DNA from: Sphingorhabdus sp. 109
Lineage (GTDB): Bacteria > Pseudomonadota > Alphaproteobacteria > Sphingomonadales > Sphingomonadaceae
Assembly (NCBI RefSeq): GCF_902506555.1
Contig: NZ_LR732707.1
Span: 1,765,138-1,829,137, forward strand
DNA length: 64,000 nt
Direction: 5' to 3'
Shown piece after piece: positions 1-64,000 of the stretch; within the stretch, counting starts at the first letter, position 1, and each line of letters begins with the position of its first letter. A program made the position numbers and the translations under genes. The notes beneath the pieces are model-generated. The model worked only from the letters and a program-made list of their open reading frames with translations, made no database searches and was not told where the DNA came from.

Positions 1-1608
1 TTCTCGCGCCCCCGCGCTGATCATATTACCGGCCGCCGCTCCGGTGTTGCGCTTGCCTCGCCATCGATGGTGCCAGCACCGCCGCCGCCTCGCCCGTCGC
101 AAGTGGTCGTGACGGCCAGCAAATCCGCAGCCAGCGGCATGGCGGCGGCCGAACGGAGCATCGCACCCCACCCGCTCCCGCGCCCCTATCAGCAACCGCA
201 GGATCGGGAACGCTATGACGGCAAGGATGTTGCCAGCATCAAGCGGGTCGCCGATGCACCGGTGTCGACCTTTGCCGTCGACGTCGATACCGGCAGCTAT
301 TCCAATGTCCGGCGCTTTCTCAACGACGGGCGGATGCCGCCCGAAGCAGCGGTGCGGACCGAGGAAATGATCAACTATTTTCGCTATGATTATCCCAGAC
401 CGCAAAACCGGGATACACCGTTCAGCGTGTCGACCGATATCTCGACTACTCCCTGGAACGATGCCAGCCGCTTGCTGAGAATTGGCCTGCGCGGCTATGA
501 TGTTGCCAGCGACGAACGGCCGCGCGCCAATCTCGTCTTTCTGGTCGATGTATCCGGTTCGATGAACAGCCGCGACAAGCTGCCGCTGGTCAAGTCGACG
601 CTTACGGCGCTGGCCGGAGAATTGCGCAGCGATGACCGGGTTTCGATCGTGGTCTATTCCGGCACGGTCGGTCTGCTGCTCGCCCCCACTTCGAACAAGG
701 ACCATGTCAAGGAAGCGGTCGATTGCCTTTCGGCTCGCGGATCGACCGCGGGCGGCGATGCGCTCAAACTGGCTTATTCGACAGCGCGGGACAATTTCAT
801 CGATAGTGGCATCAACCGGATCATCATGGCCACCGACGGCGATTTCAACGTCGGCACGTCGGATACGGACGAGCTGAAAAAATATGTCGCCAAACAGCGT
901 GAAAGCGGTGTGACTTTGACGATGCTAGGCTATGGTAGCGGCAATATCCGCGACGAGCTGATGGAGGGCATAGCCAATGTCGGCAATGGCAATTATGCCT
1001 ATATCGACAGCGCGATGGAGGCCCGCAAGGTGCTGGGCTCCGAACTCAGCTCAACCCTCTTCACCATCGCCAAGGATGTGAAAATCCAGATTGAGTTCAA
1101 TCCGGCCCATGTGAAAGAATATCGCCTGATCGGCTATGAAAACCGGCTGCTCGCGGAAGAGGATTTTGCCAATGACAAGATTGATGCCGGTGATATCGGC
1201 GCCGGTCATCAGGTCACGGCACTTTATGAAATAATGCCGGCCGACGCATCCGGATGGCTTCCTGAACGGCGTTATCCTGCCAACCGCGTGACCGACGGCC
1301 GGTCCGGCCCTGGCGGCGAAATGGCGCACGTAAAACTCCGCTATAAATTGCCCGACGAGGACAGGTCCCGGCTGATCTCGCGGCCGATCGCGGCGGGAGA
1401 TATGCGGTCTGCTAGCGAGCCCCGTGGTGATATGGCCTTCGCGGTCGCTGTCGCTGTCGCCGCCTTCGGCCAGAAGCTGCGCGGTGACAAATATCTCGGA
1501 AGCTATGATTTCCGGAATATCGGATTGCTCAGCGGCAAGGGTGGAGATTACTGGCGTCAGGAATTCCGCAAGCTCAACGATCTGGCGGATAGCAATAGCA
1601 GCAGTTGA
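1..1608 (+). CDS. VWA domain protein, YfbK-like (5' end cut by window edge)
   Basis: The product is a von Willebrand factor A protein of the YfbK type. The N-terminal part carries the conserved block around FAVDVDTGSYSNVRRFL. The VWA domain follows with a complete MIDAS metal site: DVSGSM, a Thr in GSTAGGDAL, and Asp in MATDGDF. The last ~180 residues match the DUF3520 C-terminal region of this family. The frame is open back to base 1, so the real start and the signal peptide probably lie outside the window; the first internal ATG is at 67. Such proteins are exported and thought to bind ligands through the metal site, but the partner here is unknown. Confidence 0.85.
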   Translation, partial: FSRPRADHITGRRSGVALASPSMVPAPPPPRPSQVVVTASKSAASGMAAAERSIAPHPLPRPYQQPQDRERYDGKDVASIKRVADAPVSTFAVDVDTGSYSNVRRFLNDGRMPPEAAVRTEEMINYFRYDYPRPQNRDTPFSVSTDISTTPWNDASRLLRIGLRGYDVASDERPRANLVFLVDVSGSMNSRDKLPLVKSTLTALAGELRSDDRVSIVVYSGTVGLLLAPTSNKDHVKEAVDCLSARGSTAGGDALKLAYSTARDNFIDSGINRIIMATDGDFNVGTSDTDELKKYVAKQRESGVTLTMLGYGSGNIRDELMEGIANVGNGNYAYIDSAMEARKVLGSELSSTLFTIAKDVKIQIEFNPAHVKEYRLIGYENRLLAEEDFANDKIDAGDIGAGHQVTALYEIMPADASGWLPERRYPANRVTDGRSGPGGEMAHVKLRYKLPDEDRSRLISRPIAAGDMRSASEPRGDMAFAVAVAVAAFGQKLRGDKYLGSYDFRNIGLLSGKGGDYWRQEFRKLNDLADSNSSS

Positions 1609-1707
1609 AGGTGGCGCACAACGGCAGACGGACAAATATATTTAAGAAAATTAACCCAATTTGATAAGCTTTTGTCTCAAATGGGCACAGTTTCACTGGA
1701 ATGGCCG

Positions 1708-1732
1708 CCGGTTGGCGGGGCAAGCCAACTGG
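1708..1732 (+). other. Stem-loop upstream of the ompA-like gene
   Basis: Bases 1708-1716 pair with 1724-1732 in a 9-bp stem with one G-U pair in the plus-strand RNA and a 7-base loop. No T-run follows, so it is not a clear terminator. It sits between the VWA gene and the OmpA-family gene and could be a leader structure of the latter or simply a stable hairpin. Confidence 0.4.
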
Positions 1733-1813
1733 ACTCACGCTACAATATCCGCCATTTTGTCCAATGATTTTAGGAAAGTGACACTTGGGGCGGAAAAGGG
1801 ACTGAGATTATCT

Positions 1814-2575
1814 ATGGAAATCCGGGGCAAGATATTGACAGGTGCAGCGGCGACCGTGGTTTTGGGTCTGGTCGGTCATGCAATAGCGGGTGAGAATTTC
1901 ATCAACGGTCTGGAACAGCAGGCGCAAACAGAACTCGCGGCGCGCGGACTGGATGGCGCGCATGTCAGCCTCGGCCACGACCCCTTGTCCCGCGCGGCTG
2001 TACTGGATGGCGAAGTGGGGGACGAGGCGAAACAGGAAGCTATGGGTGTGGTCATGACAATCCCCGGCATCTCCAGTGCCAGCTGGAAAGACCAGCATGT
2101 GATTGTCGCTGCCGAGGGTGAAGCCACTGAAAAAGCCGCGCCCACCGCTGCCGTGCAGACCCAGGCTGCCAATTGCCAAAGCAGGGTCGACAAGATTATC
2201 GCCGCCAACAATATCAGCTTCCGTTCCGGCAGCGCCTATGTGTCGCTGGAAACGCAGAAAATCCTCGACCAGATCGCAACGGCCCTGCAGGATTGCGACG
2301 GACTGGCGATTGCGGTCGAAGGCCATACCGACGACAATGGCAATAGCGCCGTCAATCGCAATATGTCGCAGGAGCGGGCCGACCGCATAAAGGCCGGACT
2401 GATCGAGCGCGGCGTGAAGGCAAGTCTGATCAGCGCGAAAGGCTACGGTTCTACCCGGCCTCGCGCGACGGGTTCGGACGCGGCCGCCGACGCACAGAAC
2501 CGCCGGATCGAGTTCCGGATCAGCGCCGCCAACGGCCCGCAAAAAGATGATGCCAAATCGCAACAGGAGAGCTGA
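1814..2575 (+). CDS. OmpA-family protein with BON-like N-terminal part
   Basis: The protein has about 253 residues. An N-terminal hydrophobic stretch (roughly residues 8-25) acts as signal or anchor. A BON-like alpha/beta segment follows (about 30-100), then a linker and a C-terminal OmpA peptidoglycan-binding domain with VEGHTDDNG, RADRIKAGL and NRRIEFRI. It probably ties the envelope to peptidoglycan. The start at 1814 is chosen over the upstream 1661 because a GA-rich ribosome site (near 1795-1803) precedes it and the signal-like region begins there. Three bases separate its stop from the next small gene, so the two are likely co-translated. Confidence 0.8.
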   Translation: MEIRGKILTGAAATVVLGLVGHAIAGENFINGLEQQAQTELAARGLDGAHVSLGHDPLSRAAVLDGEVGDEAKQEAMGVVMTIPGISSASWKDQHVIVAAEGEATEKAAPTAAVQTQAANCQSRVDKIIAANNISFRSGSAYVSLETQKILDQIATALQDCDGLAIAVEGHTDDNGNSAVNRNMSQERADRIKAGLIERGVKASLISAKGYGSTRPRATGSDAAADAQNRRIEFRISAANGPQKDDAKSQQES

Positions 2576-2578
2576 ACG

Positions 2579-2680
2579 ATGCCACTTTTACTTGAAAATC
2601 TGTTGCTCCTGCTGATTACTTTTGCAATTGGCCTCGCCATCGGCTGGTTTGTCTGGGGCCGGAGCACAGAAGAATATTAG
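2579..2680 (+). CDS. 33-residue single-pass membrane peptide
   Basis: This short frame begins ATG at 2579 and ends TAG at 2678-2680. It encodes 33 residues: an acidic residue near the start, one strongly hydrophobic helix of about 25 residues with an AIGLAIGWFVWG core, and a charged C-terminus ending STEEY. A ribosome site (caggaga) lies in the end of the OmpA gene, which stops three bases earlier. Position between the OmpA-family gene and another single-pass membrane protein suggests a three-gene envelope unit. The function is unknown. Confidence 0.65.
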   Translation: MPLLLENLLLLLITFAIGLAIGWFVWGRSTEEY

Positions 2681-2723
2681 CCAAAACCGGCTAGAGTTAA
2701 TGGTCAAAACGGGGTTTTGAGAA

Positions 2724-3320
2724 ATGATTACGCTGATCACCGCCAATTGGCTGTTATATCTGATCGCACTGCTAATCGGTGTGGTCACCGCATTCTGGAT
2801 CTGGGCTGCGACCGGTCGCGAGGCATCCGCCCTCGACAGCTTCAACGCCGATGACGGGCTGCTGGAGAAAGCCGGCGAACCGGTGCCGCCGACCGACCCC
2901 AAACCGGTCACCGCTCCCGCCACGGCACCGAAAGCGGTTGCCCCGCCACCGCCGCCACCAACACCCAAGCCGGTCGTCGCCCCCGCGGCCCCTGCCGCAA
3001 AACCCAAGGCAGAGGCCAAAGCCGCGCCCGTGGCCGCAGAACCGGTGGAAGGTACACCGAAAATTCCGGCAGCGGTCGGAGAACCCGACAATCTGCGTCT
3101 GATCAAGGGCGTTGGGCCCAAGCTGAACAGCTTGCTGATCAGCCTCGGCGTGACCCGTTTTGACCAGATTGCCGCCTGGAAAGAAGCTGAAATCAGCGAA
3201 GTGGATCAATATCTGGGTGCATTCAGCGGACGGATTACCCGGGACGCATGGATCGACCAGGCGAAATTCCTCGCCAAGGATGACATTGCCGGGTTCGAGA
3301 AAAAATACGGCAAGCTCTGA
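2724..3320 (+). CDS. Membrane-anchored helix-hairpin-helix protein
   Basis: The 198-residue protein starts with one transmembrane helix (about residues 5-28). A long Pro/Ala/Lys-rich linker (about 55-115) follows. The C-terminal domain (about 128-195) contains LIKGVGPKLNSLL and the pattern FDQIAAW, a helix-hairpin-helix-like fold also found as a C-terminal add-on to NuoE and to L21 in sphingomonads. The domain often binds nucleic acid, but here it is tethered to the membrane and its ligand is not known. It is likely in one transcription unit with the OmpA-family gene and the 33-residue peptide. Confidence 0.75.
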   Translation: MITLITANWLLYLIALLIGVVTAFWIWAATGREASALDSFNADDGLLEKAGEPVPPTDPKPVTAPATAPKAVAPPPPPPTPKPVVAPAAPAAKPKAEAKAAPVAAEPVEGTPKIPAAVGEPDNLRLIKGVGPKLNSLLISLGVTRFDQIAAWKEAEISEVDQYLGAFSGRITRDAWIDQAKFLAKDDIAGFEKKYGKL

Positions 3321-3337
3321 GCAACACCGGTTTCCCG

Positions 3338-4654
3338 TCAGTCGACCTCGGGATTGCTCGGCCGGACGATCAGCTTGTCGATTTTCCGGCCGTCCATGTC
3401 GACAATCTCGAACACCCAGTCCTGGTCTTCAAAACTTTCGCCCTCTTCGGGAAGATGGCGCAATTGCGCCAGCGCGTGGCCGGCCACCGTGGCATAGTCA
3501 CGGTCCTCTGAGAGCCGGATTCCCAGCCGTTCGGCCAGCGCGTCAATCGCCATCGCGCCGGAGACAAGATAGCTGCCGTCGGCCCGCTCGATCAGGCTGC
3601 GCTGAGTCTTCTCATCCTGGTCGGAGACAAATTCGCCGGCGATCGAGCTGAGCAGGTCATTGGGCGTGACGATCCCTTCGAAATGGCCATATTCGTCATG
3701 CACCAGGATCATCGGAACTTCCGTCTCACGCAATATTTCCAGCACATCAAGCGCGTCGAGCTGGTCCGGCACCTTTTCCAGTGGGCGCATCAGCTTGCGC
3801 AAATCCAGCTTCTCGCCACCGAGTTGCGCGGCAACGATATCGCGGGCCTGGACCACCCCGCGGATTTCATCGACCGAATGTTCGGCGACGGGGAAACGGC
3901 TGTGCTGGGATTCCATCAGCAGCTTGTGAATATCCCCGCGCTTCGCATCGATGTCGAGCCAGTCAATCTCGGTACGGGGGGTCATTACCTCGCGAATGGG
4001 GCGATCGGCGAGACGCACGACCCCGGCCATCACGGCGCGTTCATGCTCCTCGATAACGCCGGACCGCGTCGCATCGGCAAAGACCATCTGCAATTCTTCC
4101 GCAGTGACGTGATTGACCTGCTCGCGCTTGATCCGCATCAGGCGGAAAATCATGGCGCTGCTGTTATCGAGCAGCCAGACCAGCGGCGCGGAAATGCGAG
4201 CCAGCAATTCCATCGGCTGGGCCATGATCAGGGCGATACGTTCTGCGGATCGCAAAGCAATCTGCTTCGGTACCAGCTCCCCGATCACCAGCGAGGCGTA
4301 GGTGGTCAGGCCGATCACCAGAACAAAGCCGACGGTGCCCGCCAGCTCCTGCCCCATGCCCAGCAGCTGCAGCCGCTCCGCTACCGGGCCACCAAGGCTG
4401 GCTCCGGAATAGGCGCCGGCAATAATGCCGATCAGCGTGATCCCAATTTGCACGGTGGAGAGAAACTTCCCCGGATCGCTGGCAAGACGCAGAGCCGCCT
4501 TGGCGCGCTTGCTGCCGCGGTCCGCAAGACCATGCAATTGCGCCTTGCGGGCAGAGACAATTGCCAGTTCCGACATGGCAAATATGCCATTGATCAGTAC
4601 CAGCAATATTATGATCGTTACATCAAACCAGGGAAAGGGTGTCATATTGTCCAT
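3338..4654 (-). CDS. Hemolysin/CorC-family transporter (CNNM-CBS-CorC)
   Basis: The product has about 438 residues. It has an N-terminal CNNM/DUF21 membrane domain with three to four helices (IIILLVLINGIFAMSELAIV begins it). A pair of CBS domains follows (about 215-330, with MTPRTEIDWLD and VQARDIV). The C-terminal CorC_HlyC domain (about 350-435) has ATVAGHALAQL. Family members export magnesium or cobalt. The start is placed at the ATG at 4654; the ATG at 4645 is nearly as good, as neither has a strong ribosome site. The gene converges with the HhH gene and diverges from the OmpA lipoprotein gene. Confidence 0.85.
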   Translation of the reverse strand: MDNMTPFPWFDVTIIILLVLINGIFAMSELAIVSARKAQLHGLADRGSKRAKAALRLASDPGKFLSTVQIGITLIGIIAGAYSGASLGGPVAERLQLLGMGQELAGTVGFVLVIGLTTYASLVIGELVPKQIALRSAERIALIMAQPMELLARISAPLVWLLDNSSAMIFRLMRIKREQVNHVTAEELQMVFADATRSGVIEEHERAVMAGVVRLADRPIREVMTPRTEIDWLDIDAKRGDIHKLLMESQHSRFPVAEHSVDEIRGVVQARDIVAAQLGGEKLDLRKLMRPLEKVPDQLDALDVLEILRETEVPMILVHDEYGHFEGIVTPNDLLSSIAGEFVSDQDEKTQRSLIERADGSYLVSGAMAIDALAERLGIRLSEDRDYATVAGHALAQLRHLPEEGESFEDQDWVFEIVDMDGRKIDKLIVRPSNPEVD

Positions 4655-4746
4655 TGATAGGGCGAAATGCCATAAGCCCTTTAGCAGCAAGTTTTACACA
4701 ATCTCAAGTTTGCTGTCAGTCACCGTTCATTTATCGCGCGCTAAAC

Positions 4747-4771
4747 GGAACCATCTCTTCGGCGGGGCGTT
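4747..4771 (+). promoter_or_regulatory. EcfG-type general-stress promoter
   Basis: GGAAC at 4747-4751 and CGTT at 4768-4771 are separated by exactly 16 bases. This matches the GGAAC-N16/17-CGTT promoter of the alphaproteobacterial general-stress sigma factor EcfG. It lies about 40 bases before the ATG of the OmpA lipoprotein gene at 4810, giving a leader of about 30 bases with a good ribosome site. It was the only such match I found in the intergenic regions. Confidence 0.6.
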
Positions 4772-4809
4772 ATGCCGGAGAGACAAGAGGAGCCACAAGG
4801 GAAGATAAT

Positions 4810-5490
4810 ATGCGGATGCACAAATCAATAATTTCAGCAGTTTCACTCGGTGCTCTGGCATTGACCAGCGGCTGCGTGACCAATCCGGAAACCGGAAACC
4901 GGACGATTTCCAAAACAGCTATCGGTGGTATCGGCGGCGTCGTCGGCGGCTATCTGCTCGGCGATATATTGGGCGGCAGAAATGACCGCACGGCCAAGAT
5001 CGTCGGCGCCGGCCTTGGCGGTCTCGCCGGCGCAGGCATCGGCTATTATATGGACGAGCAGGAAAAGAAGCTGCGCCAGCAGACCGCGGGAACCGGCGTG
5101 GATGTTACCCGCGAGGGCGACAATCTGATCCTCAACATGCCGTCCAGCGTTACCTTCCCCGTAGACAGCAGCGCCATCAGCCCGGCATTCCAGACAACGC
5201 TGGGCAATGTGGCCAACACGCTGGCGCAATATGAAAAAAGCTATGTCGACGTGCTTGGTCACACCGACAGCACCGGCAGCGACGCCTATAACCAGGCCTT
5301 ATCCGAGCGGCGTGCCGATGCGGTTGCAAATTTCCTTGCCAACAGCGGCGTCCAGCGCGCACGGCTCGCAACCCGAGGCTATGGCGAAAGCCAGCCGGTT
5401 GCCAGCAACAGCACCGAAGAGGGCCGCGCGGCCAACCGCCGGGTCGAAATAAAGATCGTGCCGATCGAGCAGGACGACCTGAACAACTAA
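4810..5490 (+). CDS. OmpA-family lipoprotein with glycine-zipper segment
   Basis: The 226-residue protein has a lipoprotein signal with lipobox LTSGC. Next comes a glycine-rich zipper-like region (about 40-85: GGIGGVVGGYLLG and GLGGLAGAGIGYYMD). The C-terminal OmpA domain (about 115-220) has VLGHTDSTGSD and NRRVEIKIV. The layout matches the YiaD/YMGG outer-membrane lipoproteins that bind peptidoglycan. The start at 4810 follows an AAGGGAAG ribosome site; ATG at 4816 is a second option. The promoter is EcfG-like, so the protein is probably induced in general stress. A strong terminator follows at 5521-5557. Confidence 0.85.
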   Translation: MRMHKSIISAVSLGALALTSGCVTNPETGNRTISKTAIGGIGGVVGGYLLGDILGGRNDRTAKIVGAGLGGLAGAGIGYYMDEQEKKLRQQTAGTGVDVTREGDNLILNMPSSVTFPVDSSAISPAFQTTLGNVANTLAQYEKSYVDVLGHTDSTGSDAYNQALSERRADAVANFLANSGVQRARLATRGYGESQPVASNSTEEGRAANRRVEIKIVPIEQDDLNN

Positions 5491-5520
5491 ATTAGCGCTT
5501 GCGCCAACCCCATGATCACG

Positions 5521-5557
5521 GGCATCCCCTGCAAAAATTTGCAGAGGATGCCTTTTT
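5521..5557 (+). terminator. Rho-independent terminator overlapping the next gene's RBS
   Basis: Arms 5521-5527 and 5546-5552 pair over 7 bp, and an inner stem 5529-5535/5538-5544 adds 7 bp after a single mismatch. Five T follow at 5553-5557. It ends the transcript of the OmpA lipoprotein gene. The 3' arm contains the AGAGGA that would serve as ribosome site for the SDR gene, whose ATG starts at 5559. Confidence 0.85.
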
Positions 5558-5558
5558 C

Positions 5559-6326
5559 ATGACCACACCCAATTTTTCCATTGACCTGAGCGGACGAACC
5601 GCACTCGTGACCGGCGCATCGGCCGGTCTGGGCCGCCGCTTTGCCAAGGTGCTGGCCGCTTGCGGCGCGAAAGTTGCCTGCACCGCCCGGCGCAAGGACA
5701 AGCTGGACGATCTCGTCGCAGAAATTACGGCCGATGGCGGCACCGCCAAGGCCTTCGCCCTTGACGTGCGCGATGCGGCGCAGCTTCAGGCGATCATTCC
5801 CGCCGTGACGGAATCTCTGGGTCAGCCCGATATACTCGTCAACAATGCCGGAATCGTCGACGCGGAACATGCCACGCGGATGTCCACCGATCTGATCGAC
5901 GATGTTCTGGACACGAATTTGCGCAGCGTCTTCATCCTGTCGAACGAATTCGCTCGCCCCTTGATCGCCCGGAAAGCGCCCGGGCGGATCGTCAATATCG
6001 CATCCATTGCCGCGACCAGCTATAGCGGCGGCGGAGCTGCTCTCTATTCCACAACCAAGGCGGGAGTTGTTCGCATCACTGAGACGCTGGCGGTGGAATG
6101 GTCAAAATTCCACATCAATGTGAACGGCATCGCGCCGGGTCTGTTCGCCACCGATATGGCCGACGGCATGATTGAGCGCGCTGGCGATTTTTCGGTTCAC
6201 TTCCCGCGCAAGCGCGTGGCGCAGCCGGAGCAGATGGATAGCACATTGCTCTATCTGGTATCACCCTCTTCCGACGCGGTGACCGGCACCGTGATCAAGA
6301 TCGACGACGGCCAGGGCGGACGCTAG
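5559..6326 (+). CDS. SDR-family NAD(P)-dependent oxidoreductase
   Basis: This is a 255-residue classical short-chain dehydrogenase. The cofactor motif TGASAGLG is at about residues 19-26, NNAG at about 94-97, and the catalytic Ser (NIASIAATS), Tyr and Lys (YSTTK) are all present. The substrate cannot be told from sequence. The ATG at 5559 is the only sensible start because the cofactor motif follows it closely. The start is odd: its AGAGGA ribosome site lies in the 3' arm of the terminator of the gene before it, so ribosome access should depend on that hairpin being open or on a transcript that begins downstream of it. Confidence 0.9.
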   Translation: MTTPNFSIDLSGRTALVTGASAGLGRRFAKVLAACGAKVACTARRKDKLDDLVAEITADGGTAKAFALDVRDAAQLQAIIPAVTESLGQPDILVNNAGIVDAEHATRMSTDLIDDVLDTNLRSVFILSNEFARPLIARKAPGRIVNIASIAATSYSGGGAALYSTTKAGVVRITETLAVEWSKFHINVNGIAPGLFATDMADGMIERAGDFSVHFPRKRVAQPEQMDSTLLYLVSPSSDAVTGTVIKIDDGQGGR

Positions 6327-6335
6327 GACCCGAAG

Positions 6336-7568
6336 CTAGACCAGCTCGCCTGTGAGCAGCTTGGGCAAATCGCCGGTTTCGCCTTTGGCCTCGGCCATGA
6401 ATTGTGCTTTGAGCGGCGGGATGCGCTGAACCAGTCCGATGCCCATCCGGCGGATCTTGGAAGAGGTTTCTCCCGGCAGGCCGAACAGGCGGGTGAGCAG
6501 ATCGGTGGCCGCCGAGACCATCATATTGTCGAGGCTGCGCCAGCGGTCGTAGCGCGCGAGAATCTGGGCATCACCCAGATCAAGACCGGTGCGTGCACCT
6601 TCGACCAGACATTCGGTCAGCGCCGCCACGTCGCGCAGGCCCAAGTTAAGCCCCTGCCCCGCAATCGGGTGGATGCCGTGACCGGCATCGCCGATCAGCA
6701 CCAGACGGTCAGCGGTCAGATGGGAACTGTGGTGGAAGCCCAGCGGATAGGTCGGCCGATCGGTGAGCAGCTCGATCTCGCCAAGAAATCCGCCGGTCTT
6801 CTTCATCATCTCCGCGACGAAGGCACGCTTGTTGATGTTCGCATAGGCCGGACCGTCCTTTCGCGAAACCGTCCATACCACCGCCGAACGGTGCCGTCCG
6901 TCCGCATCGTCGAGCATTGGCAGGATGGCGAACGGACCGGAAGGGAAGAACAGTTCATAGGCGGTGTTTCCATGCGGCTTCTCGTGCGCGATTTTGCAGA
7001 CAATGGCATTATGGTCATATTGCCAGTGCGCCATGATGATGCCGGCTTCCTCGCGCATCCGGCTGCCGCGCCCGTCGGCGGCGATCAGCAACGGGGCAGA
7101 GAGCCGCTCGCCGTTTTCCAGCGCGATATCGACCCTGTGGCCGCCACGTTCGCAGGACGCAACCTGGGTCGAGAGATGCAGCGTGATATTGTCACTGGCC
7201 TGAACCGCCTCGAACAGGAGTCGCCGGAGCATGGCATTTTCGACCATGATGCCCATCGGGCCTTCGCCTTCGCCCGGAACAAAGTCCAGCGTGCCGGGCT
7301 TCAGCCCGTCGTTGACCAGAATCTTCTCGATATCGCAGCCATGCGGTCGCAGCTTGTCGGCCAGGCCGATGGCGTCGAACATGTTCCAGCTGGCGCTGTT
7401 GATCGCCGAAACGCGCGCATCGGCCTGCGGATTGAGCAGTTCGGCCGGATCGGCGCGGTCGATGATCGCGATGCGCAAGCCGTGGGCTGCCAGCGTCAGC
7501 GCCTGGGTCAGACCGATCATGCCCGCACCCAATATGATGATATCGCTTTGCCGAGAGTCAATTCCCAT
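6336..7568 (-). CDS. UbiH/UbiF/COQ6-type FAD-dependent hydroxylase
   Basis: The 410-residue protein is a flavoprotein monooxygenase of ubiquinone synthesis. It has the FAD-binding GxGxxG site near the N-terminus (ILGAGMIGLTQAL), the middle ADGRGSRMREEAG region, and the second FAD motif GDAGHGIHPIAGQGLN near residue 290. Which ring position it hydroxylates cannot be read from sequence. The start at 7568 has a GGAAAGG ribosome site and matches family length; the longer upstream frame is not needed. The COQ9 gene at 18.5-19.2 kb serves the same pathway in other organisms. Confidence 0.88.
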   Translation of the reverse strand: MGIDSRQSDIIILGAGMIGLTQALTLAAHGLRIAIIDRADPAELLNPQADARVSAINSASWNMFDAIGLADKLRPHGCDIEKILVNDGLKPGTLDFVPGEGEGPMGIMVENAMLRRLLFEAVQASDNITLHLSTQVASCERGGHRVDIALENGERLSAPLLIAADGRGSRMREEAGIIMAHWQYDHNAIVCKIAHEKPHGNTAYELFFPSGPFAILPMLDDADGRHRSAVVWTVSRKDGPAYANINKRAFVAEMMKKTGGFLGEIELLTDRPTYPLGFHHSSHLTADRLVLIGDAGHGIHPIAGQGLNLGLRDVAALTECLVEGARTGLDLGDAQILARYDRWRSLDNMMVSAATDLLTRLFGLPGETSSKIRRMGIGLVQRIPPLKAQFMAEAKGETGDLPKLLTGELV

Positions 7569-7701
7569 AGAGACGCCTTTCCGAGCCCGAATATGAGATA
7601 TAGTTAGGCATCGATGGTCGGGAAAGAAAGGCAAATCCGGTAAAATAAAGCCAAGAAACTTGACGGCGAGTCCCCGATTCGCGCAAAGGAGCAGATAGTT
7701 A

Positions 7702-10056
7702 ATGCGCGCCTTCGGCTGGGGCGACGTACGGGAGTATATGATGGCGGGAAAAGCCAAAGAAGCGAATTGGCGTGAAATCATGCGCCTCAGCCTGTTGCGC
7801 AGCGGTGCCCTGATCGGGGCCATCGCGATTTTTCTGACGACCGTCTTCCTGTTTCTGGCGCTGGTCAGCTATTCGCCCAGCGATCCTGCTTTCAACACTT
7901 CGGCCGGCAGCGTCGAGCATAACTGGATGGGCGTTTTCGGCTCCTATCTTTCCGATTTGCTGCTGTTGCTGGTCGGCCTGCCCGCCCTGCTCTTGCTGCC
8001 TTTGCTTCTGGTGCTGGCCAACCGGTTGTGGCGCGACATTCCGCAGCCCGGCTGGAAACAGCAACTGCTTTGGTGCTTTCTGGCGATATTGCTGGTCGGC
8101 ACCGCCCTCGCCCTCTGGTTCCCGGAACCGGAAATGGAACTCCCTTCCGGTCTGGGCGGCCTTGCCGGGATGCTGATCGCCAACGGAACCAGAGCCGGAC
8201 TCAACGCAATTTCCGCCGGCTGGAGCGGCCTGATTTCCGGCCTGTTGATCGCGCTGACCCTGACCGGCGGCCTCGTCCTTGGCTATTTCAGCCTGCGGCT
8301 GGACAAACCATTATTCTCCGGCACCGCGTTCAAGCTGCCAGCGATAAAGAGTCCGTTCGCCGAGAAAGAGGATAGCCTGGTGGTCGAGCCGGATCGTTCG
8401 GGCGCGGCCAAGCCCAAGGCAAAAAAAGAGCCCGCTCCGCGCAAGGAAGTCAAACCGGATAACCGGCCGCCGCCAGAGATCAGCGAACGCGCCTTGCCGC
8501 CGAAAAAGGCCGGCGTCAGCAAGGGCAAACAGGGGGATTTCTTCGGCCCTTATGTGCTGCCGTCGCTCGATTTGCTGACCCCCGCGCCCGAGCAGGACAA
8601 TAATGTTATCGACAAGGCTGGCCTCGAACGCAACGCGCGCCTCTTGGAATCGGTACTCGACGACTTTCACGTCAAGGGCAACATCAATGCCGTGCGGCCG
8701 GGCCCGGTCGTCACCATGTACGAGCTGGAACCGGCGCCCGGCATCAAGGCCAGCCGGGTGATCCAGCTGGCCGAGGATATCGCCCGCAACATGTCGGCGC
8801 TCTCGGCGCGTGTCGCCGCCATTCCCGGGCGGACCGTCATGGGCATTGAATTGCCCAACACCAACCGCGAGATGGTGGTGCTGCACGAAATGGTCGGCAG
8901 CGACAGTTTCGCCGAACAGACTGGCAAATTGCCGATCATTCTCGGCAAGAATATCTCCGGCGACCCGGTCATTGCCGATCTGGCACCGATGCCGCATCTG
9001 CTCGTTGCGGGTACCACCGGCTCGGGTAAATCGGTCGGTCTGAACTGCATGATCCTGTCATTGCTCTACCGGCTGACTCCCGAAGACTGCAAAATGATCA
9101 TGATCGACCCGAAGATGCTGGAACTCAGCACCTATGACGATATTCCGCATCTGCTGTCCCCGGTGGTCACCGAACCGGCCAAGGCCATTCGGGCGCTGAA
9201 ATGGGCGGTCGAGCAGATGGAAGAGCGCTACCGGATGATGTCATCGATCTCGGTCCGCAATCTCGCCAATTACAACGAGAAGGTGAAAGCCGCCAAGGCC
9301 AAGGGCCAGCCGCTCGGCCGTCGTGTCCAGACCGGCTATGACCCGGAAACCTCTCGCCCGATCTACGAGGAAGAGCAGCTCGACTACGAAGTGCTGCCGC
9401 AGATCGTGATCATTGTCGACGAACTCGCCGATCTGATGATGACCGCCGGCAAGGAAGTCGAATTCCTGATCCAGCGACTGGCGCAAAAGGCGCGCGCAGC
9501 GGGTATCCATCTGATCATGGCGACCCAGCGTCCCTCGGTCGATGTTATCACCGGCGTGATCAAGGCCAACCTGCCGACCCGGATCAGCTTCCACGTCACC
9601 TCTAAAATCGATTCCCGGACGATTCTGGGCGAACAGGGCGCCGAGCAGCTGCTCGGCAAGGGCGATATGCTCTATATGCCCGGCGGCAAGCAGCTGACCC
9701 GTGTCCATGGCCCCTTCGTTTCCGATGACGAAGTTCGGCGGGTCGCCGATCACTGGCGTTCGCAGGGTGCACCGGACTATATCCAGGCGGTAACCGAAGA
9801 GCCCGAAGACGGCAGTTTTGCTCTTGATGGTGCCGACCTGAGCGATAGCAAAGAAGACCGGCAATATGCGCAGGCCTGCCAAATCGTGTTCGAGAGCCAG
9901 AAGGTTTCGACCAGCTGGCTGCAGCGGCAGTTGCGGATTGGCTATAACACCGCTGCCCGGATCATCGACCGGATGGAAGAGGATGAATTCATCAGTCCGC
10001 CCAATCATATCGGCCGGCGCGAAGTGCTGCGCGACCAGAATGGCGAACCCCTCTAG
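7702..10056 (+). CDS. ftsK: DNA translocase FtsK
   Basis: The 784-residue protein moves DNA during chromosome segregation at the division septum. Four transmembrane helices lie in residues 30-205. A Pro/Lys-rich linker and the alpha/beta motor follow: Walker A GTTGSGKS near 440 and Walker B IVIIVDELADLMM near 570. The C-terminal gamma winged-helix domain (about 715-775, SWLQRQLRIGYNTAARI) reads KOPS-like polarity sequences. The linker is shorter than in E. coli, as usual in alphaproteobacteria. Starts at 7702 and 7741 each have a ribosome site (AAGGAG and GGAG); the 7741 start also fits the usual N-terminus. It is followed by lolA, a common pair. Confidence 0.95.
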   Translation: MRAFGWGDVREYMMAGKAKEANWREIMRLSLLRSGALIGAIAIFLTTVFLFLALVSYSPSDPAFNTSAGSVEHNWMGVFGSYLSDLLLLLVGLPALLLLPLLLVLANRLWRDIPQPGWKQQLLWCFLAILLVGTALALWFPEPEMELPSGLGGLAGMLIANGTRAGLNAISAGWSGLISGLLIALTLTGGLVLGYFSLRLDKPLFSGTAFKLPAIKSPFAEKEDSLVVEPDRSGAAKPKAKKEPAPRKEVKPDNRPPPEISERALPPKKAGVSKGKQGDFFGPYVLPSLDLLTPAPEQDNNVIDKAGLERNARLLESVLDDFHVKGNINAVRPGPVVTMYELEPAPGIKASRVIQLAEDIARNMSALSARVAAIPGRTVMGIELPNTNREMVVLHEMVGSDSFAEQTGKLPIILGKNISGDPVIADLAPMPHLLVAGTTGSGKSVGLNCMILSLLYRLTPEDCKMIMIDPKMLELSTYDDIPHLLSPVVTEPAKAIRALKWAVEQMEERYRMMSSISVRNLANYNEKVKAAKAKGQPLGRRVQTGYDPETSRPIYEEEQLDYEVLPQIVIIVDELADLMMTAGKEVEFLIQRLAQKARAAGIHLIMATQRPSVDVITGVIKANLPTRISFHVTSKIDSRTILGEQGAEQLLGKGDMLYMPGGKQLTRVHGPFVSDDEVRRVADHWRSQGAPDYIQAVTEEPEDGSFALDGADLSDSKEDRQYAQACQIVFESQKVSTSWLQRQLRIGYNTAARIIDRMEEDEFISPPNHIGRREVLRDQNGEPL

Positions 10057-10064
10057 CTCCGCGC

Positions 10065-10077
10065 GATGCCTTGCATC
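10065..10077 (+). other. Small hairpin after ftsK
   Basis: GATGC and GCATC form a 5-bp stem with a 3-base loop nine bases after the ftsK stop. No T-run follows, so it is a weak candidate for a 3' mRNA end or stability element. Confidence 0.25.
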
Positions 10078-10150
10078 CTGACGGAATGATTAAGCCATTG
10101 TTCAATCGCCACCCGCTAGGCGTATCTCTTGATAATCTGGAGTTTTCGTA

Positions 10151-10780
10151 ATGTTGAAATATGGTTTCGCCTTGATCGCTGCGCCGCTGGCCCTGACAGC
10201 AAGCCTGCCCGCCACCGCACAGCAAAGCCCCGCCAACAGTCTGTCGAAGGTTCAGGCCCATTTGCGCGCCATGACCACGATGACTGCCAATTTCAGCCAG
10301 AGCGACCGCAGCGGCCAAATGCTGACCGGTAAGCTGATATTGAAGCAGCCCGGCAAGATTCGCTTTCAATATCAGGACGACGCCAATTTGCTGATCGTCG
10401 GGGATGGAAAGGCGCTGACCCTGATCGACTATGATGTGAATCAGGTCCAGCGCTGGCCGATCGGCAACAGCCCGCTGGCGGCGCTGCTCAACCCCGAACG
10501 CGACCTGTCGAAATATGGCAAGATCATTCCGACACGCAATCCAGCGGTGCTCAGCGTCGAGGTCCGCGATCCGAAAAGGCCGGAATATGGCGTGATTACA
10601 ATGGTCTTTACCAAAAAGCCCGGCGCGCCCGGCGGGTTGAGCCTGGATGGCTGGGTATCGCTCGATTCGAAAAACAATCGCACTTCGATCCGCCTGTCCA
10701 ATCAGAAATTCGGGGTTCCCGTGGCCAACAGCAGCTTCAACTGGACCGATCCGCGGAGAAAAACGCGCCGCAAGCGATGA
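10151..10780 (+). CDS. lolA: Outer-membrane lipoprotein carrier protein LolA
   Basis: The 209-residue periplasmic protein is predicted to ferry lipoproteins from the inner to the outer membrane. It has a signal peptide (cleavage near ATAQQ, residue ~25). The LolA core contains MTANFSQSDRSGQMLTGKL, then GKIRFQYQ, and DGKALTLIDYD. It ends in a basic tail. A GGAG ribosome site lies just before the ATG. It follows ftsK by 94 bases and is probably read with it. No LolB was seen in the window, as expected for alphaproteobacteria. Confidence 0.9.
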   Translation: MLKYGFALIAAPLALTASLPATAQQSPANSLSKVQAHLRAMTTMTANFSQSDRSGQMLTGKLILKQPGKIRFQYQDDANLLIVGDGKALTLIDYDVNQVQRWPIGNSPLAALLNPERDLSKYGKIIPTRNPAVLSVEVRDPKRPEYGVITMVFTKKPGAPGGLSLDGWVSLDSKNNRTSIRLSNQKFGVPVANSSFNWTDPRRKTRRKR

Positions 10781-10867
10781 GCCGAGACGGGCTGCCGATC
10801 AGCAGAAAATGATCCATCTTTCGTTCATGCTGCCGACAGAAATACGGGGCTATAACCAGAAACAGGA

Positions 10868-10985
10868 TGAGGAGAGACAGTCAGGTTTTCCCCCTGTTAC
10901 CTGACCAAATCAGTCTCAACTCATTCATGCGTGACGAACGCGAGTTTGCCCCCACCTCCTTAATGCCCCCGGAGGTGGGGGTTTT
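10868..10985 (+). ncRNA. Candidate small RNA with C-rich loops (lolA-xthA gap)
   Basis: This 288-base gap holds no convincing protein gene but three hairpins in a row. The first pairs 10880-10886 with 10899-10905 (7 bp, loop containing CCCCC) with an outer GAGAC/GTCTC pairing (10874-10878/10913-10917). The second pairs 10929-10932 with 10938-10941. The third is an 11-bp terminator at 10949-10981 with a CCCCC loop and T-runs after it. A TATAAC at 10851-10856 could be the -10 box, though no good -35 box is seen. C-rich loops suit pairing with ribosome sites of target mRNAs. It may instead be the 3' end of the lolA mRNA. Confidence 0.5.
10949..10985 (+). terminator. Rho-independent terminator
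   Basis: Arms 10949-10959 and 10971-10981 form a perfect 11-bp GC-rich stem with an 11-base loop, followed by TTTT and then a second T-run. It ends either the lolA transcript or the candidate small RNA. Confidence 0.9.
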
Positions 10986-11068
10986 CCTTTTTTGGCCCGG
11001 GAAAATTGCACGAATCTCTATTGCCTTTGGGCTTGGGTTTCTCCGCGAGCGTGGCTATCAGACTCGGC

Positions 11069-11863
11069 ATGAGTGATAGCCTGAAAATCGTCAGCTGGAA
11101 TATTAACAGCATCCGTGCCCGTCTCGACATCGTCGAACGTTTCCTGACCGAAGAAGCGCCCGATGTCCTGTGCCTGCAGGAAACCAAGGTGCGCAACGAA
11201 CAATTTCCCGAAGGCATGTTCCGCCGGCTGGGCTATAATCACATGATATTGCATGGCCAGCCGATGCACCATGGCGTTGCGATCATCAGCCGTGTGCCGC
11301 TACACAAGGATGAGCGGTACGACTGGCAGAATAATGGCGAGGCGCGCCATGTCGGTGCAGTGCTGCAAAACGGCGTGCGGATCGAGAATGTCTATATCCC
11401 CGCCGGCGGCGAGATTCCGGACCGGGAACTCAATCCGAAATTTGGCCAGAAGCTCGATTTCTTCGGCCGGATGACCGAATGGTCGGCCAATCTCAAGGAG
11501 CCGACGATCCTGATGGGCGACTTCAATGTCGCACCGCTCGAATCGGACGTCTGGAGCCACAAGGCGCTGCTCAAGGTCGTCAGCCACACCCAGATCGAGA
11601 TCGACCATCTCTACGCCATGCGCGACGCCCATGGATGGGTCGACATCGGTCGCAAGCTGATCCCCGACCCCGAGCGCCTCTATACCTGGTGGAGCTATCG
11701 CGCCAAGGACTGGCGGGCCTCGGACAAGGGTCGCCGGCTCGACCATGTCTGGACCAGCCCGGAACTGGGAGACAAGGCGAAGAGCCACGTCGTTCTCGAA
11801 GATGCGCGCAGCTGGGGCAAGCCATCCGATCATGCCCCCCTGATCACGGAATTCGAATTTTGA
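11069..11863 (+). CDS. xthA: Exodeoxyribonuclease III
   Basis: The 264-residue protein is an EEP-family nuclease that cuts at abasic sites and degrades 3' ends in base-excision repair. Family motifs are in order: SWNINSIRAR near the start, LCLQETK (catalytic Glu), GDFNVAPLESDV, RLDHVWTSP and the final SDHAPLI (catalytic His). The ATG at 11069 fits family length; the ribosome site is weak. Its stop overlaps the TTG start of the next gene (TTGA at 11860-11863). Confidence 0.92.
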   Translation: MSDSLKIVSWNINSIRARLDIVERFLTEEAPDVLCLQETKVRNEQFPEGMFRRLGYNHMILHGQPMHHGVAIISRVPLHKDERYDWQNNGEARHVGAVLQNGVRIENVYIPAGGEIPDRELNPKFGQKLDFFGRMTEWSANLKEPTILMGDFNVAPLESDVWSHKALLKVVSHTQIEIDHLYAMRDAHGWVDIGRKLIPDPERLYTWWSYRAKDWRASDKGRRLDHVWTSPELGDKAKSHVVLEDARSWGKPSDHAPLITEFEF

Positions 11864-12939
11864 ACGCAGTGCCGCCCGAGGGGGCCAGAAAGGCTGCCGC
11901 CCGCCGTGCGGCCCGTGCGATCGATGCGCTTCGCCGGGGCTGGTCGATTGGCGTGGAGGCGGATGGCGACCGGTTGAATCTGCTCCCGGTCGAAACCGGA
12001 AATTTGCAAGAAGCCCTGCCGGAAACCGGCACCGTTTCCCTGCTGATATCCGCCAGCCGCGCCGCGACGCTCAAGCTGCACAATCAACTGTCTGCGGGCG
12101 ACCCGAGTCTGCCAATCCAGATCAGCCTTCCGGCTCCGGTCACCGCGGCGGAGATCATCGCCATTGTCGATCCGGTGCTCGATATGCAATATCCGCTGAA
12201 AGGTCCGTTCCGCAGCGAACCGCTGGCCAATCCCGAAGCCGCCGAAGCCGCAATGGAACTGGCCCGTCAGGGTGGTCTGCTACCGGCCTTTGTGGTGGTG
12301 GACGCGACGGAAGACCCCGTACAGGCTGACGATGCCGCTGCCTATGCGGACTCCAGCGCGTTGACGATCAGCGCGCATGCGAAGCTTCCGGTCGCTGCCA
12401 ATAGCAACGCCCATATCTTCGGCTTCCGCAGCGACGCTGACGCCACCGATCATGTCGCGCTGGTGGTCGGCCAGCGTGACAGCAGCACGCCAGTCGTGCG
12501 TTTGCACAGCGAATGTCTCACCGGAGACGTTCTCGGCAGCTTGAAATGCGATTGCGGACCACAATTGCATGCCGCGCTCGACCAGATGACCGAGGCCAAC
12601 TGGGGTGTGCTGCTGTACCTGAGGCAGGAAGGCCGCGGCATCGGGCTGATCAACAAGCTGCGCGCTTACGCGTTGCAGGATCAGGGCTTTGACACGGTCG
12701 ACGCAAACCAGCGTCTCGGCTTTGCCATCGACGCCCGCGATTTCTCAATCGCCGCCCGGATGCTCGAACTGCTCAACATCCCCAAGGTGAAATTGCTGAC
12801 CAACAATCCGGAAAAAGTGGAAGGATTGGAGACATGCGGCGTTACCGTCGAAGAGCGCCTGCCGGTCAAGATAGCCGCCAATCCGCACAATGAATTTTAC
12901 CTCGATACGAAAAGGGACCGGACGGGGCATCAATTGTGA
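11860..12939 (+). CDS. ribA: GTP cyclohydrolase II (long form)
   Basis: The product starts riboflavin synthesis by opening GTP. The C-terminal ~200 residues are the catalytic domain: LHSECLTGDVLGS and KCDCG supply the three zinc Cys, and RQEGRGIGLINKLRAYAL holds the catalytic region. The ~150-residue N-terminal extension is not the DHBP synthase RibB and has no clear function; sphingomonad RibA proteins often have such a part. The start is either TTG at 11860, overlapping the xthA stop, or GTG at 11869. Overlap suggests translational coupling with xthA. Confidence 0.87.
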   Translation: MNAVPPEGARKAAARRAARAIDALRRGWSIGVEADGDRLNLLPVETGNLQEALPETGTVSLLISASRAATLKLHNQLSAGDPSLPIQISLPAPVTAAEIIAIVDPVLDMQYPLKGPFRSEPLANPEAAEAAMELARQGGLLPAFVVVDATEDPVQADDAAAYADSSALTISAHAKLPVAANSNAHIFGFRSDADATDHVALVVGQRDSSTPVVRLHSECLTGDVLGSLKCDCGPQLHAALDQMTEANWGVLLYLRQEGRGIGLINKLRAYALQDQGFDTVDANQRLGFAIDARDFSIAARMLELLNIPKVKLLTNNPEKVEGLETCGVTVEERLPVKIAANPHNEFYLDTKRDRTGHQL

Positions 12940-12973
12940 TGTTCTGATGTCTGATCCCTGCTTGGCGCATTAT

Positions 12974-13576
12974 TCAACCCTGTCCGGATGACTTGCGGTC
13001 GCTCCGGAAGATCTCATCCGCGATATTTCGTGCGAAATCCTTGTCCAGGGTGTCGCCGTTAAGCAGGGCGTACCAAAACGCGCCGTGGACGAAACTGGAT
13101 AATATATTGATGTTGCAGTCCTGGCCAATCTCGCGGCGTTCTTGTGCTCGTTTCAACAGGTCAGTGACTATTTCCTCACGTGGATTCACAAAATGCTTTC
13201 TGAATATCTCACGAAAGCCGTTGTTTTCCTGCGCTGCTGCAATCAAGGCTCGGATAGTGCTTCCATTTTCGGCCAGATGTTCAAACACCTGAACCAGGAA
13301 GCGCTCCAGTTGCATCCTGGATGTTTGGGTCGGATCATTGAGCGGCGCTGATGCATATCGGCCCGTTTCTTCAAAAACCGCATCCAGCACCAGATCAGCC
13401 TTGGTGTTCCAGCGATTATATAATGTCTGTCGTGCCACCCCTGCTTCGCTCGCGATAGCGGCAATGCTAACCGCCTCATAGCCGCGCTCGCGCACCAGTT
13501 TCAGTGTAGCGGCCTTTATCGTACCCGCTGCTTCTGCATCCCGTGGCCTTCCGGCTGATCGTTTTCCTTCGCTCAT
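12974..13576 (-). CDS. TetR/AcrR-family repressor
   Basis: The 200-residue protein has an N-terminal TetR helix-turn-helix (about residues 30-60, AAIASEAGVARQTLYNRW) and a C-terminal ligand domain that is not close to a named group. A perfect AGGAGG ribosome site precedes the ATG. It is transcribed away from a Bcr/CflA-type drug pump and two matching operator-like sites lie between them. The likely role is repression of itself and the pump until a toxic ligand binds. Confidence 0.88.
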   Translation of the reverse strand: MSEGKRSAGRPRDAEAAGTIKAATLKLVRERGYEAVSIAAIASEAGVARQTLYNRWNTKADLVLDAVFEETGRYASAPLNDPTQTSRMQLERFLVQVFEHLAENGSTIRALIAAAQENNGFREIFRKHFVNPREEIVTDLLKRAQERREIGQDCNINILSSFVHGAFWYALLNGDTLDKDFARNIADEIFRSDRKSSGQG

Positions 13577-13621
13577 GCAAGCCTCCTGGCCGGGACCATA
13601 TCCCAGCAGCTAATTAATTAC

Positions 13622-13658
13622 TAGACACTAGTCCATTATATTATTAGACTACCGTCTA
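13622..13658. promoter_or_regulatory. Paired TetR operator sites
   Basis: Two 14-bp sites share the pattern TAGAC-N4-GTCYA: one at 13622-13635 and one at 13645-13658. Each is an inverted repeat (TAGAC against GTCTA or GTCCA) and their centres are 23 bp apart, about two helical turns. They lie in the AT-rich gap between the divergent TetR and MFS genes, where the repressor should bind. Confidence 0.65.
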
Positions 13659-13707
13659 TTAATCCGCACCTGACTGTTCCGGAGTCGCCACCTGCATTTT
13701 GAGGCCC

Positions 13708-14925
13708 ATGACTATGCAAAAAGAATCCCTCACTGCCCGCCGGGCCGCCTGCATAACCGCCGTGCTTGGCTTGCTTTCCATTTTTCCGCCGCTGGCCACC
13801 GATATGTATCTTGCCGGTCTCGGCGACATTGCAATAGCGATGGAATCGAGCGCTGCGGCCACCGAATTGTCGCTGTCCATATTTTTTCTCGGCCTGTGTG
13901 CAGGACAACTTGTCATGGGACCGCTGATCGACGGCTTCGGACGCAAAGGGCCCTTGCTCGCCGCAACGTTCCTATTTATCGCAACGTCTTTCGCCCTGAT
14001 CCTGGTCAAAGACATCGCGCTGTTCAATGCGCTGCGTTTTCTACAAGCGCTGGGTGCCTGTGGCGGGATGGTGGTCAGCCGCGCGGTCGTCCACGATCTT
14101 TACGACGGCCGCCGTGCAGCCAAGGCCATGACCGTATTGGTCATGTTGCTGACAATAGGTCCCATCGTATCCCCAACCATTGGCAGCCTTCTGCTTGAAT
14201 CGTTCGGATGGCGGTCGATATTCGTCGCGATGATAGTCGTTGGCATCGTCGCGCTAATATTATCCCTGATAATCTTGCCAGAGACCTTGCCGCGCCAGGC
14301 CCGGGCTGCCGCGCCATTTCTCACTGGACGTAAGGCAGCGGTGAAACTGGTCACCCGTTCCGAATTTATGCTACCGGCTGTAATAGCGGGCCTTATCCAG
14401 GGCGGCATGTTTGCCTTCATCACGGGATCATCCGGTGTATTCCAAGGCGTATTCGGCCTTAGCCCGCTCGCTTATGGCCTGATGTTTGCGGGGATCGCGA
14501 CAGCATTGCTTTTGTTCGGGCGTATCAATACAAAATTGCTCGACCGTTTCTCGCCTTCGCATATCCTGAAAAGCGGATTGCCTTATTACGTACTGTTCAC
14601 GCTTGTGCTGACTTTGTTGTCAGGCACGACAACGCTGTGGCTCTTTGCTCTGCCGCTATGGGTGTCAATTGGAACAGTGGGGCTACTCTCTGCGAACGCC
14701 ATGTCAATCGCGATGGCGTCGTCACGAGATACGGCCGGAATAGGGTCTGCCTTACTGGGAGCTATCCAATTTGGTATTGCCTTCACCGTCTCTTCCCTGG
14801 TCGCAATGGGAGGAACCGACACGCCGCTGCCAATGGCTCTGGGCCTCTTTCTACCCGCCGTTGCCGCGCTCTTGCTTTCGACGAGATCACCACTTCGCAA
14901 CCAGGACAAAGCTGGTTTCGTTTGA
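13708..14925 (+). CDS. Bcr/CflA-family drug efflux MFS transporter
   Basis: This is a proton-driven exporter of about 405 residues with 12 predicted helices. The loop between helices 2 and 3 shows the family motif GPLIDGFGRKGPLL, and helix 4 shows the SRAVVHDLYDGRRAAK region seen in Bcr/CflA pumps for bicyclomycin, chloramphenicol and similar drugs. Substrate is unknown. The start is ATG 13708 or ATG 13714; the GAGG at 13701-13704 is better spaced for the latter. It is controlled in all likelihood by the adjacent TetR protein. Confidence 0.87.
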   Translation: MTMQKESLTARRAACITAVLGLLSIFPPLATDMYLAGLGDIAIAMESSAAATELSLSIFFLGLCAGQLVMGPLIDGFGRKGPLLAATFLFIATSFALILVKDIALFNALRFLQALGACGGMVVSRAVVHDLYDGRRAAKAMTVLVMLLTIGPIVSPTIGSLLLESFGWRSIFVAMIVVGIVALILSLIILPETLPRQARAAAPFLTGRKAAVKLVTRSEFMLPAVIAGLIQGGMFAFITGSSGVFQGVFGLSPLAYGLMFAGIATALLLFGRINTKLLDRFSPSHILKSGLPYYVLFTLVLTLLSGTTTLWLFALPLWVSIGTVGLLSANAMSIAMASSRDTAGIGSALLGAIQFGIAFTVSSLVAMGGTDTPLPMALGLFLPAVAALLLSTRSPLRNQDKAGFV

Positions 14926-15138
14926 GCGGTGGAGACGAACCCGGGAGCAGCGGAAGAGTAGAAAGTTTGTGTTCTCACAGGCGACTGGAGTCTCAGCGCG
15001 CCAGCGTGCATGAAAATATCTTCACTCTCGGCCCTTCGAACGGATTATTGGGAACGTGAAAACAGCCCTTAATCGTGTTGCTGACACACCATGGCCGCCG
15101 CCCTCAGCCTCTGGCTACATATTGATACACTTATCGAA

Positions 15139-15168
15139 TTGACGCCACGCCAATATGCGCAGCATTAT
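15139..15168 (+). promoter_or_regulatory. Candidate sigma-70 promoter
   Basis: TTGACG at 15139-15144 is followed by 18 bases and CATTAT at 15163-15168. It lies 27 bases before the ATG of the small secreted protein at 15195 and fits a housekeeping promoter. The rest of the 269-base gap after the MFS gene shows nothing I could identify. Confidence 0.45.
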
Positions 15169-15194
15169 ATCCGCTCTCATAGAGGAGTAAGTTC

Positions 15195-15518
15195 ATGCGT
15201 CGCTTGATCGTAGCAATTCTGGTGATTTCACTGGCACCAGTTTCAGCCAGCCTGGCCAAGCCTGCTCCGCCACCACCTGTTCACGAACGACCGACCGATC
15301 TGGTCGCCGCCGATCTTGGCGTTCCCGAACAGGTCTTTGTCGACTGTTTCTCCGGCGTTTCTCCTGAAGCCAACCATGACCCGTCGGTCACACAACAACA
15401 TGCAAACAAGGCCATTTTATTGCCGTGCCTGCAGGCCGAAAATCCGTCCATCACCAATGAGAAGCTCGATAGCGTGATGGATAAATATCGGCCTGAAGGT
15501 CCGATGCCAAAGCCGTAG
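15195..15518 (+). CDS. Small secreted protein of unknown function
   Basis: The 107-residue product has a clear signal peptide ending near ASLAKP (about residue 22). The mature part is short, starts with a proline run, and has two Cys (FVDCFSG and LLPCLQ) that could form a disulfide. It ends in another proline-rich piece. An AGAGGAG ribosome site precedes the ATG. I do not recognise the family. It stands alone between the drug pump and ssb. Confidence 0.7.
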   Translation: MRRLIVAILVISLAPVSASLAKPAPPPPVHERPTDLVAADLGVPEQVFVDCFSGVSPEANHDPSVTQQHANKAILLPCLQAENPSITNEKLDSVMDKYRPEGPMPKP

Positions 15519-15532
15519 GGTCAGAGGCTAGC

Positions 15533-15565
15533 TGCCAATGGATCTGCGAAACCGAACCATTGGCA
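15533..15565. terminator. Stem-loop between converging genes
   Basis: Bases 15533-15541 pair perfectly with 15557-15565 (9 bp) around a 15-base loop. It lies just after the small secreted protein gene, which converges with ssb. A short TGTTT follows on the plus strand, so it may act as a weak terminator. Confidence 0.45.
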
Positions 15566-15697
15566 TGTTTCCCCGAAACCTTTCATTCCGCTAGCCACCC
15601 ATTCGCTGCCATGGGTAACGGCCAAGGCGCGGATCCAATCCTGCAACAAAGCCGCGTCTCGACAGAGACTCAGAATGCTTTCGCCATGGGTTGCGCT

Positions 15698-16216
15698 CTA
15701 GAACGGAACGTCGTCGTCCAGATCGCTGTCAAAGGCGCCGCCACCCTGACCACCGCCACCGGTCTGGCCCCAGCCGCCACCGGAACCGCCACCGGATGGC
15801 GCGCCGCCGCCCTGGCCACCACCCCAGCCGTCATTGGAACCGCCACCCTGGCCACCGCCGCCCTGGCGGCTGTCGAGCATTTCCATTTTCGCGTCAAAGC
15901 CCTTGAGCACGACATCGGTCGAATAGCGGTCATTGCCGGACTGATCCTGCCATTTGCGGGTTTCCAGTTTGCCTTCGAGATAGACCTTGCTGCCCTTGCG
16001 CAAATAGCGTTCGGCAACGCCGGCCAGGCCTTCGTTATAGATCGAGATATTGTGCCACTCGGTCTTTTCCTTGCGCTCGCCGGTCTGTTTGTCTTTCCAG
16101 CTTTCCGATGTGGCGACACTGAAATTGCAGACTTTGCCACCATTGGCAAAGGTACGCACTTCCGGATCCTTGCCCAGATTGCCTACGATGATGACTTTGT
16201 TGATGCCGCCGGCCAT
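15698..16216 (-). CDS. ssb: Single-stranded DNA-binding protein
   Basis: The 172-residue protein coats single-stranded DNA in replication and repair. The N-terminal OB fold (residues 1-110) starts [20 protein letters not shown] Gly/Gln-rich flexible linker follows, and the tip DLDDDVPF is the standard partner-binding end. The ATG at 16216 has a GGGGAA ribosome site. A perfect TATAAT on the minus strand at 16238-16233, with only a weak -35 box, would give it its own transcript with a leader of about 10 bases, separate from feoAB just upstream. Confidence 0.95.
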
Positions 16217-16262
16217 TTCAAATTCCCCAAAAATTATATGTGATTTTCGATTCTTGGGAACT

Positions 16263-18122
16263 CTATAGACCGAGGGCGACGGCACTCCAATATGTAATAC
16301 CGGCCGCCACATAGGCGAGCGCAAAAAGATAGACGAGCATGAAGGTCGGCCATTTCCAGCCGTTGGTTTCCCTGCGGGTCACGGCGATGGTCGAGATACA
16401 TTGCGGCGCAAAGACAAACCAGGCGAGAAAAGCCAAAGCGGTCGGCAGCGACCAGCGGCTTTGCAGCCGTTCGGTCAGGGATTTTGCCTCCGCTTCTTCG
16501 TCCGGCGCATCAATCGCATAAGTGGTCGCGAGCGCCGCGACAGCCACTTCGCGCGCCGCCATCGCCGGGATCAGGGCGAGCGCAATATCCCGGTCGAAGC
16601 CGATCGGCTTGACGATCGGAGCAATGACGTTGGTGATCCGGCCCGCCGCGCTATAGTCGACCTGGCTCATCGCGCTGTCCTCGGGGACCTTCGGGAAGGT
16701 CAGCAGCAGCCACAATATGACGGTCGCCGCAAAGATGATCGTGCCGGCACGGCGCAGGAATATCCAGGCCCGCTGCCACAGGCCGATCAATATGTCGCGC
16801 AGGCTGGGCAGCTGATATTTCGGCATTTCCATCAGGAAGCCGCTATTCGGCCCCTTGGTTACGGTCGATCGCAGAACCAGCGCCACGATCATCGCCCCGA
16901 GAATGCCGAAGACGTAGAGGCCGAACAGCACCAGACCTTGCAGGCCGATTCCCGGCCCGACGCTGGTTGGCGGGATGAACGCGCCGATGATGATCGCGTA
17001 AACCGGCAGCCGCGCGGCGCAGGTCATCAGAGGGGCAACCAATATGGTCGTCAGCCGGTCTCGCGGATCGGAGATGCTGCGCGTTGCCATGATGCCGGGA
17101 ATGGCGCAGGCGAACGAGGACAGCAGCGGAATGAAACTGCGCCCGGACAGGCCGACACTGGCCATCAGCCGGTCCATGATGAAAGCGGCGCGTGTCATAT
17201 AGCCACTGGCTTCGAGCAGCAGGATGAACAGGAACAGGATCAGGATCTGCGGCAGGAAGACCACCACTGAACCGACCCCGGCAATGGCGCCTTCGATGAT
17301 GAAGTCGCGCAGGAAACCGGACGGCAGATTCGACTCGACCGCCGCGGCAACCCATTCGCTCGCCCCTTCGATCCAGCCGATCGGCGCCTCTGACCAGGCA
17401 AAGACTGCCTGAAACATGACGAACAGCACCGAGAGCAGAATCAACGGTCCGGCAAAGGGGTGGAGAAACAGGCGGTCGGCCCGCTCCGACCAGCGTCGTC
17501 CTGCGGTTTCGGAAACGATCGCCTGGTTGGCAATCCGCTTGGCCTGCTGCCGCAAACCGTGATCGCGCTCCTGCGCGACGATCGGCTTTACGCCATCCGG
17601 CTTTGCCTTGAGACGACCATCCACGGCCGCAGCAAGTTCGTCCAGTCCGCGCCGGCGAACGGCGACGGTCGGCACCACGGGAACGCCGAGTGCCTCCGCC
17701 AGCTTTGCCGGATCGAGAGTCAGTCCGTCCCGCTCCGCCAGATCCATCATGTTGAGCGCCACGACAACCGGGTGACCGAGTGCGATCACTTCCAGCGCAA
17801 AACGCAGATGATTGTCGAGATTGGCAGCATCGAGCACCAGCACGATCATGTCAGGCCGGCGTTCGCCCTTTTGCAGCCCCATGATGACGCCGCGCGTCAC
17901 TTCTTCGTCCGGGCTGGTCGGATCGAGGCTGTAACTGCCCGGAAGGTCGACCAGTTCGGCCGGACGACCATCGGCAAAGGCGAAATGGCCGGACTTCCGT
18001 TCGACCGTAACACCGGGATAATTGGCAATCTTCTGCCGGGCTCCGGTCAGTGCATTGAACAGAGCACTTTTGCCGGAATTGGGGTTGCCCGCGAGGACAA
18101 TGAGTGGCGCAGCTTCCGTCAT
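16263..18122 (-). CDS. feoB: Ferrous iron transporter FeoB
   Basis: The 619-residue protein takes up Fe(II) through the inner membrane. The N-terminal G domain shows G1 GNPNSGKS, G3 DLPGS and G4 NMMD. The membrane part from about residue 220 has two Gate-type regions (the first with [20 protein letters not shown]), and the conserved Cys in the Gate is present. It is shorter than E. coli FeoB, as many are. It follows feoA by three bases, so they are one operon. Confidence 0.95.
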
Positions 18123-18125
18123 CGT

Positions 18126-18395
18126 TCAGGCAGCTATCGATGCTGCAACCGGCTGAACCGATATAGCCTGTGCATGGGCCTTGCGGACGGCAATCATCAT
18201 TCGTCCGACTTTCAGGGCAATCGGATCTTTCAGCCCAAACATTCCCTGGTGCAGCTTCTCCAGCGAAACACCTTCGTCGATCCCGAGCGCGCGCAGACGG
18301 CGTCCCTCGGCATCGGAAATCGCTCCCCAGTCTATGCCCACAATTTCGGCATTTTGATTGAGGGACAGCTGGTCAAGGGTTGTGGGAGTCTGCAT
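18126..18395 (-). CDS. feoA: FeoA family protein
   Basis: This is an 89-residue cytoplasmic SH3-like FeoA, needed for FeoB-driven iron uptake. The core reads EGRRLRALGIDEGVSLEKLH, then DPIALKVGRMMIAVRK, as in the family. The ATG at 18395 is chosen; an in-frame TTG at 18404 lies nearer to an AAGG and is possible. A Fur-like box lies 26-44 bases upstream. Confidence 0.9.
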   Translation of the reverse strand: MQTPTTLDQLSLNQNAEIVGIDWGAISDAEGRRLRALGIDEGVSLEKLHQGMFGLKDPIALKVGRMMIAVRKAHAQAISVQPVAASIAA

Positions 18396-18420
18396 ATATC
18401 GCAACAGGGCCTTTCTAATT

Positions 18421-18439
18421 GCGACTGATTATCAATATA
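18421..18439 (-). promoter_or_regulatory. Candidate Fur box
   Basis: Read on the minus strand, these 19 bases match the E. coli Fur consensus at 14 of 19 positions, with an unbroken TGATAATCA in the middle. It is 26 bases before the feoA ATG, right where a repressor would block transcription when iron is plentiful. Confidence 0.55.
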
Positions 18440-18524
18440 GATTCGGCTTGGCGAGTCTTTTTCTGCCTATTTGTCACCAGACGCCCAGCGCCTCGCCGCT
18501 CCGCCCCACAGGCGCTACTGTCAT

Positions 18525-19190
18525 TCAGGCTCCGCGATAGCGCAACCGCCCGATAAAGCGGGCCATGCTGAAGCGGTCACCGCCACCGCCGGTGACCCTG
18601 GCCTTTACCTTTTCGAACTGCATGACATTTTCGATCCGCCGGTCCAGAAACGCTCTGGTATCGGAAAAATCATCGCTTTCGTCATCCAGAAAGACACTGA
18701 CCGTACTGCCGTAGACGCCGGATAGCAGCGTCCTCTTGGTATAATGATTATAGTCGGTTGCCGTGTCACCAGCCAGCCGCCACATCTTGTCGGCAGCGCG
18801 CCAGCCCATTTTCGCGGCCCGGCGTAAATGCGGTGGCGCCGCCAATATGGCGACCGCCCGCCGCAGGCCTTCGCGGTCTGCCGCGAGCGCCTCCAGCCGC
18901 GCTTCGACCAGCGCCTTTATCCGTTCGCGTATTTTCATTCCGGCGAGTTCTTCGGCGCTATATTTTGCCGCCATTTTCTCGTCCACCGCCTGAAACCATG
19001 CGTCGATCATATCGACCGGCCCGTCATTGAACGCGAGTGTGGCAAGATCTGGGTCCACGCCGGCAAGTTGTGCGGCCGCCAGTACAGCCTTTCCGTTCCA
19101 GCCGTCAAAAGCGGCCTGCGCAGCCAGCGATGGCGCGAGAAAAGAGCGCACTTCGTCCAGGGTAGGTTCTTCGGGAAGCGATGCAGACAT
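18525..19190 (-). CDS. COQ9-family protein (ubiquinone synthesis)
   Basis: The 221-residue protein matches the COQ9/TetR-like fold: an all-helical protein with the core MGWRAADKMWRLAGD and YNHYTKRTLLSGVY, a typical COQ9 signature. COQ9 binds lipid and helps the hydroxylase COQ7 in mitochondria; in alphaproteobacteria it is probably a ubiquinone synthesis partner. The ATG at 19190 has an AGGAA ribosome site. It is not in an operon with the UbiH-type gene at 6.3-7.6 kb. Confidence 0.85.
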   Translation of the reverse strand: MSASLPEEPTLDEVRSFLAPSLAAQAAFDGWNGKAVLAAAQLAGVDPDLATLAFNDGPVDMIDAWFQAVDEKMAAKYSAEELAGMKIRERIKALVEARLEALAADREGLRRAVAILAAPPHLRRAAKMGWRAADKMWRLAGDTATDYNHYTKRTLLSGVYGSTVSVFLDDESDDFSDTRAFLDRRIENVMQFEKVKARVTGGGGDRFSMARFIGRLRYRGA

Positions 19191-19320
19191 GGGGGTTCCT
19201 TTGAAATCAGCCCTATCAACATAGACAGAAATTGCCTGGTTTCAAACCATTGCATTTAGAGCAGAGGCCTCTTAACTGTCTGATTAACATTTCACGCCTC
19301 TTGTTTCAGGGAATTCCATC

Positions 19321-20421
19321 TTGACCACATTGTTCGATCCGATCACCGTTGGCGCCATCGAAGCCTCCAACCGCATGTTCATGGCCCCGCTGACCCGCTG
19401 CCGTTCGACCATGGAATTTGTCCCCACGCCGATCATGGGCGAATATTATGCCCAGCGCGCCGGTGCCGGCCTGATCATTTCGGAGGCCACCGGGATCAGC
19501 CAGCAGGGTCTCGGCACGCCCTTCGCTCCGGGCATCTGGAACGACGCGCAGACCGAAGCGTGGAAGCCGGTTGTCGAACGGGTGCACCAGGCCGGCGGCA
19601 AGATCATCTGCCAGCTCTGGCATATGGGTCGCATCGTCCATCCCGATTTTCTCGATGGGGAAAAGCCGGTCTCCGCTTCAGCCACGACCGCGCCCGGCAG
19701 CGTCCGGACCTATCAGGGCAAGAAAGATTATGAAGAAGCCCGTCCGCTGGAAATCTCGGAAATTCCCGGCCTGCTCGACGATTACCAGAATGCGGCGGAA
19801 AATGCGAAAAAGGCCGGCTTCGACGGTGTCCAGCTGCACGCCGCCAATGGCTATCTTATCGACCAGTTCATTCGTTCCGGCACCAATTTGCGGACCGATG
19901 AATATGGCGGACCGGTCGAGAACCGTATCCGCCTGCTCGGCGAAGTAACGCAGCGGCTGGTTGAGGTCTGGGGCAGCGACCGGGTTGCGGTCCGCCTGTC
20001 ACCTAATGGCGATTCCCAGGGCGCGGATGACGCGACACCGGTGGAAACCTTTACCGCTGCGGCCAAATTGCTCGACCAGATCGGCATCGCCTTTCTCGAA
20101 CTGCGCGAGCCCCCTGCCCACGGCACCTACGGAAATACCGACGTGCCGCCGGTCAGCCCCGATATCCGCCCGGTCTTCCATCGGCCACTGGTGCTCAACA
20201 GCGACTATTTCTACGATAACGCGACCGCAGCGCTGGCTGAAAACAAGGCCGACGCGATCAGCTTTGGCCGGACATTCATGACCAATCCGGACCTGCCGGA
20301 GCGGTTCCGGGCGGGCGCGGAACTCAACCCGACCGATTTCACCCCGACCTGGTACACCCAAGGTCCGGAGGGATATACCGACTATCCGACAATGGATGAG
20401 GAAAAAGCCGCGACGGCCTGA
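19321..20421 (+). CDS. Old Yellow Enzyme family alkene reductase
   Basis: This is a 366-residue FMN barrel enzyme that reduces activated C=C bonds with NAD(P)H, as in N-ethylmaleimide reductase. It starts TLFDPITVGAIEASNR and shows MAPLTRCRS, the substrate His/Asn pair in QLHAANGYLIDQF, and NLRTDEYGG with ISFGRTFMTNPDLP at the phosphate-binding end. The start codon is TTG at 19321, with CAGGGA upstream. It diverges from COQ9 and converges with rcdA. Confidence 0.9.
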   Translation: MTTLFDPITVGAIEASNRMFMAPLTRCRSTMEFVPTPIMGEYYAQRAGAGLIISEATGISQQGLGTPFAPGIWNDAQTEAWKPVVERVHQAGGKIICQLWHMGRIVHPDFLDGEKPVSASATTAPGSVRTYQGKKDYEEARPLEISEIPGLLDDYQNAAENAKKAGFDGVQLHAANGYLIDQFIRSGTNLRTDEYGGPVENRIRLLGEVTQRLVEVWGSDRVAVRLSPNGDSQGADDATPVETFTAAAKLLDQIGIAFLELREPPAHGTYGNTDVPPVSPDIRPVFHRPLVLNSDYFYDNATAALAENKADAISFGRTFMTNPDLPERFRAGAELNPTDFTPTWYTQGPEGYTDYPTMDEEKAATA

Positions 20422-20436
20422 ATTGCCGGCGTTCGA

Positions 20437-20892
20437 TCAGAAGTTGCTCTGGAGTCGGCGGAACATATTCTGGACCGCCGATTCGGCTTCCTTGTCCTGA
20501 TTCATGCGCCCGGAGAGGCGCAGCAGGCGCTGGAACAATTCTTCGCTGGCCATGATGATCTGGCGCGCTTCTACCGGAAAACTCTCGACCAGCGCCTGAT
20601 CGGTAACGGGTGCCTGACCAAGCGAGCGATCCCGGTTCCATGCTTCGGCTTCGGACAATTCCCCGCTTTGCAAGGCTTTCTGATTCAACAGCCAGGCGAT
20701 GCAATGCATCAGTCTGGTCGTGACTTTGAGGGATTCGCATGAAAAGGAAACGGCCAGAAGATTGTCCGGATCGGATTCTTCCTGGAAACGCCCGGATTCA
20801 AAATAGGAACGGGACTCGTCCGCGAGCAGCATGGCTTCGGTATAAAGTGCGTCGATCAATCTGGTCGTCAAAAGGGCTTCACGATCTGGCAT
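20437..20892 (-). CDS. rcdA: DUF1465 / RcdA-type protein (CtrA degradation adaptor)
   Basis: The 151-residue helical protein matches DUF1465, the RcdA family. In Caulobacter RcdA is an adaptor that helps ClpXP degrade the cell-cycle regulator CtrA. Conserved parts seen are the N-terminal ALYTEAMLLADESRSYFE and CESLKVTTRLMHCIAWLLNQ. Whether it acts on CtrA in this organism is inference. It has a CGGAG ribosome site. A pair of GGTTAAC repeats lies about 105 bases upstream. Confidence 0.75.
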   Translation of the reverse strand: MPDREALLTTRLIDALYTEAMLLADESRSYFESGRFQEESDPDNLLAVSFSCESLKVTTRLMHCIAWLLNQKALQSGELSEAEAWNRDRSLGQAPVTDQALVESFPVEARQIIMASEELFQRLLRLSGRMNQDKEAESAVQNMFRRLQSNF

Positions 20893-20994
20893 AGAAGCTC
20901 CGTAGCAATTTTTTGCAGTTCTTTGACAGCTAATTTTCCACGTCAGAACGGCCTGCGGGGCCTCTGTTTCAAACTGACACGCGGAAGGTTCCAG

Positions 20995-21022
20995 GGTTAA
21001 CTGGTGGACGGCACTGGTTAAC
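20995..21022. promoter_or_regulatory. Two GGTTAAC repeats, 21 bp apart
   Basis: GGTTAAC occurs at 20995-21001 and again at 21016-21022, a period of 21 bp, or two DNA turns. Each holds the palindrome GTTAAC. They lie upstream of rcdA (minus strand) and may be a double binding site. TTAA is also the half-site of CtrA, but the CtrA pattern TTAA-N7-TTAA is not met. Confidence 0.35.
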
Positions 21023-21051
21023 GGGCGGCAGGTCCGCAGACGAGCGTGGCC

Positions 21052-21255
21052 TCAGGCGATAATATCCGGAATCAGCTGGTTTTCGATCATGATGATCCGG
21101 TCGCGCAACTGCAATTTTCTTTTCTTGAGTCGCGCGGTCCGCAACTGATCCGGATTGCCCGTTGCCACCAGCGCGGCAATCGCCTCGTCGAGATCGCGAT
21201 GCTCGACTTTCAGCATTTCAAGCCGCATTTGCAACTCTTCATCGCTCATCCCCAT
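21052..21255 (-). CDS. YdcH-family (DUF465) small coiled-coil protein
   Basis: The 67-residue protein is almost all helix and highly charged, with the DUF465 pattern MLKVEHRDLDEAIAAL followed by LKKRKLQLRDRI. The family has no known biochemical role. The start is ATG 21255; ATG 21249 is an alternative. It lies upstream of rcdA on the same strand with the GTTAAC repeats between them. A second YdcH gene lies 186 bases away on the other strand. Confidence 0.8.
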   Translation of the reverse strand: MGMSDEELQMRLEMLKVEHRDLDEAIAALVATGNPDQLRTARLKKRKLQLRDRIIMIENQLIPDIIA

Positions 21256-21441
21256 TCCGGCTCAATCTCCCCCTTGCGTCGCTTACGCAATTTTGCAATC
21301 TTCACTCTATTCATGGTTCAGGTCGAAACCAAGACCTTTAACCCATGTCGCAGGAGGCGAGGCCAAATTGGCCAGCTCAGCAGGAAAGGAAGCTTTCACC
21401 CTCTTTCATTTTCAAAAAACAATATTTCTGAGGAGATTTTT

Positions 21442-21594
21442 ATGATTCAGGATCACATGTCAGCATTGCGCAAAAAACATGAAGCGCTGGAACGCAAGAT
21501 TAATGAAGAAGAAACCCGCCCGCTTCCGGACACGATTCGAATCCATAATCTGAAGAAAGAAAAGCTCCGGCTGAAAGAGGAACTGCTTAACTAG
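21442..21594 (+). CDS. YdcH-family (DUF465) small protein
   Basis: The 50-residue product matches DUF465: ALRKKHEALERKINEEE and IHNLKKEKLRLKEEL. A GAGGAG ribosome site lies 6 bases before the ATG at 21442; the longer open frame upstream has no support. It diverges from another YdcH gene and precedes ptsP. The role is unknown. Confidence 0.8.
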   Translation: MIQDHMSALRKKHEALERKINEEETRPLPDTIRIHNLKKEKLRLKEELLN

Positions 21595-21704
21595 CGGAAA
21601 ATCGGCGACGGCGATCCGGCTGGTCCGGAAAAAATATTCATTGCCCTGGCCGAAGTGCTGTTTTCTGCTTCGCACTCATACGGCGTTTCTGCTAGGCAAT
21701 CACC

Positions 21705-23987
21705 ATGCCCGCATCCGATCCCTCCAGCACCAAGACTGCCCGCAATATCCTGACCGGTCTCCGGTCGATCATGGCGTCCCGCGGCAACGCACAGGCGAAG
21801 CTCAACCAGGTGGTTGAGACCATAGCCGAGGCGGTGAGCAGCGAGGTTTGTTCAATCTATTTGCGCCGCGACGGCCTGCTGGAACTTTACGCAACCCGCG
21901 GGCTGAACGCGGAAGCAGTGCATGTAACGAAACTCGCGATGGGCGAAGGCCTGACCGGCTATATTGCCAAAAATGTCGAGACGCTCAATCTCGACGAGGC
22001 GGCGAGCCACCCCGACTTCCAGTACCGGCCGGAAACCGGCGAAGAAAAATTCCACAGCTTCGCCGGTGTGCCGATCATCCGCAACCAGCAGTCTATCGGT
22101 GTTCTCTGTGCCCAGCATGTCGAACCCCGCCGCTATTCCGAAGTCGAGATTGAAGCGTTCCAGACGGCGGCAATGGTCCTGTCCGAACTGATCATCAGCG
22201 CGGAACTGGTCGATGACAATTTCGCCCAGGAGACGGCAACCCTCGACATTGGTGCCAACCGCCTGAGCGGATTGCAACTGGTCAAGGGCAAGGCGCGCGG
22301 TCATGCGGTGTTCCATCAGCCGCGTGTCAAGATCGAGCATACGGTGGCGGAAGATATCGAAGCGGAACGGCACCGGGTCTATTCCGCCTTCGACAAGATG
22401 CGCGACCAGATCGACCAGATGACCAGCCAGGCCGAATTCGGGGTGGGCGGCGAGCATGAAGAGGTGCTCGAGACCTACAAGATGTTCGCCTATGACGAGG
22501 GCTGGAGCCGGCGGATCAACGAAGCGATCGACAGCGGCCTGACCGCCGAAGCAGCGATCGAACGCGTGCAGCAGCATACGCGGATGCGCATGCGGCAGAT
22601 TGACGATCCGTTGCTGGCCGAGCGCATGCACGATCTGGAGGATCTCGCCAATCGGCTGTTGCGGACGGTTTCGGGACAATTGGGAACCGCGGCAAAAATG
22701 GGCTTGCGGCAGGATTCGATCCTGATTGCCCGCAACCTCGGACCGGCCGAACTGCTCGAATATGACCGGCGCAAGCTGAAAGGCGTCATCCTCGAGGAAG
22801 GTTCGCTGACCGCCCATGTCACGATCATCGCGCGCGCCATGGGCATACCGATACTCGGACAGGTCAAGAATATCCGGCAATTCGTCCGGGAAGACGATCC
22901 TCTTCTGCTCAATGTCGACGAAAAGACCGTCTTCGTCCGTCCCAGCCCCTCGATGGAGGAAGCGTTCGAGGCGCAGCTGGAGCTCAGCCAGAAAAAACGC
23001 GCCGCCTATTCCGAACTGCGCGACAAGGAAGCCGTAACCAGGGACGGCGTCCGGATCACGCTCAATATCAACGCCGGCCTGCGGGACGATCTGGCTTTGC
23101 TCAATCTGACCGGCGCGGACGGCATCGGTCTGTTCCGCACCGAATTCCAGTTTCTGGTCGCCGCGACCATGCCGGGCAGGGCCGGGCAGACGCGCTTTTA
23201 CCGCGATGTGCTGGATGCCGCCGGAGACAAGCCGGTCATTTTCCGCACCGTCGATATCGGCGGCGACAAGCCCCTGCCCTATTTCCAGGCCAGCGAGATC
23301 AAGGAAGACAATCCGGCAATGGGCTGGCGGGCGATCCGCATCGGTCTGGAACGGGACGCCTTGATGAAGGTTCAGGCGCGCGCCCTGATCGAGGCTGCAG
23401 CGGGACGGAAACTGAATGTCATGTTCCCGATGATCGCAGAGCCGTGGGAATTTGACGAGGCACGGGCGGTATTCGAAAATCAGCGTCTCTATCTGCAAAG
23501 CCAGAAGAAGCGGCTGCCGACGCAGATCCGCTACGGCGCCATGCTGGAAGTTCCGGCGCTGGCAGAATGTCTGGACCTGATGGCCGACCGGCTCGATTTT
23601 CTGTCGATCGGCACCAATGATCTGACCCAGTTTCTGTTTGCCGCCGACCGCAGCAACCCGAAACTGGCCGAACGGTTCGACTGGATGAGCCCGGCCATTC
23701 TCCGATTCCTGCGCCGCGCCTCTGACAATGCTGCGCGTTTTGATATTCCGCTCGGTATTTGCGGAGAGATGGGCGGCCGGCCGCTCGATGCTCTGGCGCT
23801 GCTTGGCCTTGGCATCCGGAACCTGTCGATCACCCCCGCCTCGGTCGGTCCGATCAAGGCAATGGTCCGGTCTCTTAATCTCGGCGAAGCCCGATCGGAG
23901 ATGGAAGCGATATTGCAGGACGCGCCGAACGAGCCGAGAGCGCGCCTCGAGCAATGGGCCAATCAGCGCGATGTTGATCTGGGCTGA
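21705..23987 (+). CDS. ptsP: Phosphoenolpyruvate-protein phosphotransferase PtsP (EI-Ntr)
   Basis: The 760-residue protein is the first enzyme of the nitrogen phosphotransferase chain. It passes phosphate from PEP to NPr and regulates metabolism rather than sugar uptake. An N-terminal GAF domain (about 15-165) is followed by the EI parts: the N-terminal EI region (about 190-310), the phospho-His swivelling domain (EGSLTAHVTIIARAMGIP near 370) and the PEP-binding barrel ending in ICGEMGGRPLDALAL. In alphaproteobacteria GAF may sense glutamine. No NPr or EIIA gene is in the window. It precedes the RodZ-like gene by about 170 bases. Confidence 0.93.
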   Translation: MPASDPSSTKTARNILTGLRSIMASRGNAQAKLNQVVETIAEAVSSEVCSIYLRRDGLLELYATRGLNAEAVHVTKLAMGEGLTGYIAKNVETLNLDEAASHPDFQYRPETGEEKFHSFAGVPIIRNQQSIGVLCAQHVEPRRYSEVEIEAFQTAAMVLSELIISAELVDDNFAQETATLDIGANRLSGLQLVKGKARGHAVFHQPRVKIEHTVAEDIEAERHRVYSAFDKMRDQIDQMTSQAEFGVGGEHEEVLETYKMFAYDEGWSRRINEAIDSGLTAEAAIERVQQHTRMRMRQIDDPLLAERMHDLEDLANRLLRTVSGQLGTAAKMGLRQDSILIARNLGPAELLEYDRRKLKGVILEEGSLTAHVTIIARAMGIPILGQVKNIRQFVREDDPLLLNVDEKTVFVRPSPSMEEAFEAQLELSQKKRAAYSELRDKEAVTRDGVRITLNINAGLRDDLALLNLTGADGIGLFRTEFQFLVAATMPGRAGQTRFYRDVLDAAGDKPVIFRTVDIGGDKPLPYFQASEIKEDNPAMGWRAIRIGLERDALMKVQARALIEAAAGRKLNVMFPMIAEPWEFDEARAVFENQRLYLQSQKKRLPTQIRYGAMLEVPALAECLDLMADRLDFLSIGTNDLTQFLFAADRSNPKLAERFDWMSPAILRFLRRASDNAARFDIPLGICGEMGGRPLDALALLGLGIRNLSITPASVGPIKAMVRSLNLGEARSEMEAILQDAPNEPRARLEQWANQRDVDLG

Positions 23988-24155
23988 CCAGTGCCAGGCG
24001 ATCCGCCGACGATTCACCTTGCGAGCCAGAGAAAAAGTAAAATCCAGCGACTAACGCATGATAGTCATTGACTTTTGCCGCCCAAACTGGCTTTTTCGTC
24101 GCAAATCCGGGACGTGCGAAAAGGGTCGCAAATTGATCCGGCCAAGGGAGTTTTT

Positions 24156-24992
24156 GTGGCCGAAGAAACCAATGAAGACGCAAATGTTGAGCTGAATCTG
24201 CACAGCACGGGCGAATTGTTGCGCCGTGCGCGGGAGCAGAAAAATCTCTCGCTGGACGATGTTGCCAAAAAAACCCGAATCCCGCTGCGCCATCTGGAGT
24301 CGCTAGAAAGCGGCGATTTCGAAGCGCTGCCCGGACGAACCTATGCAATCGGTTTTGCCAAATCCTACGCCAGAACGGTGGGCCTGGTCGACGCTACGAT
24401 CGGCAGCCAGTTGCGTGCCGAAATGGATGAACAGGGACACGGCGCCTATCAGGCCGAAGTAAGCGATTATGCACCGGCAAACCCGTCCAGCATTCCGCCC
24501 CGCTATCTGGCATGGACAGCGGCCGGTATCGGCGCGCTGGTTCTGATCGGTTATCTCGTCTGGCGTACATTGATCCTCAATCCCGGTGACCTTGAACTGG
24601 CTGCAGACAGCGAACCCGCGATGCCGGCAGAAACTGCATCGCCCGATACCCCGGGCCAGACTGTCGCGGGCAGCAACCCGATGCCATCTGGTCAGGGCAC
24701 TGTCGTTCTTACGGCAACCGAACCGGTCTGGATGAAAATCTATGATGCGGAGGGCGAGCGTCTGTTCGAGGACCAGATGGCCGCCGGCGAAACCTTTACC
24801 GTGCCGGCAGATGCCGATGATCCGCAGATCCTGACCGGACGCCCTGCAGCGCTGACGGTCACCATTGACGGACAGGTTGTCCCCCAGCTGGGCAGCGCCG
24901 AGCGGACGATAAAGGACGTCGGCGTCAGCGCGGCCGCGCTGCTGGCGCGGGAAACGGTCAACAACCCGGATGGCGATCTGCCGTCCGAATAA
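24156..24992 (+). CDS. RodZ-like helix-turn-helix membrane protein
   Basis: The protein has about 278 residues. A Cro-like helix-turn-helix of the HTH_25 type (about 18-80, LLRRAREQKNLSLDDVAKKT) comes first, then one transmembrane helix (about 130-150) and a periplasmic beta-rich DUF4115 domain (about 195-275). This matches RodZ, which links MreB to the wall machinery, but in sphingomonads the link to cell shape is not proven. The GTG at 24156 is chosen because AAGGGAG precedes it and the domain starts soon after; the frame is open further upstream. Confidence 0.82.
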   Translation: MAEETNEDANVELNLHSTGELLRRAREQKNLSLDDVAKKTRIPLRHLESLESGDFEALPGRTYAIGFAKSYARTVGLVDATIGSQLRAEMDEQGHGAYQAEVSDYAPANPSSIPPRYLAWTAAGIGALVLIGYLVWRTLILNPGDLELAADSEPAMPAETASPDTPGQTVAGSNPMPSGQGTVVLTATEPVWMKIYDAEGERLFEDQMAAGETFTVPADADDPQILTGRPAALTVTIDGQVVPQLGSAERTIKDVGVSAAALLARETVNNPDGDLPSE

Positions 24993-25112
24993 CCGCCGCC
25001 GGGGCCGCCAGGATCGCGGCACGCCTCCGGATCAAACCCGTTGTCCGGTATAATATTATTTACTTTTCAGCGTAGTATATGGTTAATATGCGCGCAATTT
25101 GCGGAGGCCTCG

Positions 25113-25979
25113 ATGAAGACATTCGGTATCACAATCCTGCTCACCAGCCTGCTTGCCAGCACGCCTTTATCGGCCCAGAGCGCCGATGTGGACAAGCGCG
25201 TCGACCGGCTCGAACAGGAGATGCGTGCGGTCCAGCGCAAAGTCTTCCCGGGTGGTTCAACCCGCTATTTCGAACCTGAAATCACCGCGGAATCGGGTCC
25301 GGCAACCCCCGCGACATCGGTCACGACTTCCGCCGTCAGTGACCTGATCGCCCGGGTGGATGCGCTCGAGTCCAGCCTGGCCAATCTCACCGGGCAGGTC
25401 GAGGAGAACGGCTTTCGGCTGAAGAAGATCGAGGACCAGCTGGCAGCGGCCGCCACCCCGACGGCGAGCGTGTCGACGGCCAATAGCGGCAGCGCTGCGG
25501 CAGCGACGGCTGCAACCACAGCCGAGGAGGCCGCGCCTGATCCGCAACGAGTGGTGGGCGTCGCCGCGATCGTCATGCCGGACACCGGCGATGCCGGCGA
25601 GGATTCCTATATTTACGGCTACCGCCTGTGGGATGCGAAATTCTATCCGGAAGCGCAAGCGCAGTTGAAGAAAACAGTCGAGGATCATCCGAACCATCGC
25701 CGCGCGAGTTTTGCGCAAAATCTGCTCGGACGCGCCTATCTCGATGACAACAAGCCGGCGCTGGCTTCGGTTGCCCTCTATGAAAACTACCAGAAAAGGC
25801 CGCGCGGAGAGCGCGCTCCGGACAGCCTCTATTTTCTCAGCAGCGCGCTGGTACAGCTGGGGAAAAAGGACGATGCCTGTCGGGTATTGGCCGAGATGGA
25901 GGATGTCTATCCCGAGGTCGCCAGTGGCCGGCTGGCCAGCCGCGTGACATCGGGTAAGGCTGCTGCCAATTGCAAGTAG
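25113..25979 (+). CDS. ybgF: Tol-Pal system protein YbgF/CpoB
   Basis: The 288-residue periplasmic protein has a signal peptide (cleavage near LSAQS, residue 22), an N-terminal coiled coil (VDKRVDRLEQEMRAVQ), a linker, and C-terminal tetratricopeptide repeats (about 165-280, DSYIYGYRLWDAKFYPEA). CpoB couples cell-wall synthesis with outer-membrane constriction. The ATG at 25113 has a GGAGG ribosome site. It is usually next to pal; here pal lies 28 kb away and the neighbour is tilS, three bases downstream. Confidence 0.85.
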   Translation: MKTFGITILLTSLLASTPLSAQSADVDKRVDRLEQEMRAVQRKVFPGGSTRYFEPEITAESGPATPATSVTTSAVSDLIARVDALESSLANLTGQVEENGFRLKKIEDQLAAAATPTASVSTANSGSAAAATAATTAEEAAPDPQRVVGVAAIVMPDTGDAGEDSYIYGYRLWDAKFYPEAQAQLKKTVEDHPNHRRASFAQNLLGRAYLDDNKPALASVALYENYQKRPRGERAPDSLYFLSSALVQLGKKDDACRVLAEMEDVYPEVASGRLASRVTSGKAAANCK

Positions 25980-25982
25980 GCC

Positions 25983-26936
25983 ATGACCGGTGCCCCTGCC
26001 TCGCTGGAAATCCGTTTCGCGGAGGCGCTTGACCGGCTGCTGCCGTCCTTTGCATCCAAGGAACAGACACTCGGTCTGGCGGTGTCCGGCGGCCCCGACA
26101 GTCTGGCCCTGCTGTTGCTGGCATCCAAAGCCTGTCCGGACAGGATCGCCGCAGCCACCGTCGACCACGGCCTGCGCCCCGCCGGGCGCGAAGAGGCGGA
26201 ATTTACGGCCTCGGTCTGTCGCGAACATAACATTCCGCACGACATATTGCGCCCGGTTGTTCCGATCCGCGGCAGTATCCAGAGCGCCGCACGCCGCGCC
26301 CGTTACGGGTTGCTCCACGACTGGATGAAGGACCGGCGTATCGACTGGCTGGCAACCGCGCATCACGCCGATGACCAGCTGGAGACCATGATCATGCGCA
26401 TCCTGCGCGGCAGCGGCATTGACGGCCTTTCGGGGATCAGGGCGAAACGCTCCCATATCATCCGCCCCCTGCTTGATTTCCAGAAACCGGAACTGGTCGC
26501 CTATGTCGCCGGCCACGGCCTGGAAGCGGTCGACGATCCCTCCAATCGCGATCAGGGCTTTGACCGGGTGCGGGTGCGCAAGGCGCTGCAGGATCTGGAA
26601 GGCTTCGACACCAGCCTTGCGAGCCAGAGCGCAAGCGCAGTGGGCGACGCCCGCGAGGCTTTAGAATGGATGACGGATCAGCTCGCCGGTGACCATATCA
26701 AAAGCACGGCCACGGGCTGCACCCTGTCCAACACCCGCTTTCCGCACGAGATCCAGCGGCGACTGTTGCTCCGTTGCCTGCATATCTGTGATCCTGCCCT
26801 GTCTCCACGCGGTAACCAGATCGACCAGACAATCCTAGCACTGGAAAAAGGCGAAACCGTCACCCTGGGGAATATATTATGCCGGGGTGGCGCAGTCTGG
26901 CGCTTCCAGCCGGCGCCAAGGCGCCGGACCAGCTGA
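25983..26936 (+). CDS. tilS: tRNA(Ile)-lysidine synthetase TilS
   Basis: The 317-residue enzyme adds lysine to C34 of the CAU-anticodon isoleucine tRNA so that it reads AUA. The N-terminal ATP-pyrophosphatase loop reads SGGPDS (near residue 33), with TVDHGLRP and TAHHADDQLETMIMR also matching. The C-terminal tRNA domains are short. It starts three bases after ybgF and precedes ftsH, as in many alphaproteobacteria. Confidence 0.92.
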   Translation: MTGAPASLEIRFAEALDRLLPSFASKEQTLGLAVSGGPDSLALLLLASKACPDRIAAATVDHGLRPAGREEAEFTASVCREHNIPHDILRPVVPIRGSIQSAARRARYGLLHDWMKDRRIDWLATAHHADDQLETMIMRILRGSGIDGLSGIRAKRSHIIRPLLDFQKPELVAYVAGHGLEAVDDPSNRDQGFDRVRVRKALQDLEGFDTSLASQSASAVGDAREALEWMTDQLAGDHIKSTATGCTLSNTRFPHEIQRRLLLRCLHICDPALSPRGNQIDQTILALEKGETVTLGNILCRGGAVWRFQPAPRRRTS

Positions 26937-26967
26937 CGGAGCGACACGGCGCTGGATAGCGGCTGAG

Positions 26968-26984
26968 CCGATCACTTTGATCGG
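26968..26984. repeat. Inverted repeat between tilS and ftsH
   Basis: CCGATCA and TGATCGG form a perfect 7-bp inverted repeat with a 3-base centre, 118 bases before the ftsH start. No T-run follows on the plus strand; it may be a protein binding site or a hairpin in the ftsH leader. Confidence 0.4.
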
Positions 26985-27101
26985 TAAAAACATTGGCCTA
27001 CTTATTGTCATCCGCAGCAAAAGGACTATCTTGAAACCATAGATAATTGCGGCGTGATGCCGTTCATCCGCTGCAACATTGATTACAGGACAAAATACGC
27101 A

Positions 27102-29054
<1,953 letters not shown>

Positions 29055-29084
29055 CAGGCTAACCGCAAGGAGCCGGAACAGAAG

Positions 29085-29117
29085 AAAGGCCGCTCGGGAT
29101 ATTCCCGGCGGCCTTTT
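29085..29117. terminator. Terminator between ftsH and rpoZ
   Basis: AAAGGCCGC (29085-29093) pairs with GCGGCCTTT (29108-29116) with an inner CGGGA/TCCCG extension. TTTTCTTTT follows on the plus strand, so it ends ftsH. The A-run on the left is short, so it may also stop rpoZ transcripts on the minus strand. Confidence 0.85.
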
Positions 29118-29156
29118 CTTTTGTCTCGAGGATATCAGCGGCGAACCGCAGACCGT

Positions 29157-29504
29157 TTAGCGGCGACCATAGTCCCCGGCGACACCGGCGCTGCGTGGCG
29201 GTGCGGCGGCCGTAAGACGAAGCGCTTCTGCCGACTGGCTGATCGAACCGATTTCATCCGGCGTATCATCATCGTCGATGAGAACCTTCTGCAGCGACTG
29301 CACGAGGCTTTCTTCCAGATCCTTCGGCTTGATCGTTTCTTCCGCGATCTCGCGCAGGGCGACAACCGGGTTTTTATCGCGGTCGCGATCGACCGTCAGC
29401 TCTGCGCCGCCGGAAATCTCACGTGCGCGCTGGGCTGCAAACAACACCAGATCAAACCGGTTTGTCACTTTATCAACGCAATCTTCAACCGTAACGCGAG
29501 CCAT
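29157..29504 (-). CDS. rpoZ: RNA polymerase omega subunit
   Basis: The 115-residue omega subunit helps fold beta' and often carries the ppGpp response. The N-terminal ~70 residues are the conserved part: [20 protein letters not shown] and AAQRAREIS. The alphaproteobacterial acidic tail follows. The ATG at 29504 has an AGGAGC ribosome site. A longer upstream frame is open but unneeded. It converges with ftsH. Confidence 0.95.
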
Positions 29505-29665
29505 AAGGCGCTCCTGATTCTGCAAACTATAGGAAAAGAGGCCTGCATGTAGGGCTATTGGCGGGATTTGTCAACAAATCCGGGTGGTCCCGTCCTACGC
29601 CGCATAGCCCGGAATACAATCTAATGGTTTGTCGGTAGGGCGGTGATAATCTATGCCTCGAAACC

Positions 29666-30877
29666 ATGAAAAACACCCCCGCGAGTACAATTTCATGGCA
29701 GCCCGGGCGAGCGCAATGGTTTGACGTCGGCGCCAACCGGTTACGGTTGGTGCGCGCGCCGGACAAGCGCCTTGCCGCACTCGTCAATCTGCTCGAACAG
29801 GCCGATAAAAGTCTAAAGCTTTTCTTCTACATGTTCGAAGACGATTCGACCGGCCGGAAGATTCTCGATATTCTGATCGCGGCCTGTAAACGGGGCGTCG
29901 CAGTCGAGATGATGGTCGACAGTTTCGGCTCCAATGGTGCGCCGCGCAATTTTTTTGATTCCTTCGTCCAGGCGGGCGGCAGGTTCAAAATATTCAGCCC
30001 GCGTTTCTCGACCAGCTATTTTGTCCGCAATCACCAGAAAATGATCATCGCGGATGATTGCTGTGCCCTGATTGGCGGGTTCAATATCGCCGACGAATAT
30101 TTTGCCGTGCATGAACCGTCCGGAGGAGATGACGGGGAAGACGAAAGCTGGGAGGATCTGGGTCTGGAATTCAACGGCCCCGAGGTTGCCAGTCTCGCCA
30201 GCTATTTCAGGCTGTTGTCCGACTGGGTCTATCGGGACAATGGCAATATGCGTTCGCTGCGCAAAATGGTGCGTTTGTGGGAAGCTGGCAACGGACAGTT
30301 CCAGTGGCTTCTCGGCGGACCAAGCAATCGCTTGAGCCGCTGGGCCCGCGCGATAAAAAATGATCTGGAGCAAGGCAGCAGACTGGATCTCGTCACCGCC
30401 TATTTTTCTCCCGGACAAGGGCTGTTGCGCCGGATTGGCGGCGTGTCGAAGCGCGGCGGCCACAGCCGGATCATCTTGCCGGGCAAGACCGACAATGGCG
30501 CCACCATGGGGGCCAGCCGGCTGCTTTACGGATATTTGCTGAAACGGCATGCGCGCCTGTTCGAATTCCAGCCCAAGCGGCTCCACACGAAACTGGTCAT
30601 CGTCGATGACGCCGTCTATATCGGCTCGGCAAATTTTGATCTGCGCAGCCTGTTCATCAATGTGGAAATGATGCTGCGGATCGAGGATCGCGCCTTTGCC
30701 GACCATGCGCGCAGCCTGATCGATATCCTGCACGAGCATAGCGAAGCCATTACACCGGACCTGCATAAATCCCGGCGGACATTTCTCAATCGCCTGCGCT
30801 GGGCCATATGCTATTTCCTCGTCAATACGCTCGACTATCGCGTCACTCGCCGTTTCAACTTCGGTATCTTGAAATAG
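29666..30877 (+). CDS. Phospholipase D-like protein (cardiolipin synthase family)
   Basis: The 403-residue protein has two HKD catalytic motifs, NHQKMIIADD (about residue 125) and LHTKLVIVDD (about 310), each followed by the GG/GS-N-D pattern (GGFNIADEY, GSANFDLRS). It lacks the N-terminal membrane helices of ClsA, and fits a ClsB-like cardiolipin or other phosphatidyl transferase. The donor and acceptor are not known. It is divergent from rpoZ. Confidence 0.85.
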   Translation: MKNTPASTISWQPGRAQWFDVGANRLRLVRAPDKRLAALVNLLEQADKSLKLFFYMFEDDSTGRKILDILIAACKRGVAVEMMVDSFGSNGAPRNFFDSFVQAGGRFKIFSPRFSTSYFVRNHQKMIIADDCCALIGGFNIADEYFAVHEPSGGDDGEDESWEDLGLEFNGPEVASLASYFRLLSDWVYRDNGNMRSLRKMVRLWEAGNGQFQWLLGGPSNRLSRWARAIKNDLEQGSRLDLVTAYFSPGQGLLRRIGGVSKRGGHSRIILPGKTDNGATMGASRLLYGYLLKRHARLFEFQPKRLHTKLVIVDDAVYIGSANFDLRSLFINVEMMLRIEDRAFADHARSLIDILHEHSEAITPDLHKSRRTFLNRLRWAICYFLVNTLDYRVTRRFNFGILK

Positions 30878-31002
30878 CCATTTCCTGCCAGATCCGGTGA
30901 TTTCACGTACCAGCCGGAGCAATCCGTCGCAGCAGAAGAATCGTTCACCGCAATCGGCAGTTTTGTCTCTGTTCAGACGGGAGCGCGTAGTTAGAAGGAT
31001 CT

Positions 31003-32127
31003 ATGAACATTCCAGCAGCAGATGATCGACCGCTCATGAGACCTTTCCGTCAAATATTGACCTTGATGCTGACCGTCACTCTGGCCGCCTGCGTGTCTGC
31101 CCCCAATCGGTCCGCGACCAGACCCGCCACGGCTCCCGCCCCCACCTACCAGAACCCCGCACCTTCGGCTCCGCCCGTCTCCAATACCGCACGCAAACGT
31201 CCCAACCCGGCGCTGGTGCAGGAAATCGAACAGCTCTGGCGAACCTTTCCGGGAAAGACCGGGATTGCCATCAAGCGGATCGATGGCGAGTGGGAATTCG
31301 GCCACCGGATCGACGAATATTTTCCGCAGCAAAGCGTGTCCAAACTCTGGGTGGCCATGACCATGCTCGACAAGATCGATCAGGGCCGCGCTTCGCTGTC
31401 CGACCCGATCCGCATCGGCAAGGAAGACCTGACTCTGTTTCATCAACCGATGGCGGTTGAGGTGGAACGGGAAGGCGCCGTGGTGAAATCCGTCTACACG
31501 CTGCTGGAAAAAGCATTGGCCAGCAGCGACAATACCGCCAACGATGCCCTGTTGCGTCACGCCGGCGGCCCCGAAGCCGTCCGCAAGTTCATCGACAAGA
31601 ACAATCTGGGAAAGATCCGCTTCGGTCCCGGAGAGCGATTGTTGCAGGCGGGCATTGCCGGAATGGAATGGAAGCAGGATCTGTCCTATCGCCGGTCATT
31701 CTATGCCGCCCGCGCGAAAGTGCCGGTTGAACGCCGGCGGCAATCGCTGGACGCCTATCTCGCCGATCCGGTTGACGGCGCCAGTCCGCGGGCGATTGTA
31801 CACGCGCTCGACAAGCTGGCCCGCGGCGAATTGCTCTCCGCCAATTCAACCAAATTGCTGCAATCGATATTGAAGCGCACCCGCAGCGGGCCGAACCGGC
31901 TTAAGGCCGGCGTACCCGCGGGCTGGGAATTCCTGCACAAGACTGGTACCGGCCAGGTTCTTGGTGCGGTGGCGACCGGCTATAATGATATCGGCATCAT
32001 GACCGCACCCGATGGCACGCGCTATGCAGTGGTGGTGATGCTGGGCGACACGACCGCTTCTATTCCCGAACGCATGCGCATGATGCAGGCGGTGACCCGG
32101 GCGGTGGGCCGCTATCATCCGGGCTGA
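31003..32127 (+). CDS. Class A beta-lactamase-like serine hydrolase lipoprotein
   Basis: The 374-residue protein is predicted to be exported as a lipoprotein (lipobox LAAC, Cys 30). A Pro/Ala linker follows. The penicillin-interacting serine fold has three motifs: SVSK (SxxK), SSDN and HKTGTG. The ExxLN motif of true class A enzymes was not found at its usual place, so hydrolysis of beta-lactams is not certain; it could be a DD-peptidase-like enzyme. The AGAAGGA ribosome site supports the start at 31003. Confidence 0.8.
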   Translation: MNIPAADDRPLMRPFRQILTLMLTVTLAACVSAPNRSATRPATAPAPTYQNPAPSAPPVSNTARKRPNPALVQEIEQLWRTFPGKTGIAIKRIDGEWEFGHRIDEYFPQQSVSKLWVAMTMLDKIDQGRASLSDPIRIGKEDLTLFHQPMAVEVEREGAVVKSVYTLLEKALASSDNTANDALLRHAGGPEAVRKFIDKNNLGKIRFGPGERLLQAGIAGMEWKQDLSYRRSFYAARAKVPVERRRQSLDAYLADPVDGASPRAIVHALDKLARGELLSANSTKLLQSILKRTRSGPNRLKAGVPAGWEFLHKTGTGQVLGAVATGYNDIGIMTAPDGTRYAVVVMLGDTTASIPERMRMMQAVTRAVGRYHPG

Positions 32128-32130
32128 CGC

Positions 32131-32325
32131 CTATTCGCTTTGAACGTCCCCGGATGGCATATCGTCCATCAAATCCGGTGGCAAGTTGCGCTCGTCCAGC
32201 ATTTTTGCCGCTTCATCCAGCGCTTCGGCCTCGCCAACGGTCACCCCGCCTGGTCCCGGATCATTCTGCGCCGGGCCGCAGGCCGTCAGTCCCGCTAATA
32301 TTATGATGTTGACCACGGTTCTCAT
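32131..32325 (-). CDS. Small lipoprotein of unknown function
   Basis: The 64-residue precursor has a short signal and lipobox GLTAC (Cys 16). The mature peptide is acidic and contains GEAEALDEAAKMLDERNLPPD. It converges on the serine hydrolase gene and lies after another small lipoprotein gene that has its own terminator, so it probably has a separate transcript. I do not recognise a family. Confidence 0.6.
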   Translation of the reverse strand: MRTVVNIIILAGLTACGPAQNDPGPGGVTVGEAEALDEAAKMLDERNLPPDLMDDMPSGDVQSE

Positions 32326-32367
32326 GACATCTCCATAAGCCCTGTCCCGGCCGGACCAAAGACAAAA

Positions 32368-32395
32368 AAAAGGGCCGTCCGGAGACAGCCCTTTT
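32368..32395 (-). terminator. Rho-independent terminator
   Basis: GCCCTTTT at 32388-32395 and AAAAGGGC at 32368-32375 form an 8-bp stem on the minus strand with a 12-base loop, followed by a run of T on that strand (32364-32371). It ends the Ala-rich lipoprotein transcript, whose stop is 20 bases upstream. Confidence 0.85.
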
Positions 32396-32414
32396 CCGAT
32401 AAATTCTGAAAAGC

Positions 32415-32750
32415 TTATTCTACTGCTTTTTTCGCAGCGTCAGCAGCTTTGTCGACTGCGCTTTTCGCAGCGTCCTTGGCAGCTTCACCAGCGGCTTCGG
32501 CAGCTTCGCCAGCGGCTACAGCAGCTTCGCCAGCGGCATCGGCAGCTTCAGCGGTTGCTTCGGCAGTCGCTTCGCCCATGGCGTCGGCAGTGCCTTCAGC
32601 AGCATCCATGGCATCAGCAGCAGCTTCTTCAGCCGTTGCTTCCGTGCCTTCTGCCGCTTCTTCCACACCGGTTTCCGCATTGTCTGCGCCGGAGCAAGCG
32701 GCCAGGCCAAGTGCAGCGGCGAGTACGATTGATGTTGTAACTTTTTTCAT
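32415..32750 (-). CDS. Alanine/glutamate-rich lipoprotein
   Basis: The 111-residue product has a lipoprotein signal with lipobox LAAC (Cys 19). The mature part is almost only Ala, Glu, Gly, Asp and Lys, with imperfect AAGEAA and DAAE repeats that change from acidic to lysine-bearing at the end (DKAADAAKKAVE). It should be a long amphipathic helix, like late-embryogenesis or apolipoprotein-type stress proteins. Function is not known. Low complexity makes homology calls risky. Confidence 0.65.
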   Translation of the reverse strand: MKKVTTSIVLAAALGLAACSGADNAETGVEEAAEGTEATAEEAAADAMDAAEGTADAMGEATAEATAEAADAAGEAAVAAGEAAEAAGEAAKDAAKSAVDKAADAAKKAVE

Positions 32751-32840
32751 TGGGATAACCCTCTATTTTAGTCCTCAAAAACCAAGCCGGCGGGGAGTTT
32801 TTTTCGCTCCTCAGGCCTGCGGGCCTATCTTTAGCGATAT

Positions 32841-32875
32841 GGCCGAATGAACGCAATGACCAACCTGATTCGGCC
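32841..32875. other. Inverted repeat in the lipoprotein/ArsR gap
   Basis: GGCCGAAT (32841-32848) and ATTCGGCC (32868-32875) pair perfectly over 8 bp around 19 bases. It lies in the 234-base gap between the divergent lipoprotein and ArsR-methyltransferase genes and may be a leader hairpin or a regulator site. Confidence 0.35.
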
Positions 32876-32945
32876 CATTCTGACTTGTAAAATCTCCTAG
32901 AGCCAGCGCCGGAAAGAAAAAGCCAGCCGCAGAAGATCAAGCCGA

Positions 32946-32974
32946 TTGACCAGATATAAAGATTTCTTTATATA
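32946..32974 (+). promoter_or_regulatory. Promoter with overlapping palindromic operator
   Basis: TTGACC (32946-32951), a 17-base spacer and TATATA (32969-32974) form a promoter. ATATAAAG-ATTT-CTTTATAT (32954-32973) is a perfect 8-bp inverted repeat that covers the spacer and the -10 box. A repressor bound here would block the promoter. The start of transcription would lie about 4 bases before the ATG at 32985, and no ribosome site is seen, so the mRNA may be leaderless. Confidence 0.65.
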
Positions 32975-32984
32975 GTGCTGCAAC

Positions 32985-34004
32985 ATGGACGATATCTTGA
33001 ATATATTCAGGGCGCTGGCCGACCCGACGCGATTGCGAATCATGCTGTTGCTGCAAAAGATGGAACTGGCCGTCGGCGAACTGGCGCAGATTCTGAACCA
33101 GAGTCAGCCTCGTATTTCGCGCCATATCAGGATATTGGATGAGGCTGGCCTGGCCGAACGGCGGAAAGAAGGGAGCTGGGTGTTCCTCAAACCGGGCACG
33201 GCGTCGGAGCTTGAAATCCTGGGCCGGATTTTCCGGTCGCAAGCAGTAGCGCAATCCGAACAGGCATTGCAGGACCAGGCCCAGCTGTCACTGGTTCGCA
33301 AGGCACGCGCAGAAATGGCCGAGCGCTATTTCGCTGCCCACGCCGACGAATGGGACGCTATCCGTTCGCTCCATCTGCCGGAGGAGGAAGTCGAACGGGC
33401 GATGCTCGCCCTGCTCCGCGATGCACCACTCGGCAAAATGCTCGACATCGGAACCGGGACCGGCCGGATGGTCGAACTGTTCGGTGCTGCGGCGCAATCG
33501 GTCATCGCAATCGACAACAGTCCGGAAATGCTTCGGCTGGCACGGGCCAAATTGCTCGAAAGCGAAGCCGGCGGCGGAGCAGAGCTGATACAGAAGACAG
33601 AACTGAAGCAAGGCGATTTCAACCATCTTCCGCTGGAAGATGCGGCGGTTGACAGCGTCATCCTTCACCAGGTTCTGCACTATGCGCAACATCCCGAAGC
33701 GGTTCTGGACGAAGTATCGCGGGTGCTCAATCCCGATGGTCTCGTCCTGATCGCCGACTTTGCCGCCCATGACCGGGAAGATTTGCGCACCGAACATGCC
33801 CACGCAAGACTTGGTTTCAGCGATGACAGCATGAAGCACTGGCTCAAAACGTCACAGCTGCAGCTGGTACAGAGCAAGACCCTGGATGGCGGTGAGCTGA
33901 CAGTCAAAATTTGGGTCGCCAGAAAGAACGCCGTCCCCAGCCTCCACCCCGATTCGCGGGGATCACACCTCCCGAACAAAAATTTGAAAAGAGCATCAGC
34001 ATGA
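32985..34004 (+). CDS. ArsR-family regulator fused to a methyltransferase domain
   Basis: The 339-residue protein starts with an ArsR-type winged helix (about 1-90, ALADPTRLRIMLLL and QSQPRISRHIRILDEAGL). A class I SAM methyltransferase domain follows (about 110-300, LDIGTGTGRMVEL). The metal-binding Cys of arsenic sensors are absent, so a small-molecule signal such as SAM or SAH is more likely. Fusions of this type beside methionine genes resemble the SahR group, an assignment I cannot test. It overlaps metF by four bases (ATGA) and very probably represses this operon. Confidence 0.85.
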   Translation: MDDILNIFRALADPTRLRIMLLLQKMELAVGELAQILNQSQPRISRHIRILDEAGLAERRKEGSWVFLKPGTASELEILGRIFRSQAVAQSEQALQDQAQLSLVRKARAEMAERYFAAHADEWDAIRSLHLPEEEVERAMLALLRDAPLGKMLDIGTGTGRMVELFGAAAQSVIAIDNSPEMLRLARAKLLESEAGGGAELIQKTELKQGDFNHLPLEDAAVDSVILHQVLHYAQHPEAVLDEVSRVLNPDGLVLIADFAAHDREDLRTEHAHARLGFSDDSMKHWLKTSQLQLVQSKTLDGGELTVKIWVARKNAVPSLHPDSRGSHLPNKNLKRASA

Positions 34005-34957
34005 GCAACCCCGCACGGCCACTGGCCCTCAGCGAACTGGAAGAAGCCAAGCGGGCGCTGGATGCTCCTCTTTTTGCCGGATTGAGCGGCGACGCCGATG
34101 TCTCCTTCGAATTTTTCCCGCCAAAATCAGAGAAGATGGAGAAAACCTTGTGGGACAGCGTGGTGACGCTCGAGCCACTCACCCCGCGCTTTGTTTCCGT
34201 CACCTACGGCGCAGGAGGCACCACCCGGGAACGCACCCATGCAACGGTAGCCCGCATCGCCAGGGAAACCGATATTCCGGCTGCTGCGCATCTGACCTGT
34301 GTGGGTGCCAGCAAGGACGAAATAGCGGATGTTGCACGCTCCTATTGGGAGGCAGGCGTCCGGCATATTGTCGCCCTGCGCGGCGATCCCCCGGCGGAAG
34401 GCACGGCTTTTGAACCGCATCCCCATGGCTATGCCAGCGCGGCAGATCTGGTCAAGGGATTGAAGGATATTGCACCCTTTGAAATCTCGGTGGCGGCCTA
34501 TCCGGAAACCCATCCCGAGGCCGATTGTCCGCAAAGCGACCTTGATAATCTGAAGCGCAAGCTGGACGCGGGCGCCAGCCGGGCAATCACACAATTCTTC
34601 TTCACCGCCGAAGCCTTTTTCCGGTTTCGCGATGCCGCGGCCGCGGCCGGGATCGATGCCGAGCTGGTACCGGGCATTTTGCCGGTGTCGAACGTCGCCC
34701 AGACACGCAAATTTGCCGGCATGTGCGGCGCGGAAATTCCGGGCTGGATGAACGATCTGTTCGAAGGCCTCGACGACCATCCCGCGGCAAGACAGCTGAT
34801 CGCGGCCACCGTGGCGGCAGAATTGTGCCGCAAACTTTATGCCGGCGGCGTTCGCCAGTTCCATTTCTATACGCTCAACCGGGCCGAACTCAGCTACGCG
34901 ATATGCCATTTGCTGGGCAAGCGCCCCGCTGGCGCACAACAGGAGAAAGCGGCATGA
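34001..34957 (+). CDS. metF: 5,10-methylenetetrahydrofolate reductase
   Basis: The 318-residue flavoenzyme makes methyl-THF for methionine synthase. The barrel starts VSFEFFPPKSEKMEKTLW, with SVTYGAGGTTRERTHAT and ALRGDPP further on. It starts in an ATGA overlap with the ArsR-methyltransferase gene, and its own stop overlaps the metH start in the same way, so the three are translationally coupled. Confidence 0.95.
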   Translation: MSNPARPLALSELEEAKRALDAPLFAGLSGDADVSFEFFPPKSEKMEKTLWDSVVTLEPLTPRFVSVTYGAGGTTRERTHATVARIARETDIPAAAHLTCVGASKDEIADVARSYWEAGVRHIVALRGDPPAEGTAFEPHPHGYASAADLVKGLKDIAPFEISVAAYPETHPEADCPQSDLDNLKRKLDAGASRAITQFFFTAEAFFRFRDAAAAAGIDAELVPGILPVSNVAQTRKFAGMCGAEIPGWMNDLFEGLDDHPAARQLIAATVAAELCRKLYAGGVRQFHFYTLNRAELSYAICHLLGKRPAGAQQEKAA

Positions 34958-36003
34958 CCAGCGCGCGCGAACGATTGCAGAAACTGGCTGGCGAACGAAT
35001 TCTGGTGTTCGACGGTGGCTATGGCACCGCGATCCAGAATTATGGCCTCGGCGAACGCGACTATCGCGGCACGCTGGAACTGGCCGATGACCAGAAGGGC
35101 AATAATGATCTGCTCAGCCTGACCCGGCCGGACATCATTGAAGCCATTCATACATCCTATCTCGAATCCGGCGCCGACATCATCGAGACCAATACGTTCA
35201 GCTCGACCGAGATCAGCCAGGCCGATTATGGCTGCGAACATCTGGTCCGCGACCTGAACGTCAAATCAGCCGAAATCGCGCGCGCGGCTTGTGACAAGGC
35301 CGAAGCCAAGGATGGCCGCCCGCGCTTTGTGGCCGGATCCATCGGGCCGACCAACAAGACGCTTTCCCTGTCGCCCGACGTCAACGATCCGGGTTTCCGC
35401 GAAATCGACTATGACTATCTGAAAGGCGTCTACCGGGCGCAGTGCGACGCGCTGATCGAAGGCGGCGTTGATTTTCTGCTGATCGAGACGATCTTTGACA
35501 CGCTCAACGCCAAATGCGCCGGCATGGCGGCAATGGAAGCGGCCGAAGCGAGCGGACGGGATATTCCGCTGATGATCTCGATGACCCTGACCGACCTGTC
35601 CGGCCGTAATCTGTCGGGTCATACCGTCGAGGCTTTCTGGCACGCGGTCCGGCATCTCAAACCGCTGACCATCGGGCTCAACTGTTCCTTCGGTGCCGAC
35701 CAGCTCCGTCCGCACCTCGCCATGCTGGCGAAGGAGGCGGATACGCTTATCATGGCCTATCCCAATGCCGGCCTGCCCAACGAACTCGGCGAATATGACG
35801 AATTGCCGGACGAAACCGCCGAGCTGATCGAGAACTGGTTCAACGACGGACTGGTCAATATTGTCGGCGGTTGCTGTGGCACGACGCCGGAGCATATTGC
35901 CGCTATTGCAAAGGTTGTTGACGGTCACGAGCCACGCAAGATACCGGCCATTCCAGTGCACACGCGTCTGTCCGGCCTGGAGCCATTCAATATGGCCGCC
36001 TGA
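34954..36003 (+). CDS. metH: Methionine synthase, homocysteine-binding part
   Basis: This 349-residue protein is the N-terminal homocysteine S-methyltransferase module of MetH, made as a separate chain. The barrel begins with [13 protein letters not shown]. Zinc-binding Cys are seen in [13 protein letters not shown] and [11 protein letters not shown]. It must work with the second chain at 36.1-38.7 kb, which supplies methyl-THF, B12 and reactivation. The split is common in sphingomonads. A 16-bp stem-loop lies in the 104-base gap after it. Confidence 0.93.
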
Positions 36004-36014
36004 AGAAACACTAT

Positions 36015-36052
36015 TGCGGTTCGTTTCGAAGAAAAATTCGGAACGGACCGCA
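36015..36052 (+). other. 16-bp stem-loop between the two metH genes
   Basis: Bases 36015-36030 pair fully with 36037-36052: 16 bp with two G-U pairs in the plus-strand RNA and a GAAAAA loop. On the minus strand the same positions would be A-C mismatches, so it is meant to fold as the mRNA. No T-run follows. It may protect or split the two parts of the operon transcript. Confidence 0.7.
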
Positions 36053-36107
36053 GAAGCATAACTGCCTTTCGTCTGCGCGCGAGGCCAACGGATACCATCA
36101 CAATATC

Positions 36108-38723
36108 ATGACACAGCCCTCTTCTACCAATTTCGTCAATGTCGGCGAACGCACCAATGTCACCGGATCGGCGCGCTTCAAAAAGCTGATTCTCAATGAC
36201 GATTATGAAGCCGCGGTCGAAGTCGCCCGCCAGCAGGTCGAGAATGGTGCGCAGGTGATCGATATCAATATGGACGAGGGCCTGCTCGACGCGCATCACG
36301 CGATGACCACCTTTCTCAAGCTGATCTCCGCCGAACCCGATATCGCGCGGGTGCCGGTGATGATCGACAGCAGCAAATGGTCGGTGATCGAGGCAGGCCT
36401 GAAATGTGTCTCCGGCAAGCCGATCGTCAACAGCATCTCGATGAAGGAAGGCGAGGAAGAATTTCTCAGCCACGCGCGCAAATGCATGGCCTATGGTGCC
36501 GCCGTCGTGGTCATGGCCTTTGATGAGACGGGTCAGGCCGATACCAAGGATCGCAAGGTCGAGATTTGCGAACGCGCCTACCAGCTGCTCACCGGCATCG
36601 GCTTTCCGCCGGAAGATATTATCTTTGATCCCAATGTATTCGCGATCGCGACCGGGATTGACGAGCATCGCCGCTACGGCATCGATTTTATCGAGGCGAC
36701 CCGCGAGATCAAGAAACGCTGCCCGCATGTGCATATCTCCGGCGGCCTGTCCAACCTCTCGTTCAGCTTCCGCGGCAACGAACCGGTACGCAAGGCCATG
36801 CACAGCGTCTTCCTCTACCACGCCATCCCTGCCGGCATGGACATGGCGATCGTCAACGCCGGCCAGCTGGATATTTACGACGACATCGACCCGGAACTGC
36901 GCGAGCTGTGCGAAGATGTCATATTCGACCGCCGCGAGGATGCCACCGACCGGCTGATCACGCTCGCCGAAAAATTCCGCGGCACGGACGAGGTGGCGGA
37001 GAAAGCGGCGGCAGAATGGCGCGGCTATGAAGTGCACAAGCGGCTCGAACATGCGCTGGTCAAGGGTATCGACGCCCATATCATCGAGGATACCGAGGAA
37101 ATGCGGCTCGCCGTCAAGGCGCGCGAAGGCCGGCCGATCGAGGTGATCGAAGGCCCACTGATGGACGGCATGAATGTCGTCGGCGACCTGTTCGGCTCGG
37201 GCAAGATGTTCCTGCCGCAGGTGGTGAAATCCGCGCGCGTGATGAAGAAGGCCGTTGCCCATCTCTTCCCTTATATCGAAGCCGAGAAGGACGAGAATGC
37301 CAAGGGCAAGGGCAAGATCATCATGGCCACGGTCAAGGGCGATGTGCACGATATCGGCAAGAATATCGTCGGCGTCGTGCTGCAATGTAACGGCTTTGAA
37401 GTCATCGATCTCGGCGTAATGGTGGCCTGGACCGACATATTGAAGGCCGCGAATGAAAATGATGCCGATATTATCGGGCTGTCGGGCCTGATCACGCCAT
37501 CGCTCGATGAGATGGTGACCGTCGCCGAGGAAATGGAGCGGGCAAAAATGACCATGCCGCTGCTGATCGGCGGCGCGACCACGTCAAAAACCCATACTGC
37601 GCTGCGCATCGAGCCCGCCTATAGCGGACCGACGGTCTATGTTCTGGATGCCAGCCGTGCGGTCGGCGTCGCGTCGCAACTGGTCAGCGATACGCAGGCA
37701 GACGGCTTTATCGCCAGGACACGGGAAGATTATGAGCAGGTCCGTGTCGCGCGGGCTGGCAAGACCGGCAAGAAGCTGGCGACGCTCGAGGAAGCCCGTG
37801 CCAATGCCGCCCAGATCGATATGGATCTCAAGCCCGTGGCACCGGCGAAGCCGGGATTGCATGTCTATGAGGACTGGGATCTTGCCGAGCTGCGCGACTA
37901 TATCGACTGGACGCCCTTCTTCCGCGCCTGGGAACTGGCCGGCAACTATCCCGCCATTCTGACCGACGAAATCGTCGGCGAGAGCGCCAGCGACCTGTTC
38001 CGCGATGCGCAGGCGATGCTCGACCAGATTATCGCGGAGAAATGGCTGACGGCCAAAGGTGTGGCCGGCCTCTGGCGCGCCCGGCGCGACGGTGACGATA
38101 TTCGCGTCTCTCCGGACAATGCGGAATATGGCTTGCCGATGCTGCGCCAGCAGGTGATCAAGCGCGGCGGCAAGCCAAACAATTGCCTCGCTGATTTCAT
38201 CGATACCGAGGATGACTGGATCGGCGGCTTTGCCGTCACCGCCGGCCACGGCATTGAAGAACATGTCCAGCGTTTCGAGATGGACAAGGACGACTATAAC
38301 AGCATCCTGCTAAAGGCGCTGGCCGACCGGCTGGCCGAGGCCTTTGCCGAGCGTATGCACGAACATGTCCGCAAGGACCTTTGGGGCTATGCGGCGGACG
38401 AACATTTGAACAACAAGCAGCTGATCCAGGAAAAATATCAGGGCATTCGCCCCGCCCCCGGCTATCCGGCCTGCCCGGACCACAGTCTGAAACCGATCCT
38501 GTTCGAGATGCTTGATGCCACCGCGCATACGGGAATCGAACTGACCAGCGGCTTTGCGATGACACCGACCGCTGCCGTGTCGGGATTCTATTTTGGCCAT
38601 CCACAGGCGGATTATTTCGGTGTGGCGCGAATCAGCGAGGACCAGGTAGAGGATTATGCGGCACGGCGCGGCGTCAGCCTCGACCAGGCGCGGCAATGGT
38701 TGCGGCCCAATTTGAACGAATAG
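36108..38723 (+). CDS. metH: Methionine synthase, folate/B12/activation part
   Basis: The 871-residue protein holds the rest of cobalamin-dependent MetH. The pterin domain begins [19 protein letters not shown]. The B12 cap and binding domains (about 325-560) have the ligand motif DVHDIGKN and [13 protein letters not shown]. The C-terminal SAM-dependent activation domain (about 590-870) ends with [15 protein letters not shown]. With the first chain it makes one complete enzyme of about 1220 residues. No SAM riboswitch was seen in front. Confidence 0.95.
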
Positions 38724-38855
38724 TCCATCCGGCAATCCCGTTAACCTCTGTCGCTCAGCCTGAATTCATCTGGGACAATATAAGCATAGATGTTGTTTGA
38801 TATTGCCGCAGGCGATATTGAAACTGCCCAATTCCCTCTATTCAGGACAGCCGAA

Positions 38856-39800
38856 ATGAAGCTCAAGACACGTTTGATCGCCACCGTTATATTGGCTTCA
38901 CTGGCCGGTACGGCTGCACAGGGCCAGCGTGTCGGGGCGTTCAAGGTGATGGAAACCGGCCAGAGCTACCAGCGTCTGGCCGATGCGGTGGCTGCCATTG
39001 GTGGAAATAATGCCACTATTGTCATCGCTCCCGGTGCCTATGGCGATTGTGCGGTGCAGACAGCCGGCCGCATCACCTACAAGGCATCGGTTCCCGGCCA
39101 GACCATATTGGATGGCGGCGTCTGCGAAGGCAAAGCGAGTCTCGTCCTGCGGGGCAAGGCGGCGACGATCGACGGCATCATTTTCCAGAACCAGCGGGTG
39201 CCTGACGGCAATGGTGCGGGCATCCGGATCGAGCGCGGCGACCTTTATGTCTATAATGCCCTGTTCCGCAATGCCGAACAGGGCATATTGAGCGCCAATG
39301 ACCCGAGCGCGGAAATTGTCATCGACCGGTCAACCTTTCAGCGGCTCGGACGCTGCGATCGGGGCCTGTCCTGCGCGCACAGCATCTATATCGGTAATTT
39401 CGGATCGCTGAAGGTGACCAACAGCCGCTTCGAAAAGGGCAGCGGTGGCCATTATGTCAAAAGCCGCGCCCCGCGGGCGACGATCACCAACAACAGCTTT
39501 GATGACACGCAGGGTCGCACCACCAACTATATGATCGATCTTCCGGCCGGCGCCACCGGCGTAATCAGCGGCAATGTCTTCGTACAGGGCCAGAACAAGG
39601 AAAACTGGAGCGCTTTCATCTCCATCGCCGCGGAAGACCGCGACCATAGTTCGGAAGGTCTCAACATCCATTCCAACAGCGCTTCGCTCGCCAAGGGCGT
39701 GAACCGGAACACCTGGTTTGTTGCCGACTGGAGCGGCGACCAGCTTCGCATTGCCAATAACAGTCTCGGACGCGGCCTGACCCGCTACCAGCGGCGCTAG
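38856..39800 (+). CDS. Secreted right-handed beta-helix protein
   Basis: The 314-residue protein has a signal peptide (cleavage near TAAQGQ, residue 23). Repeating short beta motifs follow, such as LYVYNALFRNAE, LKVTNSRFEKG and ATITNNSFDDT, typical of parallel beta-helix repeats of pectate-lyase-like carbohydrate-binding proteins. Catalytic residues are not recognisable. The ATG at 38856 is preferred over the upstream start because the signal peptide begins there. It converges closely with the phosphatase gene, 13 bases away. Confidence 0.75.
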   Translation: MKLKTRLIATVILASLAGTAAQGQRVGAFKVMETGQSYQRLADAVAAIGGNNATIVIAPGAYGDCAVQTAGRITYKASVPGQTILDGGVCEGKASLVLRGKAATIDGIIFQNQRVPDGNGAGIRIERGDLYVYNALFRNAEQGILSANDPSAEIVIDRSTFQRLGRCDRGLSCAHSIYIGNFGSLKVTNSRFEKGSGGHYVKSRAPRATITNNSFDDTQGRTTNYMIDLPAGATGVISGNVFVQGQNKENWSAFISIAAEDRDHSSEGLNIHSNSASLAKGVNRNTWFVADWSGDQLRIANNSLGRGLTRYQRR

Positions 39801-39813
39801 AAAGCCCCTCGCC

Positions 39814-41487
39814 TCACTCGCAGCTGTTTAGCGGACCGCCGTCAATATCGAGACATTGTCCGTCGTTTTCCTCCGCCGGGATGTCCACGCCGACGAGCGC
39901 GCCCAGCGTCGGTGCAATATCGACCGTCATCACCGACAAGGGCTGTTCGAAATGCCGGATGCCCTCGCGCCAGAACAGGATCGGAACGCGACGGTCATAG
40001 TCCCATGGGCTGCCATGGGTTGCTACATATCCCCGCGCGGTAGTGGCGATCGGCGTCACCGCCTTTTTGAGCAGAACGACAAAATCGCCGGACCGGTCGG
40101 GATGAAAAGAGGCGCGGGCACGCTGCGGCAAGGTCCATTCTTCGGGAGCGCTGCGCGGCACCTCAATCGCCGCAATCTCGTCATGTTCCAGCACCATCTC
40201 CACCTGCGTGTGGGCGGCGATCAGCGCTACCGCGCTATCCTTGACCTTTTTCCGCATATCCGCGGAAAGCTCTGTGCTGACATAATAGTCGCCGAATGGG
40301 CCATCGGCGTAGAGCACAGGCTGGTCAGCCGGAAGGCCCAAAACTTCTGCGACCTTCCGGCCGATCGTCTTGGCGTTCAGATCAGGGTCGACCCGCTGCG
40401 CTGTCGCTACGCCCTGCAGGCTCATCCGTTCCGGCAGGTCGAGCCCGCCATGATCGGCGGTCAACATCACGACATAGTCAATATCCGCTCCGTCCAGCAG
40501 ATCAAAAAACTGCCCGAGAGAACGATCCAGTTCACTCATCTGGATGCACATCTCTAGCCCTTCGGTGCCAAAGCCGTGGCCGATATAATCGGTAGCGGAC
40601 AGTCCGACAGACAGGATATCGGTGGCGTCGCCCTGCCCCAGCTCGAGTTCCTTGATCAGGACCGTTGCCGCGTCGAGCACCGACTTGTCGAAGTCCGGAG
40701 ACCCGCGATAAACGCTCGCGGCGCCTTCGGGGCGCTGAAAGGCATAATCGCCAACCGACTTGCCTTCGCCATGTGCAATACGGGCATTGCGCGCCGCGCA
40801 ATGGGCCGGCACCGCAAAAGCTGGCCGCGCCTTGTCGATAGTCGAAGCAATCGACTTGTTGAGGGCGGCAATAGCCGGCAGGGTCTTGCGACCCTGAAGC
40901 GTGGAAAAGCCCTTTCCTTTCCACCAGTATATTTCGTCGACATCATGTCCGCCCATCATCAGCGCCGCGCGGTCCTTGCCCGACACCGCAACATTGCGCG
41001 AATCCGGCGAGACTTTCTTGAGCCGGTCGCCCAGCGTCGGCACCAGAAGATGCCAGACTGAAGCGATATAATCACCCTGCGCGGCAGCGGTAATGTCACC
41101 GAAGCTGGACCCGTCGATGCGCTCGTCCTCGGCGCAATAGACAGTTTTGTCCTCGCGCTCGATCGACAGATCGATCCAGTTGTTGGCAATGATCCCCGCC
41201 CGCCCGGAATGGACACCGGTCATAATCGTTGCATGGCCCGGACAGGTCTCCGTCGCAGCGTGCGACTGATAGCCGGACGGGAACACCACACCCTGCGCCA
41301 GACGGGCCAGACCGCCGGTAAAGCTGCTGCGATACTCGCTAAAAAGATCGGCGGAAAACTGGTCCACCGATATCGCGACCACAAGATCCGGCTGGGCAGA
41401 TTCCCTTTGGCCGGAATCTTCCGCATGAGCGGTTCCGGAAAATGTGATAAGCGCGGCAACAGCTGTAACTAGAATCGATTTTTGCAC
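39814..41487 (-). CDS. PhoK-type (SPAP) alkaline phosphatase
   Basis: The 557-residue exported enzyme resembles the Sphingomonas alkaline phosphatase PhoK/SPAP (about 559 residues). Metal and nucleophile residues are in the expected order: Asp in SVDQF, Thr in ATETCPGHAT, the Asn of NNWID, Arg in GKDRAALMMGGH, Asp/His in DYIGH, Asp-His in TADHGG, and a final His in ATHGSPWDYD. It would release phosphate from monoesters or diesters. The start is GTG at 41487 with a GAGGA ribosome site. It diverges from the dsbD-like gene; no Pho box was recognised. Confidence 0.87.
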   Translation of the reverse strand: MQKSILVTAVAALITFSGTAHAEDSGQRESAQPDLVVAISVDQFSADLFSEYRSSFTGGLARLAQGVVFPSGYQSHAATETCPGHATIMTGVHSGRAGIIANNWIDLSIEREDKTVYCAEDERIDGSSFGDITAAAQGDYIASVWHLLVPTLGDRLKKVSPDSRNVAVSGKDRAALMMGGHDVDEIYWWKGKGFSTLQGRKTLPAIAALNKSIASTIDKARPAFAVPAHCAARNARIAHGEGKSVGDYAFQRPEGAASVYRGSPDFDKSVLDAATVLIKELELGQGDATDILSVGLSATDYIGHGFGTEGLEMCIQMSELDRSLGQFFDLLDGADIDYVVMLTADHGGLDLPERMSLQGVATAQRVDPDLNAKTIGRKVAEVLGLPADQPVLYADGPFGDYYVSTELSADMRKKVKDSAVALIAAHTQVEMVLEHDEIAAIEVPRSAPEEWTLPQRARASFHPDRSGDFVVLLKKAVTPIATTARGYVATHGSPWDYDRRVPILFWREGIRHFEQPLSVMTVDIAPTLGALVGVDIPAEENDGQCLDIDGGPLNSCE

Positions 41488-41571
41488 GAATGGTCCTCAC
41501 GGGTAATTGTCGCTATAGAAAGCAACGGTCCAATAGCCTAAATGCCATTAAACAGGAAATAGTGAGTTTTT

Positions 41572-43659
41572 ATGACATCTGATTTGCGTCTGTTTTCGAT
41601 CATGGTGGCGTTTGCCGCGCTGTTTTTTGCGCCGGTAGCCGAAGCACAGAACCGGCTGGGCAGTACGGAGCTGAATGTAGCCGCCACACTGCTAGCGGAA
41701 TCCGAGCAGGTGAAGGCCGGGGAAAGCGTGACACTCGCCTTTGTCATGGAGCCGAAACCGACCTGGCACGGCTATTGGGAAAATCCCGGCGATGCCGGTA
41801 TCGGCATGAGCTTTGACTGGACTTTGCCCCCGGGCGTGACGGCCGGAGAGGCCCAGTTCCAGGTACCCGACAGGCTGCTGATCGCCGGTATCATGAACTA
41901 TATCTACAAGGGCGATTATGCGGTCCTGGTCAATCTGACCCTGTCCGGTGAAGTCCGCCCGGGCCCCCTCCCGATTGCGGTAAAATCCGAATGGCTGTCC
42001 TGCACCGACGAGATTTGCGTGCCAGAACAGGACGAACTGTCGATCACCCTGCAGGTTGTCGGCGAGGATACATCGATCTCGCGAAACACGGCGTTTGACG
42101 CGTTCCGCGCGGCCCTGCCTCGTCCTCTGGGCAGTGAAGCCAGCTTTGCTGTCGACGCAGACCTGTTCCGCCTGTCTATCCCGCTGCCCGCGAACGTCGC
42201 GATCGACCAGCCCTATTTCTTCATTCTGGAAGATGGCATTATCGACTATGCCGCGCCGCAGACATTCAATCGTGACGGCGACCGCCTGATCCTCGAAACC
42301 GGCGCGCGCGGCGATGGCTATGACACAATCAGCGGCATATTGAAGATTGGCGATCATGACGGTTTTCTGATCACTGCCACCAAGGGCGAGGTCGAAATGA
42401 CCGGCCTCCCCCTGTCCGGCGACAGCGCAAAGGACGAGGGCGGTGGCTCGCTGCTGTTCTTGGCACTGGGCGGCGCCATTCTGGGCGGGCTTTTGCTCAA
42501 CCTGATGCCCTGCGTCTTCCCGATTCTCAGCCTGAAAGCAATCAGCCTGGCCAAGGCCGGCGGCAGTGAAACGGTCGTCCGGCGCGATGCGCTTGCCTAT
42601 ACCGCCGGTGTTGTTCTCGTCGCCACGGCGCTCGGCGCGGCCCTACTCGGCTTGCGCGCCAGCGGTGCGGCGGTCGGCTGGGCATTTCAGCTGCAGGACC
42701 CACGGATCATCTTCATCCTGCTGGCCCTGGTCACCGCCATCGGCTTCAATCTGGCCGGGCTGTTCGAGCTGCCCAATATCAACTTCGGCAACAAGCTGAC
42801 CCAGAAAGACGGCGCCGCCGGATCGTTCTGGACCGGCGCACTGGCCGCCTTTGTCGCCACACCCTGTACCGGGCCGTTCATGGCCGCGGCCCTCGGGGCG
42901 ACTATCATTTTGCCGCCGATCGCGGCGCTGGTGATTTTTGCAGGACTGGGCGTCGGCCTCGCTTTGCCCTTCCTGCTTATCGCCTTCGTGCCGGCAATCC
43001 GCAACCGCCTGCCAAAACCGGGGCCCTGGCTGGACGGCTTTCGCAAAGTCATGGCGATCCCGATGTTTCTCACCGGCATCGGTCTGATCTGGCTGCTCGG
43101 TCGCCAGATCGGAACCGATGCGCTGGGTCTGTCGCTGGTCTTCCTGCTGGTTGTCGGTCTTATCCTCTGGTGGTTCGGCGGCGGACAGGTCAAAGGCATC
43201 TCGCGCGGTGCGCTGGCTAGCGCGACAATGATCGCCGTTCTGGCCGGCGGTATCATCAGCCTGCCCGGCGAAGAGGCGATGGAAAGCCGGAAACTGACCG
43301 CGGCTTCCGGCGCCACCCTGCCCAGTGAACCCTTTAGCGAAACACGACTGGCCGAACTGCGCGAATCCGGCCAGCCGGTCTTTGCCTATTTCACCGCCGA
43401 CTGGTGCATCACCTGCAAGGCCAACGAGGCCGCTGCCATCCAGCGCAGCGAGACCGCGGACGCGTTCAAAGCCGCCGAAGTTGCCGTATTGATGGGTGAC
43501 TGGACCCGCCCCGATCCGGTGATCAGCAGATTTCTGGAAAAACACGGGCGGGCGGGCGTTCCCCTGTATCTATATTATGCGCCTGGTGAAGAACCGGTCA
43601 TTCTGCCGCAGATTCTCACGGTATCGACATTGACGGAATTGGTCGGTGAACCGGTATAA
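41572..43659 (+). CDS. DsbD/ScsB-type thiol:disulfide interchange protein
   Basis: The 695-residue protein carries electrons from cytoplasmic thioredoxin to the periplasm. It has a signal peptide, a long periplasmic DsbD-alpha-like part (about 30-280, with SCTDEICVPEQ), an eight-helix DsbD membrane core (about 290-560), and a C-terminal thioredoxin domain with the CxxC in ADWCITCKANE. The extended N-terminus makes it ScsB-like rather than plain DsbD. A secreted redoxin gene follows after 42 bases and may be its client or partner. Confidence 0.87.
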   Translation: MTSDLRLFSIMVAFAALFFAPVAEAQNRLGSTELNVAATLLAESEQVKAGESVTLAFVMEPKPTWHGYWENPGDAGIGMSFDWTLPPGVTAGEAQFQVPDRLLIAGIMNYIYKGDYAVLVNLTLSGEVRPGPLPIAVKSEWLSCTDEICVPEQDELSITLQVVGEDTSISRNTAFDAFRAALPRPLGSEASFAVDADLFRLSIPLPANVAIDQPYFFILEDGIIDYAAPQTFNRDGDRLILETGARGDGYDTISGILKIGDHDGFLITATKGEVEMTGLPLSGDSAKDEGGGSLLFLALGGAILGGLLLNLMPCVFPILSLKAISLAKAGGSETVVRRDALAYTAGVVLVATALGAALLGLRASGAAVGWAFQLQDPRIIFILLALVTAIGFNLAGLFELPNINFGNKLTQKDGAAGSFWTGALAAFVATPCTGPFMAAALGATIILPPIAALVIFAGLGVGLALPFLLIAFVPAIRNRLPKPGPWLDGFRKVMAIPMFLTGIGLIWLLGRQIGTDALGLSLVFLLVVGLILWWFGGGQVKGISRGALASATMIAVLAGGIISLPGEEAMESRKLTAASGATLPSEPFSETRLAELRESGQPVFAYFTADWCITCKANEAAAIQRSETADAFKAAEVAVLMGDWTRPDPVISRFLEKHGRAGVPLYLYYAPGEEPVILPQILTVSTLTELVGEPV

Positions 43660-43701
43660 GGCGAACTCCCCTTTTCTTTCCCCAATGAATGGAGTCTGAC
43701 A

Positions 43702-44316
43702 ATGCGAAATTTTTCATCCCTAGCAGCCGCAAGTGTCGCAGCGATCGCGCTGGCCAGCCCGCTGGCCGCTGCCCAGAGAAACGGTGCCGTCGCTCAGGAT
43801 TTCAAACTCACCGACGTCAACGGACAGACGGTTCAACTGTCACAGTTCCGCGGCAAGACCGTGGTTCTGGAATGGCACAATCCCGGCTGCCCCTTTGTAG
43901 CCAAACATTATAATAGCGGCAATATGCAGGCGACCCAGAAAGCCGCCAGACAGCAGGGCGCGGTCTGGCTGACGATCAATAGCGGTGCGAAAGGCAAACA
44001 GGGTCATATGACCGGTGCCGAGGCGAAGGCGCTGATCGCCGAGCAAAAAATCATGGCGACCAATTATCTGTTCGACCCACGGGGCGTGGTCGGCAAGGCA
44101 TATGCCGCCAAAACCACCCCGCATATGTATATTATCAATGACAAGGGCATTCTGGTCTACCAGGGCGGGATCGATGACAAGCCAACGGCAAATGTTGCCG
44201 ATATCAAAACGGCCCGCAATCATGTGCTGGCGGCGCTGAAGGAAATCAAATCCGGCGACAAGGTCAGTGTCGCCCAGGCGCGGCCGTACGGCTGCTCGGT
44301 CAAATATGCATCCTGA
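43702..44316 (+). CDS. Secreted redoxin-like protein
   Basis: The 204-residue protein has a signal peptide (cleavage near PLAAAQR, residue 24) and a thioredoxin-like/AhpC-TSA fold. The active region reads WHNPGCPFVAKHY with one Cys, not CxxC; a second Cys lies near the C-terminus (PYGCSVKY). Such peroxiredoxin-like proteins often pair with ScsB/DsbD enzymes. A GGAG ribosome site precedes the ATG. It is likely to share a transcript with the DsbD-like gene. Confidence 0.82.
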   Translation: MRNFSSLAAASVAAIALASPLAAAQRNGAVAQDFKLTDVNGQTVQLSQFRGKTVVLEWHNPGCPFVAKHYNSGNMQATQKAARQQGAVWLTINSGAKGKQGHMTGAEAKALIAEQKIMATNYLFDPRGVVGKAYAAKTTPHMYIINDKGILVYQGGIDDKPTANVADIKTARNHVLAALKEIKSGDKVSVAQARPYGCSVKYAS

Positions 44317-44339
44317 CAGACCGGATAATGCAGGGCCGG

Positions 44340-44771
44340 CACGCAAACTTTACGCGCGCACCAGCCCTGCGCCCCAGGATCCGGGGATAGGACGACCGCC
44401 TCAAGCCCCCTGAGGCCGTTCGTCAACAGGTCCCCGGACCCGATAGCAATGCTTTTTCTGCCTGCATCATTCCCGAGGGTTGGGAGACAGACCCAGTACG
44501 CAACAAGGATCTGCCTCCCCCTTTGCTCCGACAGCGTGCGACCCTACTTAAAGGCACCGCCGGTCAAACTCTTCCCTTCCGCCAGCCAGCACGTGCCGGC
44601 GGATATGGAGAACTTATTGTTTCGATGCTGACCGCGATCCATTCCTGTTTGTCGGAATGCGATTGCCGGGTCAGTTCTTGTCTCTGCAATCTGTAATGGC
44701 CGTCCTCTAGCTAACCTGACCTGAACGGTCATGTAAACTATGGTAACAACTGGTAAACCATTGAAATTATA
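44340..44771 (-). ncRNA. Candidate structured RNA in the 718-base gap
   Basis: The gap 44317-45034, between two converging genes, has no credible protein gene. Read on the minus strand it holds five hairpins: 44674-44628, 44602-44579, 44519-44482, 44441-44377 and 44372-44356. Three of them contain four G-U pairs that would be A-C mismatches on the plus strand, so the RNA should come from the minus strand. A perfect TATAAT lies at 44771-44766 on that strand in an AT-rich stretch. The exact 5' and 3' ends are not known. I could not match tmRNA, RNase P, SRP or 6S signatures. Confidence 0.5.
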
Positions 44772-45034
44772 TTACATTTTTGCGTAATTTATGCACAGCG
44801 CCAGATCAGATATTCAGGACGAAATTGGCCATTTCGGGTGACGTTTGAAAAAGACCTTATTTTCCATATAGTTACATTTTATACTGATTCGACGCCTGAT
44901 TTCCGGCAAAAATATACAGATTGGGCATCTCCTGCCCGGATCGTAACCGCGACATGCGCCTGCCACGAATGTCAGCAGGACGGCGAGGACCCGCTTGCCG
45001 AAAATGTCGTCTTTTTGTCGACAGCATCCCTGCC

Positions 45035-47212
45035 CTACATCTTCCGCTGCGTCTTGCCATAGCCCATTTTCCGCGTGCCCGGTCGGCCTTCGGTGGAGCG
45101 GCCCTTGGGTTGCGCCACCTGCAGGTCGGCGGGTAGACCCAGCTCTTCCGCCTCGAGCTTGCGGATCTCGTCACGCAACCGGCCGGCTTCTTCGAATTCC
45201 AGATCCGCCGCTGCATCGCGCATCTGCTTCTCGAGGCTTTCAATATGGGCGCGCAGATTGTGGCCGACCAGAGGCTTGCTGTCGTCGTCGACCGCGCCGG
45301 TGACCATGTCCTTGGCCGTGGCATGGGCGACAATATCGCCGATATTCTTCTTGATCGACAGCGGGGTGATACCGTGTTCGAGATTATAGGCGACCTGTTT
45401 CTCGCGGCGGCGATCAGTCTCGCTGATCGCGCGCTCCATCGACCCGGTCATCCGGTCGGCATAGAGGATCACCCGGCCATCGACATTACGCGCGGCACGG
45501 CCGATGGTCTGGATCAGCGATGTCTCGCTGCGCAGGAAACCCTCCTTGTCGGCGTCCAGTATCGCGACCAATCCGCATTCCGGAATATCCAGCCCTTCGC
45601 GCAGCAGATTGATGCCGATCAGCACGTCATAGACGCCGAGCCGAAGATCGCGGATCAGTTCGATCCGCTCCAGCGTCTCGACATCGCTGTGCATATAGCG
45701 GACCTTGATTCCCGCCTCGTGCATGAATTCGGTCAGATCTTCGGCCATCCGCTTGGTCAGCGTGGTGATCAAAGTCCGATAACCCTGTTCGGCGACCTTG
45801 CGGCATTCGTTGATCACATCATCGACCTGGTCCTCGACCGGCCGGATCTCGACCGGCGGATCAATGAGCCCGGTGGGACGAATGACCTGTTCGCTGAACA
45901 CGCCGCCGGTCTGCTCCATTTCCCACGACCCCGGCGTTGCCGAGACGCTGACCGTCTGCGGTCGCATCGCGTCCCACTCGTTGAAGCGCAGCGGCCGGTT
46001 GTCAATACAACTGGGCAAGCGGAAGCCATATTCCGCGAGATTGATCTTGCGACGGTGATCGCCCTTCGACATGGCGCCGATTTGCGGCACCGTCTGGTGA
46101 CTCTCGTCGACGAACAGAAGCGCATTGTCCGGCAGATATTCGAACAGGGTCGGTGGCGGTTCGCCGGGCAGGCGCCCGGTCAGGAAGCGCGAATAATTTT
46201 CGATACCGGCGCAGCTGCCGGTGGCCGCGATCATCTCGAGATCGAAATTGGTTCTTTGCTCCAGCCGCTGATGCTCGATCAATTTGCCTTCCGCTTCCAG
46301 CTCCTTCAGCCGCTCGGCGAGCTCGAACTTGATCGCTTCCATCGCCTGTTTCATCGTCGGTCCCGGCGTGACATGGTGCGAATTGGCATAGACGCGCACC
46401 TTGTTCAGGCTCGCGCCCTTCTTGCCGGTCAGCGGATCAAATTCGACAATCTCTTCAATCTCGTCGCCGAAAAAGCTGATTCGCCAAGCCATGTCTTCAT
46501 AATGCGACGGGAAAATCTCGAGATTGTCGCCCCGCACCCGAAAGCTGCCACGGGCAAAAGCCATATCGTTGCGCTTGTACTGCAGCGCCACCAGCTTGCG
46601 GATGATATCCCGCTGGTCGACCGACTGTTCCTTCTTGAGATCAAAGACCATCGCCGAATAGGTCTCAACCGAGCCGATACCATAGAGGCAGGACACCGAC
46701 GCGACGATGATCACGTCATCGCGCTCGAGCAGAGAACGGGTGGCGCTGTGCCGCATCCGGTCAATCGCCTCGTTTACCGAGCTTTCCTTCTCGATATAGG
46801 TATCCGACCGCGCGACATAGGCTTCGGGCTGGTAATAGTCATAATAAGAGACAAAATATTCGACGGCATTTTCCGGAAAGAAATTCTTGAACTCGCCGTA
46901 CAGCTGCGCCGCCAAAATCTTGTTCGGCGCCAGAATCAGCGCCGGCCGCTGCAATTCTTCAATCACCTTGGCCATGGTGAAGGTCTTGCCCGACCCGGTG
47001 ACCCCGAGCAGCACCTGGTCGCGCTCCTCATCGCGCATGCCCTCTACCAGTTCCCGGATAGCCGTCGGCTGGTCGCCCGCCGGTTCAAAATCGCTGACCA
47101 GCTTGAAGCGTCTTCCGCCTTCCGATTTTTCCGGACGACTGGGCTTGTGCGGAACGAAATCATCCCCGGTTTCGGGTTCCGCGAGACCTCTTCTGATAAC
47201 CAATTCTGTCAT
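45035..47212 (-). CDS. uvrB: Excinuclease ABC subunit B
   Basis: The 725-residue helicase-like protein verifies damage in nucleotide excision repair. It shows Walker A GVTGSGKT, the beta-hairpin [10 protein letters not shown], the DESHQ box, and the C-terminal UVR motif ([17 protein letters not shown]) that binds UvrC. The ATG at 47212 is taken as start because MTELVIRRG leads directly into the conserved protein; the ribosome site is weak. A GTTC-N7-GCTC sequence, close to the alphaproteobacterial LexA box, lies 1-16 bases upstream. Confidence 0.95.
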
Positions 47213-47213
47213 A

Positions 47214-47228
47214 GAGCCGATATGGAAC
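47214..47228 (-). promoter_or_regulatory. Near-match to an alphaproteobacterial LexA box
   Basis: On the minus strand GTTC, 7 bases and GCTC read just before the uvrB start. The LexA consensus in alphaproteobacteria is GTTC-N7-GTTC, so one base differs. SOS control of uvrB is reasonable, but a single site with a mismatch is weak. Confidence 0.25.
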
Positions 47229-47350
47229 AAAAAGGGACCAATGTCATCCCCGTTGTGGAGTTTTTGGCCCTGCGGAGAGATAGAAAATTTACATCTGTTC
47301 CACATCGTCTTAAAGTGATCGACAACGCATAATATTTAGGGGAAATTCTT

Positions 47351-47893
47351 GTGAGAAAATTACTGGTTTCGGTTGCTGTACTCGGCCTTGTCGGCGGCTG
47401 TTCGGACACGGGTGCCGACCATGACGGCGACGGCAAGATCACCGCCGAAGAAGTGGCCAAAGAAATGAATCAGGTCACGCTTGAGCCCGGCGAATGGGAA
47501 AATACCGTAGAAATCGTAGATGTCGAAATCGAGGGACTGCCGGAAGGCGTGCCGGCCGGCATCATGGACCGCATGAAGGGTCAGACCACAACAACGAAAT
47601 CCTGCATTACCAAGGAAGAAGCGGAAAATCCCGGAGCCCAGTTCTTTGCCGCGCAGGAAAAGACCAATTGCGAAGTGAAGAAATTCGACATGAGCGGCGG
47701 CGCCGTATCATCCGAAATGTCCTGCAGCAATATGGGCGGCACACCCGGCGAGATGACCATGGAAATGGATGGTCAATATGGACCGAGCAGCTATGACATG
47801 ACGATGAACATGGTCGGTGGCGGAGGCGGCATGAAAATGAACATTTCCGCCAGAAGCAACGGCAAACGCATCGGCAGCTGTCCGACCGGTTGA
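47351..47893 (+). CDS. DUF3617 lipoprotein
   Basis: The 180-residue protein has a lipoprotein signal (lipobox LVGGC, Cys 17). An EF-hand-like loop, DHDGDGKITAEEV, lies right after it, then the DUF3617 domain with LEPGEWE near its start and two Cys pairs (KSCITKEEA, TNCEVKKF; MSCSNMGG, IGSCPTG). DUF3617 proteins are common in sphingomonads and have no known role. The start codon is GTG at 47351. It diverges from uvrB. Confidence 0.78.
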   Translation: MRKLLVSVAVLGLVGGCSDTGADHDGDGKITAEEVAKEMNQVTLEPGEWENTVEIVDVEIEGLPEGVPAGIMDRMKGQTTTTKSCITKEEAENPGAQFFAAQEKTNCEVKKFDMSGGAVSSEMSCSNMGGTPGEMTMEMDGQYGPSSYDMTMNMVGGGGGMKMNISARSNGKRIGSCPTG

Positions 47894-48029
47894 TCCCGGC
47901 AAAGCCATATCCGAAGGATCGGGGCAGGAGCGCGTCGTTTCTGCCCTTTTTTGATCGGCGGCTCCAAAATCCGGCTTTGCGCTATCCGATTTGATCAGAC
48001 ATAAGGAAACAAGATACGGGGAGAAAATC

Positions 48030-49373
48030 ATGAAGCATCTATTGGCACTCGCCGCGACAACGGCTTTGATCTGGTCTGCACCGGTGGCGGCACAGAATAG
48101 TTCGCCGTCACCCGATCTCGCGGCCGCCATCGCGGCGGATTATGACAATGTGCTGCAAGCCCTGTTTATCGATTTCCACAAAAACCCGGAACTGTCCTAC
48201 AAGGAAGTTCGCACCGCCGGGATCATTGCCGGCAAATGGCGCGAAGCAGGATTTACCGTTACCGAGAAAGTCGGCGGCACCGGCGTGGTTGCGGTAATGG
48301 AAAATGGCGAGGGCCCGACCCTGATGCTGCGCGCCGATATGGACGGCCTCCCGCTCGTCGAGGATAGCGGGCTGGACTATATGTCCACGGCCAGACAGGT
48401 CAGCATCGATGGCGAGGAAAAGCCGGTGATGCACGCTTGTGGCCATGATGTGCATATCACGTCGCTGATCGGCACCGCCCGGCAAATGGCGGCGCGCAAG
48501 GATCAGTGGTCGGGCACGCTGGTGCTGATCGCACAGCCGGCCGAAGAGCGGATCGGCGGCGCCAGAATGATGATGGAGGACGGGCTCTATAGCCGTTTTC
48601 CAAAGCCGGATTTTGCCATGGCCTTCCACGTTTCGGCCGACACGCCGACCGGCAAGCTGGCACTGGGCAAAGGGATCAACTATTCCTCGTCAGACAGCGT
48701 TGATATCGTCATCCACGGGGTTGGCGCGCACGGCGCATCCCCGCATCGGGGCAAAGATCCGATCGTGATGGGCGCCGAAATCATCATGGCGCTGCAGACC
48801 ATCGTCAGCCGCGAAATCGCGCCGCTCAAACCCGCTGTGGTAACCGTTGGCTCCTTCCACAGCGGCTTCAAGCATAATATCATATCCGACAAGGCGGTGA
48901 TGCAATTGACCGTCCGTTCCGACGACGCCGAGACGCGGGCCAAATTGCTCGAAGGGATCAAGCGCATTGCGACCAATGTCGGCCGGATGAACGGCCTGCC
49001 GGAAGACCGGCTGCCCGACGTTCTGGTTTCGCGTGAGTCGACTCCGGCCACTTATAATGACGCCGAACTCACCGAACGGGTGAAGGGCGTTTTCGCCGCG
49101 CGCTTTGGTGACGATGTCTTCGACAACAAGCCGCGCGAAGGCATGGGCGCAGAGGATTTCGCCTATTTCGTCGCCCCCAATACCGATGTGCCCGGTGTCT
49201 ATTTTGCCGTCGGCGGCACGCCGCAGGCTGATTTTGACCGCGCCGCAGCGGGCGGCCCTCCGGTCCCGTCCCATCACTCGCCCTTCTTCAAGGTCGCTCC
49301 GCGCGAGTCTGTGACGCTGGGAACCGAAGCGATGACAGCAGCGGCACTGGATTATCTGTCGCCGCAAGATTGA
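48030..49373 (+). CDS. Secreted M20-family amidohydrolase
   Basis: The 447-residue enzyme is a zinc-dependent aminoacyl or indole-amide type hydrolase of the M20D group. It has a signal peptide (cleavage near PVAAQN, residue 22). Metal ligands are seen in MHACGHDVH and in the GMGAEDFAYF segment; the dimer lid has GAHGASPHRGKDP. Substrate is unknown. GGGGAGAA precedes the ATG at 48030. Its stop overlaps a TTG four bases into the following DksA-like gene. Confidence 0.87.
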   Translation: MKHLLALAATTALIWSAPVAAQNSSPSPDLAAAIAADYDNVLQALFIDFHKNPELSYKEVRTAGIIAGKWREAGFTVTEKVGGTGVVAVMENGEGPTLMLRADMDGLPLVEDSGLDYMSTARQVSIDGEEKPVMHACGHDVHITSLIGTARQMAARKDQWSGTLVLIAQPAEERIGGARMMMEDGLYSRFPKPDFAMAFHVSADTPTGKLALGKGINYSSSDSVDIVIHGVGAHGASPHRGKDPIVMGAEIIMALQTIVSREIAPLKPAVVTVGSFHSGFKHNIISDKAVMQLTVRSDDAETRAKLLEGIKRIATNVGRMNGLPEDRLPDVLVSRESTPATYNDAELTERVKGVFAARFGDDVFDNKPREGMGAEDFAYFVAPNTDVPGVYFAVGGTPQADFDRAAAGGPPVPSHHSPFFKVAPRESVTLGTEAMTAAALDYLSPQD

Positions 49374-49375
49374 CT

Positions 49376-49723
49376 GTGGCGCTTGAACTCTCAGCAACGC
49401 AAATAGACATTCTGCACAAGAGGCTGCTCGACCGGCAGACCGAGTTGAAAGCGCTGGATGCAGAAGCAGCGAGCTGGCGCAATACGGTCGAACTGGACCA
49501 GCAGAGCGTCGGCCGCCTGTCCCGAATGGACGCGATGCAACAGCAGGAAATGGCCCAGGCCGAAGCACGGCGGCGGACCAGCGATCTGGCCAGAATCGAA
49601 ATGGCGCTGAAGCGCATCGGACTGAATGAATATGGCTGGTGCACCGAGTGCGGCGATCCGGTTGCCTTTCGCCGGCTGGAAATCGATCCGGCAGCGGCGT
49701 TATGCATTGATTGCGCCCGCTGA
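49376..49723 (+). CDS. DksA/TraR-type zinc-finger protein
   Basis: The 115-residue protein has a coiled-coil start (about 5-75) and a C4 zinc finger: CTECGDPV and LCIDCAR. It is shorter than DksA and lacks the full set of acidic residues at the coiled-coil tip, so whether it acts on RNA polymerase is uncertain. GTG at 49376 is used; TTG at 49370 overlaps the previous stop (TTGA) and would add two residues. It is probably coupled to the M20 gene. Confidence 0.8.
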   Translation: MALELSATQIDILHKRLLDRQTELKALDAEAASWRNTVELDQQSVGRLSRMDAMQQQEMAQAEARRRTSDLARIEMALKRIGLNEYGWCTECGDPVAFRRLEIDPAAALCIDCAR

Positions 49724-49725
49724 TT

Positions 49726-49758
49726 GCATCGCACCTCCGGCCTGGAACAGGCCGATGC
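49726..49758 (+). other. Stem-loop after the DksA-like gene
   Basis: GCATCG (49726-49731) pairs with CGATGC (49753-49758) around an inner GGCCTG-GAA-CAGGCC hairpin (49739-49753). No T-run follows, so it is not a standard terminator. It could stabilise the 3' end of the mRNA or separate it from the tol operon. Confidence 0.4.
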
Positions 49759-49857
49759 AGGCTGCGCCGGGCCAATCGAGTCTTATTTGCGCCCAAAATG
49801 TCACCGTATCGCTTTTCACCCTTCCCCGCGCGCGGACATCTCCCTAATGTGCGGACC

Positions 49858-50322
49858 ATGGAAGCCCCCGCCGATATCAAGCCATTTGATGGCCGTTTTG
49901 TTTACGGCAAACATTATTTCGCCTGTCGCGTCTATTTCGAGGACACGGATTTCTCCGGCATAGTCTATCACGCCAATTATCTGCGCTATATGGAGCGGGC
50001 CCGGTCCGACATGCTGCGCCTGCTCGATATGGATCAGGGCGCGGCCTATGACAGCGGCGAAGGCGTTTATGCGGTGGTCGATCTGACGATGAAATATCTG
50101 TTGCCGGCGAAACTGAATGACGATCTGGTCGTTGTCAGTACGGTCGAGACGCTGCGCTCCGCCAGCGTGATCATCGACCAGAAAATCATGCGCGGCCCGG
50201 ACCAGATTACGTCAGCTTCCGTTCACGCAGCATTTCTTACGCCTGCCGGACGTCCGCGACGACAACCCAAGGCATGGACACAGGCATTTGCCAGCGTCAT
50301 GAACCAGACCGATACGAAATGA
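49858..50322 (+). CDS. ybgC: Tol-Pal associated acyl-CoA thioesterase YbgC
   Basis: The 154-residue hot-dog protein is the first gene of the Tol-Pal cluster. It shows the thioesterase signature VYFEDTDFSGIVYHANYLRY with the catalytic Asp, and KYLLPAKLNDDL. It hydrolyses short or long acyl-CoA or acyl carrier esters, with an unclear link to Tol. The ATG at 49858 is preferred to the longer upstream frame. Confidence 0.9.
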   Translation: MEAPADIKPFDGRFVYGKHYFACRVYFEDTDFSGIVYHANYLRYMERARSDMLRLLDMDQGAAYDSGEGVYAVVDLTMKYLLPAKLNDDLVVVSTVETLRSASVIIDQKIMRGPDQITSASVHAAFLTPAGRPRRQPKAWTQAFASVMNQTDTK

Positions 50323-50335
50323 AGGATAATAGATC

Positions 50336-51034
50336 TTGCTAGACCAACTTTCGCTGGGAGCGACTGCCGGAAATTTCTCTCCCCTCATGCTTTTCATGGA
50401 AGCCGATATAGTCGTCAAGGCGGTGATGATCGGTCTGTTGCTCGCGAGTATCTGGACCTGGACGATCATTGTCAGCTTCGGCATGAAAATCGGGCAAATC
50501 TCACGTAAATCGGACAAATTCGAACGCGCCTTTGACAAAACCGAAAATCTGGACAAATTTTTTGACGAATATGGCAAGTCTTCCCTGCCCAGCGCCAAGG
50601 TGTTGGCCGCCGGTGTCAGGGAATGGCGCAGATCGACGTCCAAGGCTCCGATCGACCGCGAAGGCACGCGCCAGCGGCTTGCCAGCGCAATGAACACGAC
50701 CATTGCCCGCGAAGTCGACCGGATTGCCGACCGGCTCAATTTCCTCGCGACCGTAGGTAGCGTCGCCCCCTTTGTCGGCCTGTTCGGTACGGTCTGGGGC
50801 ATCATGCGCAGCTTTTCGGCCATTGCTGCAGAACAGAACAGCTCGCTCGCGGTGGTCGCCCCGGGCATTGCCGAGGCCCTCTTCGCCACGGCCATCGGCC
50901 TGTTTGCCGCAATTCCCGCTGTCATTGCCTATAACCGTTTTTCCCACCGCCTGAACAAGCTCGAGGCCCGGATGGGCCGCTTTGCCGACGGTTTCCACGC
51001 AACGCTCAGCCGCGAACTGGAACTGGGAGACTGA
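50336..51034 (+). CDS. tolQ: TolQ, proton-channel subunit
   Basis: The 232-residue inner-membrane protein has three transmembrane helices (about 22-46, 138-160 and 170-195). The conserved stretch VGSVAPFVGLFGTVWGIM and ATAIGLFAAIPAVIAYN form the proton channel with TolR. The start codon is TTG at 50336 with AAGGA upstream. TolR begins two bases after its stop. Together TolQRA use the proton gradient for outer-membrane constriction. Confidence 0.95.
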   Translation: MLDQLSLGATAGNFSPLMLFMEADIVVKAVMIGLLLASIWTWTIIVSFGMKIGQISRKSDKFERAFDKTENLDKFFDEYGKSSLPSAKVLAAGVREWRRSTSKAPIDREGTRQRLASAMNTTIAREVDRIADRLNFLATVGSVAPFVGLFGTVWGIMRSFSAIAAEQNSSLAVVAPGIAEALFATAIGLFAAIPAVIAYNRFSHRLNKLEARMGRFADGFHATLSRELELGD

Positions 51035-51036
51035 GC

Positions 51037-51489
51037 ATGGGCATGAACATGGGATCCGGCATCGGCAGGCGCGGCAGTGGCCGCGGCCGTGCTCCGATGG
51101 CCGAGATCAACGTCACCCCCTTTGTCGACGTGATGCTGGTGCTGCTGATCATTTTCATGGTGACCGCACCGCTGCTGGTCACCGGCGTGCCTGTCGACCT
51201 GCCGGAAAGCCGCGCCAACGCCCTGGAACAGGGACAGGAACCGGTGCAGATCTCGATCGACAACGAAGGCCGTATTTTCGTCGATGACGAGGAACTGAGC
51301 CGCGGCGCGCTGGAGACAAGGCTGCGCGACATTGCCGCCGAGCAGAATCCCGAGGACCCGCGCCAGATCATGCTGCGCGGCGACAAGACGCTCGACTATG
51401 GTCTGATCATGGGCGTGATGGGCGAACTGAACCGAGCGGGACTGAACCGGGTTTCGCTGGTCACTACAGGTTCATCAGAGACGCCATAA
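51037..51489 (+). CDS. tolR: TolR
   Basis: The 150-residue ExbD/TolR protein has one transmembrane helix with the proton-carrying Asp in FVDVMLVLLIIFMV. A short cytoplasmic Gly/Arg start precedes it, and a periplasmic domain follows with PVDLPESRA and VMLRG-like IMLRGDKTLDYG. It is between tolQ and tolA, tightly spaced. Confidence 0.95.
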   Translation: MGMNMGSGIGRRGSGRGRAPMAEINVTPFVDVMLVLLIIFMVTAPLLVTGVPVDLPESRANALEQGQEPVQISIDNEGRIFVDDEELSRGALETRLRDIAAEQNPEDPRQIMLRGDKTLDYGLIMGVMGELNRAGLNRVSLVTTGSSETP

Positions 51490-51504
51490 GAGTGGACCGC
51501 TGAT

Positions 51505-52299
51505 ATGGAGAAAGCTGAAAAAATTGGCTTGGGAATAGCGGCTGCGGGTCATGTGGTCCTGTTTGGCGCGCTCTCGCTGAGCATATTGAGCAGTACCAAT
51601 GACGCGTTTCGCAACAAACCGATCGAAGTGATGATCGCCGACGAGGTGGGTCTGGAAAGCGCCGCGCCCGACCCTGTGATGGTCACTCCCGCGACCAGCG
51701 TTGCCCCGGAACTGGGCGCGCCGGAAGACAGCAGCATTGCCGCGCCGGAACCGCTGCCCGAGCCACCGAAAACCGAAGCCAATCCGACCCCGGCACCGAA
51801 ACCGGCTCCCGTCTCCCGGGAACCCCGTCGGCGCCCAGACAAACCGGCCAGCGCCGCCCCAAAGGCAGAGCCGAAACCGGTCGCCAGGCCGACCCCCCGC
51901 GGCTCGCGTCTGGGCGATGATTTCCTGAAAGGGGTAACCGATGCCCCATCGGTCAGCCGCAGCCAGAATATCGCGGCGGAACGGGCTTCGCCGGCAGCCG
52001 TCGCCTCGCTGGAGCGTGAATTGTACCGGCTAATCAAGCAGAAATGGCGTCCGCCGACGGGCGCAGACGCGGAACTGTTGCGCACCACGGTAACCGCGCG
52101 CCTCGACAGCAGCGGACAGATCATCGGCAGACCGACCGCCAGAACGACCGGCATCACACCAAGCAATCGCTCTCAGGTTGAAATCCATCAGGAGCGGGCC
52201 ATCGCTGCGGTGCAACTTGCGGCACCTTTCACGACATTCCCGGAAAAATATTATGACGAATGGAAGGTTATTGAACCTGTCCTCTATCTCGGCGTTTAG
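51505..52299 (+). CDS. tolA: TolA, energy transducer
   Basis: The 264-residue protein has an N-terminal transmembrane helix (about 9-28) and a long Pro/Ala/Lys-rich domain (about 60-150), shorter than in E. coli. The C-terminal TonB/TolA-like domain (about 165-260) has LYRLIKQKWRPP and VTARLDSSGQIIG. It would reach across the periplasm to Pal. Position between tolR and tolB makes TolA the right call over TonB. Confidence 0.9.
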   Translation: MEKAEKIGLGIAAAGHVVLFGALSLSILSSTNDAFRNKPIEVMIADEVGLESAAPDPVMVTPATSVAPELGAPEDSSIAAPEPLPEPPKTEANPTPAPKPAPVSREPRRRPDKPASAAPKAEPKPVARPTPRGSRLGDDFLKGVTDAPSVSRSQNIAAERASPAAVASLERELYRLIKQKWRPPTGADAELLRTTVTARLDSSGQIIGRPTARTTGITPSNRSQVEIHQERAIAAVQLAAPFTTFPEKYYDEWKVIEPVLYLGV

Positions 52300-52309
52300 G
52301 AGACCAGCC

Positions 52310-53650
52310 ATGCAATCACCCTCCCTCTTTTTCCGTAGCGCGATGCTCGGCATCTTCGCCAGTTTCGGGCTGACCGCATCTGCCCATGCCCAGTTGACCG
52401 TCGATGTTGATAATAGCGCTTCGGAAGAACTGGTTATCGCCGTGCCCGGACTGCCCACGCAGCAGAGCATCGACACGCCTGCCGGCAACACGGCCGAACT
52501 GGGCGGCAGGATCAGTGACGTGATCGTCACCGACCTGCGATCAAGCGGACTGTTCAAGCCGATGGGCCGCAACCAGGTTCGCGCTATCAGCTATTCGGAA
52601 GTCACGGCACCGCAATTTCCCTATTGGAACGGAACCAATGCCTCGGCCCTGATTCAGGGCTTCGTGCGGGCCAATCCCGACGGCAAGCTGACCGTGGGCT
52701 GCTATCTCTATGATGTCGCGCTGGAAACCGAACTCACCCGCCAGGGTTTTGTCGTCGAGCCGCGCGACTGGCGCCGGGCCGCACATAAATGCGCCGACAG
52801 CATCTATTCGCGCCTGAGCGGGGAATCACCGTTTTTCGACAGCCGCATCGCCTATATCGCCGAGACCGGCCCCAAGGGGAACCGGGTCAAGCGGCTGGCG
52901 ATCATGGACAGCGATGGTGCCAACCACCGGTTCATCACCAATGGCCAAGCCACGGCGCTCACCCCGCGTTTCTCGCCCGATTACAAGAGCATCGTCTATC
53001 TGAGCTTTCTCGACGGCAATCCGCGCATCTATGTCTATGACATCGGCACCGGACGGCAGCGCCTGATCACCCAGAGCACCAATCCGACCTTCGCGCCGCG
53101 CTGGTCACCGGATGGCAAGTGGATTCTCTATTCCATGGCGATTGCCGGCAATACCGACATCTACAAGGTTTCGGCAGCCGGTGGCGGCAAGCCGCAACAA
53201 CTGACCTTTTCACCGGGCATCGACATCGGTGGCAGTTTCTCGCCAGACGGTAGCCGGATCGTCTTCGAAAGCGACCGCTCGGGCAGCCAACAGCTCTATG
53301 TCATGGATGCGGACGGCGGCAATGAACGGCGCATCAGCTTTGGCGGCGGCCGCTTTGCGACGCCGGAATGGAGCCCGCGTGGCGATCTGATTGCCTTCAC
53401 CAGAATGGCTGGCAATTTCCGCATAGGCGTGATGACTCCCAGCGGCGGCGGGCAAAGGCTGCTCACCGACAGCTGGCAGGACGAAGCTCCGACATGGGCG
53501 CCCAATGGCCGGGTGATCCAGTTTTTCCGGACCACCCGCGGAACCGGCAAGACCGGCATCTGGCAGGTCGACCTGACCGGCCGCAACGAACGGCAATTGC
53601 CGACGCCTGTAGACGGATCGGACCCGGCCTGGGGTCCATTGCTGCCATAG
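52310..53650 (+). CDS. tolB: TolB, periplasmic beta-propeller
   Basis: The 446-residue periplasmic protein has a signal peptide (cleavage near ASAHAQ, residue 26), a TolB N-terminal domain (about 30-160) and a six-bladed propeller with repeats of the type SPDGKWILYSM, FSPDGSRIVFESDR and YVMDADGGNERRIS. It binds Pal and hands it to the TolQRA motor. An AGGAGA ribosome site precedes the ATG at 52310. Confidence 0.95.
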   Translation: MQSPSLFFRSAMLGIFASFGLTASAHAQLTVDVDNSASEELVIAVPGLPTQQSIDTPAGNTAELGGRISDVIVTDLRSSGLFKPMGRNQVRAISYSEVTAPQFPYWNGTNASALIQGFVRANPDGKLTVGCYLYDVALETELTRQGFVVEPRDWRRAAHKCADSIYSRLSGESPFFDSRIAYIAETGPKGNRVKRLAIMDSDGANHRFITNGQATALTPRFSPDYKSIVYLSFLDGNPRIYVYDIGTGRQRLITQSTNPTFAPRWSPDGKWILYSMAIAGNTDIYKVSAAGGGKPQQLTFSPGIDIGGSFSPDGSRIVFESDRSGSQQLYVMDADGGNERRISFGGGRFATPEWSPRGDLIAFTRMAGNFRIGVMTPSGGGQRLLTDSWQDEAPTWAPNGRVIQFFRTTRGTGKTGIWQVDLTGRNERQLPTPVDGSDPAWGPLLP

Positions 53651-53722
53651 ATTCAGTTCAAGACAAGCCACTGAAAAGAGATTATGTAACGCCCAAGGGC
53701 ACAATTGAATAGGAGCAGAATT

Positions 53723-54232
53723 ATGATCAAATATGCGACTCCCCTCCTGATTACCACCAGTCTGGTTCTGGCTGGCTGTTCGAAAAAGGCACCGGAAGAA
53801 CTGCCACCGGCACCAGTCGATACGAGCACGCCTGCACCAACGCCAACACCCTCCGGTCCGGGCTATGCACCGGGTTCCCAAGGCGACTTCCTGGCCAACA
53901 CGATGTCCGACCGGATTTTGTTTGATACCGACCGTTTCAATGTCGACTCGCAGGACCAGCTCATTCTGCAGAGCCAGGCACGTTGGCTGGCCCAACATCC
54001 CAATGCGCGGATCACAATCGAAGGCCATGCCGATGAACGCGGCACCCGAGACTATAACCTTGCGCTCGGTGAACGCCGCGCCAATGCGGCGAAAAACTAT
54101 CTCGCCTCGCTGGGCGTCAGCCCGGCCCGGATGACCACGGTCAGCTATGGCAAGGAACGTCCCGAAGCGCTCGGGTCGAACGAAAGCGCCTGGGCCCAGA
54201 ACCGCCGCGCCGTGAGTGTCGTCATCCGCTAG
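53723..54232 (+). CDS. pal: Peptidoglycan-associated lipoprotein Pal
   Basis: The 169-residue lipoprotein has lipobox VLAGC (Cys 19). A Pro/Thr linker follows and an OmpA-like domain with RITIEGHADERGTRDYNLA and SYGKERPE binds peptidoglycan. AGGAG before the ATG at 53723 supports the start. It ends the tol operon; the strong terminator at 54255-54290 follows. YbgF, its usual neighbour, is encoded elsewhere (25.1-26.0 kb). Confidence 0.95.
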   Translation: MIKYATPLLITTSLVLAGCSKKAPEELPPAPVDTSTPAPTPTPSGPGYAPGSQGDFLANTMSDRILFDTDRFNVDSQDQLILQSQARWLAQHPNARITIEGHADERGTRDYNLALGERRANAAKNYLASLGVSPARMTTVSYGKERPEALGSNESAWAQNRRAVSVVIR

Positions 54233-54254
54233 AACGGCCGAACATTGGACAAAA

Positions 54255-54290
54255 AAAAGGGCCGCTACCTGTGCAGGTAGCGGCCCTTTT
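54255..54290. terminator. Bidirectional terminator
   Basis: The hairpin has a perfect 17-bp stem (54255-54271 with 54274-54290) counting A/T flanks, a two-base centre, an A-run on the left and a T-run on the right. It ends pal on the plus strand and the DUF-like small gene at 54308 on the minus strand. Confidence 0.95.
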
Positions 54291-54307
54291 TAATGTTTGA
54301 CCGGCCT

Positions 54308-54604
54308 TTATTTCTTGGTGCCCGTCATTGCCATTTCACCAAAAGCGCCTGCTTTGACCGAACCGGCCAATTGGCCATCGGTGATCGTCGCATCGCCTTC
54401 CAGCTTCATCGGCATGGGAACGGTCATGTTCATTTCCCAGGTGATGTGATTGCCGTCAACCTTGCCATTTTCGACATCCATCGACCCCATAGCGCCGGCG
54501 TTGGTGCCGGTGAACGTGTCACCGTCGGTAACAATGGTAAATTCCGATGTCTGGTCTCCCATCGGCGATTTGGTTACGCAAGTATAAGTTCCATCAATAG
54601 ACAT
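54308..54604 (-). CDS. Small beta-rich protein of unknown function
   Basis: The 98-residue protein has no signal peptide. Its sequence, with DGTYTCVTKSPMGDQ, FTIVTDGDTFTGTN and GDATITDGQLAG, is a series of short beta strands with many Thr, Gly and Met, like a small beta-barrel or calycin-like fold. It may bind a small ligand. An AGGAGA sequence precedes the ATG. It stands alone between pal and the M16 peptidase. Confidence 0.65.
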   Translation of the reverse strand: MSIDGTYTCVTKSPMGDQTSEFTIVTDGDTFTGTNAGAMGSMDVENGKVDGNHITWEMNMTVPMPMKLEGDATITDGQLAGSVKAGAFGEMAMTGTKK

Positions 54605-54652
54605 TCCATTCTCCTTTTCATGTCAAAGCCCTGACTCTGTCGGGGCTGACGA

Positions 54653-57565
54653 TCATTCGTCGCTACCCGCCGAATCGTTCGAACTGCTATCACTATTAAC
54701 AGCAGTGTCATTAACTTCATAGCCGCGATATTCGACCGGCATGTCCAGCGCGTCCAGCTGGGTCCTGATCTTGGTCAGGTCGCCCACAATCACCCAGGTA
54801 AATTTGTCAGGGTCAATGGCTTCGGCCATGGCACTGTTCAGATCATCTTCGGTTAGCGCCCGGTAGCGGTCTGCAACGGTTTCCGCATAATCGGAGGGCC
54901 GGCCGAATATCACATCACCCTGCATCTGGCCCAGGATCCGGGACGTACGCTCGAACTGGCCGGGCAACTGGCGCACATTACCGTTGATCGTACGCTCCAG
55001 CTCTGCCGCCGTCACCCCGTTCTCGCCAAGGAAATCGCGCACCTGCGCATCAATGGCCGCCACCGCGGGGCCGGTCTGGTTGGTCTGGACCGGCGCGCGC
55101 ATGGTGTACATGACCCGGTCTTCGCCGCGCACCAGGCTGTTGCGCGTGCCGTAGCTCCAGCCCTTGGTCTCACGCAGATCCATATTGATCCGCGAGAGGA
55201 AATTGCCGCCGAGCACCTCGTTGGCGGCGTTGAGGGTCAGCAAATCATCCGATCCCCTGTAGGGCAGGACCTGCCCCGCAAGGATCATCGACTGCGGAGA
55301 ATTGGGCCGGTGAATGGCGACGATCCGACCTTCTCCTTCCGGAATGGCCGCGTCGAAATTCTTCGCCGGGGCAGCTTTTGCCGCGCCCTTCCACTTGCCG
55401 AAGCGCAACTCCAGCTTGTCGACCAGTTCCTGCTTGTCGATCCGTCCGGCGGCAAAGATCGTTGCCTTGGCCGGATGCATCCATTGCTGATGGAAAGCAG
55501 CCAGGTCGTCGCGGGTGATGGCCGACACCGTTGCCTTGGTGCCGTTACCCGACAGGCCGCGGCCATAGGGATGGTCTGTACCGAAAATCAGCGGCGGGAG
55601 CGTGTTGCTGGCGATGCTCAGCGGATCGCTTTCCTCGCGATCGATGGCGGTCAGCTGCCGAACCCGGATACGCTCGATATCATCGGTTTTGAATGCCGGA
55701 TTTTTGACAATATCCGCCATCAGATCCAGCGACGCATCCAGATTGGGATTGACCGCGCTCAGATCGACATCGGTGCGATCGCGGCCGCCCCCGATGCTGA
55801 TATTGACGCCGAGCCGCTCCTGCTGCTCGGCGATTTCGACCGAGCTCAGACTGGTCGTGCCCTCATCCAGGATCGCGGTCACGAAATTCTGCAAGCCCAG
55901 CTTTTCCGGAGAATCGGCGCTGGTGCCGGCGTCGAACGACAGGGTCACCCGGGTCATCGGCACCGCATCACGACGGGCGAAATAGACCTTGATGCCGTTG
56001 GACAGGGTCGCGGTCTCCACATCCGGAAAGTCGACATTGGGGATATCACCCACGGGCGGCAGGGTCGACCGGTCGGGAGCGGTCACGGTTCCGCCCTGGT
56101 CGTCCTGCATATAGAAAGCGGGCGCGGTCAAAACGCCGGTCCGTTCACCGATACCGGCTCCCACTTCCTGATATTCCTCCCGCTCGCCCGGCACCACGGT
56201 GATGCCGAGAACCGGACGGGTCAGCCATTTCTGCATCGCCGTCCTCACCGCTTCCGGTGTGGTCGATGCCAGCCGGCCGAGTTCCTTTTTATAATATTCC
56301 GGATCGTCGGAATATAGCTCGCCCTGTGCCAGAGCGACGGCCTTGCCGCTAAATCCGCCCACCTGCTCCAGCCCGGCAATCCGGGCAGCGGCGTTGCGTG
56401 TCGCCACGCGCTGCACTTCGTCTTCCGTCGGGCCGTTGGCGATAAAATCGGCAATGATTTCATCCAGCCGCCCGGCAACCGCATCCGCGTCCTCGCCCGG
56501 CTTTACGTCGGCCTGGATATTCACCAGACTGCCGTGTACGAACGGGATGACATAAGCGGAAACGGAAACCGCATTTTTCTCGTCCCGCACCATGATATTG
56601 TCGAGCCGCGAGCTGGCCAGCCCGCCGAGCACGGTCAGACCGACATCGAGCGGCGTATAGTCGGGATCGTTGAGGCCCGGCACCACCCAGTTTCGGTAGA
56701 TGCGCGTGGTTGCAACCTTGTCCTTCATCACCTCGTAAATCGGGGCATCAAGCGTCGGCAGCTCGGGAGCAAGTTCGGGGATCGGCTTGCCGCTCGGAAT
56801 TGCGCCGAACCATTTATTGACCTTGGTCCGCGCGGTCGCGACATCGATATCGCCAGCCAGAACAAGGATCGAATTATTCGGTCCATAATGGTCGGTGAAC
56901 CATTGCTTCATATCGTCGAGCGACGCCGCTTCGAGATCTTCCAGCGAACCGATCGTACTGTGACCATAGGGATGGTCCGGGGGAAACAGCAATTCCGTCT
57001 GGCGATAGCTGACCAGGCCATAAGGCTGATTGTCCCCCTGGCGCTTTTCGTTCGAGACCACGCCGATCTGGTTGTCGAGCTTCTCCTGCGTCACCGCACC
57101 GAGCAGATGCCCCATCCGGTCGCTCTCGAGGAACAGGGCGACGTCCAGCGCGGAGGTCGGGACGGTCTGGAAATAGTTCGTCCGGTCGAGCCAGGTCGTG
57201 CCGTTGAGGTCGGTGGCACCAATCTGCCGCAGCGGCTCAAAATAGTCGCCGGGGGCATTTTCCGATCCGTTGAACATGATATGTTCGAACAGATGCGCAT
57301 AGCCGGTCTTGCCTTCGGGTTCATGGGCCGATCCGACACCATACCAGATGGAGACCGCGACAACCGGCGCCTTGCGATCGGTGTGGACGAGAACTTTCAG
57401 ACCATTGTCGAGGGTGAATTGCTCATAGGGGATATCGACCTCCGCGACCAGATCGCTAACCGGCGCCGGATCGGCGGATTGATGATGTTTTGCCAGCGCG
57501 GGTGCGGTGACCGTCAACGCTGTGGTGGTCAGTGCCAGCAACAGGGAACGGGACAAACGGGACAT
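54653..57565 (-). CDS. M16-family zinc peptidase, secreted
   Basis: The 970-residue protein has a signal peptide (cleavage near ALAKH, residue 25) and two M16 halves. The first half has the inverted zinc motif HLFEH (about 91-95) with the rest of the ligands downstream. The second half lacks this motif and serves as the inactive partner, as in pitrilysin-type PqqL or fused MPP-like enzymes. It degrades small peptides in the periplasm. GAGAGGA precedes the ATG at 57565. The C-terminus is rich in Ser and Asn and is acidic. Confidence 0.9.
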   Translation of the reverse strand: MSRLSRSLLLALTTTALTVTAPALAKHHQSADPAPVSDLVAEVDIPYEQFTLDNGLKVLVHTDRKAPVVAVSIWYGVGSAHEPEGKTGYAHLFEHIMFNGSENAPGDYFEPLRQIGATDLNGTTWLDRTNYFQTVPTSALDVALFLESDRMGHLLGAVTQEKLDNQIGVVSNEKRQGDNQPYGLVSYRQTELLFPPDHPYGHSTIGSLEDLEAASLDDMKQWFTDHYGPNNSILVLAGDIDVATARTKVNKWFGAIPSGKPIPELAPELPTLDAPIYEVMKDKVATTRIYRNWVVPGLNDPDYTPLDVGLTVLGGLASSRLDNIMVRDEKNAVSVSAYVIPFVHGSLVNIQADVKPGEDADAVAGRLDEIIADFIANGPTEDEVQRVATRNAAARIAGLEQVGGFSGKAVALAQGELYSDDPEYYKKELGRLASTTPEAVRTAMQKWLTRPVLGITVVPGEREEYQEVGAGIGERTGVLTAPAFYMQDDQGGTVTAPDRSTLPPVGDIPNVDFPDVETATLSNGIKVYFARRDAVPMTRVTLSFDAGTSADSPEKLGLQNFVTAILDEGTTSLSSVEIAEQQERLGVNISIGGGRDRTDVDLSAVNPNLDASLDLMADIVKNPAFKTDDIERIRVRQLTAIDREESDPLSIASNTLPPLIFGTDHPYGRGLSGNGTKATVSAITRDDLAAFHQQWMHPAKATIFAAGRIDKQELVDKLELRFGKWKGAAKAAPAKNFDAAIPEGEGRIVAIHRPNSPQSMILAGQVLPYRGSDDLLTLNAANEVLGGNFLSRINMDLRETKGWSYGTRNSLVRGEDRVMYTMRAPVQTNQTGPAVAAIDAQVRDFLGENGVTAAELERTINGNVRQLPGQFERTSRILGQMQGDVIFGRPSDYAETVADRYRALTEDDLNSAMAEAIDPDKFTWVIVGDLTKIRTQLDALDMPVEYRGYEVNDTAVNSDSSSNDSAGSDE

Positions 57566-57675
57566 CGGGATATTCCTCTCTATCAATATGCGATATTTCA
57601 ATGTTGAACATGGCGTCAAACCCGCTCGGGTCTACCGCCAGCTTCGACCAACGCCCCTCAGGCGTCGACTAACGG

Positions 57676-58302
57676 CTATTTTGCCTTCCAGCCCCAGAAC
57701 AGATGACAGGGCAATATATTCCAGAGCGAATAGCCGCTGTCGATCCGGTCGAAATGCGGCGCCATGAAATCGCGGGCTTTCTTGACGAACTGGTAGACCA
57801 GAAAGGCGCCACCCGGCCGGATGACATCATAGGTTTCCCTCGCTATTTTCGGGCCCAGCTGGTCGGGCAATGTCGAGAAGGGCAGACCGGACAGCACATA
57901 ATCGGCTTTCTCGTGGCCAAGCTCCCTGATGATCTTTTGGACGTCGGCGGCGGATCCGTGGATCGGGTAAAAGCGGCTGTCGCGGATCGTCTTGCTCAGA
58001 TATTCTATGAAATCTTCATTCAGATCGATCACCACCAGCGCAGCTCCCGGCTTCAACCGTTCCAGCACCGGACGACAGAAAGTCCCCACGCCCGGGCCAT
58101 ATTCGACAAACAGGTCGCATTCGTCCCATTTGACCGGTTCCAGCATCTTCCTGACCGTGACATCCGAGGAGGGAATGATCGAGCCAACCATCACCGGATG
58201 CTTTACAAAGCCCTTGAAAAAGACGCCCCAGGGGCCGAGACGGCGCTCCAGGCCCGACTTGATACGGTCCGTTATTTTCGTCTTGGCAACACTATTTGAC
58301 AA
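57676..58302 (-). CDS. Class I SAM-dependent methyltransferase, PmtA-like
   Basis: The 208-residue protein resembles phospholipid N-methyltransferases of the PmtA group. The SAM-binding motif is FVEYGPGVGTFCRPVL, with VVIDLNEDFIEYL after it. It might methylate phosphatidylethanolamine, but the substrate is inferred from family only. The start is TTG at 58302, after a strong GGAGG with 6-base spacing; the longer frame upstream is not needed. Promoter at 58361-58333. Confidence 0.78.
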   Translation of the reverse strand: MSNSVAKTKITDRIKSGLERRLGPWGVFFKGFVKHPVMVGSIIPSSDVTVRKMLEPVKWDECDLFVEYGPGVGTFCRPVLERLKPGAALVVIDLNEDFIEYLSKTIRDSRFYPIHGSAADVQKIIRELGHEKADYVLSGLPFSTLPDQLGPKIARETYDVIRPGGAFLVYQFVKKARDFMAPHFDRIDSGYSLWNILPCHLFWGWKAK

Positions 58303-58332
58303 ACCATTCCTCCGGCAACAGATCAAACTGTC

Positions 58333-58361
58333 ATAGTAGAGCGTTACAGCAACGGTGACAA
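58333..58361 (-). promoter_or_regulatory. Candidate sigma-70 promoter for the methyltransferase
   Basis: TTGTCA (58361-58356), a 17-base spacer and TACTAT (58338-58333) are seen on the minus strand. Transcription would begin about 24 bases before the TTG start of the PmtA-like gene. A TATAAT for the opposite direction lies at 58363-58368 and may serve the ABM gene. Confidence 0.45.
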
Positions 58362-58407
58362 ATATAATAGCGGTTGCCCGCTCCATCCGACCGGCTAAAA
58401 GACCATC

Positions 58408-58728
58408 ATGCAGCTGCATCCAGACGACTCCATCGCGGTGATTTTTTGCGCCCAGCGCACCGGTTCGGGCGAGCAAGACTATCAGACCGCTGCGGCAGCC
58501 ATGGGCGCGCTCGCGGCGCAACAACCGGGCTATCTCGGCGAAGATCATGCCCGTTCTGCGGATGGGTTCGGGATTACCGTCAGCTATTGGCGCGACGATG
58601 CCAGCGCCAAAGCCTGGCGCGATCATCCGGAACATGCCCGGATCCGCGAACAGGGCCGCGACAAATGGTATAGCGCCTATAGCCTGCATGTTGCCCGTGT
58701 CGAACGTGCCTATGACTGGCAGAAATAG
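58408..58728 (+). CDS. Antibiotic biosynthesis monooxygenase (ABM) domain protein
   Basis: The 106-residue protein has the dimeric ferredoxin-like ABM fold, with VIFCAQRTGSGEQDY, YWRDDASAKAWRDHPEH and SAYSLHVARVERAYDW. Members are small heme or quinol monooxygenases, or stress proteins of unknown use. No ribosome site is obvious. It is divergent from the methyltransferase gene and followed by an MFS gene 18 bases on. Confidence 0.75.
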   Translation: MQLHPDDSIAVIFCAQRTGSGEQDYQTAAAAMGALAAQQPGYLGEDHARSADGFGITVSYWRDDASAKAWRDHPEHARIREQGRDKWYSAYSLHVARVERAYDWQK

Positions 58729-58746
58729 CGTGGCATAGGAGCGCCC

Positions 58747-60108
58747 ATGGCCGATTCTCCCGATCTTGAACCACCGAACCGTGCACTGGCGTCAGGTTCC
58801 GATGCCAAGCCGATAGACAGCACTCGCATGGCCGTATTGTTCTCGGTGATGCTGGTCACCGCGTCGGGCAATACAGCGATGCAATCGATATTGCCGACCA
58901 TCGGCACGCAATTGCAGATTCCCGATTTCTGGGTCAGTGCCGCCTTCAGCTGGTCTGCCCTGCTCTGGGTCTATACCGCACCGAAATGGGCCCGCCAGTC
59001 CGACCATCGCGGCCGGAAGGCGCTGATGCGGCTCGGCATGATCGGATTCACCACTTCGTTCGCGCTGGCCGGCCTGGCGCTTTTTCTGGGCCTGCTCGGC
59101 TGGTATAGCGCGCTCTGGACGTTCATCCTGTTCGCCAGTTTTCGCAGCCTCTATGGCGGTCTCGGTTCGGCCGCACCACCTGCGGTGCAAGCCTATGTCG
59201 CCGCCCGCACCCCGCGGGCCGACCGGACCAAGGCGCTGTCGTTGATTTCCTCCTCCTTCGGGCTCGGCACGATCGTTGGCCCGGCGATTGCGCCGCTGCT
59301 GATGATACCGGTGCTCGGGCTGTCCAGTCCGATGTTCGCCTTTGCCGCAATCGGCATATTGGTAATGATCGCGCTGGCGCTGAAACTGCCCAATGACAAT
59401 CCCGGCTATCAGGCGCGTGGTGTGGTGACGTCGGAACCCTATAGCTCCGCGCCCTCGGCCGGCAGTCTTAAAGAAGAGGACGACAGCAGCGAAGAGGAGA
59501 GCAGCGTGCCGCCGCGGTTGCGCTGGAGCGATGACCGGGTCAAGCCATGGCTGATTACCGGCATTTTGGGCGGCAACGCCCACGCCCTGATCCTGGGCGT
59601 CGTCGGTTTTCTCGTGCTCGACCGGCTCGGTTTGCGCGGCGACCCGGATCTGGGCATCCGGATGACCGGCCTTGTCCTGATGTCCGGCGCCGCCGCAACG
59701 CTTCTCTCGCAATGGGGCCTGATCCCACTGCTGCAAATGGGACCGCGCTCTTCGGTTCTGTGGGGCATGGTCCTGGGTGGATTCGGCTGCCTGATCATCG
59801 GCCTGTCGCACGATCTTTACGGCATCATCATCGGCTTTGCAGTGGCGTCTCTGGGCTTCGGGTTGTTCCGCCCCGGCTTCACCGCCGGTGCCTCGCTCGC
59901 GGTTAAACGGTCCGAACAAAACGGCGTCGCCGGTATCGTCGCATCGGTCAATGGCATGGCCTTCATCGCCTCGCCGGCATTCGGCGTGCTGCTCTACACT
60001 TATGCCGGCCCCCTGCCCTTCTGGCTGGCGACCGGCATCTGTGTATTCCTGTTCGGCTGGGGTTTCAAAACTCTCAAGCTCGACGATCAGGTCATGACCA
60101 AAAACTAG
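58747..60108 (+). CDS. MFS transporter
   Basis: The 453-residue protein has 12 predicted membrane helices. A typical MFS loop motif is seen after helix 2 (KWARQSDHRGRKALMRLG), and an acidic, Ser/Glu-rich loop (KEEDDSSEEESS) separates the halves. No ligand can be inferred, but the family often exports drugs or small acids. It is likely co-transcribed with the ABM gene. Confidence 0.85.
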   Translation: MADSPDLEPPNRALASGSDAKPIDSTRMAVLFSVMLVTASGNTAMQSILPTIGTQLQIPDFWVSAAFSWSALLWVYTAPKWARQSDHRGRKALMRLGMIGFTTSFALAGLALFLGLLGWYSALWTFILFASFRSLYGGLGSAAPPAVQAYVAARTPRADRTKALSLISSSFGLGTIVGPAIAPLLMIPVLGLSSPMFAFAAIGILVMIALALKLPNDNPGYQARGVVTSEPYSSAPSAGSLKEEDDSSEEESSVPPRLRWSDDRVKPWLITGILGGNAHALILGVVGFLVLDRLGLRGDPDLGIRMTGLVLMSGAAATLLSQWGLIPLLQMGPRSSVLWGMVLGGFGCLIIGLSHDLYGIIIGFAVASLGFGLFRPGFTAGASLAVKRSEQNGVAGIVASVNGMAFIASPAFGVLLYTYAGPLPFWLATGICVFLFGWGFKTLKLDDQVMTKN

Positions 60109-60132
60109 CGGCCGGCGGCCCGGTGGCGGCAA

Positions 60133-62460
60133 CTAGTGCTTGCTGTCCTTCACCGGCGTCAGCATACCCGGCGATACAAAGCCGATCGGTTCGGCCCGCA
60201 TCGCGTTCTGCTTCAGCTGCGATTCCATTTTGGAATATTCTTCCTCCATCTCCTCGGTGACCGAAGCGCGGCTGTCGTCCAGTGCCTGTTCGAAATGCTT
60301 CATCTGGACAGTCTCCACGAGTCCGCCAAATTCCCGCAGGGCGTACAGTCCGGCGCGGCGAACCAGATCCTCCAGATCGGCACCCGAATAGCGGTCGGTA
60401 CGGTCCGCCATGTCGTCGAGGTCGACATCCTTGCCGAGCGGCATTTTGGCCGTGTGGATCGCCAATATCCGGCGACGGCCGGCTTTGCCCGGAACCGGAA
60501 CATAGACCAGTTCGTCAAAACGGCCGGGTCGCAGCAAGGCCGGATCGACCAGACCCGGGCGGTTGGTCGCACCGATCAGGATCACCGACTGCATCTCTTC
60601 CAAACCGTCCATCTCGGCGAGGATCGTATTAACAACCCGCTCGGTGACCTGAGGCTCGCCCATGCCGCCACCGCGCGCCGGCACCAGACTGTCGATCTCG
60701 TCGATAAACAGGATCGTCGGTGCCACTTGCCGTGCCCGGGCAAAGAGCCGGGCAATCTGCTGCTCGCTCTCGCCATACCATTTGGACAGGAGGTCGCTCG
60801 ATTTGGTGGCAATGAAATTGGCCTCGGCCTCGCGCGCGACTGCCTTGGCCAGCAAGGTCTTGCCGGTGCCCGGTGGCCCATAGAGCAGGAAACCCTTCGC
60901 CGGACGGATACCGAGGCGGGTGAAGGCTTCGGGGTTTTTCATCGGCAGCTCGATACCCTCCTTGAGCCGCATCTGCGCCTCGTCGAGACCACCAATATCT
61001 TCCCAGCGGACATCGGGTGCCTGGACCATGACTTCGCGCATCGCTGACGGCTGAACCCGTTTCAGGGCTTCGACAAAATCATGCCGCTGCACCACCAGCT
61101 CCTCGAGCACTTCCGGCGGTACGGTTTCCGACTCGAGATCCAGCTTGGGCATGATCCGGCGGACGGCTTCGATAGCAGCCTCCCGCGTCAGCGCTGCCAG
61201 ATCGGCACCAACGAAGCCATAGGTGGTACGGGCCAGTTCCTTCAGGTCGACCGACTTTTCCAGCGGCATGCCGCGCGTGTGGATACCCAATATTTCCCGC
61301 CGGCCGGCCACATCGGGCACACCGACAATGATCTCCCGGTCAAAACGGCCAGGGCGGCGCAATGCTTCATCGACCGCTTCGGGACGATTGGTTGCAGCGA
61401 TGACCACCAGATTAAGCCGCGATTCGAGGCCGTCCATCAATGTGAGCAGTTGCGCCACCAGCCGTTTTTCGGTTTCGCCCTGGACCTGCCCGCGCTTCGG
61501 CGCGATCGAATCGATTTCGTCGATAAACAGGATCGATGGCGCTGCCTTGGTTGCCGCTTCGAAAATTTCGCGCAGCTTCTTTTCCGATTCACCAAAAGCG
61601 GAGCCCATGATTTCGGGGCCATTGATCAGGAAAAATTCGGCATCGCTTTCATTGGCGACGGCACGGGCCAGCCGCGTTTTGCCGGTCCCGGGAGGGCCAT
61701 GCAACAACACGCCGCGTGGCGGATCGACACCAAGCCGGGTGAACAATTGCGGATAGCGGAGCGGTAGCTCGACCATCTCGCGGAGCTGGTCGATCGTTTC
61801 GTGCAGCCCGCCGATATCATCATAGGTGACGTCGGCGCGGCGATGCTCCGTCGATTCCTCATATTCCGGCCGCAGCTCTACTTCGGTATGCTCGTCGATA
61901 TGGACGATGCCCTTGGGCGTGGTCGCGATGACATTGAGGCGAATTTGTGTGAGGGAAAAAGCCGGTGCAGCCAGCATCTGCCGCAATTGCGGCGGCATGT
62001 CCCCGCGGTCCACCTGTTGCTGGCCGTGGGTGGCAACAAAATCTCCGGCCTTGAGCGGACGCCCCATGAAGCTGCGCTTCAGACCGCCGCCATTGCCCTG
62101 CAGGCGAAGATCCTTTTGCGCCGGTCCAAATATCACTTTCTTGGCCGGTTTCGATTCGACCTTGCGAATTTCGACGAAATCGCCGGCGCCGATGCCGGCG
62201 TTGGCCCGCTGCAACCCGTCCAGCCGGACAAAATCCAGCCCCTCGTCTTCCGGATAGGGCAGAACCGCCCGGGCCGGGGTTGTCTGTTTGCCGATAATTT
62301 CAACGATATCGCCTTCGATCAATCCCAGTTTCCCAAGATTATCGCGCGAAAGACGGGCCAAGCCGCGACCGCTGTCTTCGGGGCGGGCATTGGCAACCTG
62401 CAGCTTCAGCTGCAGATTATCATCATCGGATTTGCTTTTGATTGGCGCTGGATCGGACAC
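60133..62460 (-). CDS. CDC48-family AAA ATPase
   Basis: The 775-residue protein is a bacterial member of the CDC48/VAT group. The N-domain double-psi barrel and the lower N-domain part (about 15-200) come first, then two AAA modules, each with Walker A GPPGTGKT and Walker B ILFIDEIDS. It resembles archaeal VAT more than FtsH. CDC48 extracts proteins from complexes; its bacterial partners are not known. The start is GTG at 62460 with a GAGGAG ribosome site. It lies downstream of a terminator and a candidate small RNA on the same strand. Confidence 0.9.
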   Translation of the reverse strand: MSDPAPIKSKSDDDNLQLKLQVANARPEDSGRGLARLSRDNLGKLGLIEGDIVEIIGKQTTPARAVLPYPEDEGLDFVRLDGLQRANAGIGAGDFVEIRKVESKPAKKVIFGPAQKDLRLQGNGGGLKRSFMGRPLKAGDFVATHGQQQVDRGDMPPQLRQMLAAPAFSLTQIRLNVIATTPKGIVHIDEHTEVELRPEYEESTEHRRADVTYDDIGGLHETIDQLREMVELPLRYPQLFTRLGVDPPRGVLLHGPPGTGKTRLARAVANESDAEFFLINGPEIMGSAFGESEKKLREIFEAATKAAPSILFIDEIDSIAPKRGQVQGETEKRLVAQLLTLMDGLESRLNLVVIAATNRPEAVDEALRRPGRFDREIIVGVPDVAGRREILGIHTRGMPLEKSVDLKELARTTYGFVGADLAALTREAAIEAVRRIMPKLDLESETVPPEVLEELVVQRHDFVEALKRVQPSAMREVMVQAPDVRWEDIGGLDEAQMRLKEGIELPMKNPEAFTRLGIRPAKGFLLYGPPGTGKTLLAKAVAREAEANFIATKSSDLLSKWYGESEQQIARLFARARQVAPTILFIDEIDSLVPARGGGMGEPQVTERVVNTILAEMDGLEEMQSVILIGATNRPGLVDPALLRPGRFDELVYVPVPGKAGRRRILAIHTAKMPLGKDVDLDDMADRTDRYSGADLEDLVRRAGLYALREFGGLVETVQMKHFEQALDDSRASVTEEMEEEYSKMESQLKQNAMRAEPIGFVSPGMLTPVKDSKH

Positions 62461-62571
62461 TGGGGTGGATCTCCTCGATAATCGTTTCGGTTCTTTCCAA
62501 CAAGATAGGTATCGTCAGGCCGATATGCGAATCAGATTTTCAGTGGGAGGTTCAGGCGACCGGAAACTGCC

Positions 62572-62602
62572 AAAAAAAAAGGCCAGTTCCGAAGAACTGG
62601 CC
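62572..62602 (-). terminator. Rho-independent terminator (minus strand)
   Basis: On the minus strand GGCCAGTTC (62602-62594) and GAACTGGCC (62589-62581) form a perfect 9-bp stem with a 4-base loop, followed by nine T (62580-62572). No protein gene lies upstream on that strand for at least 1 kb, so it ends a short RNA or acts as an attenuator ahead of the CDC48 gene. Confidence 0.9.
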
Positions 62603-62677
62603 TGAAAAGTTTTTAGGAGAGGATGCCTGAAAGGCCCATTCTGAATGCAGCAAACCATATTATTGTGCAAGTGCGAA
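62572..62677 (-). ncRNA. Candidate small RNA divergent from a GcvA-like gene
   Basis: A promoter at 62714-62684 and the terminator at 62572-62602 frame a transcript of about 105 bases. It has a small hairpin (GCCT-TTC-AGGC, 62632-62622), an exposed CCTCTCC that could pair with ribosome sites, and then the terminator. It faces away from a LysR gene of the GcvA type, as gcvB faces gcvA in enterics. It may instead be a leader for CDC48. Confidence 0.5.
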
Positions 62678-62683
62678 AAGAAC

Positions 62684-62714
62684 ATTGTAGGTTGCATAAC
62701 TTGCAACTTATCAA
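62684..62714 (-). promoter_or_regulatory. Promoter with 19-bp spacer and inverted repeat
   Basis: TTGATA (62714-62709) and TACAAT (62689-62684) are 19 bp apart. The spacer holds GTTGCA-N5-TGCAAC (62691-62707), a perfect inverted repeat with the T-N11-A core (TGCA-N5-TGCA) that LysR proteins bind. A long spacer with a regulator site inside often needs an activator. Confidence 0.55.
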
Positions 62715-62805
62715 TATTGGTAGTGACAGTTTTCCGCCATTCCTCTCGATTCGGTTCTAATTTTGCGTTGCACAAAGCTCATTTAGCCTCAATATTGGTA
62801 CTTCT

Positions 62806-63684
62806 ATGCGCCGTTTGCCCCCCCTTCGCGCCCTCGAGGCCTTCATTCGCGTAGCCCGTCTGGGTTCATCCAAGGCTGCGGCGGCGGAACTTGCGCTGTC
62901 TGCACCTGCGCTCAGTCGCCGAATCAAGTCGCTGGAAGACCATATCGGTAAGCCGCTTTTCGAACGGCGCAACCAGTCGATGGTCTTGAACGGGGATGGC
63001 GAGGCCTTGCTGAAAGCGGTTGCCCCGGCACTGGAAGTGATCGGCGAAGCGGTCGACCAGATGACCGTCACCGGCGGCGATATGCGATTGCGGCTTGGCG
63101 TATTGCCCCTGTTCGGAGCCACCCGCCTGCTACCACGCCTGCCGGAGCTCAAGAAACTCTATCCCAAGCTGCATATCAATGTCGATACGTCCTCCCATGC
63201 GGAAAATATGCTGGGCGATGCCGTCGATGCGGCGATCATCATCAGCGATGATGTCGATCCCAATCTCTATGCGGTGAAGCTGGACAGCAACAAGGTCTAT
63301 GCGATTGCATCGGTAGAGCTGACCAAGGGCCCCAATGCCATCAGCAAGCCCGAGGATCTGCAGAATCACAATATCCTGATCCACAGCAATATGACCCGGG
63401 CATTCGACCAGTGGAAAGAAGCCGTGGGACTTCCCGATTTGCAGCCGGCCGGTATCGATCATCTCGACAGTGGTCCGCTGATGCTGGAAGCCGCGGCACA
63501 GGGTCTCGGAATCGCGATCATGCATGGTGGCCATTTTTCGGATGCCAATGATTCGCGGCTGATCCGGCTGTTCGATCATCAGGTCGACAGCCCTTACAGC
63601 TACTGGTTCGCCTGCCGCAAGCGCGACATGAAGAACCGCGCCGTGCGGATTTTTCATGACTGGGTGGTGAAAGCGGGCCTCTAG
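62806..63684 (+). CDS. LysR-family regulator, GcvA-like
   Basis: The 292-residue protein has the LysR helix-turn-helix (about 18-60). Its start, RLPPLRALEAFIRVAR and later IKSLEDHIGKPLFERRNQ, follows the GcvA subgroup. The periplasmic-binding-like effector domain (about 95-290) ends with IAIMHGGHFSDAN. Its ligand is unknown; GcvA itself senses glycine or purines. Its promoter region also holds the divergent small RNA promoter. It converges with the CMD gene. Confidence 0.88.
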   Translation: MRRLPPLRALEAFIRVARLGSSKAAAAELALSAPALSRRIKSLEDHIGKPLFERRNQSMVLNGDGEALLKAVAPALEVIGEAVDQMTVTGGDMRLRLGVLPLFGATRLLPRLPELKKLYPKLHINVDTSSHAENMLGDAVDAAIIISDDVDPNLYAVKLDSNKVYAIASVELTKGPNAISKPEDLQNHNILIHSNMTRAFDQWKEAVGLPDLQPAGIDHLDSGPLMLEAAAQGLGIAIMHGGHFSDANDSRLIRLFDHQVDSPYSYWFACRKRDMKNRAVRIFHDWVVKAGL

Positions 63685-63696
63685 CCCCCTGGGCCG

Positions 63697-64000
63697 TCAG
63701 GCCTTCAGATCGGGATCCAGTTCCAAATCGTCGTCCAGCTGCACGCCGTAACTGTTCAGCAGCATCGACACCTGGCTATATTGGCCGACGGTCATCACCA
63801 GATCCATGCGCTGCTTTTCGGTGAGGTCCGAAAGAGCAACCCAAGTAGCGTCCGACACGTGGCCATCGCTGGTCAGTTCATCAGTGGCGCGGAGCATTGC
63901 GCTCTCAACCGGTGTCCAGCCCGGCGCGTCCGGCCCGGCCTTGATCCGTTCGATTTCAGCATCGGTCAGACCACAGTCCTTGCCGATGCGGACATGTTGC
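63697..64000 (-). CDS. Carboxymuconolactone decarboxylase-family protein (5' end cut by window edge)
   Basis: About 100 C-terminal residues are visible, up to the right window edge, with the start outside. The sequence shows GLTDAEIERIKAGPDAPGW, MLRATDEL and the conserved MTVGQYSQVSMLLNSYGVQL of the CMD/AhpD-like family in sphingomonads. The visible piece lacks the CxxC of AhpD, so it is more like a decarboxylase-type or unknown-role member. It ends 12 bases after the LysR gene, in the opposite direction. Confidence 0.75.
   Translation of the reverse strand, partial: QHVRIGKDCGLTDAEIERIKAGPDAPGWTPVESAMLRATDELTSDGHVSDATWVALSDLTEKQRMDLVMTVGQYSQVSMLLNSYGVQLDDDLELDPDLKA

Follow-up and report, generated by a model that had tools for sequence, protein, structure and literature searches.

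Locus and features

The window, the whole 64-kb stretch of DNA analysed, belongs to a genome of 3.6 Mb (G000). The gap at 44317-45034 is bordered by an AhpC/TSA-redoxin gene on the plus strand (43702-44316) and by uvrB on the minus strand (45035-47305). Both genes point inward, as stated in the original prediction of a structured RNA between converging genes. A structured RNA was indeed supported in the span then proposed, 44340-44771, but the element extends beyond the start given there, the last hairpin being at 44330-44370. As shown in Table 1, a leader hairpin, hairpins D, A, B and C and a terminal hairpin follow one another on the minus strand.

Table 1. Features assigned to the minus-strand RNA locus (A5, alignment of the whole RNA; R1, model of the A+B core).
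Feature	Position in window	Strand	Remarks
TATAAT	44766..44771	-	in 17/31 genomes, anywhere in the promoter region
Three GTTTAC/GTTAC direct repeats	44733..44758	-	10-nt period; probable operator
Likely promoter	44706..44737	-	TTTACA (-35-like, 44737-44732) and TTAGCT/GCTAGA (-10-like, 44714-44706); predicted
62-aa ORF, probably spurious	44544..44732	-	last codons, SLTGGAFK, inside hairpin A
Structured RNA	44330..44703	-	~360-375 nt; from A5; 5' end predicted from a -10-like box at 44711-44706
Leader hairpin CUGACC...GGUCAG	44628..44674	-	helices 2 and 3 of A5
Hairpin D	44577..44604	-	9 pairs, 1 G-U; occupies the place of the ORF of relatives
Core module A+B	44473..44570	-	model R1, 104 bits here
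Hairpin A	44522..44568	-	invariant AGGGUCGC (44538-44545 on the plus strand); basal UUUG/CAAA
Hairpin B	44482..44519 (MFE fold, 44480..44521)	-	15 pairs, 2 G-U; covarying stem, loop GUUGNGUA nearly constant
Hairpin C	44377..44441 (MFE fold, 44375..44443)	-	25 pairs, 2 G-U; helices 9-11 of A5
Terminal hairpin	44330..44370	-	helices 12 and 13 of A5

The three hairpins described originally (D, B and C) were recovered, each with a lower minimum free energy (MFE) on the minus strand, and their MFE structures hold five minus-strand G-U pairs, one more than the four claimed. Folding of 44340-44765 gave a z of -4.07 on the minus strand (0 of 100 shuffles as low) and of -2.86 on the plus strand (2 of 100). 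Fold energy alone was not unique, since 3 of 318 sampled windows were equally low after the G+C fit, and the RNA is placed beyond chance because of its conservation and covariation. A helix between the 5' end and the right arm of hairpin D competes with that hairpin; the window's own copy of the helix has a mismatch.

The Rfam search suggested at the outset was run, and none of the Rfam 15 families matched the gap at the gathering threshold; when E-values up to 10 were allowed, two matches to miRNA families appeared there, both far below their cut-offs. ARAGORN reported no tmRNA gene in the 64-kb window. RNase P and 6S RNA, whose signatures could not be matched originally, had their matches elsewhere: the single RNase P covariance-model match of the genome is at C2:868917-869273, and its single 6S-like match, at C2:586816-586990, scored 42.1 bits against a cut-off of 46.4. 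A suhB/mmgR sRNA (RF00519, 51.6 bits) is encoded on the minus strand at 62566-62642 of the window. These are structured bacterial RNAs too, but all of the genome's own matches to them lie outside the gap. No description of such an RNA was found among the listed matches in the open-licence PMC literature, as far as titles and the starts of abstracts go. As judged by comparative analysis, a structured RNA that matches no Rfam family lies on the minus strand of the gap.

In relatives, a methyltransferase-like gene (~265 codons) is located between uvrB and the RNA. Its protein matched 30 of the 31 compared loci, and the genome of the window (44772-45034) was the only one of them without the gene; the examined stretch of G017 gave no match to this protein either.

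Conservation and covariation of the RNA

The genus here means Parasphingorhabdus/Sphingorhabdus, and the named relatives include Parasphingorhabdus marina DSM 22363, Sphingorhabdus sp. EL138 and uncultured Sphingomonadaceae. A DNA search covered 60 relatives, 31 of them within the genus; the locus was present in 30 of these 31, which together with G000 gave 31 genomes for comparison, and G017 yielded a chance-level match only. The A+B core was present in all 33 genus genomes examined, 31 of them by alignment and two (G017, 74.8 bits; L076, 101.1 bits) by matches to model R1, which had been built from other genomes. The noise of R1 comprised weak matches at E 0.15-0.57 and one wrong-strand match at E 0.0093. 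Only six of 396 genomes of the order were matched by R1, all of them genus members and G000 included; the filters of this search were stricter, so that diverged relatives outside the genus could escape it, and the non-matching genomes among those listed were outside the genus. The RNA was not found in the plasmid collection. Further matches of a 28-nt core motif occurred in G015, G003, G001 and G000; the one in G000 lies inside an ORF that we take to be phosphomannomutase-like and was read as chance.

Two alignments were used for most counts: A1, with the 3' domain of 30 genomes and 48 consensus pairs, and A5, with the whole RNA of 13 of the 14 genomes of the window's clade, which lack the ORF described below, and 90 pairs. 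L011 (G025), whose 3' part is missing, was left out of A1 and A5, and G017 and L076 out of A1, A2 and A5; L009 and L013-L020 were dropped as doubles of longer loci. Two-sided changes were counted at 18 pairs in A5, compared with 10.6 in shuffled alignments, and at 19 pairs in A1, compared with 10.2; slid versions of the structures, over which the counted ones are favoured by coming from the same alignments, gave at most 9 and 10 pairs, respectively. The number of A1 cells with two-sided changes was 93 versus 31.4. On four of five measures, including both pair counts, none of 500 shuffles reached the observed value; for the fifth, 'further pair types', the numbers of shuffles reaching it were 1 and 5 of 500. 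The covariation check proposed for the gaps of relatives gave two-sided compensatory changes above all 500 shuffles and all slid controls.

The consensus energy was lower on the minus than on the plus strand, -105.7 versus -57.1 for A5 and -65.4 versus -23.6 for A1. RNA distances from G000 to 12 clade members were 0.21-0.52, compared with 0.51-1.15 for redoxin dS and 0.55-0.84 for the upstream spacer. In close relatives the 95 nt preceding the RNA are well conserved; in 5 of the 12 clade members they are not (0.55-0.82). With compensatory changes, strand asymmetry, less divergence than at synonymous sites and a core shared by 33 of 33 genus genomes examined, the prediction of a selected minus-strand RNA was borne out.

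Hairpin D corresponds to helix 4 of A5, with two-sided changes in 3 of 6 pairs and 83.3% of cells paired. The sequence of hairpin A hardly varies: its changes in A1 are one-sided only, and A2 has a single double change. It holds AGGGUCGC, which is unchanged in 31 of 31 genomes. The consensus structures of A1 and A2 leave this stretch unpaired and that of A5 pairs most of it, which would allow two registers. AGGGU is paired in the local fold of the window as well. AGGGUCGC thus forms no clean open loop, which counts against its proposed role as a contact site. TGCGACCCT, the complement of the invariant stretch, occurs four times in the window (24122, 39511, 40887 and 44537) versus 0.48 expected, 44537 being the RNA itself. 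Two of the three further window matches were inspected and yielded no target; both are antisense to genes, one of them near a gene start.

The four basal pairs of hairpin A are kept in 29-31 of 31 genomes, and 92.5% of the basal helix of B is paired, with two-sided changes. Such conserved pairing would suit a ligand-binding, riboswitch-like element in which UUUG/CAAA and CAAAGG/CCUUUG are alternative states. No minus-strand gene lies downstream of the core in the window, though, and the ORF of relatives is upstream of the core, so we regard a riboswitch as very unlikely.

In G025 and G017, A+B is kept but neither hairpin C nor the terminal hairpin is present. This bears on the idea of a cis-acting 3' UTR or terminator complex that ends or stabilises the redoxin message or that of the former ORF. 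The terminal hairpin begins 14 nt past the redoxin stop and redoxin converges on it, and a U-run stands behind it in most ORF-bearing relatives. The window has no such U-run there, which counts against the main reading given in the Discussion. A cis role is, however, difficult to reconcile with a core that persists in G025 and G017, with a leader still conserved where the ORF is missing, and with pairing that is better on the minus strand than on the strand of redoxin. We consider it unlikely. A trans-acting regulator is favoured because the core persists even where the ORF and the last two hairpins (C and terminal) have disappeared.

Loop motif and possible doubling of the core

The motif GTWGNGTW was present at the leader, hairpin B and the terminal hairpin in 15 of the 16 ORF-bearing genomes scanned. 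In the window's clade it occurs in the B loop of 13 of 14 genomes and in the terminal hairpin of five, and the leader copy is missing. It is also missing from the B loop of G008, from the leader and B loop of G006, and from G017 altogether. Between hairpins B and C, G008 (L038) has four close copies of the motif in a row: GTTGAGTAG, GTAGAGTAG twice and GTTGCGTAG.

Hairpin C and the terminal hairpin weakly matched the A+B model in 11 of 13 ORF-bearing loci (L071-L081), with 20-22 bits and E-values of 0.002-0.008, which are rough, a wrong-strand match in the same search having reached E 0.009. No second match was listed for the window. The weak second match, together with the loop GUUGNGUA common to B and the terminal hairpin, hints that the 3' domain might consist of two copies of one module (A-B and C-T); we treat this as a lead only.

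Recurrence of GUUGNGUA in the leader, hairpin B and terminal hairpin could alternatively mean that the constant loops are recognised by an RNA-binding protein, for which the RNA would serve as a scaffold or sponge. A stem that covaries around a constant loop in B, the three sites in ORF-bearing genomes, the four copies in the variable region of G008 and the apparent doubling of the module all agree with such binding. The motif is general only in the B loop in the window's clade, however, with further gaps in G008, G006 and G017, and we know of no protein that binds it; a scaffold or sponge seems improbable to us.

Probable promoter region

The TTTAC of the last direct repeat was found in 30 of 31 genomes, and the TTAC repeat is triple in 22 and at least double in 26 of the 31. 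Exact TTAC-N6-TTAC-N6-TTAC occurs once in the own genome, at the RNA locus only. In G001, G003, G007, G014 and G029 the repeats are eroded, which counts against control of the RNA through them. Downstream of TATAAT by about 60 nt, after TTTAC, there is a CTA(A/G)AG-like box, presumably similar to the Caulobacter GCTANAWC element. The TATAAT itself is exactly where the original prediction had put it, but its suggested use as a -10 element is probably wrong and was set aside, since 14 of 31 genomes lack TATAAT.

Direct repeats spaced by 10 bp fit an OmpR-type regulator (PMC9275681). The CenR motif given there is a TGA-N8-TGA repeat, which has the same 10-nt spacing as the repeat at the RNA locus and differs from its TTAC-N6 sequence; for that difference CenR is a less likely candidate as regulator of this promoter. 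A putative regulator bound at the GTTTAC repeats would control the RNA.

An ORF within the RNA locus in relatives

In 17 of the 33 genus genomes (16 of the 32 G-numbered ones and L076) an ORF was identified between the same leader and 3' domain. It has 124-134 codons in the 16 G-numbered genomes, for a protein of ~130 aa, and in most of them a purine-rich stretch, a candidate ribosome-binding site, precedes it. The stop codon is just upstream of hairpin A in 14 of 16 genomes, and the reading frame enters hairpin A in G021 and G022. ORF and RNA would share one transcript. The leader consensus fold was weak in the 16 ORF-bearing genomes (-5.2 versus -0.9 on the other strand), in a comparison that used a truncated leader for G006. 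The median dN/dS of the ORF was 0.19 (96 usable of 120 pairs), and 6385 of 12011 differences fell at third positions, so that the substitution pattern clearly indicates purifying selection on a coding sequence in the relatives.

The protein had no Pfam family match, and its best E-value in PHROGs was 0.046. Purine-nucleoside phosphorylase, suggested by NCBIfam for 8 of 13 members, was rejected, the first member scoring 15.4 bits against a cut-off of 302.6. An AF2 model of the protein was all-beta (pLDDT 72.8), and searches of PDB and BFVD gave no match to it at E <= 0.001. Relatives of the protein were sparse: none were found in phages or in viral contigs, and matches were limited to a second copy in G016, one in 385 genomes of the class and one in the plasmid collection (Nonomuraea). 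A weak match in G000 (C2:1525699, E 0.002) contains two internal stops and was read as chance. The second copy in G016 (L064, 1462-1812) is diverged and lies near an ORF that resembles a tyrosine integrase, named by eye; this neighbour hints at a possible mobile origin of the ORF. In Nonomuraea gerenzanensis (L084, 2830-4347) the relative is located directly upstream of a PCMT-type methyltransferase gene, at a spot where no gene is annotated in the collection's incomplete gene table.

The window has a 62-aa ORF of its own (44732-44544), whose end, SLTGGAFK, resembles KFSLTGGASS of the G022 protein, as would be expected if the locus were still a messenger here. Among 14 other ORF-less genomes scanned, none has an ORF matching it in position and length; ORFs of 81 aa in G014 and 43 aa in G007 were found elsewhere in the region only. 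The start of the 62-aa ORF is, moreover, upstream of the likely 5' end of the RNA. Translation of this ORF appears most improbable.

Probable history of ORF loss

Two trees were calculated: one for uvrB with 37 rows, including 6 outgroup rows and leaving out G001, and one for redoxin with 31 rows, no outgroup and G017 left out. In the uvrB tree the 6 outgroup rows, some of them long, lie on one side of a branch (100/100), and the 13 ORF-less rows of the window's clade form one group (100/100). This group is sister to the ORF-bearing G006 (99/97), the ORF-bearing G022 being next (94/94), and the redoxin tree concurs on G006 (99/96). G008 was placed beside G021 in the uvrB tree with weak support (89/64). 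G017, which has lost other parts too and gave no match to the ORF protein, falls inside the ORF-bearing group.

By parsimony, the genus ancestor would have had the ORF, with losses in the window's clade and in G008; G017 does not have it either. Ancestral presence with losses is the shortest account, since otherwise a homologous ORF would have had to arrive several times independently at the same place. Parsimony gives at least two losses, and probably three; a locus exchanged between species could, however, look like a loss. According to the original prediction, a match of the gap to a decayed gene would refute a structured RNA. The gap does in part represent a decayed gene, the ORF of relatives being gone here, but the RNA persists and, on the distances above, remains constrained in its absence.

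Discussion

We favour, at slightly better than an even chance, a minus-strand RNA with its own promoter block that was messenger and functional RNA at once in the ancestor, has lost its ORF here and acts in trans through its core. In the ancestor of the genus the locus would have been a messenger for a ~130-aa protein, encoded between leader and A/B core, in addition to a functional RNA. The window's clade would then have dropped the ORF and retained the RNA, now non-coding. Loss of the protein with the RNA kept suggests that the RNA itself does the work. Most likely it would act in trans, and hairpins A and B would form its functional core. The first candidate for a contact site, either a base-pairing seed or a protein target, would be AGGGUCGC, the invariant stretch in hairpin A; the sequence data are compatible with base pairing and with protein binding.

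SgrS/SgrT of enteric bacteria offers the nearest precedent we can name, by likeness of history and design and not by membership. SgrS forms without sgrT are described in Yersinia and a changed start codon in E. coli O157:H7, with the RNA retained (PMC4021124). As proposed for the present locus, one RNA there combines an ORF with an RNA function, and some forms have lost the ORF. SgrT differs in having ~40 aa as against the 124-134 aa here, and the ORF here lies between leader and core. The candidate structured RNAs found by comparative genomics (for example PMC2864571) are likewise defined by conserved pairing, but the present RNA has been seen in a single genus, in which roughly every second genome has an ORF within it.

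Taken further, the locus may represent a messenger turned non-coding RNA and kept for its core, present in 33 of 33 genomes, and this core, perhaps doubled, may be a new class of RNA regulator or an RNP scaffold limited to one genus; we give this a little less than an even chance. A route from messenger to non-coding RNA has been reported for mammalian lncRNAs (PMC5577775). Since ORF-bearing, ORF-less and truncated versions exist in one genus, RNA and protein functions could be separated without engineering. To our knowledge, the bacterial cases of a passage from messenger to non-coding RNA are mainly those in which a very small ORF, such as sgrT, has disappeared. If our reading is true, the locus would illustrate the origin of a non-coding RNA from a bacterial messenger.
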